DNA of 41,324 nucleotides, taken from the IMG/VR virus record IMGVR_UViG_3300020021_000025, positions 1-41,324 of that record; one strand, given 5' to 3'. Position numbers and translations under genes: made by a program. The stretch comes from a virus. The notes beneath the pieces are model-generated. The model was not told the origin of the DNA and searched no databases. It saw nothing but the letters and a program-made list of their open reading frames with translations. Every line of letters starts with the position of its first letter. The first letter of the stretch is position 1. Positions 1 through 41,324 of this stretch are shown piece by piece.

Positions 1-75
1 CCGACGACCGAGCAGTCCTTCAACGATCGATTCAAGACAGCGTTCTATCAACGCTTCTATCGACTCAATGCATAG
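1..75 (+). CDS. C-terminal fragment of the gene at 40530-41267 (repeat copy)
   Basis: The reading frame entered at base 1 encodes the last 24 residues of the protein at 40530-41267 and stops at 73-75. It differs from the full copy by Ser to Pro at its first codon and one silent change. It is not a separate gene: it is the same gene continuing across the circular junction. Confidence 0.85.
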   Translation, partial: PTTEQSFNDRFKTAFYQRFYRLNA

Positions 76-132
76 CTGTGAGACACAGCGAGCCTAGCAC
101 TCATGGATCAGCGCTATGGCGGCGCCAGCGAG
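1..132. repeat. Terminal direct repeat, left copy (circular overlap)
   Basis: Bases 7-132 are identical to 41199-41324. Extending the match to 1-132 against 41193-41324 adds only two mismatches, at positions 1 and 6. This is what the ends of a circular or circularly permuted phage genome look like after assembly, and it gives a unit of 41192 bp. The mismatches argue against a pure k-mer overlap and suggest minor variation in the phage population. Confidence 0.9.
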
Positions 133-231
133 CTAATGAACGGGTCCTATACCGAGGTCCAGGCGCTGCGGGTACCGGCGGGCTCGGGCATTTGGTAGGT
201 TTACATAATTCAAAGAGGTTTTTTCGCGCAA
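76..231. other. Intergenic gap before terminase, candidate cos/pac region
   Basis: This stretch lies between the gene upstream of terminase and the small terminase gene, where lambda-type phages carry their packaging site. A perfect hairpin GCTGTG-AGA-CACAGC lies at 75-89. A weak 31-codon reading frame (103-198) lacks a ribosome binding site and is not called. No cohesive-end sequence can be recognised by eye. An AAAGAGG stretch sits before the next start codon but is 13 bases away. Confidence 0.4.
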
Positions 232-756
232 ATGGCGACTAAGCGCAAGCTAGTGTCGATGCGCGAGTACGCACGGCGCCGCGGCGTGACGACAGAAGCG
301 GTTTCGAAGGCCGTAAAGACGGGACGAATCTCGCTCGTCGGCAAAAAGGTCGACGTTCAAGCTGCTGATCGGGACTGGGCAGCCAATACGCAGCCCGGGC
401 AAATGGCAGCCAAGAAGACCCGCAAGGCACCCGCGAAGGCATCAAAGCGTAGGCATGTGGCACCCAAAGAGGACGCGCCGGCAGGCGATTCGACGGTCAA
501 TAATTACGCGAACGCACGAGCTCGGCGCGAGGATTACCTCGCACGCATGGCCGAGGTCGATTTCGAAGAACGGGCCGGCAAATTGGTCGATGCGAATGAG
601 ATGAAAGCGGCGTGGCTCAAGCTCATCACGGAGGCGAAAACCCGGCTGCTATCGGTCCCGATCAAATGCAAATCGAGGATCCCCGGGCTATCCGCCTTGG
701 ACGTATCGATCATTGAGAACGTCATCCGCGATGAGCTCGAGGAGCTCGTTGGATGA
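232..756 (+). CDS. Terminase small subunit (Nu1/DUF1441-like)
   Basis: A 174-residue protein directly before the large terminase, with a four-base ATGA overlap (753-756). Residues 1-60 (MREYARRRGVTTEAVSKAVKTG) look like a winged helix-turn-helix of the Nu1 kind that selects a helix by residue context and binds packaging-site DNA. A Lys/Ala-rich linker follows (about 55-85), then a helical part with EDYLARMAEVDFEERAGKLVD, typical of small terminases that partner GpA-type motors. Expected role: recognise the viral packaging site and load the motor. Position and domain order make the call good. The start codon is the first in frame but has a poorly spaced ribosome binding site. Confidence 0.8.
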   Translation: MATKRKLVSMREYARRRGVTTEAVSKAVKTGRISLVGKKVDVQAADRDWAANTQPGQMAAKKTRKAPAKASKRRHVAPKEDAPAGDSTVNNYANARARREDYLARMAEVDFEERAGKLVDANEMKAAWLKLITEAKTRLLSVPIKCKSRIPGLSALDVSIIENVIRDELEELVG

Positions 757-2660
757 TCACCGTTGAATCGATCATGGCGGAGCTGCGCCAGGCGTTTAGG
801 CCGCCCAGGCGCATGTTGTTGTCCGAGTGGGCACGCGAGAACGCGTACCTGTCCTCGGAGTCGAGCGCCGAGGCCGGCCGCTGGCAGGTGATTCCGTACC
901 AGACCGGCATCATGGATGCATTCGTCGATCCCGCGATCGAGCAGATCACGGTGATGAAAAGTGCCCGAGTAGGTTTCACGAAAATCATCAACAACGCGAT
1001 CGGCTACCACATCCACCACGATCCCTGTCCGATGATGGTGGTGCAGCCGACGGTCGAGGATGCGGAAGGCTACAGCAAGGAGGAAATCGCGCCGATGTTT
1101 AGGGACACGCCGTGTCTGCGCGGCCTGGTCGAATCCTCCAAGACCAAGGACAGCAGCAACACGATTTTGCAGAAGTCCTTCCCCGGCGGGACTTTAAGTT
1201 TCGTGGGCGCGAATAGCGGCCGCGGCTTCCGGCGTGTCTCAAGGCGCATCGTTTTTTTTGATGAGGTCGATGGCTATCCGATCAGCATCGGTGCGGAAGG
1301 TGATCCGATCAAGTTGGGCATTCGCCGCACCGAGTATTACTGGAATCGCAAGATCGTCGCCGGGTCCACGCCCACCATCAAGGATCTCTCGAAGATCGAG
1401 AGCCTGTATCTGCAAAGTGATCAGCGCCGCCACTTCGTGCCGTGTCCGCATTGCGGGGAGTTTCAGTATTTGAAATTCGGCGGCCGCGAGAAGCCGTTCG
1501 GCTTGAAATGGCCTGAAGGGCGGCCGCTCGAAGCGTTTTACGTGTGCGAGAACGGCTGTCGCATCGAGCACACCGAGAAGCGCGCGATGATCGAGGCGGG
1601 CGAGTGGCGGGCGACGGCGGTGGGTGCTCCGCGCCATGCCGGCTTTCACATTTGGGCCGGTTACAGTTACAGCCCCAACGCCACCTGGGGAAATATCGCC
1701 TCCGAATTCTTAGCGTCCGTCCGCGACACCGAGGCCTTGAAGACCTTCGTCAATACCGTGCTCGGCGAGACCTGGGAGGAAAAAAGTGATGCGTTCGATG
1801 CGAGCAATCTCAAAACCCGGCTCGAGGAATATCCTGCAGAAGTCCCCCACGGCGTAGGTCTCCTGGTCGGCGCGGTCGACGTCCAGGGCGACCGCTTGGA
1901 GTGGGTCGTCAAGGGCTACGGCGACCATGAGGAGTCGTGGCTCATTGCGAGCGGCCAGGTGTATGGGGATCCTGCGAAGGAGCAGACCTGGCTCGAGCTC
2001 GACAAGGACTTGAAGACCGTCTACACCCACGAGAGCGGCCGCAAGATGCCGATGCGCGCGATTGCGGTCGACTCCGGGGGCCTGCATACCGATCACGTCT
2101 ACAAATTTTGCAAGCCGCGCGAGGACCGCACCGTCGACGGCCTGTCGCAGCATGTCTATGCGATCAAGGGTGTGGGCGGTGCGGGCCGCGAGATGATCTC
2201 GAAGCCCACCAAAAACAATCGGTATAAATGCAAGCTCTGGCCCTTGGGCGTGGATACGATCAAGGACACGATTTTCGCGCGCCTGCATTTGGCAACGCCC
2301 GGGCCCGGGTATATCCATTTGCCGACCTGGGTGGATGACGAATTCCTCGAGCAGTTGACCGCGGAGAAGGCCGTCAAGCGCTACAAGAAAGGCGTCGGCA
2401 CGGTGCGCGAGTACATCAAGATCCGCGAGCGAAATGAGGCCTTAGATTTAACTGTCTACGCGCTGGCCGCGCTCTTGTCGTTGGGCCGCGCGACGGTGCA
2501 GCGATTGGCGATCTACGCGGCGGAGATGTCGGTACCGCTGCAGGTGGGACCGCCGAAGCCGCCGGCGCCGGCCGTAGCAAATCCGCTCATGCAGCCGCCG
2601 CGGCCGAGCTCGCACCTCAAGGGGTACGGGAAAGGGTGGGTGAATTCGTGGAAGAAGTGA
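753..2660 (+). CDS. terL: Terminase large subunit, GpA family
   Basis: A 635-residue packaging motor and nuclease, the usual length for lambda GpA relatives. A Walker A-like segment KSARVGFTK is at residues 69-77 and a Walker B segment IVFFDE at 166-171. A zinc-binding pair (CPHC then CENGC) lies at about 235-275, as in GpA proteins. The C-terminal half has AVDVQGDRLEW and AVDSGG, acidic strands expected in the RNase H-like nuclease. It translocates DNA into proheads using ATP and cuts concatemers. It overlaps terS by four bases, and its 3' end overlaps the convergent antisense gene at 2617-2862 by 44 bases. Confidence 0.95.
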   Translation: MITVESIMAELRQAFRPPRRMLLSEWARENAYLSSESSAEAGRWQVIPYQTGIMDAFVDPAIEQITVMKSARVGFTKIINNAIGYHIHHDPCPMMVVQPTVEDAEGYSKEEIAPMFRDTPCLRGLVESSKTKDSSNTILQKSFPGGTLSFVGANSGRGFRRVSRRIVFFDEVDGYPISIGAEGDPIKLGIRRTEYYWNRKIVAGSTPTIKDLSKIESLYLQSDQRRHFVPCPHCGEFQYLKFGGREKPFGLKWPEGRPLEAFYVCENGCRIEHTEKRAMIEAGEWRATAVGAPRHAGFHIWAGYSYSPNATWGNIASEFLASVRDTEALKTFVNTVLGETWEEKSDAFDASNLKTRLEEYPAEVPHGVGLLVGAVDVQGDRLEWVVKGYGDHEESWLIASGQVYGDPAKEQTWLELDKDLKTVYTHESGRKMPMRAIAVDSGGLHTDHVYKFCKPREDRTVDGLSQHVYAIKGVGGAGREMISKPTKNNRYKCKLWPLGVDTIKDTIFARLHLATPGPGYIHLPTWVDDEFLEQLTAEKAVKRYKKGVGTVREYIKIRERNEALDLTVYALAALLSLGRATVQRLAIYAAEMSVPLQVGPPKPPAPAVANPLMQPPRPSSHLKGYGKGWVNSWKK

Positions 2661-2862
2661 TCCGGCAGAGCGGATCCGGCGGATCGTCAACCAGCGCGAC
2701 GTACGTCGGAATCGCCGGAAGGCCGGCGTAGCTCTGCACGTTTTCGTGACGCCCATCGTTCTCCGCGCACCACAGGACGGTGTGACCGAGACGGAGCTCA
2801 GCGGTCTGGCGATCGCGCCGGCGGGCTCGGTACGCCTCCGATCGGATGCGCCGGCGGCTCAT
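2617..2862 (-). CDS. Small basic protein, antisense cassette gene 3
   Basis: An 81-residue protein of unknown function on the strand opposite to the late genes. Its start MSRRRIRSEAYRARRR closely matches the start of the 55-residue protein at 33576-33743 (MSRRRIRSAAYRARRQ), which supports it being a real gene. The start codon overlaps the stop of its upstream neighbour (2859-3044), so the two are probably translationally coupled. Its 3' end runs 44 bases into terL. The very basic first 18 residues could bind nucleic acid, but that is inference. Confidence 0.6.
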   Translation of the reverse strand: MSRRRIRSEAYRARRRDRQTAELRLGHTVLWCAENDGRHENVQSYAGLPAIPTYVALVDDPPDPLCRITSSTNSPTLSRTP

Positions 2863-3044
2863 GGCGCGGTCACGATCGAATAGCCCGGGTGATCGTGGAC
2901 GAACAGCTCGAGCGCCTGGATCAGGGTCGCCCCCATGGGTGCGTACAGACCGGTCAACGGGTGAAGCGTGCCATCGGGCATGCGGACCCTCAGGTGCGCG
3001 AGCTGGGCATCCTCGATCGTCGATCCGGTCACTTTGAACTCCAT
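2859..3044 (-). CDS. Small hypothetical protein, antisense cassette gene 2
   Basis: A 61-residue acidic protein (starts MEFKVTGSTIEDAQL) whose predicted strand-rich fold cannot be assigned to a family. It is linked to the following gene by a four-base overlap. No clear ribosome binding site precedes the ATG. It sits between two other leftward genes in an otherwise rightward region, so its reality rests mainly on the cassette architecture and the clean overlap. Confidence 0.55.
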   Translation of the reverse strand: MEFKVTGSTIEDAQLAHLRVRMPDGTLHPLTGLYAPMGATLIQALELFVHDHPGYSIVTAP

Positions 3045-3142
3045 AGCGGCATCAATCTACGCTGTCTGGAGTTGCCTACCAATATCCCGCTGGGTAGGCG
3101 CAGCGTGGCGGGAGCGCGGCCCTGGATTCCGCGCACCCTGGA

Positions 3143-3427
3143 TTAGTTCGCCGTCGCGCCCGCGGCCGGCTTTTTGCCGGTGGCCTCTCGGCTGGCATCG
3201 ACGGTGCCTTTGCCCACCGGCGCGTCTAACTGCTGCCCGGCTTTCCCGGTCACGCGCCTGCCCTCTACATCGATGAGTTCGAGCTCCTCGACCTTTTGCC
3301 ACATCTTGTCGGCTGACTGGTCGGCCTGGATCAACACGCGCGTCGCCGTGCCGGTCGCCGGCTCGAGCTGCACAACCGTTCCTACAAATTCCGTCCCCTT
3401 ATCGCGGACGTGGTCTCCGATTTTCAT
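3143..3427 (-). CDS. Small barrel-like protein, antisense cassette gene 1
   Basis: A 94-residue protein starting MKIGDHVRDKGTEFVGTVVQLEP, with AGGGGAA well placed before the ATG at 3427. The first 60 residues have the G-D-x-V...G-x-V pattern of small SH3- or KOW-like beta barrels. Two proteins in the rightward early region share it (38013-38207 and 39468-39656). The last 35 residues are a Lys/Ala/Gly-rich tail (GKKPAAGATAN). It is the first gene of the antisense cassette and would be transcribed from the DnaA-box gap. Function unknown. Confidence 0.65.
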   Translation of the reverse strand: MKIGDHVRDKGTEFVGTVVQLEPATGTATRVLIQADQSADKMWQKVEELELIDVEGRRVTGKAGQQLDAPVGKGTVDASREATGKKPAAGATAN

Positions 3428-3619
3428 TGGGGTTCCCCTGGGTGAATGGATCGACGCGGGCGAATCTACCCGCTTGGCCTCGCGCGCCAATGTAGGTGGA
3501 AAGCGCGAACTGATCCACATTTCTGTGGATAACTCTGTGCGTAAAGCGCTCAGAACGGTGGATAACCCTGTGGGTAACTTTGCAATCCACTGATTTTAGT
3601 CGCATAGTCCCGATCCATC
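3428..3619. other. Divergent intergenic gap between antisense cassette and late genes
   Basis: A 192-base gap separating the leftward cassette from the rightward connector gene. It holds the DnaA-box cluster at 3511-3577, listed separately. No hexamer pair close to the sigma-70 consensus stands out on either strand, though a promoter for at least the leftward cassette is expected here. A leftward frame (3399-3605) runs through it but looks like a by-product of the repeated boxes. Confidence 0.4.
3511..3577. promoter_or_regulatory. Cluster of DnaA-box-like sites in two 33-bp-spaced repeats
   Basis: TGTGGATAA (3524-3532) is the exact complement of the consensus DnaA box TTATCCACA. GGTGGATAA (3557-3565) and TGTGGGTAA (3569-3577) each differ from it by one base. 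TGATCCACA (3511-3519, opposite strand) also differs by one, and TGTGCGTAA (3536-3544) by two. The boxes form two similar 21-base units starting 33 bases apart, each with boxes 12 bases apart, close to whole helical turns. It could be a replication origin, a DnaA-controlled promoter or a DnaA sink. Confidence 0.6.
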
Positions 3620-4252
3620 ATGTCATTGCCCGAGCCCGTGATCCCGACCAGTTGGCCGAAATTCATCACGGCAGGGACGACTTTCAAGGTTGATCGCAGC
3701 TTTTCCCGCTATGGCGGCTCCCCCAATTGGGCACTCTCGGTCCATTTCGCGGGACCGCAGACCGCGAGTTTTGCTTCAACGCCGCAAATCACCGCGGACG
3801 GGAGCCTGTTCCACGTCGTGCTCGCGCCCGCCGATACGCAGCCCTTGAACCCAGGCGGGGGCGCCTCGCTCGCCTACACCTTAGTCGAGCGGCTCACGGG
3901 GACCGATGGCGAGGTCGTCGACGTATCGGTCGAGAAGCTCATGGTCTCGCCCAATATCGCTTCCGCGGCGGCCGGCGACTATCTCACGGCCGAGGAGAAG
4001 CTCCTGGCCCAGTTGCAGATCACGCTGGCCGCCCGGATCTCAGGGGGCGCCGTCGAGAGCTACTCGATCGCGGGGCGCTCGATCACCAAGGTCTCGACCA
4101 AGGAAATTCGGGACATGATCGGCGCGTACAAGTGGATCGTGTACCGCCAGAGAAACCCCGGGCGCATCGGGATCCCGGGCACGTTCTCCTTCCCGGTCTC
4201 GAACACCACCCCCGATTTCCCGTTTCCGCGCTTCCCGCGGGGCGGCTGGTGA
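3620..4252 (+). CDS. Head connector/gpW-position protein with N-terminal Ig-like part
   Basis: A 210-residue protein between terminase and portal. The N-terminal 115 residues look like a beta-rich, immunoglobulin-like domain. From about residue 120 the segment TAEEKLLAQLQITLAARISGG followed by GRSITKVSTKEIRDM resembles the short helical head-joining proteins of the gpW kind, which encode one copy of a GR..T/S motif. The tail is Pro/Phe-rich. It likely has a structural role at the head-tail junction. The assignment rests on position and the C-terminal pattern, so it is moderate. Confidence 0.5.
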   Translation: MSLPEPVIPTSWPKFITAGTTFKVDRSFSRYGGSPNWALSVHFAGPQTASFASTPQITADGSLFHVVLAPADTQPLNPGGGASLAYTLVERLTGTDGEVVDVSVEKLMVSPNIASAAAGDYLTAEEKLLAQLQITLAARISGGAVESYSIAGRSITKVSTKEIRDMIGAYKWIVYRQRNPGRIGIPGTFSFPVSNTTPDFPFPRFPRGGW

Positions 4253-4464
4253 CACCGATCCCCAAAGGCGCCTGGTCCCGCGCGGACACCGCGACGCGAG
4301 CGCATGGCTGCATCGCGACTTTCGAATGCCCGAAGTGCCGGGTGATGCGCTCGATCATGGCGCAGCTCTGTGCGATCGACGCCAAAGGCCTGGTGACGCC
4401 TAACATCGGGCAATGCCGCTGCGGCTTCGATGACGCGATCCAGCTCATCGGCTGGTCGACGTGA
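4249..4464 (+). CDS. Small zinc-ribbon-like protein
   Basis: A 71-residue protein starting at GTG 4249, which overlaps the preceding stop codon (GTGA), and ending in the portal start. Residues about 27-60 hold CPKC and, 26 residues later, CRC, suggesting a zinc-binding ribbon. Genes of this type are common between connector and portal in GpA-type phages, but no function is established from sequence alone. Confidence 0.6.
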   Translation: MTPIPKGAWSRADTATRAHGCIATFECPKCRVMRSIMAQLCAIDAKGLVTPNIGQCRCGFDDAIQLIGWST

Positions 4465-6110
4465 GGACACCCCGAATTTTGAAGAGGATGGCCCGCGCCG
4501 GAATCCGGGCGCTCTCCCGGGTGGTGGGCGGCAAATCCCGGTCGATGTTCAAGGGCGCGGAGATGTCGCGCCTCTGGTGGGACTGGGTGGCATCGCCGAT
4601 CTCCGCCGATCAGGAGATGTTCAACGACTTCCTGCGGCTTCGCGCCCGCGCTCGGGAGATGCGGCGCAATCATCCCCTGATTCGCAAGTATTTGAAGCTG
4701 CTCGCGACCAACGTGATCGGGCCCAATGGCTTCAAACTGCGCTCCCGCGTCAAGAACAACGACGGGCAGTTGAATCAAGCGATCAACAAGAAAATCGAAT
4801 CTGCCTGGTTCAAATGGTCGAAGGATGTCAGCGTCGACGGCCAGCACACGCTGACCTCGCTGTCGCAATCGCTCCTCCAGTCCGCGGCGACCGATGGCGA
4901 GTTTTGCATCCGCAAGATCCGGAACTTCAAGGCGAACGCATTTCGTTTCGCGCTGCAGGTGATTGATCCCGATCTCTTGGATCACATGTTCTTTCGCTCG
5001 CCGCAGAATGGCCTCAACGAAATTCGCTTAGGGGTCGAGATCGACGGCTACGGCCGCCCCGTCGCCTATTGGTTTTGGGATCGACACCCGACCGACCTCA
5101 TCAACATCTCCGCGCGCAAGCGCATCCGGGTGCCGGCGGACGAGATCATCCATTTCTTCAGGCAAGAGCGCTCGATGCAGTCGCGCGGTACCACCTGGTT
5201 CAACTCGGTGATGATGCCGGCGAAGATGCTGGACGGGTACGTCGAGGCCGAGGTCGTCGCGGCGCGCATTGGGTCCTCGAAGATGGGCTTCTTCCAGATG
5301 AAGGAGGCCGGCGACAGCGAGCCGCCGGTATCGGATGGCACCAATCCGCGCGCCAAGATCGAGATGGAAGCATCCCCAGGCTCCTTCGAGGAGCTGCCGC
5401 CCGGGTACGAGTTCAAGGAATGGAACCCCGAGCACCCCTCGACCGCGTTCCCGAACTTCCTGAAAGCCATTCAGCGCTGGATCGCCGCAGGCCTGGGCGT
5501 CGGTTACAACGGCCTCGCGAGCGATCTCGAGGGCGTCAACTATTCGAGCATCCGCGCCGACATGCTGATCGAGCGCGACGAATGGCGCTCGCTGCAAGCT
5601 TTGTGGATCCCGAGGGTGCTCGAGAACATCTTCGCCGAGTGGATCTACTACGCGGAGCTCTCCGGTGCGCTCGTGTTGGACGGCCGGCCGGCGGAAGCGT
5701 TTTTGAATGTGGCGTTCGTGCCGCGCGGCTGGGAATGGGTCGATCCCTTGAAGGACGTCAATGCGTCGGTGGCCGAGATCGACAACGGCTTGAATTCCCG
5801 GCAGCGCGTGTGCGCCGAAGCCGGCAATGACTTCGAGGAGATCGCCGAGGAGCTCGCCGAGGAGCAGGAGATCATCGAGGAGCTGGGGCTCGAGCTCACC
5901 GGCTTAGGTGTCGCCGCCGGCGCGCAAGCGGCCGACACCAGCAAGACCGCCGAAGAGGAAGACGACAAAAACGCAGAGAGCTCGAATAGCTCCGCAGATC
6001 GCGGCCGCGGCGCTCGCAGCATGCGGATCCGCCAGGCACGCAACGCCCGCGCCTTGCGCAATCGCGAGCGCCTGCGGCTCGTTTCCTCCACCTACATTCG
6101 CGAGGGCTAA
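4461..6110 (+). CDS. Portal protein, lambda gpB family
   Basis: A 549-residue protein forming the ring through which DNA enters the head. The N-terminal part (RAREMRRNHPLIRKYLKLLATNVIGPNG) is the typical lambda-family portal start. The core includes FRFALQVIDPDLLD and HPSTAFPNFLKAIQRWIAAGLG, conserved in this family. The last 90 residues are acidic then basic (EEIAEELAEEQEIIEELG, followed by Arg-rich repeats), probably the inner-head extension. The GTG start at 4461 overlaps the stop of the zinc-ribbon gene. It is followed three bases later by the protease-capsid gene. Confidence 0.92.
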   Translation: MRTPRILKRMARAGIRALSRVVGGKSRSMFKGAEMSRLWWDWVASPISADQEMFNDFLRLRARAREMRRNHPLIRKYLKLLATNVIGPNGFKLRSRVKNNDGQLNQAINKKIESAWFKWSKDVSVDGQHTLTSLSQSLLQSAATDGEFCIRKIRNFKANAFRFALQVIDPDLLDHMFFRSPQNGLNEIRLGVEIDGYGRPVAYWFWDRHPTDLINISARKRIRVPADEIIHFFRQERSMQSRGTTWFNSVMMPAKMLDGYVEAEVVAARIGSSKMGFFQMKEAGDSEPPVSDGTNPRAKIEMEASPGSFEELPPGYEFKEWNPEHPSTAFPNFLKAIQRWIAAGLGVGYNGLASDLEGVNYSSIRADMLIERDEWRSLQALWIPRVLENIFAEWIYYAELSGALVLDGRPAEAFLNVAFVPRGWEWVDPLKDVNASVAEIDNGLNSRQRVCAEAGNDFEEIAEELAEEQEIIEELGLELTGLGVAAGAQAADTSKTAEEEDDKNAESSNSSADRGRGARSMRIRQARNARALRNRERLRLVSSTYIREG

Positions 6111-6113
6111 TTC

Positions 6114-8231
6114 ATGGATCCAAAGGACAAGACACCGGCGGCGCTACCGATGCAGCGCGTCGATGTGGTCGCGACGATCGTCAAGCGAGCGAAGACGCCC
6201 GAAGCCATCGAGACTGCGGTCGCTCGTGCGAAGGCTCGAGCAATGCGCGCAGCGGCGACCGAAGAGGGCCAGCGCAGCACAGATCCGGAAGATGACGAGG
6301 AGGGCGACGACGAGATTTATGACATCGAGCTCTCGAGCGACACGCCAATCGACCGCGGCTGGTACATGGAGACGCTCGATCACTCGGCCGATGCGCTGAA
6401 CCTTGAGCGCTCCGAGATCAATCTCCTCTGGAACCACAACAGCGATCAGCCGGTGGGCCGCATCTCCAATCTCGCGCCGCGCAAAAAGCAGGGCACGACG
6501 AAGCTCGGCGGCGCCATGCGTTTTTATTCGACGCCGGCCGCGCAGGAAAAGCGAACCATGGTCGATGAGGGCCTGCGCGAGGTCTCGGTCGGCTATTCGG
6601 TCCAGTCCTACGAGTACACACCGGGCAACGCCGAGCGTGGCGATGCCTATCGCGCAACGCGCTGGACGCCGCTCGAGGGATCCTTGGCGCCGGTCCCTGC
6701 CGATCACTCGGTCGGCGTGAGCGCGCGCGCCGCCGGCGACATTCAATTTCCCGTTTTGATTCGATCAACCAACGCCGCCCCCGCGGTATCACAGGAGCAA
6801 AGGACGATGAACGAAACCGAGCGCGCGGCGGCGGAAGCAGCTGCACAGGCGAAAGCCAAACTTCCGACCGACATTGCTCGGTTGGCCCGTCAACATGGCA
6901 TGGCCGACAAGACCGCCGAATGGCTCGAGGCCGGCCACTCCCTCGACCAGGTGCGCGAGATCATCCTCGAGGCGAAGGGCACCCGCCAGGAAACGGTCAC
7001 GGGCCCCTCGACCACCAGCGGGATCGATCTGCCCGCGAAGGATGCGCGTGAATATTCGTACGCGCGCGCGATCATCTCGGCGGTCGAGTTGCGCGAGGGC
7101 GGGCGCGGTGTGAAGTGCCTCGAGATTGAGGTCTCCGATGCGCTCGAGCGTTCAATGCCGAACAGCCACAAGCGCCGCGGCGGGCTCTATATCCCGATGT
7201 CGCTGCGCAGCTCCGGGATCCACGAATCGGGCGGGCAGGCGAAGCCCATGTCGCCCGCGACGCGCCAGCTCATCACGCAATTCCAGCGCTCCGGCATCAT
7301 CGATTCGAACACCGTCAACGCCTTGAAGGAAGTCGTCTTCACCGAGTACGGCGGTGAGTTGATTGAGATCCTGCGCAACATGGCCCTCGTTGTTGCGATG
7401 GGTGCGCGGGTGTTGAGCGGTCTCTCTTCCCCGATCGCCTTCCCGCGGCAATTGACGGACGCGGTCGCGAGCTGGATCGCGGAGAACCCGGGCTCACCCG
7501 GCGTCACGCAGAGCAATCCGACCACCGATCTCGTCACCTTGAACCCGCACACCTTGATGGCGAGCTCGGCCTACAGCCGGCAGCTCTTGATCCAGGCGTC
7601 GGTCGACGTCGAGGCCTTCGTCCGAGCCTCGATCGCCGCGGCGCATGCCTTGGCGTATGACCTGGCGGCAATTCACGGGACCGGGCAGAACAACCAGCCC
7701 TTGGGTATCTACAATCAGCCCGGGGTCGGCACGGTCGATTTCACCGCGGTCTCAGGCTATGGCGCCACCGGGAATAAGATCAGCTACGCAGGCTGCATCC
7801 AGATGGAGGTCTTGGTCGCCAACGCGAACGCGCTCTTGGGCACCTTGGGGTACATGACGACCCCAGGGATCGGCGGCGATGCGAAGAACACCTTGAAGTT
7901 CCCCGGCGCGGCCGTGGCTCAAGGCGCCCCGTTGTGGGAAGGACCGCTGCAGGAAGGCGGCGAGATGAATGGCTACAAGGCGCGCGCGACCAATCAGGTG
8001 GCGAAGACCATGGGCGCCGCGGGCGCGCCCTCTGGCGGCTCGTTCCACGGCCTGATCTATGGCAACTGGGCGGATGTGCTCATCGGCCAGTTCGGCGGTG
8101 CGATGGAAATGATCGTCGATCCCTACAGCCTGGCGAGGCAGGGATTGATTCAGGTGACGAGTTTCCAGATGGCGGACGTCGCCATCCGTCATCCGGGATC
8201 ATTCGGGGTCGCGACCGGCCTCAACGCGTAA
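6114..8231 (+). CDS. Prohead protease-major capsid protein fusion (HK97 fold)
   Basis: A 705-residue protein that joins two normally separate proteins. Residues about 70-210 form an HK97-type (U35) prohead protease: ELSSDTPIDRGWY, His108 in LLWNHNSDQPVG and Ser158 in EVSVGYSVQ are the expected active-site neighbourhoods. Residues about 300-705 are the HK97-fold major capsid protein, with typical text such as SGIIDSNTVNALKEVVF and ALAYDLAAIHGTG. The helical linker (232-300) would be the scaffold-like delta region. An in-frame start at 6807 could give capsid protein alone. Self-cleavage during prohead maturation is expected. Confidence 0.92.
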   Translation: MDPKDKTPAALPMQRVDVVATIVKRAKTPEAIETAVARAKARAMRAAATEEGQRSTDPEDDEEGDDEIYDIELSSDTPIDRGWYMETLDHSADALNLERSEINLLWNHNSDQPVGRISNLAPRKKQGTTKLGGAMRFYSTPAAQEKRTMVDEGLREVSVGYSVQSYEYTPGNAERGDAYRATRWTPLEGSLAPVPADHSVGVSARAAGDIQFPVLIRSTNAAPAVSQEQRTMNETERAAAEAAAQAKAKLPTDIARLARQHGMADKTAEWLEAGHSLDQVREIILEAKGTRQETVTGPSTTSGIDLPAKDAREYSYARAIISAVELREGGRGVKCLEIEVSDALERSMPNSHKRRGGLYIPMSLRSSGIHESGGQAKPMSPATRQLITQFQRSGIIDSNTVNALKEVVFTEYGGELIEILRNMALVVAMGARVLSGLSSPIAFPRQLTDAVASWIAENPGSPGVTQSNPTTDLVTLNPHTLMASSAYSRQLLIQASVDVEAFVRASIAAAHALAYDLAAIHGTGQNNQPLGIYNQPGVGTVDFTAVSGYGATGNKISYAGCIQMEVLVANANALLGTLGYMTTPGIGGDAKNTLKFPGAAVAQGAPLWEGPLQEGGEMNGYKARATNQVAKTMGAAGAPSGGSFHGLIYGNWADVLIGQFGGAMEMIVDPYSLARQGLIQVTSFQMADVAIRHPGSFGVATGLNA
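6791..6809 (+). promoter_or_regulatory. Internal ribosome binding site and start for free capsid protein
   Basis: Inside the protease-capsid gene, ACAGGAGCAAAGGACG precedes an in-frame ATG at 6807 (codon 232), exactly where the protease domain ends and a new helical domain begins (MNETERAAAEAAAQAK). Initiation here would make a 474-residue delta-plus-capsid protein in excess over the full-length fusion. Confidence 0.55.
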
Positions 8232-8236
8232 AGCCT

Positions 8237-8482
8237 GTGCCGCGCTTCATTCCCCCGGAAGTGCACGTGCTGGTCCTGGAGGGCTTCATCGCCCGCCCAG
8301 GCCAGGCCGTGCGACCGGGCGACATCGTCGAGGTTCCCACGCATGTTGCGAACACCGTGATTGCGATGGGCAAAGCGCGGCTCCCAACCCCGGAGGATCA
8401 AAAGGCTCCGCCGCACGAGCCGAAGAACCGCGATCCCGTTCCGACTCATCGAGACCCCACCCCTTCCAGGAGAAAACGCTAA
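8237..8482 (+). CDS. Small protein following capsid
   Basis: An 81-residue protein from GTG 8237 to the TAATG overlap with the next gene. The first half (MPRFIPPEVHVLVLEGFIARPGQAV, then GDIVEVPTHVANTVIAMGKA) resembles a widespread small protein found after the capsid gene in siphoviruses. The last 30 residues are basic and Pro-rich. A minor head role is likely from position. The function is not established. Confidence 0.6.
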   Translation: MPRFIPPEVHVLVLEGFIARPGQAVRPGDIVEVPTHVANTVIAMGKARLPTPEDQKAPPHEPKNRDPVPTHRDPTPSRRKR

Positions 8483-8880
8483 TGGGCCTTCAATATACCG
8501 ACGCGCTGGTGCGCGCCACCGTTCTGACTTTACTCACCGCGACCACGGAAACGGCGACCTTCACGAGCTCGACGGCAACCTTGCCGGCGGGCGTCAAGGG
8601 CGATGCCGCGGTCGTCGTCAACATGGACGGCGACACCGCCGGTACCGCATCGACCGCATCCTTGCAGGTGCAGAGCTCGCCGCATGGCGCCGCGACCTGG
8701 ACCAATGTCGGCGCCGCGGTTGCTGCCGCGATCACGGGCACGGCGTTTCGCGGCACGATCCCGTTCAACGTGGACTCTGTCACGGGCTCGGATATCCGTG
8801 TCGTCGCGACCATTGCTGCGGGATCCGGATCGACGCCGAGCTATAAGACCTCGCTCGCGCTGCTCGCCTGGGTCCCGTAA
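8482..8880 (+). CDS. Probable head decoration or head-associated protein
   Basis: A 132-residue Thr/Ala-rich, strand-rich protein (MGLQYTDALVRATVLTLL, later ASLQVQSSPHGAATWTNVGA). It sits between the capsid gene and the head-tail joining genes, where decoration or completion proteins are found. The ATG overlaps the preceding stop. No named family can be given with confidence. Confidence 0.5.
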   Translation: MGLQYTDALVRATVLTLLTATTETATFTSSTATLPAGVKGDAAVVVNMDGDTAGTASTASLQVQSSPHGAATWTNVGAAVAAAITGTAFRGTIPFNVDSVTGSDIRVVATIAAGSGSTPSYKTSLALLAWVP

Positions 8881-8886
8881 GACGAA

Positions 8887-9195
8887 ATGCTGACGGGCTT
8901 CTACGGTGACGCCGATATTCCGTTCCTCTTGGGCACGGATTTCGGCGTTGCCGTGGTCATCGGCGGCCAGACGATCCCGGGCATCGTCGACAATGTCGGC
9001 AAGGATTCGCTCCTGTCGCAGGGCGTCTCCGGCGTGAGCGGTACCGAGATCCTGGTCTACGTACAGACCAGCGCGCTGCCCAAAGTGCCTAACCGTACCG
9101 CGCTCACCGTCGACGGCAAGGCGATGCGCTTGCGCGATCAGAATCAGGCCGGCGATGGGGCGGTCACGCATCTGCTGTGTGAGATCGTGCCGTGA
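8887..9195 (+). CDS. Head-tail joining protein (FII-position)
   Basis: A 102-residue protein. The pattern of a strand-rich core with VDGKAMRLRDQNQAGDGAVTHLLCEI near its end is typical of small head-tail joining proteins of lambda-like phages, which cap the portal so the tail can dock. It overlaps the following tail-terminator gene by four bases, as those genes often do. Confidence 0.6.
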   Translation: MLTGFYGDADIPFLLGTDFGVAVVIGGQTIPGIVDNVGKDSLLSQGVSGVSGTEILVYVQTSALPKVPNRTALTVDGKAMRLRDQNQAGDGAVTHLLCEIVP

Positions 9196-9635
9196 CGGAC
9201 AGCGTCCGCAAGCGAATCGTCGATGCCGCGGTCGCGCTCATCAACGCGAGCCCGCCCTATGTCACGCCCTTGGCCGATGACACGCGGATGCAGTCCTATA
9301 CGCCGGCCGAACTACCGTCGATCGCGGTATTTGAAATTCGCGAGGACGGACAATCCGAGAAGGAAGGGCGCTGGGGCTACCTCCTCAAGCGCGCCTTCAC
9401 GCTGCGCGTCGAGATCCGCGTCGCGGCGGATCATCCCCGCCCCATCGTCGATCCCATGTATGTCTGGGTTGGACAGCAGCTCGGCCAGCAGCAATTTGGT
9501 GGCCTGGCGGAGGACTGCTACGAAACCCTGCTCGAATGGCAGTACGCCGACACCGATCAACCCTACACGCTGTTGCAAACCGATTTCCGAGTCGAGTATT
9601 CGACGCTCAAGAACGACCCCTCGAAAACCCAATGA
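9192..9635 (+). CDS. Tail terminator / minor tail protein (gpU-position)
   Basis: A 147-residue protein just before the tail tube gene. The start MTDSVRKRIVDAAVALINAS, the mid-protein segment FTLRVEIRVAADH and the ending TDFRVEYST match the layout of tail terminator proteins, which form a ring at the head-proximal end of the tail and set its length. Assignment by layout and position. Confidence 0.65.
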   Translation: MTDSVRKRIVDAAVALINASPPYVTPLADDTRMQSYTPAELPSIAVFEIREDGQSEKEGRWGYLLKRAFTLRVEIRVAADHPRPIVDPMYVWVGQQLGQQQFGGLAEDCYETLLEWQYADTDQPYTLLQTDFRVEYSTLKNDPSKTQ

Positions 9636-9665
9636 TGTTCGGCGCTCAAAACAGGAGATTTTCAA

Positions 9666-10466
9666 ATGACTGCGATTACCGTTAGTCCGCGCATCGCGCC
9701 GGATCCGGCCAACCTGCTGCTCGGTCGTGGGGCTATTTATTTCGACCGCTTCGTAACCAACACCTCGCAACGCCAGGGCGAGCGACACCTTGGAAACTGC
9801 ACGGCCTTCTCGACCTCAACAAAGGCGGAGACGAAGGAAAAATATGAGTCGATGGATTCCGCCTCCAATCTCTACCAGCGTGCCGTTACGCGGCAAACCA
9901 CCACGCTCAAAATTACGGGCGATGAATTCACGCCGGACAATCTGGCCGCAGCGGTCAATGGCGATGTCGAGACGATCTCAGGCGCTGGGGCCACGATCAC
10001 GGCCGAGGCGATCACGCCGGTCGGCGGAGCTATCTTGGGTCGTTACTACGCGCTCGCCAATCGCAATATCACGACCTTGACCGACGTCAAGCAGGCCTCG
10101 ACCACGCTGGTGCTGGGCACCGATTACACGGCGGACCTCCTGCGCGGCCGCATCTATTTGCTGCCGACCTCCGTGACCATCACGCCGGGATCGCAGCTCA
10201 CCGCCGACTACGTGTACGGCGCTTACTCGTATCCGGCTGTGAAAATATCCACCGTCGGTACGGTCGATGGCTATGTCCACTACATTCCCGACAACATCAA
10301 GGGACCGAATTGGGAAGTGGAGGTTTGGCACGTGCAGTTCACGCCGTCGGGTGATCAGGGCTGGATCGCGGATGATTTCGGCAACTGGAATCTGGAAGGC
10401 ATGGTAATCGTAGATACGATCAATCATCCGAACGAGCCGATTGGTCGTCTCATACAAACCACTTAA
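9666..10466 (+). CDS. Major tail tube protein
   Basis: A 266-residue protein with GGAG well placed before its ATG. The order AIYFDRF, GNCTAFSTSTKAETKEKYES, TTTLKITGDEFTPDNLAAA is characteristic of siphovirus tail tube subunits. The second half carries an added strand-rich segment (TPGSQLTADYVYGAYSYP). It lies immediately before the two tail-chaperone genes and the tape measure, the standard order. It forms the tail shaft around the tape measure. Confidence 0.85.
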   Translation: MTAITVSPRIAPDPANLLLGRGAIYFDRFVTNTSQRQGERHLGNCTAFSTSTKAETKEKYESMDSASNLYQRAVTRQTTTLKITGDEFTPDNLAAAVNGDVETISGAGATITAEAITPVGGAILGRYYALANRNITTLTDVKQASTTLVLGTDYTADLLRGRIYLLPTSVTITPGSQLTADYVYGAYSYPAVKISTVGTVDGYVHYIPDNIKGPNWEVEVWHVQFTPSGDQGWIADDFGNWNLEGMVIVDTINHPNEPIGRLIQTT

Positions 10467-10550
10467 CAACCCCCGCCAGTCTGATTGGTCCGTAGAGGCT
10501 GGCCGCAAAACGGTCGGCCCCTTTTCGAAGTCTTAAGATGGGAGGGTTCG

Positions 10551-11018
10551 ATGTTGAAACTGGGCGGCCGCGAGTTCGATGTCATCGCGAGTTCGACGAT
10601 CGAATGGGACGTCACGCTCTTAAATCTGGTGCAAGGCTGCGGCTTGGCCGATGTAACGATGCACGCGGGCGAAGATGCCGAAGGCCTCGCCCATCGCGTA
10701 TTCCGCTCCCTCATGAGCTCGCCGGCGGTGTTCGAGATCCTAGGCTGCGCGCTTGTCCCGGCAGGCACCAACCCCATCGACTGGCGGCCGGAGATGATGC
10801 GCGAGCAAGCGGACTTTATTCGCCACCTCTCGACGCCGGAAGATAAGGCGGCGATCAACTCCCACATCCGCAACATCGTCGCGGGTTTTTTTTTGCAAGG
10901 AATCGTCTCCGTCAGGACTTTGCCGAATGTTTCGATGCTCCTCAACGGCGCAGGAAAACTGCCATCCGACCCGCCCCCGCAGGCGAACTCGACGCCACGT
11001 TCGGAGAATGGGGAATAA
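10551..11018 (+). CDS. Tail assembly chaperone, G-type
   Basis: A 155-residue, mainly helical protein preceded by GGGAGG. It lies between tail tube and tape measure, where lambda has gene G. These chaperones coat the tape measure during tail assembly. Codons 112-114 run through a T9 tract (10886-10894) where a -1 slip would fuse it to the next frame, giving a protein of about 230 residues. Without slippage the protein ends in a Pro/Ser-rich tail. Confidence 0.7.
   Translation: MLKLGGREFDVIASSTIEWDVTLLNLVQGCGLADVTMHAGEDAEGLAHRVFRSLMSSPAVFEILGCALVPAGTNPIDWRPEMMREQADFIRHLSTPEDKAAINSHIRNIVAGFFLQGIVSVRTLPNVSMLLNGAGKLPSDPPPQANSTPRSENGE
10886..10894 (+). other. T9 slippery tract, candidate programmed -1 frameshift (G to GT)
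   Basis: In the G frame the tract reads GGT TTT TTT TTG, so it contains the heptamer T-TTT-TTT needed for a -1 slip. Read by hand, the -1 frame has no stop from 10892 through 11242, the end of the following gene. A slip after codon 114 therefore yields 114 plus 116 residues. Lambda-like phages make their G-GT chaperone pair this way at the same genome position. Confidence 0.7.
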
Positions 11019-11242
11019 TGGTGCGCGAGCTCGCCGACTACCGCGTCGAGGGCTTCGCGGCCATATTGCATTGGCCGATGCGCGAGGCCTTGATCGCCTA
11101 TCGCGCGAAGATGATGCAATCCGCGCGCGAGGCCTACCGGCACGAGCTTAGCGTTTGGGCCTCGATCGCGCCGCACTCCACTAAGAAAAGCGACCCTCCG
11201 CAACCGCCCGCGATCCTGCGCGAGGTCGTGATCGATGGCTAA
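11018..11242 (+). CDS. Tail assembly chaperone, T-type (probably expressed as fusion)
   Basis: A 74-residue frame starting at an ATG that overlaps the G stop (TAATG), in the -1 frame relative to G. Text such as WPMREALIAYRAKMMQSAREA is a helical segment. The frame is open upstream to the T9 tract, so the natural product is probably the G-T fusion, although independent start at 11018 (MVRELADYRVEG) remains possible. It overlaps the tape measure start by eight bases. Confidence 0.65.
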   Translation: MVRELADYRVEGFAAILHWPMREALIAYRAKMMQSAREAYRHELSVWASIAPHSTKKSDPPQPPAILREVVIDG

Positions 11243-13811
11243 CCAGGCCGACGTTCGCGTCCGAATGTCGGCCGAGGGCCAGGCCGAGATCATTGCGGCA
11301 TTCCAGAAGGTCGCGGCGGAGGGCAAGAAGTCGGGCCACGACGCGGCCGCGGGATTCGAGGAGCTCAATAAAAAGCTGTTGGAAGTCGGCAAGGTGCTCA
11401 CCGGCGGAATTGGCGTCGTCCTCATTGCGGAGAAATTTCGCGAGTTCTTCAAATCGACTCTGGAGGGGGTGGAAAGTCTAACGCGCCTGTCGAAACAAAC
11501 GGGCGTATCCACCGACGCGATCCAGGCATTCGGTCGCGCCGCGCGTGATACCGGCGTCGGCCAGGAGGTCGTCAACAATGGGCTGGTGAAGTTCACCGCC
11601 GCCGTCGGCAAGGCGGAGATCGGTTCCAAGCAATCCGCCGCCGCACTGTCCGACCTCGGGATTTCGGTGCGCGATTTCTCGAAGCTGAGCCCCGATCAGC
11701 AACTTGAAAAAGTCGCCCAGAAGCTCGCCGCGATTCCTGACCCAGCGCGCCGCGCGCGCGATGAGGTCGCGCTGTTTGGCCGCGCCGGCGTCGAGCTCGA
11801 CCAGGCGCTCATCAAGCTGGGCAACGAAGGGTTCGCGCCCTTCATCGCGCACCTGCAGGCGCTTGGCATCTATATGGATGCCGAATCGATCGAATCGCTG
11901 AAGCGCTCGGCGGAGAGCTTCAAGGAACTTGGCGATACGGTGAAGGGACTGGCCACGCAGTTTCTCGTCGGCCTGGTGCCGGCGCTGAAACAGTCGACGG
12001 ACGAATTTATCCGGCTAGCGGCTTCGAGCGACAAGACCTCCAAGTCATTCGGCCAGATCGTGGGAGATAAACTCAAGGGCATCACGGATTGGTCGATCGA
12101 TGCCTATAAGCAATTTCAGGCGCTCTACAAGATCACCGTTCTGTTCGGTCAGGCGCTATCGACCGCCTTAGGGTCGGTGCTGCACGGCGACCTTCAAAAC
12201 GCGAAAGCGGCGTTCGATAATTTTCGAGAGCAATATAACGAGCTCGAGCGTGGATTCCTCGCCGATCGCGCCGCCCGCGAAGCGCGCCTCAAAGCGCCGC
12301 CGGACGCAGGCGGTGGAGGCGCGCCGACGCCTACAGGCGATGGCGGAGCTGCAGCAGCTCGGGCCGATGCCCTGGCAAAAGCCAATCTCGCATTGGAAGA
12401 GGCGCGCCTCGACAATAGGCTCAAGCTCTACCAGGCGCACGCCGCACTGGTGAAGGAGGCCGACCGCCAAGCCTACGAAGACGGGACGATATCGCTGACC
12501 GAGTACTACGCCCGGCGCGCGGCAATCATCAACGCCGAGTCGGACAAAGAGATCGCGACCTTGCGGGCGAAACGGGCCGCACTCGCCTCAAGTCCCATCG
12601 ATGTCAACGATCCGGTCGGTGAGATTACGCGCAAACGCGATCTCGCGAAGCTCGATACGGAGATCAGTGTCGCTGAGCTCAAGCGCACAGGCGACCTCAT
12701 CGCCAATACCAACGAGGCTGGCAACGCGCAGCGCAAGCTGTACGAGGACACGCTCAAAGCCGAGGAGCGGCTACTCACGATCGCCGGTAAAAAGACCGAT
12801 GCGGCCCGGCTGAAGCTCGCGCTCGATATTGCGGACCTCGATGCACAGCTGCGCAAAGGCGGCGTGAGCGATGCCGATCGCGCTTCGGCCGAGGGGCAAG
12901 TGGCCGGCCAGGGCGGCGCGAAAATCAACTTTGATGATGCCAGCAACAAAGCGAAAGCGGACCTTCAAAACCTCACGACGCAAGAGAAGGAACTGCAGGA
13001 CAAGGTTCGCGATGGTCAACTGTTTTCGATCGCCGCCGCGCAGCAACTGGTAGACAAGCAAAGGCAAATGCTGCCGGCACTCGAAGCCGATGCGGCGGCG
13101 ATGAAGAAATTCGCCGATGAATCCAAAGATCCGACGCTCATCGCGGCCGCCGCGGCTTACAAGGAAAAGATCGATCAGATCGCGGCCTCCACCAACCAGC
13201 TCGGGATCCAGACCGCGCAGCTGCGCCAGGGCGTCGAAAGCGCCGTCGGATCCGGCATCAACAAATTTCTAACCGACGCGGTCTCGAACACCCATACGCT
13301 CAAGCAATCTTTCGTCGATATGGGCCTCGCCATGCTGCAGACCCTCGAGCAGGTCGCGATCAAGATGATCGAGACGGCCGCGCTCAAGTCGCTGTTTGGC
13401 GCTGCTGCCTTGGCAGACGGTGGACCGGTGGGCGCGGCGGGTGCAGTGGCCGGTCATGCCGCGGGCGGTCACATCCGCGGGCCAGGGACATCGACCTCGG
13501 ATTCCATCCCGGCCCGCCTGTCCGATGGCGAATTCGTGGTCAACGCCAAGACCACCTCGCAGCCCGGGATCTTGCCGCTCCTGACCGCGCTCAACGCAGG
13601 CTCCCTCAAGGGGATCAACGGTCCGACCCAGGTCCCGAAGTTCGCCGCCGGCGGCCAGGTCGGGGGCGCGGGAGCTGCGCCCAATTTCAAGTTCGTCAAT
13701 GTGCTCGATCCCACCACCTTGGGCGATCACCTCTCGACCGATGCCGGCGAGCGCGCGGTGCTCAACATCATCAGCAAGAATCCAAGCCGGATCAGGCAGT
13801 CGCTCGGATGA
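11235..13811 (+). CDS. Tail tape measure protein
   Basis: An 858-residue protein whose length sets the tail length: at roughly 1.5 angstrom per residue this means a tail of about 130 nm (inference). The start MANQADVRVRMSAEGQAEI is typical. Long helical and coiled-coil stretches with Ala/Glu/Lys heptads run to about residue 700. A hydrophobic segment lies at 53-68. The ending with GGHIRGPGTSTSDSIPARL and GEFVVNAKTT is a widely conserved tape-measure C-terminus. It overlaps both neighbours. Confidence 0.95.
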   Translation: MANQADVRVRMSAEGQAEIIAAFQKVAAEGKKSGHDAAAGFEELNKKLLEVGKVLTGGIGVVLIAEKFREFFKSTLEGVESLTRLSKQTGVSTDAIQAFGRAARDTGVGQEVVNNGLVKFTAAVGKAEIGSKQSAAALSDLGISVRDFSKLSPDQQLEKVAQKLAAIPDPARRARDEVALFGRAGVELDQALIKLGNEGFAPFIAHLQALGIYMDAESIESLKRSAESFKELGDTVKGLATQFLVGLVPALKQSTDEFIRLAASSDKTSKSFGQIVGDKLKGITDWSIDAYKQFQALYKITVLFGQALSTALGSVLHGDLQNAKAAFDNFREQYNELERGFLADRAAREARLKAPPDAGGGGAPTPTGDGGAAAARADALAKANLALEEARLDNRLKLYQAHAALVKEADRQAYEDGTISLTEYYARRAAIINAESDKEIATLRAKRAALASSPIDVNDPVGEITRKRDLAKLDTEISVAELKRTGDLIANTNEAGNAQRKLYEDTLKAEERLLTIAGKKTDAARLKLALDIADLDAQLRKGGVSDADRASAEGQVAGQGGAKINFDDASNKAKADLQNLTTQEKELQDKVRDGQLFSIAAAQQLVDKQRQMLPALEADAAAMKKFADESKDPTLIAAAAAYKEKIDQIAASTNQLGIQTAQLRQGVESAVGSGINKFLTDAVSNTHTLKQSFVDMGLAMLQTLEQVAIKMIETAALKSLFGAAALADGGPVGAAGAVAGHAAGGHIRGPGTSTSDSIPARLSDGEFVVNAKTTSQPGILPLLTALNAGSLKGINGPTQVPKFAAGGQVGGAGAAPNFKFVNVLDPTTLGDHLSTDAGERAVLNIISKNPSRIRQSLG

Positions 13812-15880
13812 CGACGCCGACCCTCGAAAGCACGGTGACCGCCTCCGGTTTTGGCGGCGGTGGTTCGAGCGCTACGAAGAACGTGACCACCACCACGGCG
13901 AATCTCTTGACGGTCATCGTGTTCGCGGAAACCTCCCCCGCGGGGCTCATTGGGGCGCCAACCAATCCCGTCGTTTCCGTCACCGCGGCGGGACTCACCT
14001 TTACCCGCTACACCCAGGTTGCGCGCAATGATTCCTATACCTTGAATTTCGAGGTCTGGAGCGCGCCGCTCTTTGCGCCGCTCACCGCGTGGCCGGTGAC
14101 GATCACCATGAGCGACCCCGTCGATACCGGCTTGATTGTGCTATTCGGGGTGAAGAATTGCGATCCCTTAAATCCGTTCGATAGCGGGGTTGGCACCCTG
14201 CCCGCGAGTGTCGTCACGGGCGCGGGTTCCCCCACGGTGTCGAGCTACCAGACGACGCGCTCGAATGATTTGCTGCTCTATCTCTTCGGGATCGAATCTT
14301 TCACGATCAACACCGGCGGGGCGCCCGCGGGTTACACAGAGATCGGCGACTATTTTAGCTTTGTCGGCGGCAAGCAAGTCCATGTCGAGGTAGCGGTCGA
14401 TGCGCCGGGAGCGATTATCCCGGGCGCGATCTTCGTCTCGCCCGCGGCTGGCGGCACCAATTCTCTGATGCTGCTCATGGCCTTTCAAGGGCCGAGCGTG
14501 ACCGTCACAGTCCCCAATGTAGTGGGCGATTCGTTATCGGTCGCCGGCGCCGCCCTCATCGCCGCCGATCTGCAACTCGGTCTGCAGACGTTCGCCACCA
14601 GTTTCACCGTCGCCGATGGGCTCGTGATCTCGCAATCACCGAGCGCCGGCGCCACGGCCTTGGGGGGCGATGCGGTCGCGCTCATTTTGAGCTTAGGCTT
14701 GCCGCCGCTCTGGACGATCTCGCCCGACTGGCAAACACCGGTGCGTGAGAAGCTCGGGTTTTTGACCGATGTGCTCCCCGCTTGGACGGCTTCCGAGCAA
14801 CGGCGCAGCTTGCGCATCGCACCCAGGCGGGTCTTTAGTTTCTCAACGCTCGCAAGCTTTGCTGAGAAACGCTACATCGAAAACGCGCTCTTCGCCTGGG
14901 CGGCTCTGGTGTGGTATGTCCCGATCTTCCCGGATGGGCAGCATCTGACCTCGCCGGTGTCGATCGGCGATACCACGATTGCCTGCGATACCGTCGATCG
15001 CGATTTCGTTGCGGGCGGCGTTGCCATCGTGATCGCAGATGCGCAAACCATCGAGGTGTTGCAAATCTCAACGGTGGCGAGCAATGCCTTGAACCTCTCG
15101 GCGCCCGTGACCGCGGCCCATGCGGTTGGGATGCGCCTCTATCCACTGCGGCGCGCGAGGTTATTGGCATTCACCAAACTTGCGCACGATTCGCAGCAGA
15201 CGTTCTCGCTCTCGATCGACTTTACCATCGACGAGCCGTGCGACTGGCCTGCGGCCTCAGGGTTGCCGGCCTACCGGACGCTCCCGGTGCTCGAAGATTC
15301 ACCCGATGTGTCAAGCCCACCATCCGGGGATTACACGCGCGATGCGCATATCATTGATTCCTCGACCGGCGCGATCTCTGTCATCGATACCGCGCTATTG
15401 GGATTCCCGGGCACGATCCATGAATGGTTTTTGAAGGGCCGCACCGCGCGCTCGAACTTCCGCAAGCTCCTGTATCTCTTGAAAGGGCGCGCCGGGATGA
15501 TCTGGGTCCCCTCCTATAACGCGGATTTGATGCTGCTCGAATCACTCGGCAGTGCCGCCGTCGCGATGACGGTCGAGGCGGTGGGGCTGCCGACACTTGG
15601 CGTCGTGCAAAACCGGCGCGACATCCGGATCGAGTTGACCTCGGGGACCATTTACTACCGGCGCATCGTGAGCGCCGCCGCGGGCAGCCCAGGGCAGGAA
15701 GTTGCCACCATCGATAGCGCGCTCGGAGCGACGGTGACCCCGGCGCAAATCCGCCGCATCTCCTTCATGGCGCTCTCTCGCTTGGATGCGGATGAAATCG
15801 AGATTCAGCATTTGAGCATGGCCGATGGCGTAGCGACCGCACAGACGCCCTTTCGCGCGTTCAATTACGAGCCCGTATGA
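13808..15880 (+). CDS. Tail tip protein with PASTA-like domain
   Basis: A 690-residue protein after the tape measure, in the distal-tail position. Residues 1-225 are Ser/Thr/Gly-rich strands resembling a carbohydrate-binding or jelly-roll fold. Residues about 232-297 read like a PASTA repeat (VPNVVGDSLSVAGAALIAAD, then VISQSPSAGA). Residues about 300-690 resemble the common siphovirus tail protein preceding DUF2163 genes, with SLSIDFTIDEPCDWPA and LYLLKGRAGMIWVPSYNADL. It overlaps the tape measure and the next gene with ATGA junctions. PASTA domains bind peptidoglycan in bacterial proteins, so cell-wall contact is a plausible role. Confidence 0.75.
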   Translation: MTTPTLESTVTASGFGGGGSSATKNVTTTTANLLTVIVFAETSPAGLIGAPTNPVVSVTAAGLTFTRYTQVARNDSYTLNFEVWSAPLFAPLTAWPVTITMSDPVDTGLIVLFGVKNCDPLNPFDSGVGTLPASVVTGAGSPTVSSYQTTRSNDLLLYLFGIESFTINTGGAPAGYTEIGDYFSFVGGKQVHVEVAVDAPGAIIPGAIFVSPAAGGTNSLMLLMAFQGPSVTVTVPNVVGDSLSVAGAALIAADLQLGLQTFATSFTVADGLVISQSPSAGATALGGDAVALILSLGLPPLWTISPDWQTPVREKLGFLTDVLPAWTASEQRRSLRIAPRRVFSFSTLASFAEKRYIENALFAWAALVWYVPIFPDGQHLTSPVSIGDTTIACDTVDRDFVAGGVAIVIADAQTIEVLQISTVASNALNLSAPVTAAHAVGMRLYPLRRARLLAFTKLAHDSQQTFSLSIDFTIDEPCDWPAASGLPAYRTLPVLEDSPDVSSPPSGDYTRDAHIIDSSTGAISVIDTALLGFPGTIHEWFLKGRTARSNFRKLLYLLKGRAGMIWVPSYNADLMLLESLGSAAVAMTVEAVGLPTLGVVQNRRDIRIELTSGTIYYRRIVSAAAGSPGQEVATIDSALGATVTPAQIRRISFMALSRLDADEIEIQHLSMADGVATAQTPFRAFNYEPV

Positions 15881-16719
15881 CCTACCCCACCTACGAGCTC
15901 TCGATCGATGCCGGGGAGCCCGTGCTCCTCTACGATTTCTCCGTGGGCTCGGCACACTGGCGCTACACCTCCGCGGATCGGCCGATTCCCTATCTCGGCA
16001 ACAGTTTCACACCGCTCGCGATCAGCTCGGGTTCGATCAACCAGGGCAATGAGATCAAGAAAAAAACCTTAGCCGTGACGGTGCCCTTGGATGCCTTGGT
16101 GGTGCAGCGGCTGCAGAATTTCCCGCCCTCGAGCGATTTTCTCTTGACGATCATCACGCTTCATCAAACGGATCCCGATATCCAGGGGTATACCGTGTTC
16201 GTTGGCCGCGTGGTCGGGCAATCCCAAGCGGGCACCGTGATCTCGCTTAACTGTGAACCCGCGTACACCGGCGTCAAGACGACGGGCCTTCGGCGCCGCT
16301 GGCAGCTTAATTGCGCGCACGTCCTCTACGGCATCGGCTGTACCCTCAACCCCACGGACTTTCGCGTGGTCTCGGCGATCACCGCGGTCGCGGGCCCCGT
16401 CGTGACCTTGAGCGGCCTCTCGCCGCCCGCCGGGCTCTCCTGGCCTGGAGGCTATCTCGAATGGGCCTCAGGGTTTGGCTACCTCGAGCGCCGCTCGATC
16501 AACTCGGCCTCCGGGACCACGCTCACCTTGAACTATGGCGCACCGGATCTCGTCGCCGGGCTTGCGGTCAATGTCTATCCCGGGTGCGATCACTCGACCG
16601 CGGCCTGCATCGCGTTCGTGCCACCCGGGGGCACGATCGGGGAAGGGAACATTTTGAATTACGGCGGCCAGCCCTATATCCCGTCGATCAATCCCTTGGC
16701 CGGCAACCCGATTTATTAA
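15877..16719 (+). CDS. Tail tip protein, DUF2163/BR0599 type (gpL-like)
   Basis: A 280-residue protein. The opening YELSIDAGEPVLLYDF and the C-terminal LNCAHVLYGIGCTLNPTDF are characteristic of DUF2163/phage_BR0599 tail proteins. Four cysteines remain in pairs (C..C in the segment just quoted and in PGCDHSTAAC), recalling lambda gpL, which holds an iron-sulfur cluster. It is expected to form part of the tail tip ring between tape measure and hub. Confidence 0.85.
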   Translation: MTYPTYELSIDAGEPVLLYDFSVGSAHWRYTSADRPIPYLGNSFTPLAISSGSINQGNEIKKKTLAVTVPLDALVVQRLQNFPPSSDFLLTIITLHQTDPDIQGYTVFVGRVVGQSQAGTVISLNCEPAYTGVKTTGLRRRWQLNCAHVLYGIGCTLNPTDFRVVSAITAVAGPVVTLSGLSPPAGLSWPGGYLEWASGFGYLERRSINSASGTTLTLNYGAPDLVAGLAVNVYPGCDHSTAACIAFVPPGGTIGEGNILNYGGQPYIPSINPLAGNPIY

Positions 16720-16731
16720 AGGAGGTGCACG

Positions 16732-16980
16732 ATGTGGGTCCAATTGGCGATTCTGGTGGTTGCCGCGATTTTAAGTTACGCGTTGACGCCGAAGCCGCAG
16801 ACTCCGCCGCCCGATCAGCTCTCGGACGTCTCAGTTCCAACGATCGAGATCGGTAAGCCGGTATCGGTCGCGTTCGGCGAGGTGTGGGTGGATGACAGCA
16901 ACATCCTCTGGTACGGGGATCTCTCGAGCCAGGCGTTCTCGCCTCCCGGGGGCAAGGGTGGCGGGGGCTCGTTCTCATGA
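16732..16980 (+). CDS. Small membrane-anchored tail assembly protein
   Basis: An 82-residue protein preceded by a near-perfect ribosome binding site AAAGGAGGTG. Residues 3-18 are hydrophobic (VQLAILVVAAILSYAL), followed by a Pro-rich linker and a short strand-rich domain with SVAFGEVWVDDSNILWYG. Proteins like this occur between gpL-type and hub genes. The C-terminus is Gly-rich. The product could be a tail-tip accessory. It overlaps the next gene by four bases. Confidence 0.6.
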   Translation: MWVQLAILVVAAILSYALTPKPQTPPPDQLSDVSVPTIEIGKPVSVAFGEVWVDDSNILWYGDLSSQAFSPPGGKGGGGSFS

Positions 16981-17198
16981 GCGAGGTGCGCGTGCGGATC
17001 GAGCACATTCGCGCCGCGCGTTTCTGTGGCGATGGGCTTCGCGTGTGGTTGAAGCATCATGGATTCGATCAGGCCATCTTTTTGCGGGAGGGGATTGCGG
17101 CGAAAGATCTCGAAGCCACGGGCGATGGCTTCGCGCTGCATGTGGCCGCCATCGCGCGAGCTCGCCATCAAGCCGCCGTCACGGAGGGGCTCCTCTAA
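16977..17198 (+). CDS. Small tail assembly protein (gpI/K position)
   Basis: A 73-residue protein starting MSEVRVRIEHIRAARFCGDGLRVWLKHHG, which fits a small protein commonly found just before the tail hub in this kind of phage. It has one cysteine and no obvious catalytic motif. It overlaps its upstream neighbour (ATGA) and abuts the hub gene. Role inferred from position only. Confidence 0.6.
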   Translation: MSEVRVRIEHIRAARFCGDGLRVWLKHHGFDQAIFLREGIAAKDLEATGDGFALHVAAIARARHQAAVTEGLL

Positions 17199-19436
17199 AT
17201 GGGCGGCAAGAGCGGAGGTGTTGCGGGCTATCGGTATTTCCTGGGGCTGCATTTCGGCGTCTCGCACGGGCCCGTGGATGAGTTCTTGGAGCTGCGTGCC
17301 GGGGATCGTCAGGCCTGGACCGGCTCCGTCACCGCGAGCGGGCAGATCACGATCGACGCGCCGAGTCTCTTTGGCGGCGATACCAAGGAAGGGGGGATCC
17401 AAGGCACGCTCGATGTGATGATGGGCGAGCCAACCCAGGGCGTAAACGCGTATCTGCTCGCGCAGCAGGGTGCACCGCAACCCGGGTATCGGGGCCTCTT
17501 TACCTTGGCGTACGAAGGCGGGCTGATCGGCAGCAACAACCCGTATCCGAAGCCCTGGAGTTTCAGGTTCCGCCGCGCGCTGAAAGGTTGGTCGAACAAC
17601 ATCACCTGGAATCCGACGACGGCCGCGATCACGCTCTCCTCGGGCGTCATCGGCATGAACCCTGCGCATATCGTGTACGAGACCTTGACGAATCCGGATT
17701 GGGGGATGGGGTATCCGATTTACGCACTCGATAATACGGTGTTCACCGCGACCGCCCTTGCGCTCTATGACGAGGGCTTTGGGCTGTGCCTCTTGTGGAA
17801 TCGGCAGGATACGATCGATTCGTTTCTGCAGAAGATCATGGACTATATCGGCGGCGTGCTCGTGACCTCGCCGATTACCGGCCTCTTCCAGTTGACGCTC
17901 ATCCGCGGCGGCTATGACCCGGCGATGCTGCCGGTCTTTACCGACGATGATGTGATCGAGGTGACCAACAAGGAGGACACGACCCTCACCAATTCGGTCA
18001 ACGAGATGTGGGTCAAGTACTTCGACCCGCTCACCAAACAGACTCAATCGGTGGCGCTGCAGGCCTTGGGGGCCGTGCAATCTCAAGGGGTCGTGGTCTC
18101 GGATACTAAAACCTTTACCGGCATCGCGACCGCGGACTTGGCGGCGCGCGTCTGTCAGCGCGAGCTCGCCGGCTCCACGGTTCCCTTGAAGCGCGCGCAG
18201 TTGAAGATGAAACGCTCGGCCTACCTACTCACGCCGGGGGGTCTGTTCGTTGGGCAATTCCCCAAATCGATGGCGTTGGCTTCGGTGATCTTTCGCGTGG
18301 GCGAAATTGATACTGGCACCTTGCTCGACGGCTCGATCGCGCTCACGGTGGTCGAGGACGTCTTCTCGATGCCTGCGGATACCTACATCGCGCCGCAGAC
18401 GTCCGGCTGGACGCCGCCGAACAATAACCCGATCGCCGCCTCTATTTTCACGCCCTATGAGCCGGATTTTCGCTCGCTCTACAAGCTATTGGGCTCGACC
18501 AAGGCGCTCGCGCTCTCGGGCACCGTGGCCTATGACGGTATTCTCGTCGCGCGCCCCGATCCCCTTTGTCAGAACTACAACGATTTCACCGAAGTCGGGG
18601 GCGCAGGGTATGTCAATCATGGGGCCTGGTCGTTTTCGCCGACCGGTGTGATTCAAACGACGATTGAGCCTTTCGATCTTGCGATGACGCTCGCGACGGC
18701 GCTTGATCTTGCGCACGTCGTGGTGCCCTGCGCGGCCTGGATCGTGGACACCGTTCCCGAGCTCATCAATGTGACCGCCGTCAATGTCTCGACCGGCGTG
18801 TGCACGATCGCGCGCGGCTGCGCCGACACGATCGCCTCTGAGCACCTCGCGACGGCGCGCGTCTATTTTGTCGATGGCTACATCGGGAGCGATGGAATTC
18901 CCTATGTTGCGGCCGAGGTGGTGCATAACAAACCGTGCGCGAATGCGCCATTGGGACAGTTGGACCCCTCGCTCGCAACCGATATCCCGGTGACCTTGAT
19001 CGCGCGAGCGCTGCTGCCGTATCCGCCGGCGTTTCCTAAGATCAATGGCACGCGCTACGATCTTGCCTCCGCACCCACCGGGCCCTTTACGCTATCCTGG
19101 GTCGAGCGCAATAGGCTCACCCAGGCCGATGTCATGGTCGATCAGACCGCCGCGACCGTGACGCCGGAGACCGGCACGACCTACACGATCCGCGTGATCG
19201 ACACCGCGGGACCTACGCTGCTGGCGACGTTCTCTGGGTTGACAGGGACCTCGCAGCTCATCAATGCGGGCGCCTCGGCCGCGCTCTCGATCGAGTTGGA
19301 GTCGCACCGCGGTGGACTTACATCGCTGCAGCATTGGGCGATTCCGGTCACATTCACAAATAACTCGACCGGCATGACCGACGAGACTGGCACCCAAATC
19401 GATACGGAATCGAGCGTCGACATTTTCAGTGAGTAA
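17199..19436 (+). CDS. Central tail hub / tip attachment protein (gpJ-like)
   Basis: A 745-residue protein in the tail hub position. The segment HFGVSHGPVDEFLELRAGDRQAW is conserved in hub proteins of DUF2163-type siphoviruses. The middle has TNPDWGMGYPIYALDN and GGVLVTSPITGLFQLTLIRGGYD, again hub-like. The last 120 residues read like a fibronectin-type strand domain (FTLSWVERNRL, then TTYTIRVIDTAG). It should close the tail tip and may contact the receptor. It is the longest late gene after the tape measure. Confidence 0.85.
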   Translation: MGGKSGGVAGYRYFLGLHFGVSHGPVDEFLELRAGDRQAWTGSVTASGQITIDAPSLFGGDTKEGGIQGTLDVMMGEPTQGVNAYLLAQQGAPQPGYRGLFTLAYEGGLIGSNNPYPKPWSFRFRRALKGWSNNITWNPTTAAITLSSGVIGMNPAHIVYETLTNPDWGMGYPIYALDNTVFTATALALYDEGFGLCLLWNRQDTIDSFLQKIMDYIGGVLVTSPITGLFQLTLIRGGYDPAMLPVFTDDDVIEVTNKEDTTLTNSVNEMWVKYFDPLTKQTQSVALQALGAVQSQGVVVSDTKTFTGIATADLAARVCQRELAGSTVPLKRAQLKMKRSAYLLTPGGLFVGQFPKSMALASVIFRVGEIDTGTLLDGSIALTVVEDVFSMPADTYIAPQTSGWTPPNNNPIAASIFTPYEPDFRSLYKLLGSTKALALSGTVAYDGILVARPDPLCQNYNDFTEVGGAGYVNHGAWSFSPTGVIQTTIEPFDLAMTLATALDLAHVVVPCAAWIVDTVPELINVTAVNVSTGVCTIARGCADTIASEHLATARVYFVDGYIGSDGIPYVAAEVVHNKPCANAPLGQLDPSLATDIPVTLIARALLPYPPAFPKINGTRYDLASAPTGPFTLSWVERNRLTQADVMVDQTAATVTPETGTTYTIRVIDTAGPTLLATFSGLTGTSQLINAGASAALSIELESHRGGLTSLQHWAIPVTFTNNSTGMTDETGTQIDTESSVDIFSE

Positions 19437-19442
19437 CGAACT

Positions 19443-19784
19443 ATGACCATCAAATTCTCGGGATTCACCGCGGCAAGCAGTGCGGCGCTCGTCGACCAAC
19501 CCGTGGGACTGCAGTCCGGCGGCAATGTTCGCTGGACGTGGGCAATGGTCGCGGCGCTCATCGGGGTGGCGAAGTTCACCGCCAACATCGGCGATGGGAC
19601 CAATGTCGCCTACACCGTCAATCACGCGCTCAGCACCCGCGATGTGCAAGTGACGGTCTACCGCAACGGCACGCCGTATGATGAGGTGATCGTCGATATC
19701 GCGCACACCGATGCGAATAATGTGACGGTGACCTTCTCCACGCCGCCGACCACGAATCAATTCCGCGTCGTGATCTGGGCCTGA
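19443..19784 (+). CDS. Tail fibre-associated domain protein
   Basis: A 113-residue protein. The second half (FTANIGDGTNVAYTVNHAL, then DVQVTVYRNGTPYDEV) is a small strand-rich domain seen many times in tail fibre and receptor-binding proteins. The first 45 residues include a short helix that may attach it to the hub. It lies between hub and fibre genes. Confidence 0.7.
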   Translation: MTIKFSGFTAASSAALVDQPVGLQSGGNVRWTWAMVAALIGVAKFTANIGDGTNVAYTVNHALSTRDVQVTVYRNGTPYDEVIVDIAHTDANNVTVTFSTPPTTNQFRVVIWA

Positions 19785-19785
19785 T

Positions 19786-20916
19786 ATGCCGAGCGTTCTC
19801 TCAAGGCTACGCGGGCTCTTGGCTCCTACCACGCTCGACCAACCGCTGCGCCTGGCGGATAGCACCGGCGGCAGCGGCACCAGCCTACTGACGACGAAAG
19901 GCGATCTCCTGGGTTACGACACGGTGCCCGATCGGGTACCGGTGGGCGCTGATGATCTGGTCGTCACGGCTGATTCAACCGCGCCGCTCGGCCTATCGTA
20001 TAAAGCGCCGACGCCGCTAACGACGAAAGGCGACATTCTCACTTTTGACACAAGTGTCGCGCGGCTCGGCGTCGGGCCGGATACCTACGTCATTACGGCC
20101 GACTCGACGCAGGCGAAGGGCATCAAATGGGCGCCCGGCAGCGGCTCGCTCACCGTGACGGACGGCAGCACGACCTTGACCGGCGTCACCGAATTGAACT
20201 GCACCAGCGGTATCGCCGTATCGAGCGGTGGTGCGGGCATCGCGGATCTTGCGGCAAGCGGCGGCGGCGGCGGCGGCGGGAATGTGACCGCCGATACGCA
20301 TCCCGCAACGGCGGATCCTGCGGATGATGAATTTGAGGGCGGCGCTCTTGATACGGCGGGCACGCGCTTTGCGGGGGCAACTGCGTGGGCCTGGAGCAAT
20401 CAGGGCACATCGACGGCCACGCTTGCCAACGGCTCACTCCTATTTCTTGCTCAAGCGGACAGCCAAATTCATTTCATTTTGCAGGTCGCACCGTCGCCGT
20501 CGTGGCGCTATCACCTCAAGGTGCACTCATTCGCTCCCGGAACTCCAGCGGGATCGGTCTACGGATTTGCGGTGTATGGGAGCGGTTCGACTAAAAATTA
20601 TTTGTTCGGGCAAGACTGCTCGGACGGCAAGCTCAGGATTCATCGGTTCACCGGCACCGGCACCTACGATAGTTCGCCCTATACCGGCATCCCTTTCGGC
20701 ATTGCGCCCTTCGCTCCGGTGTATCTCGAGATCGAGAATGATGGCACCTCGCTCTATTTCAGGGCATCGACGACCGGCATCGACGGCTCTTTCGTGCAGG
20801 TGTTTACGCAGGCGCTCTCGACCTGGGTCACCTCAGTGACCAATATCGGCGTGATGGGGCTGTGCTCCGACGCGGGCGCCGGCGGCGTCATCGACTGGGA
20901 CCGGCGGATCGCATGA
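19786..20916 (+). CDS. Tail fibre protein with lectin-like C-terminal domain
   Basis: A 376-residue protein. Residues about 36-105 contain two copies of a shaft repeat (TTKGDLLGYDT...VVTADST and TTKGDILTFDT...VITADST), common in phage fibres. A Gly-rich hinge (SGGGGGGG) at about 160 leads into a C-terminal domain starting DEFEGGALD that resembles concanavalin-like jelly-roll folds (YLEIENDGTSLYF). Likely the host-range determinant. It overlaps the lysozyme gene by four bases. Confidence 0.75.
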   Translation: MPSVLSRLRGLLAPTTLDQPLRLADSTGGSGTSLLTTKGDLLGYDTVPDRVPVGADDLVVTADSTAPLGLSYKAPTPLTTKGDILTFDTSVARLGVGPDTYVITADSTQAKGIKWAPGSGSLTVTDGSTTLTGVTELNCTSGIAVSSGGAGIADLAASGGGGGGGNVTADTHPATADPADDEFEGGALDTAGTRFAGATAWAWSNQGTSTATLANGSLLFLAQADSQIHFILQVAPSPSWRYHLKVHSFAPGTPAGSVYGFAVYGSGSTKNYLFGQDCSDGKLRIHRFTGTGTYDSSPYTGIPFGIAPFAPVYLEIENDGTSLYFRASTTGIDGSFVQVFTQALSTWVTSVTNIGVMGLCSDAGAGGVIDWDRRIA

Positions 20917-21326
20917 GCGCCGCCGATATCGCCGAAGCGCGGGCGGAACCCTCCGAGGGCTTCCGTTCCATGAAGTACTTGGACACGCGCGGCAATGAAT
21001 CCATAGGCATCGGTTTCAATATTGCCGCCGGCATTAGCCTGCGGGCCGCCCGCGCGCTCTTTCGCGAGCAGCTCGCCGAACGGGCCGATGCGCTTGGCGG
21101 TTACTGGTGGGCGAAGGGCCTGGATGATGCCCGGATGTCGGTCGTGATCGAGATCGCGTTCAACGGCGGCGTTTCCGGTTTGCTCCATTTCCCCAAGATG
21201 CTCGCCGCGATCGGCGCGAAGAACTGGCAGGCCGCGCACGATGAATGCCTGGACTCCGATGCGGCGCGGGAGTTGCCGACTCGCTACAATCCGCTGGCGA
21301 AAATACTGCTGACCGGCGTCACGTAA
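20913..21326 (+). CDS. Endolysin, T4-type lysozyme (muramidase)
   Basis: A 137-residue glycoside hydrolase that cleaves the N-acetylmuramic acid to N-acetylglucosamine bond. The signature E15-x8-D24-x5-S30 in SEGFRSMKYLDTRGNESIGIGFN aligns with Glu11, Asp20 and Thr26 of T4 lysozyme. The usual Thr is Ser here. No N-terminal signal-anchor is visible, so export is expected to need a holin. The ATG at 20913 overlaps the fibre stop. It begins the lysis cassette. Confidence 0.85.
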   Translation: MSAADIAEARAEPSEGFRSMKYLDTRGNESIGIGFNIAAGISLRAARALFREQLAERADALGGYWWAKGLDDARMSVVIEIAFNGGVSGLLHFPKMLAAIGAKNWQAAHDECLDSDAARELPTRYNPLAKILLTGVT

Positions 21327-21390
21327 ATGAATCGAAGATCTATGAAGTCGGACGCGCCGTCAGCGCGCCGCCTTCGCTATAACATCGCCC

Positions 21391-21573
21391 ATGCTCAAGG
21401 CGATGCTCACATGGCTGCATGACAACCGAACCAAGGTCACGGGGTATGCGGGCGTTGTTTTGGGCGCCATCCAGGGCGTCCAAGGTCAAGGCTGGCGCAC
21501 GGTGGCGCTTGGCGTCGCGGTCGCCCTCGTCGGCCATTACAACGACTGGGCGAATCGCGCGGCCGGGCCTTAA
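21391..21573 (+). CDS. Small membrane protein, holin candidate 1
   Basis: A 60-residue protein with two short hydrophobic stretches, VTGYAGVVLGAIQGV and TVALGVAVALVGHY, separated by QGQGWR. Size, two segments and position directly after the lysozyme suggest a holin, which opens the inner membrane to release endolysin. Of the three membrane proteins in the cassette this one is most holin-like, but the sequence alone does not settle it. Confidence 0.55.
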   Translation: MLKAMLTWLHDNRTKVTGYAGVVLGAIQGVQGQGWRTVALGVAVALVGHYNDWANRAAGP

Positions 21574-21574
21574 G

Positions 21575-21916
21575 GTGAGCCGCTTCGGTCAGACGGGCAT
21601 CGTGATCGCCAAGTGCGATCGTGCGGTCGATGCGTATCAGCACATCGACCGCACGCGGCAGGAGGTCTACGAGCACTTGGTGCGCCTGGAAGTGCTCGAG
21701 CGCGAGATGATCGCGGTCAAGAACTCGGTGCGCGGGGAGCTCTCCGACACCGGCATCTGGGACGTGGTGAAAGCCAAGCTCGATGGGAAGACGGTCGAGA
21801 GCGCGATCGACTGGCGGACGTGGGCGATTCGGGGGGTCCTCGGCAGCTTGGGGGGACTGACCGTGTTAGGTATCGTCTTCCTGTTGAAAACGGCGTGGAA
21901 GGTACTCTCGACGTGA
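21575..21916 (+). CDS. Coiled-coil membrane protein, holin candidate 2
   Basis: A 113-residue protein starting at GTG 21575, one base after the previous stop. Residues about 20-60 are a charged helix (HIDRTRQEVYEHLVRLEVLEREM) and residues 85-105 are a single membrane segment (GVLGSLGGLTVLGIVFLL). Some phage holin-like proteins have this helix-then-anchor plan. It shares an ATGA junction (TGATG) with the next gene. Confidence 0.55.
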   Translation: MSRFGQTGIVIAKCDRAVDAYQHIDRTRQEVYEHLVRLEVLEREMIAVKNSVRGELSDTGIWDVVKAKLDGKTVESAIDWRTWAIRGVLGSLGGLTVLGIVFLLKTAWKVLST

Positions 21917-22338
21917 TGAACCGCGAATTGGGGTTATTGGCGATCTCGGGCCTCATTTTGGGGCTGGTGCTGCTGCTCGTCGTTCTCACCCTGGTGCACC
22001 GCCGGCGCTTGAATCAGATCAGCGACCGGCTCGCCGAGGGCGCGGTCGACAACGGCGAGACCTTGAAGGGTGTGGTCGAACGGGAAAACGATGCAACCCG
22101 CAAGCATGTGTCGGGCGCGGTCGATGCCATCCGCCAAGACACCAAGAACACCAAGCAGACGATCTACGACTTCGTCGAGCGCCAGACCATGGATACCAAC
22201 GAATTTCGGGGCCAGATGACCGGCGTGAAGGATCGGGTGCAGCACTTGATCCGGGTGGGCGACACGCTCGCCGACCGGTTGCGCTCGCTGCCTGGGCAGA
22301 TCCGGGAATTGTTCCACGGGAAGCAGCCGCCGCCGTGA
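21916..22338 (+). CDS. N-anchored coiled-coil membrane protein
   Basis: A 140-residue protein with an N-terminal membrane segment (LGLLAISGLILGLVLLLVVLTLV, residues 5-27) followed by a long charged helix. This is the anchor-then-helix plan of inner-membrane spanin subunits, although the next gene fits Rz better. It lies between holin candidates and Rz, so a lysis or envelope role is inferred. The start ATG overlaps the previous stop. Confidence 0.55.
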   Translation: MNRELGLLAISGLILGLVLLLVVLTLVHRRRLNQISDRLAEGAVDNGETLKGVVERENDATRKHVSGAVDAIRQDTKNTKQTIYDFVERQTMDTNEFRGQMTGVKDRVQHLIRVGDTLADRLRSLPGQIRELFHGKQPPP

Positions 22339-22805
22339 CTTTGAATCCGTACGGCATCTTGATCGAGCTCGGCGCGGCCGCGCTGTGCGTTACCTTGGCC
22401 GCCGCTGCGGGCTACCACTTCGGCGGCCTCGCCTCTAAAGCCGCATTACAAGCCGACCACGTGGCGCAGCTGCAGGCCGTCGTCAACGCCATGGACGAGA
22501 ACGCCCGGCAGGCTGCCGCTGGCGAGCTTAAGCAACAGAGGGTGATTGACCGCTATGACGCGACCAAAGATATTCCGGATCCTGCCAGCGTTGGCACTGC
22601 TCGGCGCGTGCTCATCGTCGCCGCCGCGGGAGGTGGCTGCGCCGTGCCAGAAACCGCAACCCTGGCCGGCCGAGCTCCTGACGCCACCCGAAGCACCGTC
22701 GGCCCTTCAGAGGTTGAACGACGTCTTGACGAGTACATCCAAGCCTGCGGACGGGACGATAAAAAACTGACCGCGGCGCAGGCGCTCGCGCCGCCCGCCG
22801 AATGA
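22335..22805 (+). CDS. Inner-membrane spanin, Rz-like
   Basis: A 156-residue protein with an N-terminal membrane segment (ILIELGAAALCVTLAAAAGY) and a following Ala/Gln-rich helix (ALQADHVAQLQAVVNAMDEN), the usual Rz layout. The outer-membrane partner is nested within it in another frame at 22555-22770. Together they would fuse inner and outer membranes in the last step of lysis, which implies a Gram-negative host. Confidence 0.7.
   Translation: MTLNPYGILIELGAAALCVTLAAAAGYHFGGLASKAALQADHVAQLQAVVNAMDENARQAAAGELKQQRVIDRYDATKDIPDPASVGTARRVLIVAAAGGGCAVPETATLAGRAPDATRSTVGPSEVERRLDEYIQACGRDDKKLTAAQALAPPAE
22555..22770 (+). CDS. Outer-membrane spanin lipoprotein, Rz1-like, nested in Rz
   Basis: A 71-residue protein in the +1 frame relative to Rz, wholly inside it. 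MTRPKIFRILPALALLGACSSSPP is a lipoprotein signal with lipobox LLGA-C, and the mature part is Pro-rich (KPQPWPAELLTPPEAP), as in Rz1 proteins. ATG 22555 is preferred. A TTG nine bases upstream is better spaced from AGAGGG and cannot be excluded. Confidence 0.75.
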   Translation: MTRPKIFRILPALALLGACSSSPPREVAAPCQKPQPWPAELLTPPEAPSALQRLNDVLTSTSKPADGTIKN

Positions 22806-23014
22806 ACTATTTCGACTTCATCGCGCGGAAGACGGCGCCGAAGCCCTCGCATAAGCGGCCGCCGCCCTCGAAGGGGGCAACCGTGACGGAAAGCGGAGCC
22901 GTGCGCCTCAGCGTGCGCGATGTGGTGCATCCGCGGCCCGAGCCGATCGAGGTCACCGAGAGCGAGGCCAGCGACAGCATGATCTTGAGGGCGTTCAAAT
23001 TTTGGCAGCGATAG
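22802..23014 (+). CDS. Small hypothetical protein, last late gene
   Basis: A 70-residue hydrophilic protein (MNYFDFIARKTAPKPSHKRP) joined to Rz by a four-base ATGA overlap. It has a basic, Pro-rich first third and an acidic middle (EPIEVTESEAS). No family is recognised. It is the last gene of the rightward late unit. Its stop lies inside the predicted terminator hairpin. Confidence 0.55.
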   Translation: MNYFDFIARKTAPKPSHKRPPPSKGATVTESGAVRLSVRDVVHPRPEPIEVTESEASDSMILRAFKFWQR

Positions 23015-23028
23015 CGGTATGCTGTTTT
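23006..23028 (+). terminator. Late-operon terminator hairpin
   Basis: CAGC(G)ATA at 23006-23013 pairs with TATGCTG at 23018-23024, with one bulged G and a GCGG loop, and TTTT follows directly. It lies at the end of the late unit, facing the oppositely oriented integrase gene. The stem is short, so efficiency is uncertain. Confidence 0.45.
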
Positions 23029-23103
23029 CATGCCCGGCCTACCCCTGATTTGATCCCCGCAGACCGGGTAAATCGACCAAGCAGGCCACCGGTTGAGCCG
23101 TGG

Positions 23104-23153
23104 TGGCACTCATAATGCCGAGGTCGAGGGTTCGAGTCCCTCTCTCACCACCA
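23104..23153 (+). other. 3' half of a CAU-anticodon tRNA, likely attP core
   Basis: The sequence reproduces a tRNA from anticodon arm to CCA end: stem TGGCA/TGCCG around loop CTCATAA, variable AGGTC, T-arm GAGGG-TTCGAGT-CCCTC, acceptor strand TCTCACC, discriminator A and CCA. The matching 5' acceptor strand GGTGAGA is absent upstream, so this is not a working tRNA gene. Tyrosine integrases commonly use such 3' halves as attachment cores because insertion rebuilds the host tRNA (here Met, or Ile read through a modified CAU). The integrase gene starts its 3' end 31 bases away. Confidence 0.8.
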
Positions 23154-23165
23154 CTAACTCCTTGA

Positions 23166-23181
23166 TGTTCCACGTGGAACC
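23166..23181. promoter_or_regulatory. parS-like ParB binding site
   Basis: TGTTCCACGTGGAACC contains a perfect 14-base palindrome (23167-23180). It matches the bacterial chromosomal parS sequence as recalled for Pseudomonas, and is one base off the fully palindromic TGTTCCACGTGGAACA. It lies between the attP core and the integrase stop. No ParA or ParB gene is visible in the phage, so any binding would be by host ParB. A stem without a T-run makes a terminator role less likely. Confidence 0.6.
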
Positions 23182-23183
23182 CG

Positions 23184-24218
23184 CTACTTGGCTTTGGCCC
23201 TCCGTTTCGCGGTATGCCTTTTTCCGGCCACTTTCTCCGCAGCCTGTGCCAGGGAATCGGGCGCGAGATGGGCATAGCGGAGCACCATCGAATAGCTTTT
23301 CCACCCTCCCAGCTGCATGAGCTCGTGCGGGGTGACGCCGCCCTGGATGGCCCAGGAGGCGAATGTGTGGCGCAGGCTGTGCCAATTGATGGAGGTGGGC
23401 AGCAGCGCCCGGGCCCGCGCCTTCATGAACGCCGCGGTGTTGCAGTCATCGATCGGCGCGCCGTCGTACTGAAACACCCAGTCGCCTTCGGGGTTCAGCG
23501 TCTTGAGCTTGCGCAGCACTTTGACCACATCGCGCGAGAGCGGTATCCCCAACGCGTGCTTGCCCTTCATGGCAGCGCCCGGCACCCAGGCTCGGCGCTT
23601 GCGCAGGTCGATCCGCTCCCACGTGAGGCCGAGCATCGAGCGCATGCGAAGGCCGGTCAGGACCGCGAACTCGGCCGCGAGCGCCAGGTGCGGCGGCAGT
23701 TCAGCCTTCAGTTTTTTGAACTGGTCCCGCGTCAGCCAGTCCGGCTCACCCGGCCGGCGGTTGTGCATGGGGACCTTGGGCGGCGCGTCGATGTAGCGCC
23801 ATTCAAAGGCGCACTTGCGCAGGATCGCCCGCAAGCAGGCCATGTATCGGTCGACGGTCGCCGGCGCTTTGCCTTCGTCGGCCAGCATGCCACGCAGCTC
23901 CTGAATCACGTCGATGTCGATCTCGGACAGGGGCGCGTCTTTGAGCTCCGGCTGACTACAGAACCATTCGAGGAGCAGCTCGTCCTTGTGCTTGGTTTTC
24001 TTCGTGGTCTCGATCAGCCATCGCGCCGCGGCTTCGCTGAATGGAGTTGCACCACGGTCGCCGAGTTTGTGGAGACGCCAGAGTCGATCGTGCTCTGATT
24101 TCTCGAATTCCTCTGCCGCTGCGCGATCTGTCGTGCCCGTCGAGCGCCTAACCTTTGTGCCAGCGACTTGTACGCGGATCCACCAGTGGGGGCTTTTGGG
24201 CTGGCGGTAGAGCGGCAT
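23184..24218 (-). CDS. int: Tyrosine-type site-specific integrase
   Basis: A 344-residue recombinase that inserts and excises the phage at att sites. The N-terminal part carries an arm-binding-like start (RQPKSPHWWIRVQVAGTKVRRS), a helical core-binding domain spans about 60-150, and the catalytic domain follows. Catalytic residues visible are Arg191 (TGLR), Lys218 or Lys220, His280 and Arg283 (HSLRH), Trp306 in place of a second His, and Tyr315 (VLRYAHL). It is the last gene of the leftward operon, next to attP. Its first 205 bases overlap the xis frame. Confidence 0.95.
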   Translation of the reverse strand: MPLYRQPKSPHWWIRVQVAGTKVRRSTGTTDRAAAEEFEKSEHDRLWRLHKLGDRGATPFSEAAARWLIETTKKTKHKDELLLEWFCSQPELKDAPLSEIDIDVIQELRGMLADEGKAPATVDRYMACLRAILRKCAFEWRYIDAPPKVPMHNRRPGEPDWLTRDQFKKLKAELPPHLALAAEFAVLTGLRMRSMLGLTWERIDLRKRRAWVPGAAMKGKHALGIPLSRDVVKVLRKLKTLNPEGDWVFQYDGAPIDDCNTAAFMKARARALLPTSINWHSLRHTFASWAIQGGVTPHELMQLGGWKSYSMVLRYAHLAPDSLAQAAEKVAGKRHTAKRRAKAK

Positions 24219-24373
24219 TTTTGTAGGTAATCCTTAAGCTCTTCTGGCAGAAAGACCCATGAGCGGCCCGGCTTGTAGCCCGGAATCCTACCATCGCGCG
24301 CCCGGTCAGCAACCGTATCCGGGTGCATGCGTAGGAATTTAGCAGCTTGCGCAAGAGTGAGGGACTCGATCAC
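24014..24373 (-). CDS. Excisionase-like MerR/AlpA-type DNA-binding protein
   Basis: A 119-residue protein. Residues 1-50 (LTLAQAAKFLRMHPDTVADRARDGRIPGYKPGRSW) form a helix-turn-helix of the kind found in excisionases and AlpA-type directionality factors. The remaining 65 residues are low-complexity. It starts at GTG 24373, overlapping the stop of the zinc-ribbon gene, and runs 205 bases into int in another frame. This suggests coupled expression. Role: bending attachment DNA to favour excision. Confidence 0.75.
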   Translation of the reverse strand: MIESLTLAQAAKFLRMHPDTVADRARDGRIPGYKPGRSWVFLPEELKDYLQKCRSTASPKAPTGGSAYKSLAQRLGARRARQIAQRQRNSRNQSTIDSGVSTNSATVVQLHSAKPRRDG

Positions 24374-24543
24374 GCCGGCTTCTCCGCCGGCCGATGGGTC
24401 TTTTCAACTGGCTTCAGTTCCGCGCCGCACGCCCCGCACCACCGCATCACGCCCCCAATGGGAGAGTACTGTTTCTTGCACTTCGGGTTCACGCATTCGA
24501 GCGTGACGGTGCTGGAGCGGTTTTGCTTAGACAAACCCGCCAT
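24370..24543 (-). CDS. Small zinc-ribbon protein
   Basis: A 57-residue protein with two cysteine pairs, CVNPKC and CGAC, in a compact layout expected to bind one zinc ion. A basic Ser/Asn-rich start (MAGLSKQNRSS) precedes it. The start ATG follows GAGG. It overlaps both neighbours (excisionase by four bases, upstream gene by 17). No specific function can be claimed. Confidence 0.65.
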   Translation of the reverse strand: MAGLSKQNRSSTVTLECVNPKCKKQYSPIGGVMRWCGACGAELKPVEKTHRPAEKPA

Positions 24544-24841
24544 CCTCGTCAGAGTAGGTCCGCGCCGCCGCGAGCTCCGGCCGGCTCGCCTCGAGGACGT
24601 ACGCGTAGGGCGGCTTCGTGCCCATCGCGCCCGCGGCCTTGCGCGCCGTCTCCTCGCTAGTGACGTGCAGCGCGTAGATCGCGCTCGAGCCGTAGTACGC
24701 GGTCCTAAACTCGTGCGCGTTGATGGGGATGTCGACGCGCAGCAGGTTCGATCCTGCGATCATCTCCTCGGTGAGCCGCCCGGCGGTGCGCTGGTGGCCC
24801 ATCAGTTCGAGGATTCCCCATTGGTCAAATTTATCGGCCAT
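24527..24841 (-). CDS. Conserved-looking phage hypothetical protein
   Basis: A 104-residue protein beginning MADKFDQWGILELMGHQRTAGRLTEE, a start pattern found in several phages of GC-rich bacteria. Later it reads RVDIPINAHEFRTAYYGSSAIY, and it ends with an acidic tail. AGGAG lies well placed before the ATG at 24841. No catalytic motif is apparent. Its 3' end overlaps the zinc-ribbon gene. Confidence 0.7.
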   Translation of the reverse strand: MADKFDQWGILELMGHQRTAGRLTEEMIAGSNLLRVDIPINAHEFRTAYYGSSAIYALHVTSEETARKAAGAMGTKPPYAYVLEASRPELAAARTYSDEDGGFV

Positions 24842-24902
24842 CGTCAATCTCCTGCCGGGCCGCATCCGTGCGGCCGCCGTGGACGAGGTCGCCCTCTGTC
24901 AT
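24831..24902 (-). CDS. Possible 23-residue coupled reading frame
   Basis: A very short frame (MTEGDLVHGGRTDAARQEI) whose ATG overlaps the stop of the preceding membrane-protein gene and which ends inside the following gene's start region. It may only serve to carry ribosomes across the gap. No function is proposed. Confidence 0.3.
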   Translation of the reverse strand: MTEGDLVHGGRTDAARQEIDDGR

Positions 24903-25054
24903 GGAAGCTTCTTCCACCGATGCCAAGCGCCATACCCCGCGAGTGCGGCAGCCGCTACGCTGAACGCCGCGCTTCCCCAATGCTGGTTGTAGGCATACGC
25001 CATGGCGATGCCCGCCAACACGAGGCACAAAGCCCCAAAAACATACGTCAACAT
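24899..25054 (-). CDS. Small two-segment membrane protein
   Basis: A 51-residue protein with two hydrophobic stretches (TYVFGALCLVLAGIAMAYAY and FSVAAAALAGYGAW) and a basic end (WHRWKKLP). AGGAG precedes the ATG at 25054. It overlaps the stop of the exported-protein gene by seven bases, so the two may be functionally linked. Unknown role at the membrane. Confidence 0.6.
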   Translation of the reverse strand: MLTYVFGALCLVLAGIAMAYAYNQHWGSAAFSVAAAALAGYGAWHRWKKLP

Positions 25055-25983
25055 GGTAATTCTCCTGCCGCCCGGACGCAGAAACTCGCCTCGCCAGTGT
25101 AGTCAATCGGCGGCAAGACCGGCACATCGGGATTGGGAACGCCGTAATCAAGAAGACTCGGCAGGGGGATTGAGATGATCTCGCCCGCCTGCCCGTTGGT
25201 CAGCGAATTGTTGCCCGTGGTGTACCACCAGTCCTCGATCTTCGTAAAATCGTCGGATTGAATGAACCTGTAAATCTCAATGACAGAAACCGCGATCGCG
25301 AGAGCCTCGACCAAGGTGATCTTCATGCGTACCTGCATGTAGATCACGGCCTTATGGAGCGCGATGTTCGGCGTGTCGTTGGTCGAGAAGTATTGATCCA
25401 AATACAGATCGTACAATTCCCGCTGAGTCAGATCATACGGAGGCGTCTTGCCTCCGAGTGAGACCGCGTACTGCGAATAAGGCAGTGCCGACCTAACCGG
25501 TAGCGCGTTGTAAGCCGCCCGCACCGCAGGCGTCGCATAGGCCATTGCTGCCGTCATGGCCGTGGGGCCAAATGCCGATTGCAACAATCGCAAGTTCACC
25601 GCGCTTAATTTCTCCGCCGCATAGGCCAGGATGTAGAACGTGTGCCCCGCGGTATCGAGCGCCTTTAACTCCGTACTCAAGCGTGCGATGGCGGAAGTCC
25701 CCGCGTTGGTGACGACCGTGTTGAGATTGGCGTTGACCTCCACGTCATAGAGAATGTTCGCCGCGAAGTTGGCCTTGATTGCCGCTGGAGTCGTGCCCCA
25801 CGCGAGCGGCTTAAAGGCCGGTAGCACCACCTTGGGCGGTTGCTTGACCGAGAGCGACCAGCCCCAACACGGGATGAAGGTCACGGTACCCAAGTACGGA
25901 TTCGGAAGTGCGCATTGCGCCTGCGCCGCTCGCATCGAGAGGCAGCCGAGCAAAGATAAGGCAACGACGAATAGAATTTTCAT
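25048..25983 (-). CDS. Exported protein of unknown function, possible conversion gene
   Basis: A 311-residue protein with a clear signal peptide (MKILFVVALSLLGCLSMRAAQAQ; cleavage after AQA likely) and a well-placed AGGAG. The mature protein has several hydrophobic helices and Cys near both ends (CALPNPYLGTVTFIPC and the terminal LPC), which could form disulfides in the periplasm. A hydrophobic segment lies at about 224-240 (ITLVEALAIAVSVIEIY). Large secreted proteins are uncommon in an early operon, so it may alter the lysogen's envelope. No homologous family is recognised. Confidence 0.7.
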   Translation of the reverse strand: MKILFVVALSLLGCLSMRAAQAQCALPNPYLGTVTFIPCWGWSLSVKQPPKVVLPAFKPLAWGTTPAAIKANFAANILYDVEVNANLNTVVTNAGTSAIARLSTELKALDTAGHTFYILAYAAEKLSAVNLRLLQSAFGPTAMTAAMAYATPAVRAAYNALPVRSALPYSQYAVSLGGKTPPYDLTQRELYDLYLDQYFSTNDTPNIALHKAVIYMQVRMKITLVEALAIAVSVIEIYRFIQSDDFTKIEDWWYTTGNNSLTNGQAGEIISIPLPSLLDYGVPNPDVPVLPPIDYTGEASFCVRAAGELPC

Positions 25984-26037
25984 CCTCTTCTCCTGTTTGA
26001 TTGCTTTAAGTTCCGTCTTGGTAAAACGCGTGGTCAT

Positions 26038-26256
26038 TCAGCGCGCTGTTGAAACAGATTTCGGCGGCGGCACAATGCCAGTACATTTGATGCCGATCGT
26101 GTAGTTCAGCTTTCGGTCATACGGCCATTGAATTGTGTGGATGCCGCCAGCCACGAGCGCGCTGCCGCCGTTAACCTTTGCCCAGTTCGCCGCAGCCTTG
26201 CACAGGCGCAGCGACGCGCGATCCTTGCGGGTTTCCTTCGGCTTTTTCTTCTTCAC
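26038..26256 (-). CDS. Small basic hypothetical protein
   Basis: A 72-residue protein from GTG 26256, chosen because GGAGG lies six bases before it. The earlier TTG in frame lacks such a site. It begins with a Lys-rich run (VKKKKPKETRKD). The rest is mixed, with one Cys near each end. It follows the preceding gene with no gap of note. Function unknown. Confidence 0.55.
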   Translation of the reverse strand: MKKKKPKETRKDRASLRLCKAAANWAKVNGGSALVAGGIHTIQWPYDRKLNYTIGIKCTGIVPPPKSVSTAR

Positions 26257-26257
26257 T

Positions 26258-26668
26258 TCACCCTCCAAACGACAGCAGCGGCGGCATCTTGCCGGTGCTG
26301 TAGGCTTCCTGGATGTAGGGCAGGGAATGCTCCGCCATCGTCTGACCGTTCGGCATCACGATGTGCGACATGAAGGCAGAATCGAAAGTCTCGATCCCGC
26401 TCTCGACCGCCTCTAACTTCGCCTTGATCGAAAGCAGCAGCGCGCGCCAGCGGCTACGCACCATCTGATCGTATTCGCTCTGCGTCTGACGGTTGCGCGT
26501 CAAGGGCAGCACGAAGCGAATGCGACGGTCAGCGGTTTGGAATCCCACCATCGCGCCATCGGGCTCCATGCCGTACGCGAACCCCTTGGCGCCGTAACGT
26601 ATCAGCGTGCGCTCGATTTCGCTCCGGGTGCGGTCGACGGGGACGCTGGTCTTAGCGGCGTAGGTCAT
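26258..26668 (-). CDS. Conserved-looking hypothetical protein
   Basis: A 136-residue protein beginning MTYAAKTSVPVDRTRSEIERTLIRYGAKGFAYG. The segment AMVGFQTADRRIRFVLPL and a later RALLLSIKAKLEAVESGI are typical of a hypothetical protein family present in the early regions of many phages. No catalytic motif is evident. Its start overlaps the stop of the preceding gene by four bases. Confidence 0.75.
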   Translation of the reverse strand: MTYAAKTSVPVDRTRSEIERTLIRYGAKGFAYGMEPDGAMVGFQTADRRIRFVLPLTRNRQTQSEYDQMVRSRWRALLLSIKAKLEAVESGIETFDSAFMSHIVMPNGQTMAEHSLPYIQEAYSTGKMPPLLSFGG

Positions 26669-26868
26669 CGGCCCTGCTCGGGAGCGGCGGCGGCATCCAT
26701 CACCTTGAGCGCTCCCAGGAGTTGCGCCCTCGTGAGCGTTGCGCAATTCTTGCCGGGCTGCACGAATACATCGATGGTCGCCGCGTTGATGTAGAACCAG
26801 CCCGTGCCCCGACATTGACGCGGCTGGCGCATGGCGATTGGCATTGGCGTATCGCTCACTTCGCTCAT
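26665..26868 (-). CDS. Small hypothetical protein
   Basis: A 67-residue protein (starts MSEVSDTPMPIAMRQPRQ) with one short hydrophobic stretch and Ala-rich end. It is linked on both sides by four-base overlaps, to the HNH gene upstream and the 136-residue gene downstream. No family is recognised. Confidence 0.55.
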   Translation of the reverse strand: MSEVSDTPMPIAMRQPRQCRGTGWFYINAATIDVFVQPGKNCATLTRAQLLGALKVMDAAAAPEQGR

Positions 26869-27479
26869 TTGGACAATCCCTTCAGGGCGTTCTCTAGCCC
26901 ATACCGTTTAATGCGGTAATGAATTGCAGTTGCATCGACTCCGAAATGTCTGGCCCAGTCCGCTGCACATAGAGTCTTGCCGTCGTGAGTTATCATTCGT
27001 GAAGATCGCGTGTTTCTGGCTTGTTCAAATGGCGTAGCCCACCGGCAATTGCCGGGCTCGTAATTGCCGTTGTTGTCGATGCGGTCGATTGATGTGCCTT
27101 TTGGACGCGGCCCCATGTCGCGGGCGAAGGTCCAGAAATCCTCCCACTCCTTGCAGATGGAAATTCCCCGTCCTCCATAACCGGGATAGTCCTTATGATC
27201 GGCGCATTGACAGCGTTTACGCATAGCGCGCCAGGACTGATACGCAGCATGCTCGTTAGTAAGCACCATTCTCACATTCAGTCTCAAATGGTCTGGATTG
27301 AAGCAGGACCGTGCGGAGCAGGAATGTAGTACCCATTCATTGGGCAGCAATTTTCGGCCTAGCTTCTTTTCAAACGCCAATCGATGAACTCGATAAGACA
27401 TGCCGTCAATTTGATCTCGCCCGTAACCGTCTCGGTCGATAAGCCCGGTCCATTTGATGCACGGGGATTCGTGACTCAC
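26865..27479 (-). CDS. HNH homing-type endonuclease, two-domain
   Basis: A 204-residue protein. Residues 1-70 hold an HNH_3-like zinc fold: GYGRDQIDGMSYRVHRLAFE followed by VLHSCSARSCFNPDHLRL. Residues about 80-160 form a second block: YGGRGISICKEWEDFWTFARDMG, then DRIDNNGNYEPGNCRWAT, usual in DNA-binding modules of homing nucleases. The last 35 residues look like a helix-turn-helix (DWARHFGVDATAIHYRIKR). It starts at GTG 27479. A mobile gene inserted in frame with its operon is likely. Confidence 0.8.
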   Translation of the reverse strand: MSHESPCIKWTGLIDRDGYGRDQIDGMSYRVHRLAFEKKLGRKLLPNEWVLHSCSARSCFNPDHLRLNVRMVLTNEHAAYQSWRAMRKRCQCADHKDYPGYGGRGISICKEWEDFWTFARDMGPRPKGTSIDRIDNNGNYEPGNCRWATPFEQARNTRSSRMITHDGKTLCAADWARHFGVDATAIHYRIKRYGLENALKGLSK

Positions 27480-27688
27480 GGCTCTCTACCCGTCATCGCC
27501 GGCCCGCTGGCTGGGGCGTCACATTCATCTAACCCGTACGTGGCCAGCTTGTTTCTGGCATAGGTCACGGCTTCGGCGGCTGCGAGCAATGAGATCGAAC
27601 AGCAGTCATCGTCATCGTTGTCGATACACTGTTTTGCCAGAGCACGGAGATCCAAGCGAATCGCATCGAGTTTGTCGCCTACATTCAC
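27476..27688 (-). CDS. Small helical hypothetical protein
   Basis: A 70-residue protein from GTG 27688 with AGGGAGAGGGG upstream. It has an acidic patch with cysteines (DNDDDDCCS) and an amphipathic helix (LLAAAEAVTYARNKL). An 11-codon frame (27685-27720) links it to the next gene upstream. No known function. Confidence 0.5.
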   Translation of the reverse strand: MNVGDKLDAIRLDLRALAKQCIDNDDDDCCSISLLAAAEAVTYARNKLATYGLDECDAPASGPAMTGREP

Positions 27689-27716
27689 GGCGTCCCCTCT
27701 CCCTTTGCGTTAGCTG

Positions 27717-27947
27717 TCATACCGGAAAGCCGGATCGACGCAGCATCTCTTTGTTCTCGCGCGCGTCCCATTCGTCCCAGCCCTTGCCGGTGCGAATCTC
27801 CTGCGACTCGATGAGGTCGAGCGGTTTCACATGGTCAGCGAGCGCCTCACGGAACGCCGCCTCGGTCTCGCCTTCGTTAGGCTCGCGGAACTTGTGGCAT
27901 TGCGCGGCGAACTTCAGGGACTTCATATCGGGAAAACTCATCGGCAT
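27717..27947 (-). CDS. Small hypothetical protein
   Basis: A 76-residue protein starting at ATG 27947, seven bases after AGGAG. An in-frame TTG six bases earlier is less likely. The text is charged and helical (CHKFREPNEGETEAAFREALADHV), ending in a basic WDARENKEMLRRSG. No family is recognised. Confidence 0.55.
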   Translation of the reverse strand: MPMSFPDMKSLKFAAQCHKFREPNEGETEAAFREALADHVKPLDLIESQEIRTGKGWDEWDARENKEMLRRSGFPV

Positions 27948-27949
27948 TT

Positions 27950-28408
27950 TCAATCTCCTTGCTTTACCGTCGTGCCGTCCGCTGTCCTCGCCCCGCTCAG
28001 GGCGGCTAGGGTGGTATCGGCGATCTGGTTGACCTTGTACATGCGCTCGTCGCCATCTTCGTCGTCCATGATGAATTGCTCCGAAAAGTCCGCTATCTCA
28101 GTCAGCGCCGCTTCGAGGTCGCGTACGCGGTCACGCAATTGAACGCGCTCAACGACGGCCGATATATGCCCCTCACCCGCGCCCTCAAGTTCTGCAATGC
28201 GCCGCTGCTGCCGATTACACACCGTGCGCAAATCGTCGTAACCGACCTCGAGCTGCTTGATGCGGTCGGCCTGGTTGTCGGCTAGCTTATGGTGGGAGTC
28301 ATGGGCAGATTCGAGCGCCGCGTTGCGAACAGCAAGGCGATCCCGCTCCTCAATTAGCAGGACGTGTGCAAGGTCGGCCGGATAGCCTGGATTGCTTGTA
28401 GTGCTCAT
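27950..28408 (-). CDS. Coiled-coil protein, paralog trio member 3
   Basis: A 152-residue protein that is largely helical: IEERDRLAVRNAALESAH, then a coiled coil up to about residue 110. It ends with LEAALTEIADF...TLAALSGARTA. The same LE-x-AL-x-x-I core and Ala-rich end recur in the next two genes upstream, which suggests gene duplication. A 17-base repeat is shared at DNA level with 28415-28431. Function unknown. Confidence 0.65.
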   Translation of the reverse strand: MSTTSNPGYPADLAHVLLIEERDRLAVRNAALESAHDSHHKLADNQADRIKQLEVGYDDLRTVCNRQQRRIAELEGAGEGHISAVVERVQLRDRVRDLEAALTEIADFSEQFIMDDEDGDERMYKVNQIADTTLAALSGARTADGTTVKQGD

Positions 28409-28830
28409 TTCGTAGCCCCGCTCAGGGCGGCCTTTGCGATCGAGCGGCACATGCCTCGCGTGTACATGACCGGCTCGGCAATATTGCGCAGCGCCTCTTC
28501 GAGTTGAGCGATGCTGACTCTGGCCTCAGCCAACGCGTTAGCGGTCAAGCCATGGCAGTCCTTCCAGAAGGCAATGTCGTCCAGCAGTACTCGGCGAGTA
28601 GTGGCAAGCTCAGCGGCGAGCCCCCGATTGCGCTCCTCGCAAGTCGTGGCACGATCCTGATGGAATATCGCAAGCCGAAACGCTTCAGCGTGAAGACGCT
28701 GCGATTTGGCAAGCTCGGCGGCCAACGCATCGTACGAAGGCGCATCGACGAATATGTCGGCGGGGGCCAAAATCAGCTCGTCCTTCTCATCGCAAATTTG
28801 CGAGACGCGTAAGCGGATCGGATCGCTCAT
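28405..28830 (-). CDS. Coiled-coil protein, paralog trio member 2
   Basis: A 141-residue protein with a helix-rich middle (LAAELAKSQRLHAEAFRLAI), then QLEEALRNIAEPVMYTRG and the ending AKAALSGATK, which match the trio pattern. It overlaps both neighbours by four bases, giving a run of three alike genes. Function unknown. Confidence 0.6.
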   Translation of the reverse strand: MSDPIRLRVSQICDEKDELILAPADIFVDAPSYDALAAELAKSQRLHAEAFRLAIFHQDRATTCEERNRGLAAELATTRRVLLDDIAFWKDCHGLTANALAEARVSIAQLEEALRNIAEPVMYTRGMCRSIAKAALSGATK

Positions 28831-29096
28831 AGACCCGCCTTGGCGAGTGCGGCGCGGGCAGTCGCCAGCGCTCGAGGGGCGTAGAACGAAAGGATGTGCT
28901 CTCCCGTCCCGTCAATAATCCCTCGCAGTGCCGCTTCGAGCGTCGCGATACGTTCCTGAAAAGCCGTGCGCGACTCGTGCTCCTCGGCGATCGTGACCGA
29001 ATGCGCCATGTGCTCGGCGGCCAGCTCCGCGGCCAGCGCCTGGTACTCAGCCTCCGTATGCGCGGGCGTGAGCATGAAGTCGTTGGGGGATTTCAT
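28827..29096 (-). CDS. Coiled-coil protein, paralog trio member 1
   Basis: An 89-residue protein. The segment [15 protein letters not shown] is followed by [18 protein letters not shown] and the ending [10 protein letters not shown], the shortened version of the shared trio plan. Its ATG overlaps the csrA stop. The short length compared with the other two suggests a deletion of the N-terminal half in one ancestor, which is inference. Confidence 0.6.
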
Positions 29097-29275
29097 CGCG
29101 ACGCCGGCCTCGGCTCATTCGCCTTTCGCACCGCGATCTCTTCACGGTCCACTGCGACGTTGCGCGGCGCCGTGATGCCGATTCGGACCTGGTTGCCTTT
29201 TATCGCGATGACTTCGATCTGGATGTCGGCGCCGATGCGCAGCGTCTCGCCGGGTCGGCGACTCAAGATCAGCAT
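29093..29275 (-). CDS. csrA: CsrA/RsmA-type RNA-binding regulator
   Basis: A 60-residue protein that matches CsrA across its length: [15 protein letters not shown], then [12 protein letters not shown] and VAVDREEI. Leu4 and Arg44, key for RNA contact, are present, and the extra C-terminal tail NEPRPASR is short. CsrA dimers bind GGA motifs in mRNA leaders and block or activate translation. It sits in an operon of small early genes, with overlaps on both sides, and would be produced soon after induction or infection, so it may reset host or phage translation. Confidence 0.93.
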
Positions 29276-29820
29276 GTCAATCTCCGGTGCAATGCAATGA
29301 CCCGCTGCTCGTTGCGAGCGGTGATGCGATCGCGGCGCAGCTGCAGCGCCGGCGAGCGGTAGCCCATCAACCGGGCCAATACGGCCTTGCTGAATCCTTC
29401 CTCGAGCAGCCTATCGATGAGACGCCAGGCCCTTGCCGCTCGGACCGTTGCCCCATCGGGGCGGCCTACCGCCGGCGTCACAGCCAGGATCTTTCGTTCC
29501 GTGCGGGCGCGAATATGCAGCCGCCGGCAATGACGGATCTCATGCAGCACCGAGTCGGAAATGTCGGTGACATGCCCAACAGAGCGGCGCCCGACGCCAG
29601 CACAGGCAAGCTTCAGGAGATGAGATCGAGCCGCCGCGGCGGGTACGATGCCGTTCCAATCGCCGGCGAGACGCGCAGCCTGGCGAATTCGTTCATAGTC
29701 GCTGTTCGATCGGCGGCACTTGAAACACTTGCAGCCGGCCATGTACCGCAGACGGTGGCCGTGCGGGCGCGTCGCGGCGAGCTCGCGGACGGGACGCAGG
29801 CCTCGAGCGGCGGGATTCAT
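29269..29820 (-). CDS. Zinc-pair and helix-turn-helix-like early protein
   Basis: A 183-residue basic protein. After a short start ([13 protein letters not shown]) comes [16 protein letters not shown], a motif seen in phage proteins with a CKC-x2-C metal pair. The second half carries [22 protein letters not shown], which reads like a DNA-binding helix-turn-helix. ATG 29820 was chosen as the start because it overlaps the previous gene's stop (ATGA) and the sequence upstream is Arg/Gly-rich out-of-family text. It may be a transcription regulator, but this is not established. Confidence 0.55.
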
Positions 29821-30017
29821 ACCGCGTTCTCCATGCCGATCGCATCGATATCGTCGAGAAATTCCTCGACTTCCTCGAGCACCTCGTCCCACTCGTCGTC
29901 CGTGGTCGCTCTGCATTCGTCGGAGGGCCTCGCCTCGACGTATAGGGGATCACTCCGGCGCATCACATCGGCCACTTGGCGCAACAATTCAACTGCAGTG
30001 CGCAACTCCTCGCTCAT
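29817..30017 (-). CDS. Small acidic protein
   Basis: A 66-residue protein, helical and highly acidic in its second half (DDEWDEVLEEVEEFLDDID). Acidic proteins of this size in phage early operons often act by mimicking DNA, but no family is recognised and no such role is shown. It overlaps both neighbours by four bases. Confidence 0.6.
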   Translation of the reverse strand: MSEELRTAVELLRQVADVMRRSDPLYVEARPSDECRATTDDEWDEVLEEVEEFLDDIDAIGMENAV

Positions 30018-30253
30018 CGCGGCCTCCGGTGCTTGGCCGCATTCGGACAGGTGGCGAAGTGGGACACGTGCTTGCCTTGCGGGTGGCTCTTGGTCTGCAG
30101 GTCAAGATTCATGTCGGCCGCCTGGACCGAGGTCGCATCGACCGGATGCGGGCGCCCGGCTTCGGTTGTAAACCAAACGATCAGTGCGCCGCAGGAGCTG
30201 CAGGTCCTGATGGGCCGCCCAGCGATCGTGCGCGTCGTGGTCTCGAGGCTCAT
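30014..30253 (-). CDS. Small zinc-binding hypothetical protein
   Basis: A 79-residue protein with RTCSSCGALIVWFTTEAGRPHPVDA and, later, SHFATCPNA: a CxxC pair plus a His/Cys pair that would make one zinc site. Phage early regions often carry this kind of protein. Function unknown. Confidence 0.65.
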   Translation of the reverse strand: MSLETTTRTIAGRPIRTCSSCGALIVWFTTEAGRPHPVDATSVQAADMNLDLQTKSHPQGKHVSHFATCPNAAKHRRPR

Positions 30254-30465
30254 TGGTCAAGCACCGCTCTGATATCGAGGCAGTCGCCGCACGGCTCCTC
30301 GCGCCTGGGCACCAGCACGGTCACCACGCCCTTGCCGCCGCAGCTTTCGCACTCATTCGCTTTCTTGAGCAGGAAGTCTCGCAACTTGAAGTTCGCGCGC
30401 ACCAGCTCGTCGCGCTCGCGCTCGAGCGTGAGGATCCGGCCGTTCAAGCGATTGACATTGCTCAT
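30250..30465 (-). CDS. Coiled-coil and zinc-finger early protein
   Basis: A 71-residue protein. Residues 1-34 form a heptad-rich helix (ILTLERERDELVRANFKLRDFLL). Residues 38-62 carry CESCGGKG and CGDC, like a single DnaJ-type zinc repeat. The start ATG (30465) overlaps the stop of the preceding gene. Likely binds nucleic acid or protein through the ribbon, by inference. Confidence 0.6.
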   Translation of the reverse strand: MSNVNRLNGRILTLERERDELVRANFKLRDFLLKKANECESCGGKGVVTVLVPRREEPCGDCLDIRAVLDQ

Positions 30466-30653
30466 TCGCCGTCCGCTCCATTGGCCGCAAGCACCACGTT
30501 CCCTAGAGCGGTCAACTGCACGAGCAGCTGATCCCGGATAAGTGGATCGCCGTAATCGCCCGCGACAATGACGTTCGCGATCGCGAGCATGGCCTCGCTC
30601 GCAGCGCGCACTATGAGCGGATCCGGCGTCGGCACGAGGGCCAACCCGCTCAT
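30462..30653 (-). CDS. Small hydrophobic-helix hypothetical protein
   Basis: A 63-residue protein (starts MSGLALVPTPDPLIVRAASE) with two amphipathic, Ala/Val-rich helices. It is framed by four-base overlaps on both sides, which is the main support for its being translated. Function unknown. Confidence 0.5.
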   Translation of the reverse strand: MSGLALVPTPDPLIVRAASEAMLAIANVIVAGDYGDPLIRDQLLVQLTALGNVVLAANGADGE

Positions 30654-30859
30654 GCGTTCGACTCCCGAAAATCGCAGGCGCATCGATCGCGGTAGCAGCC
30701 GCAGCCGGGACAGACGGAGAGCGGATCGACCTTGTTCGCCACGAGCGCATCGGCCACCGCCTCGATCGCTTGAATGTCGCGCGCCGTGATGGTGCCTTGC
30801 GCCTGGACGCGCACCGGCCCGTGCTTCGTCATGACGCTCACGCAGCGGCGGCGGGTCAC
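30650..30859 (-). CDS. Small zinc-binding hypothetical protein
   Basis: A 69-residue protein from GTG 30859, which overlaps the preceding stop (GTGA). The start carries VTRRRC and the ending has CPGCGCYRDRCAC, a four-cysteine cluster suited to one zinc ion. The middle is helical. An alternative ATG lies nine codons in. Function unknown. Confidence 0.55.
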   Translation of the reverse strand: MTRRRCVSVMTKHGPVRVQAQGTITARDIQAIEAVADALVANKVDPLSVCPGCGCYRDRCACDFRESNA

Positions 30860-30996
30860 GCGCCATCCCATCCAATGGCAAGGCGGCGCCACGGACGCCA
30901 CTTCCAGTAGTCGCCGCGCATGTAACAGACGCGGATCCAGACGCGCCCCAATTGCGCCTCGTAGCAGGTGGCGCCTTTGAATGCGACGGCGATCAT
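30856..30996 (-). CDS. Very small basic protein
   Basis: A 46-residue protein (MIAVAFKGATCYEAQLGRVWIRV) ending in an aromatic, basic stretch (YWKWRPWRRLAIGW). Both ends are joined to neighbours by four-base overlaps (ATGA upstream with the ATPase, GTGA downstream), which is the evidence that it is a gene. Function unknown. Confidence 0.5.
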   Translation of the reverse strand: MIAVAFKGATCYEAQLGRVWIRVCYMRGDYWKWRPWRRLAIGWDGA

Positions 30997-32105
30997 GAAG
31001 ATGATTGCTCCTCGATCCAGGTCAGTGCCTCCGCGTAGAGTTGCGATGGCAATTCCTCGATACGGCCGATCTCGTATTTGGCGAGGAATAGCGATGCATC
31101 GATTCCCTCCTCGTTCAACTTGTCGTGAACCACCGTGGCCTGATCCACCTTGATCATTGCAGCCGGTGCGAGCCTCAGCTGCGCGGCCTCGGAGGCCTCC
31201 TTGAGGCGCTGCTTGTCCGCCCCGGGGAGTTTCTTCCAGAGCGCACCGCGCCTCGCCTCGAGCGCCGGAAGTTCACCGGTCACCGCTTTCACATAGTCGG
31301 CGATGAGCGCATCCACGTCCGCATTGCCCTTGACGCCGCCAGCTGCCCAGCGGGCGAGGTCCTCGCCGACTTGCTCCGTGAGCTGCGAGCTCTCGGGCTT
31401 GGCGAACAATTCCCGAAACTGCAGCGGCAGTTTCACCATGGCGCGCTCGGCCGGCATCTCTGGCGTCCAGGTCGGCCGCCCTTCGGATCCCGGCAAGAGC
31501 AGCGCCTGCAGCACCATCTCGTACATGAACTCATCGCCGCAGATCGGCTGCCAGCCGAGCTGCTCAGGATCCTTGCCCGGGCGCACCTTGATCTTCTCCT
31601 TGGCGCGATAGGTCATGAGGAGGTTGACATTGAGCTGCAGCATCTCGTTGATGAGCCGCCGGCGCGCCTGCTTGGGCGGATTCCACGCCGCCATCTGCGC
31701 CTTTTCCTTGGACACCTTCCACAGCGCCGCCAGCCGTTCGGTCTCGCGCTCGTGCCATTCGAGCACGCCCCCAGGGCCTTCGTGCTCGTGGCTCATCGAG
31801 TCGATAACGATGGTCTTCGCCCCGCGCCGCGCGCAAAAGCGAATCGCCTCGAGGTAGTCGTCCGGCGAAAAGGGCGCACCAAAGCGCATGTGGTTGAACT
31901 TGAATTTATCCGCGTAGTAGAGCGCGCGGCCATTCTCGGTATCGATGAAGTCGATATCGCCGCCGACAACACGCTGGATGCCGCTTGCAATGCGCAGAGC
32001 GGAGAACGTCTTGCCGCTCGAGGATGGACCAACCAGCCCGATCAGCAGGCCAACGGTCTTGCGGACCGCGGGCGCGATTTCAAATTGTCGCGGTTGTGCG
32101 CTCAT
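30993..32105 (-). CDS. RecA-like ATPase, Sak4-type annealing/recombination protein
   Basis: A 370-residue protein. Walker A GPSSSGKT is at residues 26-33 and Walker B TIVIDSMS at about 98-105, in a RecA-type core, with QLNVNLLMTYRAKEKIKV after. The C-terminal 110 residues are helical and variable. Phage ATPases with this plan (AAA_24, Sak4) assist single-strand annealing and strand exchange. It is directly downstream of an exonuclease gene with a four-base overlap, a classical recombination pair. It likely replaces RecA for phage repair and replication. Confidence 0.8.
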   Translation of the reverse strand: MSAQPRQFEIAPAVRKTVGLLIGLVGPSSSGKTFSALRIASGIQRVVGGDIDFIDTENGRALYYADKFKFNHMRFGAPFSPDDYLEAIRFCARRGAKTIVIDSMSHEHEGPGGVLEWHERETERLAALWKVSKEKAQMAAWNPPKQARRRLINEMLQLNVNLLMTYRAKEKIKVRPGKDPEQLGWQPICGDEFMYEMVLQALLLPGSEGRPTWTPEMPAERAMVKLPLQFRELFAKPESSQLTEQVGEDLARWAAGGVKGNADVDALIADYVKAVTGELPALEARRGALWKKLPGADKQRLKEASEAAQLRLAPAAMIKVDQATVVHDKLNEEGIDASLFLAKYEIGRIEELPSQLYAEALTWIEEQSSS

Positions 32106-32965
32106 GCTGCTTCATCTCCTAGTTCTTGCGATATGACCCATTGCGGCGGAATTAAGGTGATCGCGCCGTCGGCGTATCCCGGCCACGGAAAACTACCTTC
32201 CGTCAAAAGTTTGTCCCACAGGGCGAGCGCGCGATTCCAGCGTCGCTGACCAATCTCCTCGTGATGCCCGTCGAGCCGCGCGGCGACGACCTCGTAGGGC
32301 GGCTCGATCTCGCAGAACAGGAACACGAAGTCGCTGCGCCCTAATGCTTCAGGGACGAGCTGCTCGTAAGCTCGGGTATAGGCGACCTTTTGCATGTCGT
32401 ACCCGTACTCGACGATGCAGCGGGCGATGTCTTTCGGATTCGCCGATCGCACCTTCTTGACGTCGTAGATGACATGATCCGCGCGGACCTGGTCCATGCG
32501 ACAGCGACACAGAACCTCCCGGTCGCGCTTCCACTGATCGGTATAGTCGGTGAACTCGATGGCGAGCTCCGAACGGCCGCCGAACGGAAAGCCCTGGTCA
32601 GCGGCGTTTTTGTAGATTCGCTCAGCCGCCTTCATCAGCTTCTCGAAATTGTGCCCAAGAATCGGGATCTTGCCGCCGGCGACGATGACATCCCGCGCCT
32701 CCTTCGCCGCCTTGGTGCGCCAGTCATCCGCGACGACCATCTCAAACTCGGCGCCCGCGCCCAGGAGCAACTTATGCAGGATCGCCCCTTCGTCCATGGC
32801 CTTCGTGCTGGTGCGCTCCTTGCCCCCAAGCCTGGGATGTTCGAGCCACGCATGGCGCGGCGATTGGGTGATGAGCGTATGGGCGATCGACTGCGAGAGC
32901 GAGGGCGACGCGCAGGGGTCCGCGTGATACGCCGACTCGGTAACATCCAAGATGCGCGCTGCCAT
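32102..32965 (-). CDS. PD-(D/E)XK exonuclease (RecE/YqaJ-type)
   Basis: A 287-residue protein. The N-terminal part has SPSLSQSIAHTLITQSPRHAW and MDEGAILHKLLLG, both typical of phage-type exonucleases. The active core is RMDQVRADHVIYDVKK, with Asp158 and Asp168-x-Lys170 as metal ligands. It should chew one strand of double-stranded ends to leave 3' overhangs for the adjacent ATPase. Expressed from the leftward early promoter. The family is clear; the exact polarity is not. Confidence 0.8.
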   Translation of the reverse strand: MAARILDVTESAYHADPCASPSLSQSIAHTLITQSPRHAWLEHPRLGGKERTSTKAMDEGAILHKLLLGAGAEFEMVVADDWRTKAAKEARDVIVAGGKIPILGHNFEKLMKAAERIYKNAADQGFPFGGRSELAIEFTDYTDQWKRDREVLCRCRMDQVRADHVIYDVKKVRSANPKDIARCIVEYGYDMQKVAYTRAYEQLVPEALGRSDFVFLFCEIEPPYEVVAARLDGHHEEIGQRRWNRALALWDKLLTEGSFPWPGYADGAITLIPPQWVISQELGDEAA

Positions 32966-32981
32966 TGGAATTCCTTCGGGA

Positions 32982-33179
32982 TCAGTCGGCTTGGCGGCGC
33001 AGAAACGCCGGCGTGGTGAAGTCGTAGACGCTCAAGGGCAGCTCGCGCTTCGCATGCTCGATGGTGAAGACGTTCGGCGTGACCGTGCTCGAGAGCGTGA
33101 GGCCGGTGTGCACCAGGGCGCGCTCAAGGTCCTGCACGGTGACGCCGGCTCCCAGCATGATGGCGATGCGCTGGCTCAC
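32982..33179 (-). CDS. Small hypothetical protein
   Basis: A 65-residue protein from GTG 33179, overlapping the stop of the upstream gene (GTGA). The text VSQRIAIMLGAGVTVQDLERALVHTGLTLSS is consistent with a helix-turn-helix. No family is recognised. Sixteen bases separate it from the exonuclease. Confidence 0.5.
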   Translation of the reverse strand: MSQRIAIMLGAGVTVQDLERALVHTGLTLSSTVTPNVFTIEHAKRELPLSVYDFTTPAFLRRQAD

Positions 33180-33361
33180 AGGGTGCGGCTCTTCTTGGTG
33201 CCGCGAAACGCCGTCAGGTTCCACTTGCGCATGTCGTGGTCGCGGATCGTCAGATCGCGTTTGTCGCGCCACACGATATAGCGGCCGATGAGCTTATCGA
33301 CCAAGAGGCTGACGATGACGAAGGCACAGAGGATGCCGATGACCCAGACGATGGCGGTCAC
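33176..33361 (-). CDS. Single-pass membrane protein
   Basis: A 61-residue protein from GTG 33361 with one N-terminal membrane segment (AIVWVIGILCAFVIVSLLV) followed by a positively charged tail (YIVWRDKRDLTIRDHDMRK). The positive side points to the cytoplasm by the positive-inside rule. Function unknown. Confidence 0.55.
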   Translation of the reverse strand: MTAIVWVIGILCAFVIVSLLVDKLIGRYIVWRDKRDLTIRDHDMRKWNLTAFRGTKKSRTL

Positions 33362-33579
33362 GGCGACACCACAAATTCGCCGTTCGACAAATCGATGCCG
33401 TAATAGCCCGGGATTTCCGGCAATCCCTGTGCGAGCGCTGCTTTGTGCGCAGCTTCTAGTGGATCATCGAACATTGGCTTGCCGCCAGATAAATACATGA
33501 CCGGCGCGTTCACGCAGGCTTTGATGTCCCTGATCTGGTCGGGGGTTGCGAATACGCCCAAGCATTTGAAGGCGCTCAT
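33358..33579 (-). CDS. Small hypothetical protein
   Basis: A 73-residue protein (MSAFKCLGVFATPDQIRDIKACVNAP) with one Cys pair separated by 16 residues and a C-terminal stretch IPGYYGIDLSNGEFVVSP. Its ATG overlaps the stop of the preceding gene. No family is recognised. Confidence 0.55.
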   Translation of the reverse strand: MSAFKCLGVFATPDQIRDIKACVNAPVMYLSGGKPMFDDPLEAAHKAALAQGLPEIPGYYGIDLSNGEFVVSP

Positions 33580-33743
33580 GACTGCATCCCGGGATCGATG
33601 TCGACGGAAACGATGACGCCGCGGCGGTACTCGGTGACGCGCGAGCCGGCGAGATACGGCTCGTCAATGAAATAGTGGCGGCCGGCGTGACGCGTTTGAC
33701 GGCGCGCGCGGTACGCGGCGCTGCGAATTCGACGGCGGCTCAC
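33576..33743 (-). CDS. Small basic protein, paralog of the antisense cassette gene
   Basis: A 55-residue protein from GTG 33743. Its start MSRRRIRSAAYRARRQ matches that of the antisense gene at 2617-2862, while the C-terminal part (HYFIDEPYLAGSRVTEYRRG) differs. Both ends overlap neighbouring genes by four bases. It is one of the first genes transcribed from the leftward early promoter. The Arg-rich first 18 residues may bind nucleic acid. Confidence 0.55.
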   Translation of the reverse strand: MSRRRIRSAAYRARRQTRHAGRHYFIDEPYLAGSRVTEYRRGVIVSVDIDPGMQS

Positions 33744-34078
33744 GACTGCACCCCTGCATTCGCGAGCACGGCAGCCACCGCCTCATCGTCCTCGCGCAAG
33801 GCTTGTGGCGTTTTCCACAAGTGCGGACGCATCCACATCCATTGGCGGACGCCGGGATCGACCAGTCGCAGCAGAATATTAATATCGACCGAACGCATGT
33901 AAGCCTCGCGTTCCTCTGGCGTCAGCTTCAATCGTGCCCCACTGATGGGAAGCATCCAGCAATTGACGCGGCAATACACCATCGCCAATTCCCGCTCGAG
34001 ATCATTGCGCGGCTCGATTTCAGCCTGCTTGTTGTCCATCAACAGCCGGTCCGCCTGGTCGATGAGAGAGCGAGCCAT
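33740..34078 (-). CDS. Helical hypothetical early protein
   Basis: A 112-residue protein starting at ATG 34078 (MARSLIDQADRLLMDNKQAEI), with AAGGAG nine bases upstream. The middle includes RVNCWMLPISGARLKLTPEE and a Met/Trp-rich stretch (RQWMWMRPHLWK). It overlaps the next gene and the tiny upstream gene, so the chain is translationally coupled. Function unknown. Confidence 0.55.
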   Translation of the reverse strand: MARSLIDQADRLLMDNKQAEIEPRNDLERELAMVYCRVNCWMLPISGARLKLTPEEREAYMRSVDINILLRLVDPGVRQWMWMRPHLWKTPQALREDDEAVAAVLANAGVQS

Positions 34079-34164
34079 CAGTGCAAACTCCTTGCGACGA
34101 TCCAGCCCCACATGAAGAGGTCGACGTTCAAGAGCACGAACTCTGGGAGGCCGAAGCGCTTCAT
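34078..34164 (-). CDS. Tiny membrane-like peptide
   Basis: A 28-residue frame (MKRFGLPEFVLLNVDLFMWG) with a hydrophobic middle; its stop TGA shares bases with the ATG of the next gene (TGATG). The AAGGAG that serves the next gene lies inside it. Short length makes this uncertain. Confidence 0.35.
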   Translation of the reverse strand: MKRFGLPEFVLLNVDLFMWGWIVARSLH

Positions 34165-34167
34165 CAC

Positions 34168-34305
34168 TTAGCCCACCTTGACGATCGACACCGAGCAGTC
34201 GCGGCAGGCCGAGAGCCGAAAGCCCTTCAGCGTCTCTTTCGTGACCGTCGCGCGCAGCACGTGGCCATCGGGATAGGTGATGGTGACGGTGTAATGCGCG
34301 TTCAC
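34168..34305 (-). CDS. Small hypothetical protein
   Basis: A 45-residue protein from GTG 34305, overlapping the stop of the first operon gene (GTGA). The text VNAHYTVTITYPDGHVLRATV suggests a small strand-rich fold. Two Cys (CRDC) sit near the end. Function unknown. Confidence 0.5.
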   Translation of the reverse strand: MNAHYTVTITYPDGHVLRATVTKETLKGFRLSACRDCSVSIVKVG

Positions 34306-34445
34306 AGCGTCACGCTTAAGAGGTAGGCCGAGAACGCCAGCACGATGCCGAAGCAGACGGCGAATTCCACCTGGAAGGGGACGGGGTAGGTCGAGATCAC
34401 CTGGTCGCGGTTGGCGCGGCGGGCGTTGTTGAGGTCGAGGTTCAT
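34302..34445 (-). CDS. First gene of the leftward early operon, membrane protein
   Basis: A 47-residue protein starting MNLDLNNARRANRDQVI with a C-terminal membrane segment (FAVCFGIVLAFSAYLLSVTL). GGAG precedes the ATG at 34445. Its start lies 30 bases from the -10 of the leftward promoter. Being the first gene it would be the earliest expressed after induction. Confidence 0.55.
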   Translation of the reverse strand: MNLDLNNARRANRDQVISTYPVPFQVEFAVCFGIVLAFSAYLLSVTL

Positions 34446-34474
34446 GGGGCACACACTCCGTTGCAAGTGAGGCA

Positions 34475-34504
34475 ATATTACGGTACGCCGTAAAAGATTG
34501 TCAA
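34475..34504 (-). promoter_or_regulatory. Leftward early promoter (PL-like)
   Basis: On the minus strand, TTGACA (34499-34504) is followed after 18 bases by TAATAT (34475-34480), close to the sigma-70 consensus. It would read the whole leftward operon. Operator repeats overlap both hexamers, so repressor bound there should block RNA polymerase. Confidence 0.8.
34478..34493. promoter_or_regulatory. Left operator site 1
   Basis: TTACGGTACGCCGTAA is a perfect inverted repeat of TTACGG about a four-base centre. It sits in the spacer of the leftward promoter and overlaps its -10 by three bases. Confidence 0.75.
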
Positions 34505-34517
34505 CGGAATTCCGTAG
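34502..34517. promoter_or_regulatory. Left operator site 2
   Basis: CAACGGAATTCCGTAG contains the perfect palindrome ACGGAATTCCGT. It overlaps the -35 of the leftward promoter by three bases, and its centre is 24 bases from site 1. Confidence 0.7.
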
Positions 34518-34580
34518 TGTGGGAGGTGGGTCACATTTCCGGCCGAATAATCCGTGAATGAGAGCCCAGGCACGGCCCTG

Positions 34581-34596
34581 CTACGGAACGCCGGAT
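34581..34596. promoter_or_regulatory. Possible outlying operator near a rightward promoter
   Basis: CTACGGAACGCCGGAT keeps most of the operator pattern. Directly after it, TATATT (34596-34601) could be the -10 for the 34648 gene, so the repressor may control that gene. The right half-site is imperfect. Confidence 0.35.
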
Positions 34597-34647
34597 ATAT
34601 TAAGTCGCAGTCGAGATGGGAGTTTTCAACCGTTCAAGGAGTGATCG

Positions 34648-34884
34648 ATGGCCCACGTAATCTGTTCGAATTGCGGATCGACCGCGAAACCCAAGACCAA
34701 GACAAAAGGCAGCATCCTGATTGAGCTGATCCTTTGGTGCATGATGCTGTTGCCCGGGCTGATCTACAGCATTTGGCGACTGACCACGCGAGCGGAAGTG
34801 TGCCGCGTATGTGAGGCTCCAGGATTGGTGCCGCTCAATTCACCAGTTGGGCGAGAGCTCACGAACAAGTACGCCAAGGCATAG
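34648..34884 (+). CDS. Zinc-pair membrane protein in the immunity region
   Basis: A 78-residue protein. N-terminal CSNCGS and later CRVCEA would make a split zinc site around a membrane segment (ILIELILWCMMLLPGLIYSIW, residues 24-44). AAGGAG precedes the ATG. It is transcribed towards the repressor gene from the opposite strand. Position inside the immunity region points to expression in lysogens, possibly in exclusion of other phages. This is inference. Confidence 0.65.
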   Translation: MAHVICSNCGSTAKPKTKTKGSILIELILWCMMLLPGLIYSIWRLTTRAEVCRVCEAPGLVPLNSPVGRELTNKYAKA

Positions 34885-34896
34885 GGACCAAATCCG

Positions 34897-35151
34897 ATGC
34901 GTATCCTCTTCGTTACGATCGCCGCGATCGCCATATCCGGTTGCGCCATCACCAGTAGCTATAGCCGTGGGCCGAATGGCGGCTCGGTCCACATGATCGA
35001 CGGCATGAGCGCGGGAGTCGCGTATCGCAAGGCCGATCAGATGTGCCCCACTGGATATACGATCTTGTCGACCCAAGGGCAGACCTCCGTGATGGATTAC
35101 ATCATGACGGTCGAGTGCAAGCTGCCTGGCGATCAGGTTGCGAGTCGATAG
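34897..35151 (+). CDS. Small lipoprotein in the immunity region
   Basis: An 84-residue protein with a lipoprotein signal (MRILFVTIAAIAISGCAITS; lipobox ISG-C16). The mature part has two further Cys (MCPTGYTILS, VECKLPG). It starts 12 bases after the preceding membrane-protein gene, so the two are probably cotranscribed. Lipoproteins made by prophages often modify the envelope or block superinfection. The function here is not shown. Confidence 0.7.
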   Translation: MRILFVTIAAIAISGCAITSSYSRGPNGGSVHMIDGMSAGVAYRKADQMCPTGYTILSTQGQTSVMDYIMTVECKLPGDQVASR

Positions 35152-35199
35152 CCGATTACTTGCGCTTCCAGAAGGCGTCGTCCGCCAGCCAGATAACGT

Positions 35200-35583
35200 T
35201 CACCCCGCCTTTTTTTTAATTTGAGGGGTACGCGATCTTGATCGCTCGAGCTGCTCGACGAATCCCAGCACCGCGGCCTCGATCGCGCCGCGGTCTTTCG
35301 TCGATAGATTGTCGAACCTGGAGCGCTCGAATTTGAAGGGCCAGCCGGATTGGATAGGTTGATCTGGTGCTGTCATGTCTTCCGGTACTCCCTTACCGTA
35401 TTCCAAATAGTGAACATTGACCCGAAGCACCGCGGCAATGACATGCAGCTTCTTGGTGCTCTTCGAGTCTCCGCGCTCCAAATCATAAATCGTTGACGGC
35501 CGTAATCCAACCCGTTCGGCAAGGTGCTCGACGGTCATTTTGCGCCTCTCGCGCCATTCTTTTACCCGATCCCCGATCGTCAC
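35200..35583 (-). CDS. Lysogenic repressor, HTH-type without peptidase domain
   Basis: A 127-residue protein from GTG 35583 (VTIGDRVKEWRERRKMTVEHLAERVG). Residues 1-65 form an HTH_3 domain with recognition-helix text LRPSTIYDLERG. The rest is a short helical part ending with NLSTKDRGAIEAAVLGFVEQL, suited to dimerisation. No S24 self-cleavage domain is present, so induction by the RecA route is not expected from the protein itself. It lies divergent to a Cro-like gene, with three operators between. The open frame extends upstream, but that part overlaps the operators. Confidence 0.8.
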   Translation of the reverse strand: MTIGDRVKEWRERRKMTVEHLAERVGLRPSTIYDLERGDSKSTKKLHVIAAVLRVNVHYLEYGKGVPEDMTAPDQPIQSGWPFKFERSRFDNLSTKDRGAIEAAVLGFVEQLERSRSRTPQIKKKAG

Positions 35584-35587
35584 GCGG

Positions 35588-35593
35588 ATATTA
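35588..35593 (-). promoter_or_regulatory. Repressor maintenance promoter -10 (leaderless mRNA)
   Basis: TAATAT on the minus strand lies four bases upstream of the repressor GTG (35583-35581), so transcription would begin at or within the start codon and give a leaderless mRNA, as for lambda cI from PRM. No good -35 is seen at the usual spacing, suggesting activation. Confidence 0.55.
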
Positions 35594-35609
35594 AAACGGA
35601 TTTCCGTAA
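35594..35609. promoter_or_regulatory. Right operator site 3
   Basis: AAACGGATTTCCGTAA matches the operator pattern with one mismatched arm. It lies next to the repressor promoter -10 and overlaps site 2 by three bases. Confidence 0.6.
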
Positions 35610-35622
35610 CGGAATGCCGTTG
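35607..35622. promoter_or_regulatory. Right operator site 2
   Basis: TAACGGAATGCCGTTG matches the operator pattern. It overlaps the -35 of the rightward promoter by three bases, and its centre is 24 bases from site 1. Confidence 0.65.
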
Positions 35623-35649
35623 CGTGTTTATTACGGAATGTCGTAAAGT
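35620..35649 (+). promoter_or_regulatory. Rightward early promoter (PR-like)
   Basis: TTGCGT (35620-35625), an 18-base spacer and TAAAGT (35644-35649). It is weaker than the leftward promoter by sequence. Operators overlap both hexamers with the same offsets as at the left. Confidence 0.55.
35631..35646. promoter_or_regulatory. Right operator site 1
   Basis: TTACGGAATGTCGTAA is the operator pattern with one changed base. It lies in the rightward promoter spacer and overlaps its -10 by three bases, the same offset as site 1 at the left. Confidence 0.7.
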
Positions 35650-35656
35650 GCGGGCC

Positions 35657-35869
35657 ATGGACACATGGGCATCGCGGATTCGGGACCTGCAATCGAAAGG
35701 ATGGACCTTGAGCGACATCGCCGAAGAGGTCGGACTCTCGACCTCATCGATCGGCGATATCGCGACCGAGCGGACCGAATCTCCCCGCGGGGATGCTGCG
35801 CTCAAGCTATATGAGTTGCACAAGTCAGCGCTTCCCAAGCGTCCGAAATCGAAACAAGTCGCCGTCTAG
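35657..35869 (+). CDS. Cro-like small regulatory protein
   Basis: A 70-residue protein (MDTWASRIRDLQSKGWTLSD) with a helix-turn-helix: LSDIAEEVGLSTSSIGDIATER. It is divergent from the repressor and is the first gene after the rightward promoter, the place of Cro in lambda-like phages. It should compete with the repressor for the operators and favour lytic growth. No strong ribosome binding site is visible before the ATG. Confidence 0.75.
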   Translation: MDTWASRIRDLQSKGWTLSDIAEEVGLSTSSIGDIATERTESPRGDAALKLYELHKSALPKRPKSKQVAV

Positions 35870-35890
35870 CCGCGCCGGCGCTGCTTCGCA

Positions 35891-36130
35891 ATGGCATCTG
35901 ATCTGAAGGATTTCCGCGGCGAAGTCTCTCGTGAAACCGATATCTGGCTCGAGGCCGAGGAACGCGTCTATGGACGCACCCGCCAGGATATCGTCCGGGA
36001 GTTGTTGCACGCCCATGCCTTGAAGAAGCTTCATGAGGCCAGTGTGATTACGACGCTTGCCGCCGCCCACGGCATCAAGCCGGAAGATGCCGGAATCCAC
36101 CGGCAAGCCGTCAGCGGGCGTCGCAAATGA
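35891..36130 (+). CDS. Small regulatory protein, possibly ribbon-helix-helix
   Basis: A 79-residue protein. FRGEVSRETDIWLEAEERVYGRTRQDIVRELLHAHALKK has the strand-helix-helix order of Arc/MetJ-type DNA-binding proteins, followed by a helical tail (VITTLAAAHGIKPEDAG). Being second in the rightward operon, the slot of lambda cII, it may be a switch regulator. Domain assignment is tentative. Confidence 0.55.
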   Translation: MASDLKDFRGEVSRETDIWLEAEERVYGRTRQDIVRELLHAHALKKLHEASVITTLAAAHGIKPEDAGIHRQAVSGRRK

Positions 36131-36167
36131 CCTCACGCCCGCCACATCACGACAAAGCGGGGCGCCA

Positions 36168-36437
36168 GTGATCGTGTTGAAGCCGCTATCCGGCCTCGAC
36201 GGGCTGCAGGCTCAATCGACCGTCGACGCCGACTTAATTGCTTTGCACCGGAAAATATGCAGGGCATTCAGTCCGCCCTCGCCCGCCGAGCTCGAGGACA
36301 CGGTCCGGCGCGAAGCCTTGAGGCGCTATCTCGAGGGTGGCGAGGAGCAGGCGCTCGATCTCTTGGCGGTGGCGCGGGCGATTGCGGAGCCGACGGGGCG
36401 TATGTCCAGGACCGGACATAGCGGAGAATCCAGATGA
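36168..36437 (+). CDS. Helical hypothetical protein
   Basis: An 89-residue protein (VIVLKPLSGLDGLQAQSTVDADLI) starting at GTG 36168, with GCGGGG before it. The middle (AELEDTVRREALRRYLEGGEEQALDLLAVARAI) is a charged helix bundle. A longer frame opens at 36057 but its extension is out-of-family text. It overlaps the HNH gene by four bases. Function unknown. Confidence 0.5.
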   Translation: MIVLKPLSGLDGLQAQSTVDADLIALHRKICRAFSPPSPAELEDTVRREALRRYLEGGEEQALDLLAVARAIAEPTGRMSRTGHSGESR

Positions 36438-37024
36438 CATTCAATTACCGCTCAAAAAAGTGGCGTCGCCTTTCCCGTGAGATGCAGCAGCGCGCCGAGT
36501 GGATCTGCGAAATTGCCAGTTGTCGGCGCACGCTGTTGGAGCTAAAAGCGCTCGGTCAGCAGCTCGTTACGCATCATCGGGTGGATGCGAATCGCTTTCC
36601 GGAGCGCGCATTCGATCCGTGGCTTTTGCTTGTGTGCTGCGAAGAGTGTCACGAGCGCATTCACGGCAGGGTGTTTCGCGCGAAGACGCCAGCGATCACT
36701 CAACAATTAGATTTTTGGCCGGCAACTCTTCAGCTCGACTCCGATATGCGTTTATTCGAGGAAAGGGATCAGCGGCGGCAACAGGCCACCTATCTCGCCG
36801 AGACGCAACTACTTGGAGACGCATACAGGCGATCGCGCACGTACGACAGGATCCGCGTAATCCGGGAGGCAAACGAACTTGCCGAGCAGCAGCGGCAGAA
36901 ATGGAGAGAAGTGGGGTTGCTAGAAGATGGTTACTCAGCATCAGGGGTTATAGCAACAGGTGACGAAGCAGATGGAATCACAACGACCAAAACCACCGGT
37001 CCCAACGGGCGTCGATCTTCATGA
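36434..37024 (+). CDS. HNH-type nuclease-like protein
   Basis: A 196-residue protein. CEIASC, then LVTHHRVDANRFPERAFDPWLLLVCCEECHERIHG, is a zinc-finger HNH fold: His-His-Arg, Asn and the CEECH-x3-H end. HNH nucleases in phages cut DNA in packaging or replication, or act as homing genes. The remaining helical part (QRRQQATYLAETQLLGDAYRR) may bind DNA. It overlaps its neighbours, with the next gene starting 65 bases before its stop in another frame. Confidence 0.75.
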   Translation: MTFNYRSKKWRRLSREMQQRAEWICEIASCRRTLLELKALGQQLVTHHRVDANRFPERAFDPWLLLVCCEECHERIHGRVFRAKTPAITQQLDFWPATLQLDSDMRLFEERDQRRQQATYLAETQLLGDAYRRSRTYDRIRVIREANELAEQQRQKWREVGLLEDGYSASGVIATGDEADGITTTKTTGPNGRRSS

Positions 37025-37751
37025 TTTTTCATTCACGCCCATTTTCAGAACGCAGTTATTTCGCTCCGCGTTTCACGCGCGCGCCACCGATGCGGAATGG
37101 CGTGCTGGGGTCACGCTCTGGCTCAAGAGTTGGGATCAAACGCCGGCTGGTTCACTGCCCGACGATGACGTCGAATTGTGCCGCCTGGCGGAGTTCGGTC
37201 GCCATCAACGTGGCTGGAAAAAGGTAAGAGAAATGGCACTTCACGGCTGGTATATCTGTGATGACGGCCGTTTGTACCACAGAGTCGTCGCCGAGGGTGT
37301 GATCGCGGCTTATGCACGCAGAAAAGCGGCTTCTGAAAAAGGAAAGGTAGGCGCATCAAGGCGTTGGCCCGTTATTGAGGGTGGCCTAGGCAATGGCACA
37401 GGCAATGGCACAGGCATGCAACAGCTATTGCCAATGGATGGCACAGGCATAGCACAGGCAATGCCTGGCGATAGCAAGGGACAGGGAGAGGGAGATAGAG
37501 ATCAAACCCCCTTACCCCCTTTGGAAAAGGGGGCTGCGCGCCAAAGGCGTTCTGCGCACAGAGCCGAACGGGATCGGGCGCTGCTGGCGTGGACCGAGGT
37601 AATCACTGCCGAAGGTGCAACCCATGATCCGAAGGCGAGGCTGGCCATGCGAGCAATCGGCGGCTATTCCCGGATCAAGCTGCGGACGGTGAAGGAGGAG
37701 CCGCAGATACGGCAGGAATTCGTCGATGCCTATCGGGCCGCCTCGCCATGA
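36960..37751 (+). CDS. DUF1376/YdaU-like replication initiator-type protein
   Basis: A 263-residue protein. Residues 17-110 (VDLHDFSFTPIFRTQLFRSAFHARATDAEWRAG) with SLPDDDVELCRLAEFGRHQRGWKKV fit DUF1376, a DNA-binding winged-helix-like domain of replication proteins. Residues about 130-190 are a Gly/Thr/Asn-rich linker with short tandem DNA repeats, and a helical C-terminal domain follows. The GTG start at 36960 lies inside the HNH gene. ATG 36972 is an alternative. It probably has a role in loading the host replication machinery. Confidence 0.7.
   Translation: MTKQMESQRPKPPVPTGVDLHDFSFTPIFRTQLFRSAFHARATDAEWRAGVTLWLKSWDQTPAGSLPDDDVELCRLAEFGRHQRGWKKVREMALHGWYICDDGRLYHRVVAEGVIAAYARRKAASEKGKVGASRRWPVIEGGLGNGTGNGTGMQQLLPMDGTGIAQAMPGDSKGQGEGDRDQTPLPPLEKGAARQRRSAHRAERDRALLAWTEVITAEGATHDPKARLAMRAIGGYSRIKLRTVKEEPQIRQEFVDAYRAASP
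37388..37464 (+). repeat. Short tandem repeats inside the replication gene
   Basis: AGGCAATGGCAC occurs twice in tandem (37388-37399 and 37400-37411), with degenerate copies up to about 37464. The encoded linker is Gly-Asn-Gly-Thr rich, so variation in copy number would change only linker length. Confidence 0.7.
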
Positions 37752-38020
37752 CCCAGCACTCCCTCGACTTCAAGCACTTCGACGTCGAGATGTACTTCGC
37801 GCGCCGCTTGGGCGAGCACGGCAAGCGGGTGTTCACCGGGCTCTCCGACCCCACGATCACGAAGTCGCGGATCCGCCAAGCGATCCTCGATGCGCGCCTC
37901 GACTGCACCATCATCGGCCGCGCGCCGAATGGGAAACCGGAAACGTACGCACAAAGTTTTGAAAGATTTTATTCGGAGCCGCTGGTTCCATCACAACGCA
38001 AGGGGAAATCACATGCCTGA
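37748..38020 (+). CDS. Small hypothetical protein
   Basis: A 90-residue protein (MTQHSLDFKHFDVEMYFARRLGEHGKRVFTGLSD). The order SRIRQAILDARLDCTIIGRA and a basic end is typical of a short hypothetical protein downstream of replication genes in several phages. Its ATG overlaps the preceding stop (ATGA). A DNA-related role is inferred only from position. Confidence 0.6.
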   Translation: MTQHSLDFKHFDVEMYFARRLGEHGKRVFTGLSDPTITKSRIRQAILDARLDCTIIGRAPNGKPETYAQSFERFYSEPLVPSQRKGKSHA

Positions 38021-38207
38021 ATTGAAACTAGCGAACGTGTCATTCGGCGTGATCGCGCACGACCGAGTTACCGGCGTCAAAGGTACGGTCACCGGAAAAC
38101 TCGAACGCATGAGCGGCATGCACGCCGTTGCGCTTGAGGGAATCGATTCCGGCGGGCGAGCATTCTGCGAATACATTGATCTCGACCGACTCGAGCTCGA
38201 CACCTAG
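38013..38207 (+). CDS. Small barrel-like protein
   Basis: A 64-residue protein from ATG 38013 with AAGGGGAAATC before it. The text FGVIAHDRVTGVKGTVTGKLER resembles a small SH3/KOW-like barrel shared with 3143-3427 and 39468-39656. It overlaps the preceding stop by eight bases. Function unknown. Confidence 0.6.
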   Translation: MPELKLANVSFGVIAHDRVTGVKGTVTGKLERMSGMHAVALEGIDSGGRAFCEYIDLDRLELDT

Positions 38208-38225
38208 CAGGGGAGATCCACGTGA

Positions 38226-38417
38226 ATGATGCTCCAACCCCCCCCCCCGGTCATCGAACCAAGCCGCCGGTATTTTGTCGGGCAAAAAATGCGCTGGGTG
38301 CTCGCCGTGGGTAACGGTCACGTGATTTATTCGCGCGGTGGAGACTCGCATCGCGAGTGCCAAATCAAGACGTTTTTACGATGGCTCAAACAACCGAAGG
38401 GGAAACGATCATGCTGA
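38226..38417 (+). CDS. Small hypothetical protein with C11 tract near its start
   Basis: A 63-residue protein (starts MMLQPPPPVIEPSRRYFVGQKM; later RGGDSHRECQIKTFLRWL). A C11 tract at 38238-38248 lies four codons in. GGGAG fits the GTG at 38222 better, but that frame stops after 30 codons because of the tract length. A one-base change in the tract would join the better start to the full protein. The tract may be a sequencing error or a phase switch. It overlaps the next gene. Confidence 0.5.
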   Translation: MMLQPPPPVIEPSRRYFVGQKMRWVLAVGNGHVIYSRGGDSHRECQIKTFLRWLKQPKGKRSC

Positions 38418-38980
38418 ATCTGCCTCGCAAGCCCTGCGACATCGCCGCGCACATCAACGCGCGCACGCAAAAGAACGGCGACGAGCACGTGCCGTTCATG
38501 GATATCAAACTCATCATGCTGCTCACCGCGAAACAAACCGCATCCTTGACCGGTGAATCGCATATCGCGGAAGCCTGGTTTAAAACCGAAGACGGCAAGC
38601 TCTCCGATCCCTTGCTCAAAGACTGGGCGCCGTATCGCATGAACTGCAAATTCAAAGATTCTCTGTGCGTGCTCACGGTGGGCGTGAACGCGAAGGAGAT
38701 CGATCTTGGGAACGTCACGATCAAGGGCTGCACCTTCGTGCCGGTGGATCGAGGATCCACGCAATTGACCTGCACGGTGCAAGCGCCGATCACCAACAAA
38801 ACCAACGAAACGTTTTTGTGGATGGGACACACCATCGACGCCAAATTGCAGTTCGGCGAAGTGGAGCTCGACGATGCGCAGGCGAAGCTCGACCTCGAAG
38901 GCGGCGGCGAGGATGACGAGGATGATGCGCCATCGCGTGACCGGTCCGATGACTCGGAGGGCGCGCCGGCGCTGAACTGA
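38411..38980 (+). CDS. Hypothetical protein with acidic tail
   Basis: A 189-residue protein from ATG 38411 (MLNLPRKPCDIAAHINARTQKNGDEHV), chosen because AAGGGGAAAC lies well before it. The C-terminal 40 residues are strongly acidic (GGGEDDEDDAPSRDRSDD). An acidic tail like this is typical of single-strand DNA-binding proteins, and the neighbour encodes a nuclease-like protein, but the N-terminal part is not recognisably an OB fold. A replication link is thus a guess. Confidence 0.55.
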   Translation: MLNLPRKPCDIAAHINARTQKNGDEHVPFMDIKLIMLLTAKQTASLTGESHIAEAWFKTEDGKLSDPLLKDWAPYRMNCKFKDSLCVLTVGVNAKEIDLGNVTIKGCTFVPVDRGSTQLTCTVQAPITNKTNETFLWMGHTIDAKLQFGEVELDDAQAKLDLEGGGEDDEDDAPSRDRSDDSEGAPALN

Positions 38981-38981
38981 C

Positions 38982-39356
38982 ATGATCGACGCGCTCACCG
39001 CCGCCGTTGAATCCGCGCCGATCAAGCGCAAGGCGAAATCGAAATCCCCGACCGCGCGCAGTCTCGAGCATCTGCGCAAATTGGGCTACACCGCCGATGT
39101 CACCGAGCGCTGGATCCCGAAAATTAACGTGCGCAAGGATCTCTTCGGCTTCATCGACATTCTCGCGATCAACGAAACCGAAGTGCTGGCCGTGCAAGCT
39201 ACTGGTGAGCAAAACAGCGGCAACGTCTCGGCACGCGTGACTAAGATTGCAGAACACGAGAATTATCCGCTGGTGTGCAAGCACATGCGGATCGTGGTGC
39301 ACGGATGGCGCAAGAACGCTGCCGGGCGCTGGACGCTGCGGGAGGTCGAGCTATGA
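38982..39356 (+). CDS. PD-(D/E)XK-like nuclease-fold protein
   Basis: A 124-residue protein. SLEHLRKLGYTADVTERW then RKDLFGFIDILAINETEVLAVQAT is the strand order of phage proteins related to the PD-(D/E)XK nuclease fold (D53, D59). The usual Lys of E-x-K reads Gln-Ala-Thr here (Q72). It may be an inactive fold or use another residue, and a Holliday junction role, common in the family, cannot be claimed. The ATG starts one base after the previous stop. Confidence 0.65.
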   Translation: MIDALTAAVESAPIKRKAKSKSPTARSLEHLRKLGYTADVTERWIPKINVRKDLFGFIDILAINETEVLAVQATGEQNSGNVSARVTKIAEHENYPLVCKHMRIVVHGWRKNAAGRWTLREVEL

Positions 39357-39451
39357 GCTGGCACGATCGACATATCCGTGCAGGATATCTCTCCACGCTC
39401 GTTGCGTGGATGATCGCGATTGCAACATGGATCATTTGGTGGCGGCTGTAA
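39353..39451 (+). CDS. Tiny membrane protein 1
   Basis: A 32-residue protein (MSWHDRHIRAGYLSTLVAWM, then an IAIATWIIWW segment) with a single membrane span. Its ATG overlaps the stop of the nuclease-like gene. First of a run of very small membrane proteins. Confidence 0.55.
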   Translation: MSWHDRHIRAGYLSTLVAWMIAIATWIIWWRL

Positions 39452-39467
39452 AAACCAGAGGTGCAGC

Positions 39468-39656
39468 ATGAAGGAAGGCGACAAAGCTCGATCGAAGAGT
39501 ACGCAATTCACCGGGATCATCGGCGGCACACAGACGCGCCTGGTCGGGGGTAAACCGGTGATTGAGCGCGTGCTGATCAAAGCCGCGCCGGGCTCGCGTA
39601 TGTGGGTCAATGCGGACGATGTGGAAGTGATCGAAACAACTGAGGTGCAATCATGA
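39468..39656 (+). CDS. Small barrel-like protein
   Basis: A 62-residue protein (MKEGDKARSKSTQFTGIIGGTQTRLVGGKPV), with the G-D-x-x...T-x-F-x-G-x-I pattern shared with 3143-3427 (MKIGDHVRDKGTEFVGTV). It ends in a TGA that overlaps the next ATG. Weak GAGGTG upstream. Function unknown. Confidence 0.6.
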   Translation: MKEGDKARSKSTQFTGIIGGTQTRLVGGKPVIERVLIKAAPGSRMWVNADDVEVIETTEVQS

Positions 39657-39829
39657 GCTTGAGTTTCCTCGCGTTGATCGTCGCGCTCATTCTGGCGTTT
39701 TTCGGTGCGTGGCCGTACTGGGGTGCGCAGCCGGCGCCGAGCTGGCGTGGCTATTTCTCGCCGGCGTCGTGGTTTTTCTTTTTGCTGTTCGTGACGCTCA
39801 CGCACGGCGGAATCAACTGGCACGGGTAA
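39653..39829 (+). CDS. Small two-span membrane protein
   Basis: A 58-residue protein. Spans SFLALIVALILAFFGAW and SWFFFLLFVTLTHG flank a Pro/Trp-rich loop (PYWGAQPAPSWRG). Its ATG overlaps the preceding stop. No family is recognised. Confidence 0.6.
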   Translation: MSLSFLALIVALILAFFGAWPYWGAQPAPSWRGYFSPASWFFFLLFVTLTHGGINWHG

Positions 39830-39839
39830 GGAGCGCGAC

Positions 39840-39992
39840 ATGCCAAGCATCGGAGTAATAATTCTGATCGTGCTGATCGTCCTCATCTTGGGCGGCGGAT
39901 TCGGCGGTTACTATCCCACGCACTACGGTTTCGGCGGCGGCGGACTGTTGCTGTTGATCCTGATTATTTTGCTGGCCATGGGACGACTGTGA
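39840..39992 (+). CDS. DUF3309-like small membrane protein
   Basis: A 50-residue protein with AAGGAG ahead of the ATG. IGVIILIVLIVLIL, GGGFGGYYPTHYGFGGG and GLLLLILIILLAMGRL give the two-hydrophobic-stretch layout with a Gly/Tyr middle found in DUF3309 proteins. Such proteins occur in proteobacterial chromosomes. Function unknown. The last bases overlap the next GTG. Confidence 0.65.
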   Translation: MPSIGVIILIVLIVLILGGGFGGYYPTHYGFGGGGLLLLILIILLAMGRL

Positions 39993-40111
39993 GCCCGAAG
40001 GATCGCAAGCATGACGAGGAGGGCACCGATTATCGCAACTTGTGGATGCTCGCCATTATCGTCATCGCGACGATCTTGGCGCTTAGGTTCGGTCCGCGCT
40101 TGATGCCCTGA
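39989..40111 (+). CDS. Tiny membrane protein
   Basis: A 40-residue protein from GTG 39989 (MSPKDRKHDEEGTDYRNLWM, then LAIIVIATILALRFG), charged head then one span. The start overlaps the preceding stop (GTGA) and its stop TGA shares a base with the next ATG. Confidence 0.55.
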   Translation: MSPKDRKHDEEGTDYRNLWMLAIIVIATILALRFGPRLMP

Positions 40112-40263
40112 TGCAAGCGAAAGCATCGCCCACCGGCAAACGACTCGCAAGACCCATCCTTGCGAGTCATTTGCCGCGCCTCGTGAGGCAGCCCGTGAAG
40201 CGGCGCGATTGGCGCTGGCTCATTTCGCTCTCGTGGGTTGTTACGTTGAGTTTGATGACGTGA
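40111..40263 (+). CDS. Tiny basic, single-span protein (uncertain)
   Basis: A 50-residue frame with a basic first part (MQAKASPTGKRLARPILASH) and one hydrophobic end (WRWLISLSWVVTLSLMT). It begins at the TGATG overlap. It holds a perfect 10-bp inverted repeat (40142-40168), so part of it may instead be a control hairpin. Confidence 0.4.
   Translation: MQAKASPTGKRLARPILASHLPRLVRQPVKRRDWRWLISLSWVVTLSLMT
40142..40168 (+). other. Perfect 10-bp inverted repeat
   Basis: GACTCGCAAG (40142-40151) pairs with CTTGCGAGTC (40159-40168) around a seven-base loop ACCCATC. Only a weak T-rich stretch (ATTTG) follows, so termination is not convincing. It could attenuate transcription into the late region. 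Confidence 0.45.
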
Positions 40264-40272
40264 GGAGTTCAA

Positions 40273-40530
40273 ATGTCAGAAACCGTCGCCTCCCTGATTC
40301 TAATCGTCGTCATCATTGCCGACATCGTGCTGCAGCGGGTTGAAGTTCGGCATCTGCGGAGACAGCTGCTCGAATTCGCGGCCAAAGCAGCGCAATCGCG
40401 CAGCTCGCATGAAATCAAAATCGAATGCGATAACAGCGATGCGATGATAAAGCTCGCCGAGGTCGAGCGTGCGGCACATGCGACCGCGGCGGCGATTCAA
40501 AACATGGAACGGCTCAAGCCGTTGCATTGA
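40273..40530 (+). CDS. Membrane-anchored coiled-coil protein
   Basis: An 85-residue protein: one N-terminal span (SLILIVVIIADIVLQ) followed by a charged helix (VEVRHLRRQLLEFAAKAAQ). AGGAG stands before the ATG. Its stop TGA overlaps the next ATG. It is the last of the small membrane proteins. The plan is spanin-like, but Rz and Rz1 exist elsewhere. Confidence 0.65.
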   Translation: MSETVASLILIVVIIADIVLQRVEVRHLRRQLLEFAAKAAQSRSSHEIKIECDNSDAMIKLAEVERAAHATAAAIQNMERLKPLH

Positions 40531-41267
40531 TGCGTATCGATATCAAAGTCGATACCTCGCTGCTCGACAAAAACGCGAAACGCTATGCGAAGAATTTGGC
40601 GTTCTCGACGGCGCAGGCGTTGAACGATGCGGCGAAGGAATCGCAAAAGCGCATCAGAGAGAATCTGCGCTCGCAATTCCATGTGCGGCAACCGCAGTTC
40701 CTCGATCGCTCGATCAAGATATTCGCGTTCGCAAGCGCTACCGCCAATCGGCCGTATGCCGAGATCGGCGTCGATAACAAACGACGCTTCTTGCTGTCGA
40801 TGTTCGAGGAGGGCGGCGCGCGACTACCATTCGTCGGCAAGAACGTCGCGATCCCAGTGAGTGGCCAGGCAGCTCGACCGAGTGTCAGTGATAGCGTGCG
40901 ACCGGACATGACCTTCCAGGCGCTGAACTTCACACGTGGTCCAATCGTCAAGACACACAAAGGCATCGATGCATGGGCACGCCAGCGCATCGCACGCAAG
41001 CGTGGTATCAGAGGGAAGCTCTCGAGCGAGTACTACGTCTGGCAGGGAAGCAACCGCACGTTCATCCTGTTCCACACACGACGCGCGCCATTGGGTGGGG
41101 TGTTCCAACGCGTCGGGCCAGGGCGTGACGATATCCGATTGATCTATTCGTTCAAGGCGAACGTACGACTGCGTGCTGCCTTGAACTTTGTCTCGACAAC
41201 CGAGCAGTCCTTCAACGATCGATTCAAGACAGCGTTCTATCAACGCTTCTATCGACTCAATGCATAG
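40530..41267 (+). CDS. Probable virion or packaging-associated protein before terminase
   Basis: A 245-residue basic protein (MRIDIKVDTSLLDKNAKRYAK). Text such as VRQPQFLDRSIKIFAFASAT and PYAEIGVDNKRRFLLSMFEEGG is consistent with a phage structural protein of tail-completion type, but no family is assigned with certainty. Because the genome is circular, it directly precedes the terminase region, and its last 75 bases reappear at the window start. ATG 40530 shares its first base with the preceding stop. Confidence 0.65.
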   Translation: MRIDIKVDTSLLDKNAKRYAKNLAFSTAQALNDAAKESQKRIRENLRSQFHVRQPQFLDRSIKIFAFASATANRPYAEIGVDNKRRFLLSMFEEGGARLPFVGKNVAIPVSGQAARPSVSDSVRPDMTFQALNFTRGPIVKTHKGIDAWARQRIARKRGIRGKLSSEYYVWQGSNRTFILFHTRRAPLGGVFQRVGPGRDDIRLIYSFKANVRLRAALNFVSTTEQSFNDRFKTAFYQRFYRLNA

Positions 41268-41324
41268 CTGTGAGACACAGCGAGCCTAGCACTCATGGAT
41301 CAGCGCTATGGCGGCGCCAGCGAG
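41193..41324. repeat. Terminal direct repeat, right copy (circular overlap)
   Basis: Repeats bases 1-132 with two mismatches, both inside the C-terminal coding part of the gene at 40530-41267. Its non-coding part (41268-41324) equals the first portion of the gap before the small terminase. Confidence 0.9.

Follow-up and report, generated by a model that had tools for sequence, protein, structure and literature searches.

Does the DNA between the divergent repressor and Cro-like genes of this phage act as an immunity switch, and if so, does it work in the manner of lambda? The lambda switch is the textbook case, and which of its features are essential is debated: PRM activation, negative control through OR3, looping and a cleavable repressor. 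The window, by which we mean the whole 41,324-nucleotide stretch analysed, is an IMG/VR record of a whole 41.3-kb phage. The sequence of its first 120 bases overlaps that of its last 120, which makes a circular map and a complete record probable. Terminase, portal, head, tape-measure and tail genes lie on the plus strand, and the phage is temperate, encoding an integrase. The repressor and Cro-like genes flank a multi-operator region. The leftward operon, on the PL side, includes genes for an exonuclease VIII-like protein and a RecA-like ATPase, and the rightward one carries HNH and replication genes. Two small plus-strand genes lie between OL and the repressor, one (34648-34884) encoding a membrane protein whose start resembles a zinc ribbon, the other (34897-35151) a lipoprotein-like product; placed like lambda rex, they are possible lysogenic-conversion or exclusion genes. 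A near-identity DNA search with the first 25 kb of the window against named phages gave zero matches, as did a tblastn search of Cro against 50,697 named phages.

A preliminary description of this region had reported five palindromes of the type TTACGG-N4-CCGTAA starting at 34478, 34502, 35594, 35607 and 35631, and 16-mers are present at all five starts (Table 1). The complete motif is exact only at 34478; the other four sites have one to three mismatches, mostly in the outer two bases. The common core of the operators is ACGG-N4-CCGT, with the exception of OR1 (35631), which has TCGT in one half, and this one-base deviation is kept across the window's clade. The geometry of the early promoters was found as described, with site 1 sharing exactly three bases with the -10 and site 2 three bases with the -35 at both PL and PR, and with centres exactly 24 bp apart on the left and on the right. 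As had been claimed, the operator sequence is unlike that of lambda, and it also differs from the D3 and phiKO2 sites with which we compared it. PL was the sole sigma70-like promoter detected in 33900-36500. The -35/-10 spacer is 18 bp in PL and 18 bp in PR, the PR -35 of the window phage is poor (3/6), and a recognisable -35 was not found for PRM.

Two features were absent from that description. OR3 and OR2 overlap by three bases, with centres 13 bp apart. Together they also form a single inverted repeat at 35595-35621, with 13-nt arms and its centre at 35608. The second is an OL3-like sixth site, which is kept in loci L011 and L006 and has a perfect core in L012 and L013; it may control the rightward gene at 34648, in the lambda rex position, or assist looping. 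A plus-strand TATATT lies directly after this site, upstream of the 34648 gene. We rejected a rightward promoter here, since an acceptable -35 to accompany this -10-like sequence was not found.

Table 1. Coordinates of operators, promoter elements and genes in the window
Feature	Position	Strand	Remarks
Tyrosine integrase	23184..24218	-	PF00589
First small ORF of leftward operon, 47 aa	34302..34445	-	Without family match
PL -10, TAATAT	34475..34480	-	From promoter search
OL1, TTACGGTACGCCGTAA	34478..34493	.	Arms fully complementary; kept in L011, L012, L013 and L006
PL -35, TTGACA	34499..34504	-	From promoter search; GTCAACGG kept in most of the 48 loci that have paired OL sites
OL2, CAACGGAATTCCGTAG	34502..34517	.	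Motif match
OL3-like sixth site, core ACGGAACGCCGG (34583-34594)	34581..34596	.	Core match 7/8; 79 bp from OL2
Prophage repressor, 127 aa, HTH_3	35200..35583	-	GTG start at predicted PRM +1
PRM -10, TTTAAT	35590..35595	-	Abuts OR3 core; AAT 91-100% conserved in 33 loci
OR3, AAACGGATTTCCGTAA	35594..35609	.	Inside PRM spacer
OR2, TAACGGAATGCCGTTG	35607..35622	.	Shares 3 bp with OR3 and 3 bp with PR -35; covers PRM -35 region
PR -35, TTGCGT	35620..35625	+	Assigned by position; TTGAC in most relatives
OR1, TTACGGAATGTCGTAA	35631..35646	.	One half-site TTACGA
PR -10, TAAAGT	35644..35649	+	Assigned by position; TAnnnT in relatives
Cro-like HTH regulator, 70 aa	35657..35869	+	ATG 7 nt past PR -10; leaderless mRNA predicted

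Genome-wide, the motif shows hardly any enrichment (15 observed, 9.4 expected). Its clustering and its 24-bp pairing, by comparison with simulated sequences, exceed chance: four exact cores fall within 1.17 kb, where 300 first-order Markov simulations gave at most 2, and no 24-bp pair other than these two occurs in 41 kb (simulated mean 0.03, maximum 2). The palindromes could also be read as RNA hairpins or terminators, or as chance products of GC-rich DNA. A terminator-like stem is predicted at 35605-35624; however, as the sites precede or span the predicted starts, transcripts from PR or PRM would not include them, and among related loci it is their spacing that is conserved and not the intervening bases. 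With the simulations and the control scan given below also standing against chance, we regard this reading as highly improbable.

We then looked for the array in other phages, a comparison that the preliminary description had proposed and that strongly supports operator function. Searches with the repressor and Cro proteins recovered five close relatives. The OR array is present in every one of them, and so is the OL array wherever the flank is available. When viral contigs were scanned for pairs of cores with a 13-bp spacing, 61 loci were returned, and 49 of them have a third core at 23-24 bp, a position outside the scan query. The equivalent scan with a control palindrome of matched composition found 22 loci, none of which has a third site at that distance (0/22), refuting a chance origin of the arrays. 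A profile search by the Cro protein alone found 34 loci, and the 13/23-24 array stands directly upstream in 27 (24 loci with a core match of at least 7/8, together with L234 and with L246 and L248, whose half-sites covary).

After near-identical regions were removed, 38 loci remained, in which the array runs OR3-13 bp-OR2-24 bp-OR1. The OR2-OR1 distance is 24 bp in 33 of them and 23 bp in 5, and for the overlap of OR2 and OR3 at 13 bp in these 38 aligned loci the search itself is mostly responsible. In 48 of 55 loci we found an OL pair with a spacing of 23-25 bp, 0.4-3.4 kb from OR and usually with GTCAACGG, that is, a TTGAC -35 on the minus strand; several of the remaining loci have little flanking DNA. 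In a logo of 33 aligned loci, the PR -10 (TAnnnT) overlaps OR1 and the -35 (TTGAC) overlaps OR2. The cro start is mostly 12 nt past the OR1 core in these loci, and the repressor start codon mostly lies 12 nt past OR3, a position that our choice of repressor starts favoured. Because the cI and cro start codons coincide with the predicted +1, or lie 1-2 bases from it, in most loci, the mRNAs of both genes are probably leaderless.

Named hosts of the array in the genome collection were Xanthomonas, Stenotrophomonas maltophilia, Luteimonas, another member of the Lysobacteraceae and Thiomonas. The phages that carry it are mostly unclassified or uncultivated, and their repressors differ greatly. Operator sequences should predict immunity groups for prophages of Stenotrophomonas, Xanthomonas and Luteimonas; these did not come up in the searches of named phages. 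Matches in Nocardiopsis, Atlantibacter and Arthrobacter genomes were dismissed as chance, because they lack either the genes or the other sites of the array, and a Microbispora MAG (L198) with OR1 and a plausible repressor was excluded from the counts. We also set aside abundant ACGG/CCGT pairs 23 bp apart in small contigs, which resemble coding repeats; L075, L077, L078 and many small contigs have such 23-bp ACGG-N4-CCGT pairs with an apparent coding motif, GLPYD..ATR, and look like an unrelated family.

In three phages, both half-sites are altered together in most or all sites. L246 and L248 have ACGA-N4-TCGT at OL and OR, with OR3 matching 7/8, and L244 has ATGG-N4-CCAT in OR2, OR1 and OL1, and in OL2 with one mismatch. 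A DNA-binding protein that acts as a dimer would be expected to impose such paired changes on sites far from each other. A tandem scan with ACGA-N4-TCGT gave 5 loci, all unrelated. When recognition helices were set against the operator variants, a simple rule relating residues to bases was not found.

Next, we investigated the proteins that might read these sites. By sequence, the best match of the window repressor's HTH is the 434 repressor, and its HTH_3 domain is closest to 434, P22 and SinR. A structure search with the HTH likewise matched P22 c2 (TM 0.90 normalised to target), 434 Cro and SinR. The likeness to P22 c2 and the 434 repressor is one of HTH fold; their recognition-helix residues and operator bases differ from those of the window. 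AlphaFold, given a 15-sequence alignment, predicted a confident HTH and C-terminal helix (mean pLDDT 78, pTM 0.49), the C-terminal part being a short helical tail with helices at 87-91 and 95-117. A peptidase (S24) domain was not found in the window repressor, which has an HTH only. As the full-length structure is nearest to SinR (E 4e-4), the model suggests that this repressor may be inactivated by a protein partner instead of by self-cleavage.

The description of the window repressor as short therefore stands in that it has no peptidase domain, but a short repressor is not tied to the layout. The 38 distinct repressors beside the operators comprise 22 long (at least 195 aa), 14 short and 2 truncated proteins, and with most of them long, the short repressor would be one variant within a wider family of shared layout. 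The S24 domain was confirmed by Pfam in the single long repressor scanned, and the serine motif is visible in most of the others; that of the long repressor of L230 looks degenerate. To judge from these sequences, cleavable and non-cleavable repressors share one operator type.

These proteins bear on a second reading, in which the operators belong chiefly to Cro, their conserved reader, or the two proteins differ in how they read them, and binding by the diverse repressors is limited to some sites, for example OR1 and OL1. The Cro-like proteins are well conserved beside the operators, and the repressors diverge and vary in length, as this reading would have it; the corresponding proteins of PY54 and phiKO2 also differ in specificity, Cro binding OR3 only in both phages (PMC4997575, PMC4488713), so that one should not presume that the two proteins use every site equally. 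However, control of PL and PR in a lysogen requires the prophage repressor, and many of the repressors keep a similar recognition helix, for example RPSTIYDLE or APTTLSDLE. We consider this reading doubtful as a general account. In some phages, Cro could nonetheless be the main reader of the operators, because the repressors of L234 and L065 have quite different recognition helices beside the operators and no residue-to-base rule emerged.

We next compared the array with known systems. As in lambda (NC_001416), the repressor and Cro genes of the window diverge from a region that contains three OR sites, OL sites stand at PL, and both OR1-OR2 and OL1-OL2 are 24 bp apart. The right side departs from this plan: OR2 and OR3 are 23 bp apart in lambda but 13 bp apart and overlapping in the window, and lambda OL3 lies 20 bp from OL2, whereas the OL3-like site of the window is far away and degenerate. 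Measured from the repressor start, the centres of OR3, OR2 and OR1 lie at -18.5, -31.5 and -55.5 in the window, against -19, -42 and -66 in lambda and -19.5, -43.5 and -67.5 in Pseudomonas phage D3. The lambda-like layout of the preliminary description thus holds for the operators of PL and PR and fails on the right, where a site near -42 for PRM activation is missing. The S24 autocleavage domain is another difference, absent from the window repressor and present in some relatives with the same operators. Lambda cI is leaderless; in the window, cro is predicted to be leaderless too.

We weighed on this basis whether the locus might be a full lambda-type switch with another operator word, in which repressor bound cooperatively at OR1 and OR2 activates PRM and OR3 shuts it off. 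The 24-bp spacings at OR1-OR2 and OL1-OL2 are exactly those of lambda, OR3 is close to its lambda position, and PRM, without a recognisable -35, may need help. In contrast, OR2 is centred atop the PRM -35 instead of at -42, and the overlap of OR2 with OR3 recurs in the 27 of 34 loci that were found independently of the operator. We judge this alternative unlikely.

The nearest parallel in number and kind of sites is that of phiKO2 and N15, in which there are five 16-bp operators, three at OR and two at OL, and the repressor lacks self-cleavage residues (PMC4997575); the window likewise has three OR and two OL operators of 16 bp and an apparently non-cleavable repressor. The outer TTA...TAA of the N15, phiKO2 and PY54 16-mers is also that of the window's OL1, and leaderless cI and cro mRNAs were shown experimentally in PY54 (PMC4488713). 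In phiKO2, however, the operator core is TAGC/GCTA (TTATAGCTGGCTATAA) and not CGG/CCG, OR3 and OR2 are 26 bp apart (counted by eye on the sequence) rather than 13, and OL controls repA of a linear plasmid, whereas PL of the window leads into a recombination operon and a tyrosine integrase is present. The annotation of D3 (AF165214) places three putative operators between cI and cro, and repressors of the D3 group are the nearest named-phage relatives of the long-repressor consensus (37% identity); its operators, such as ATGAGTATTCCCAT, are spaced 24/24 bp with a lambda-like PRM geometry. As neither lambda nor N15 has overlapping OR2 and OR3, the switch appears to be a variant of the lambda/N15 kind and a member of neither, with PRM activation probably missing. 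A search of open-licence papers for the operator words or for comparable Xanthomonadales systems found nothing relevant, and as far as that literature shows, the five-site arrangement seems not to have been described previously.

Taken together, we put at about 0.82 the probability that the locus is an immunity (lysis/lysogeny) switch built on operators for the repressor and the Cro-like protein, with graded repression probable and lambda-type PRM activation improbable. The 127-aa repressor and the Cro-like protein, each as a dimer, would bind the ACGG-N4-CCGT palindromes. As OL1 and OR1 fall within the spacers of PL and PR, and OL2 and OR2 on the -35s, their occupancy would shut both early promoters; with OR3 in the PRM spacer and OR2 over the PRM -35, occupancy of either should turn PRM down. 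OR1 and the OL sites could thus keep the early promoters off with PRM still open, and OR2 and OR3 would be occupied at a later stage, in autoregulation or, with Cro as the occupant, in commitment to lytic growth. We favor such graded repression, in which the repressor would take OR1 and OL first and OR2 and OR3 later and Cro the reverse order, over lambda-type PRM activation because OR2 and OR3 overlap and there is no site at -42. Activation of PRM from OR1 is possible.

More tentatively, and at slightly less than an even chance, these loci could represent an undescribed class of switch, in which OL1-24-OL2 and OR1-24-OR2-13-OR3 are fixed over at least 38 loci, the recognition helix and the C-terminal domain (cleavable or not) vary, and either/or repression at OR2/OR3 replaces PRM activation. 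Since the family keeps 24-bp arrays at PL and PR with another PRM geometry and both cleavable and non-cleavable repressors, the question of which lambda features are essential becomes testable by comparison.

Relatives of the Cro-like protein also occur in other settings and sizes. In L240, L241, L243, L249 and L250, the sites are arranged differently, with a perfect site at -93 or -117, a one-mismatch site at -49 and, in three of these loci, another at -19, and with the 13-bp overlap missing. In L022, L023, L025, L030, L037, L039 and similar loci, the Cro-like proteins are 150-157 aa long, twice the usual length, and have an added conserved C-terminal part, DSRMSKRALRARLG...
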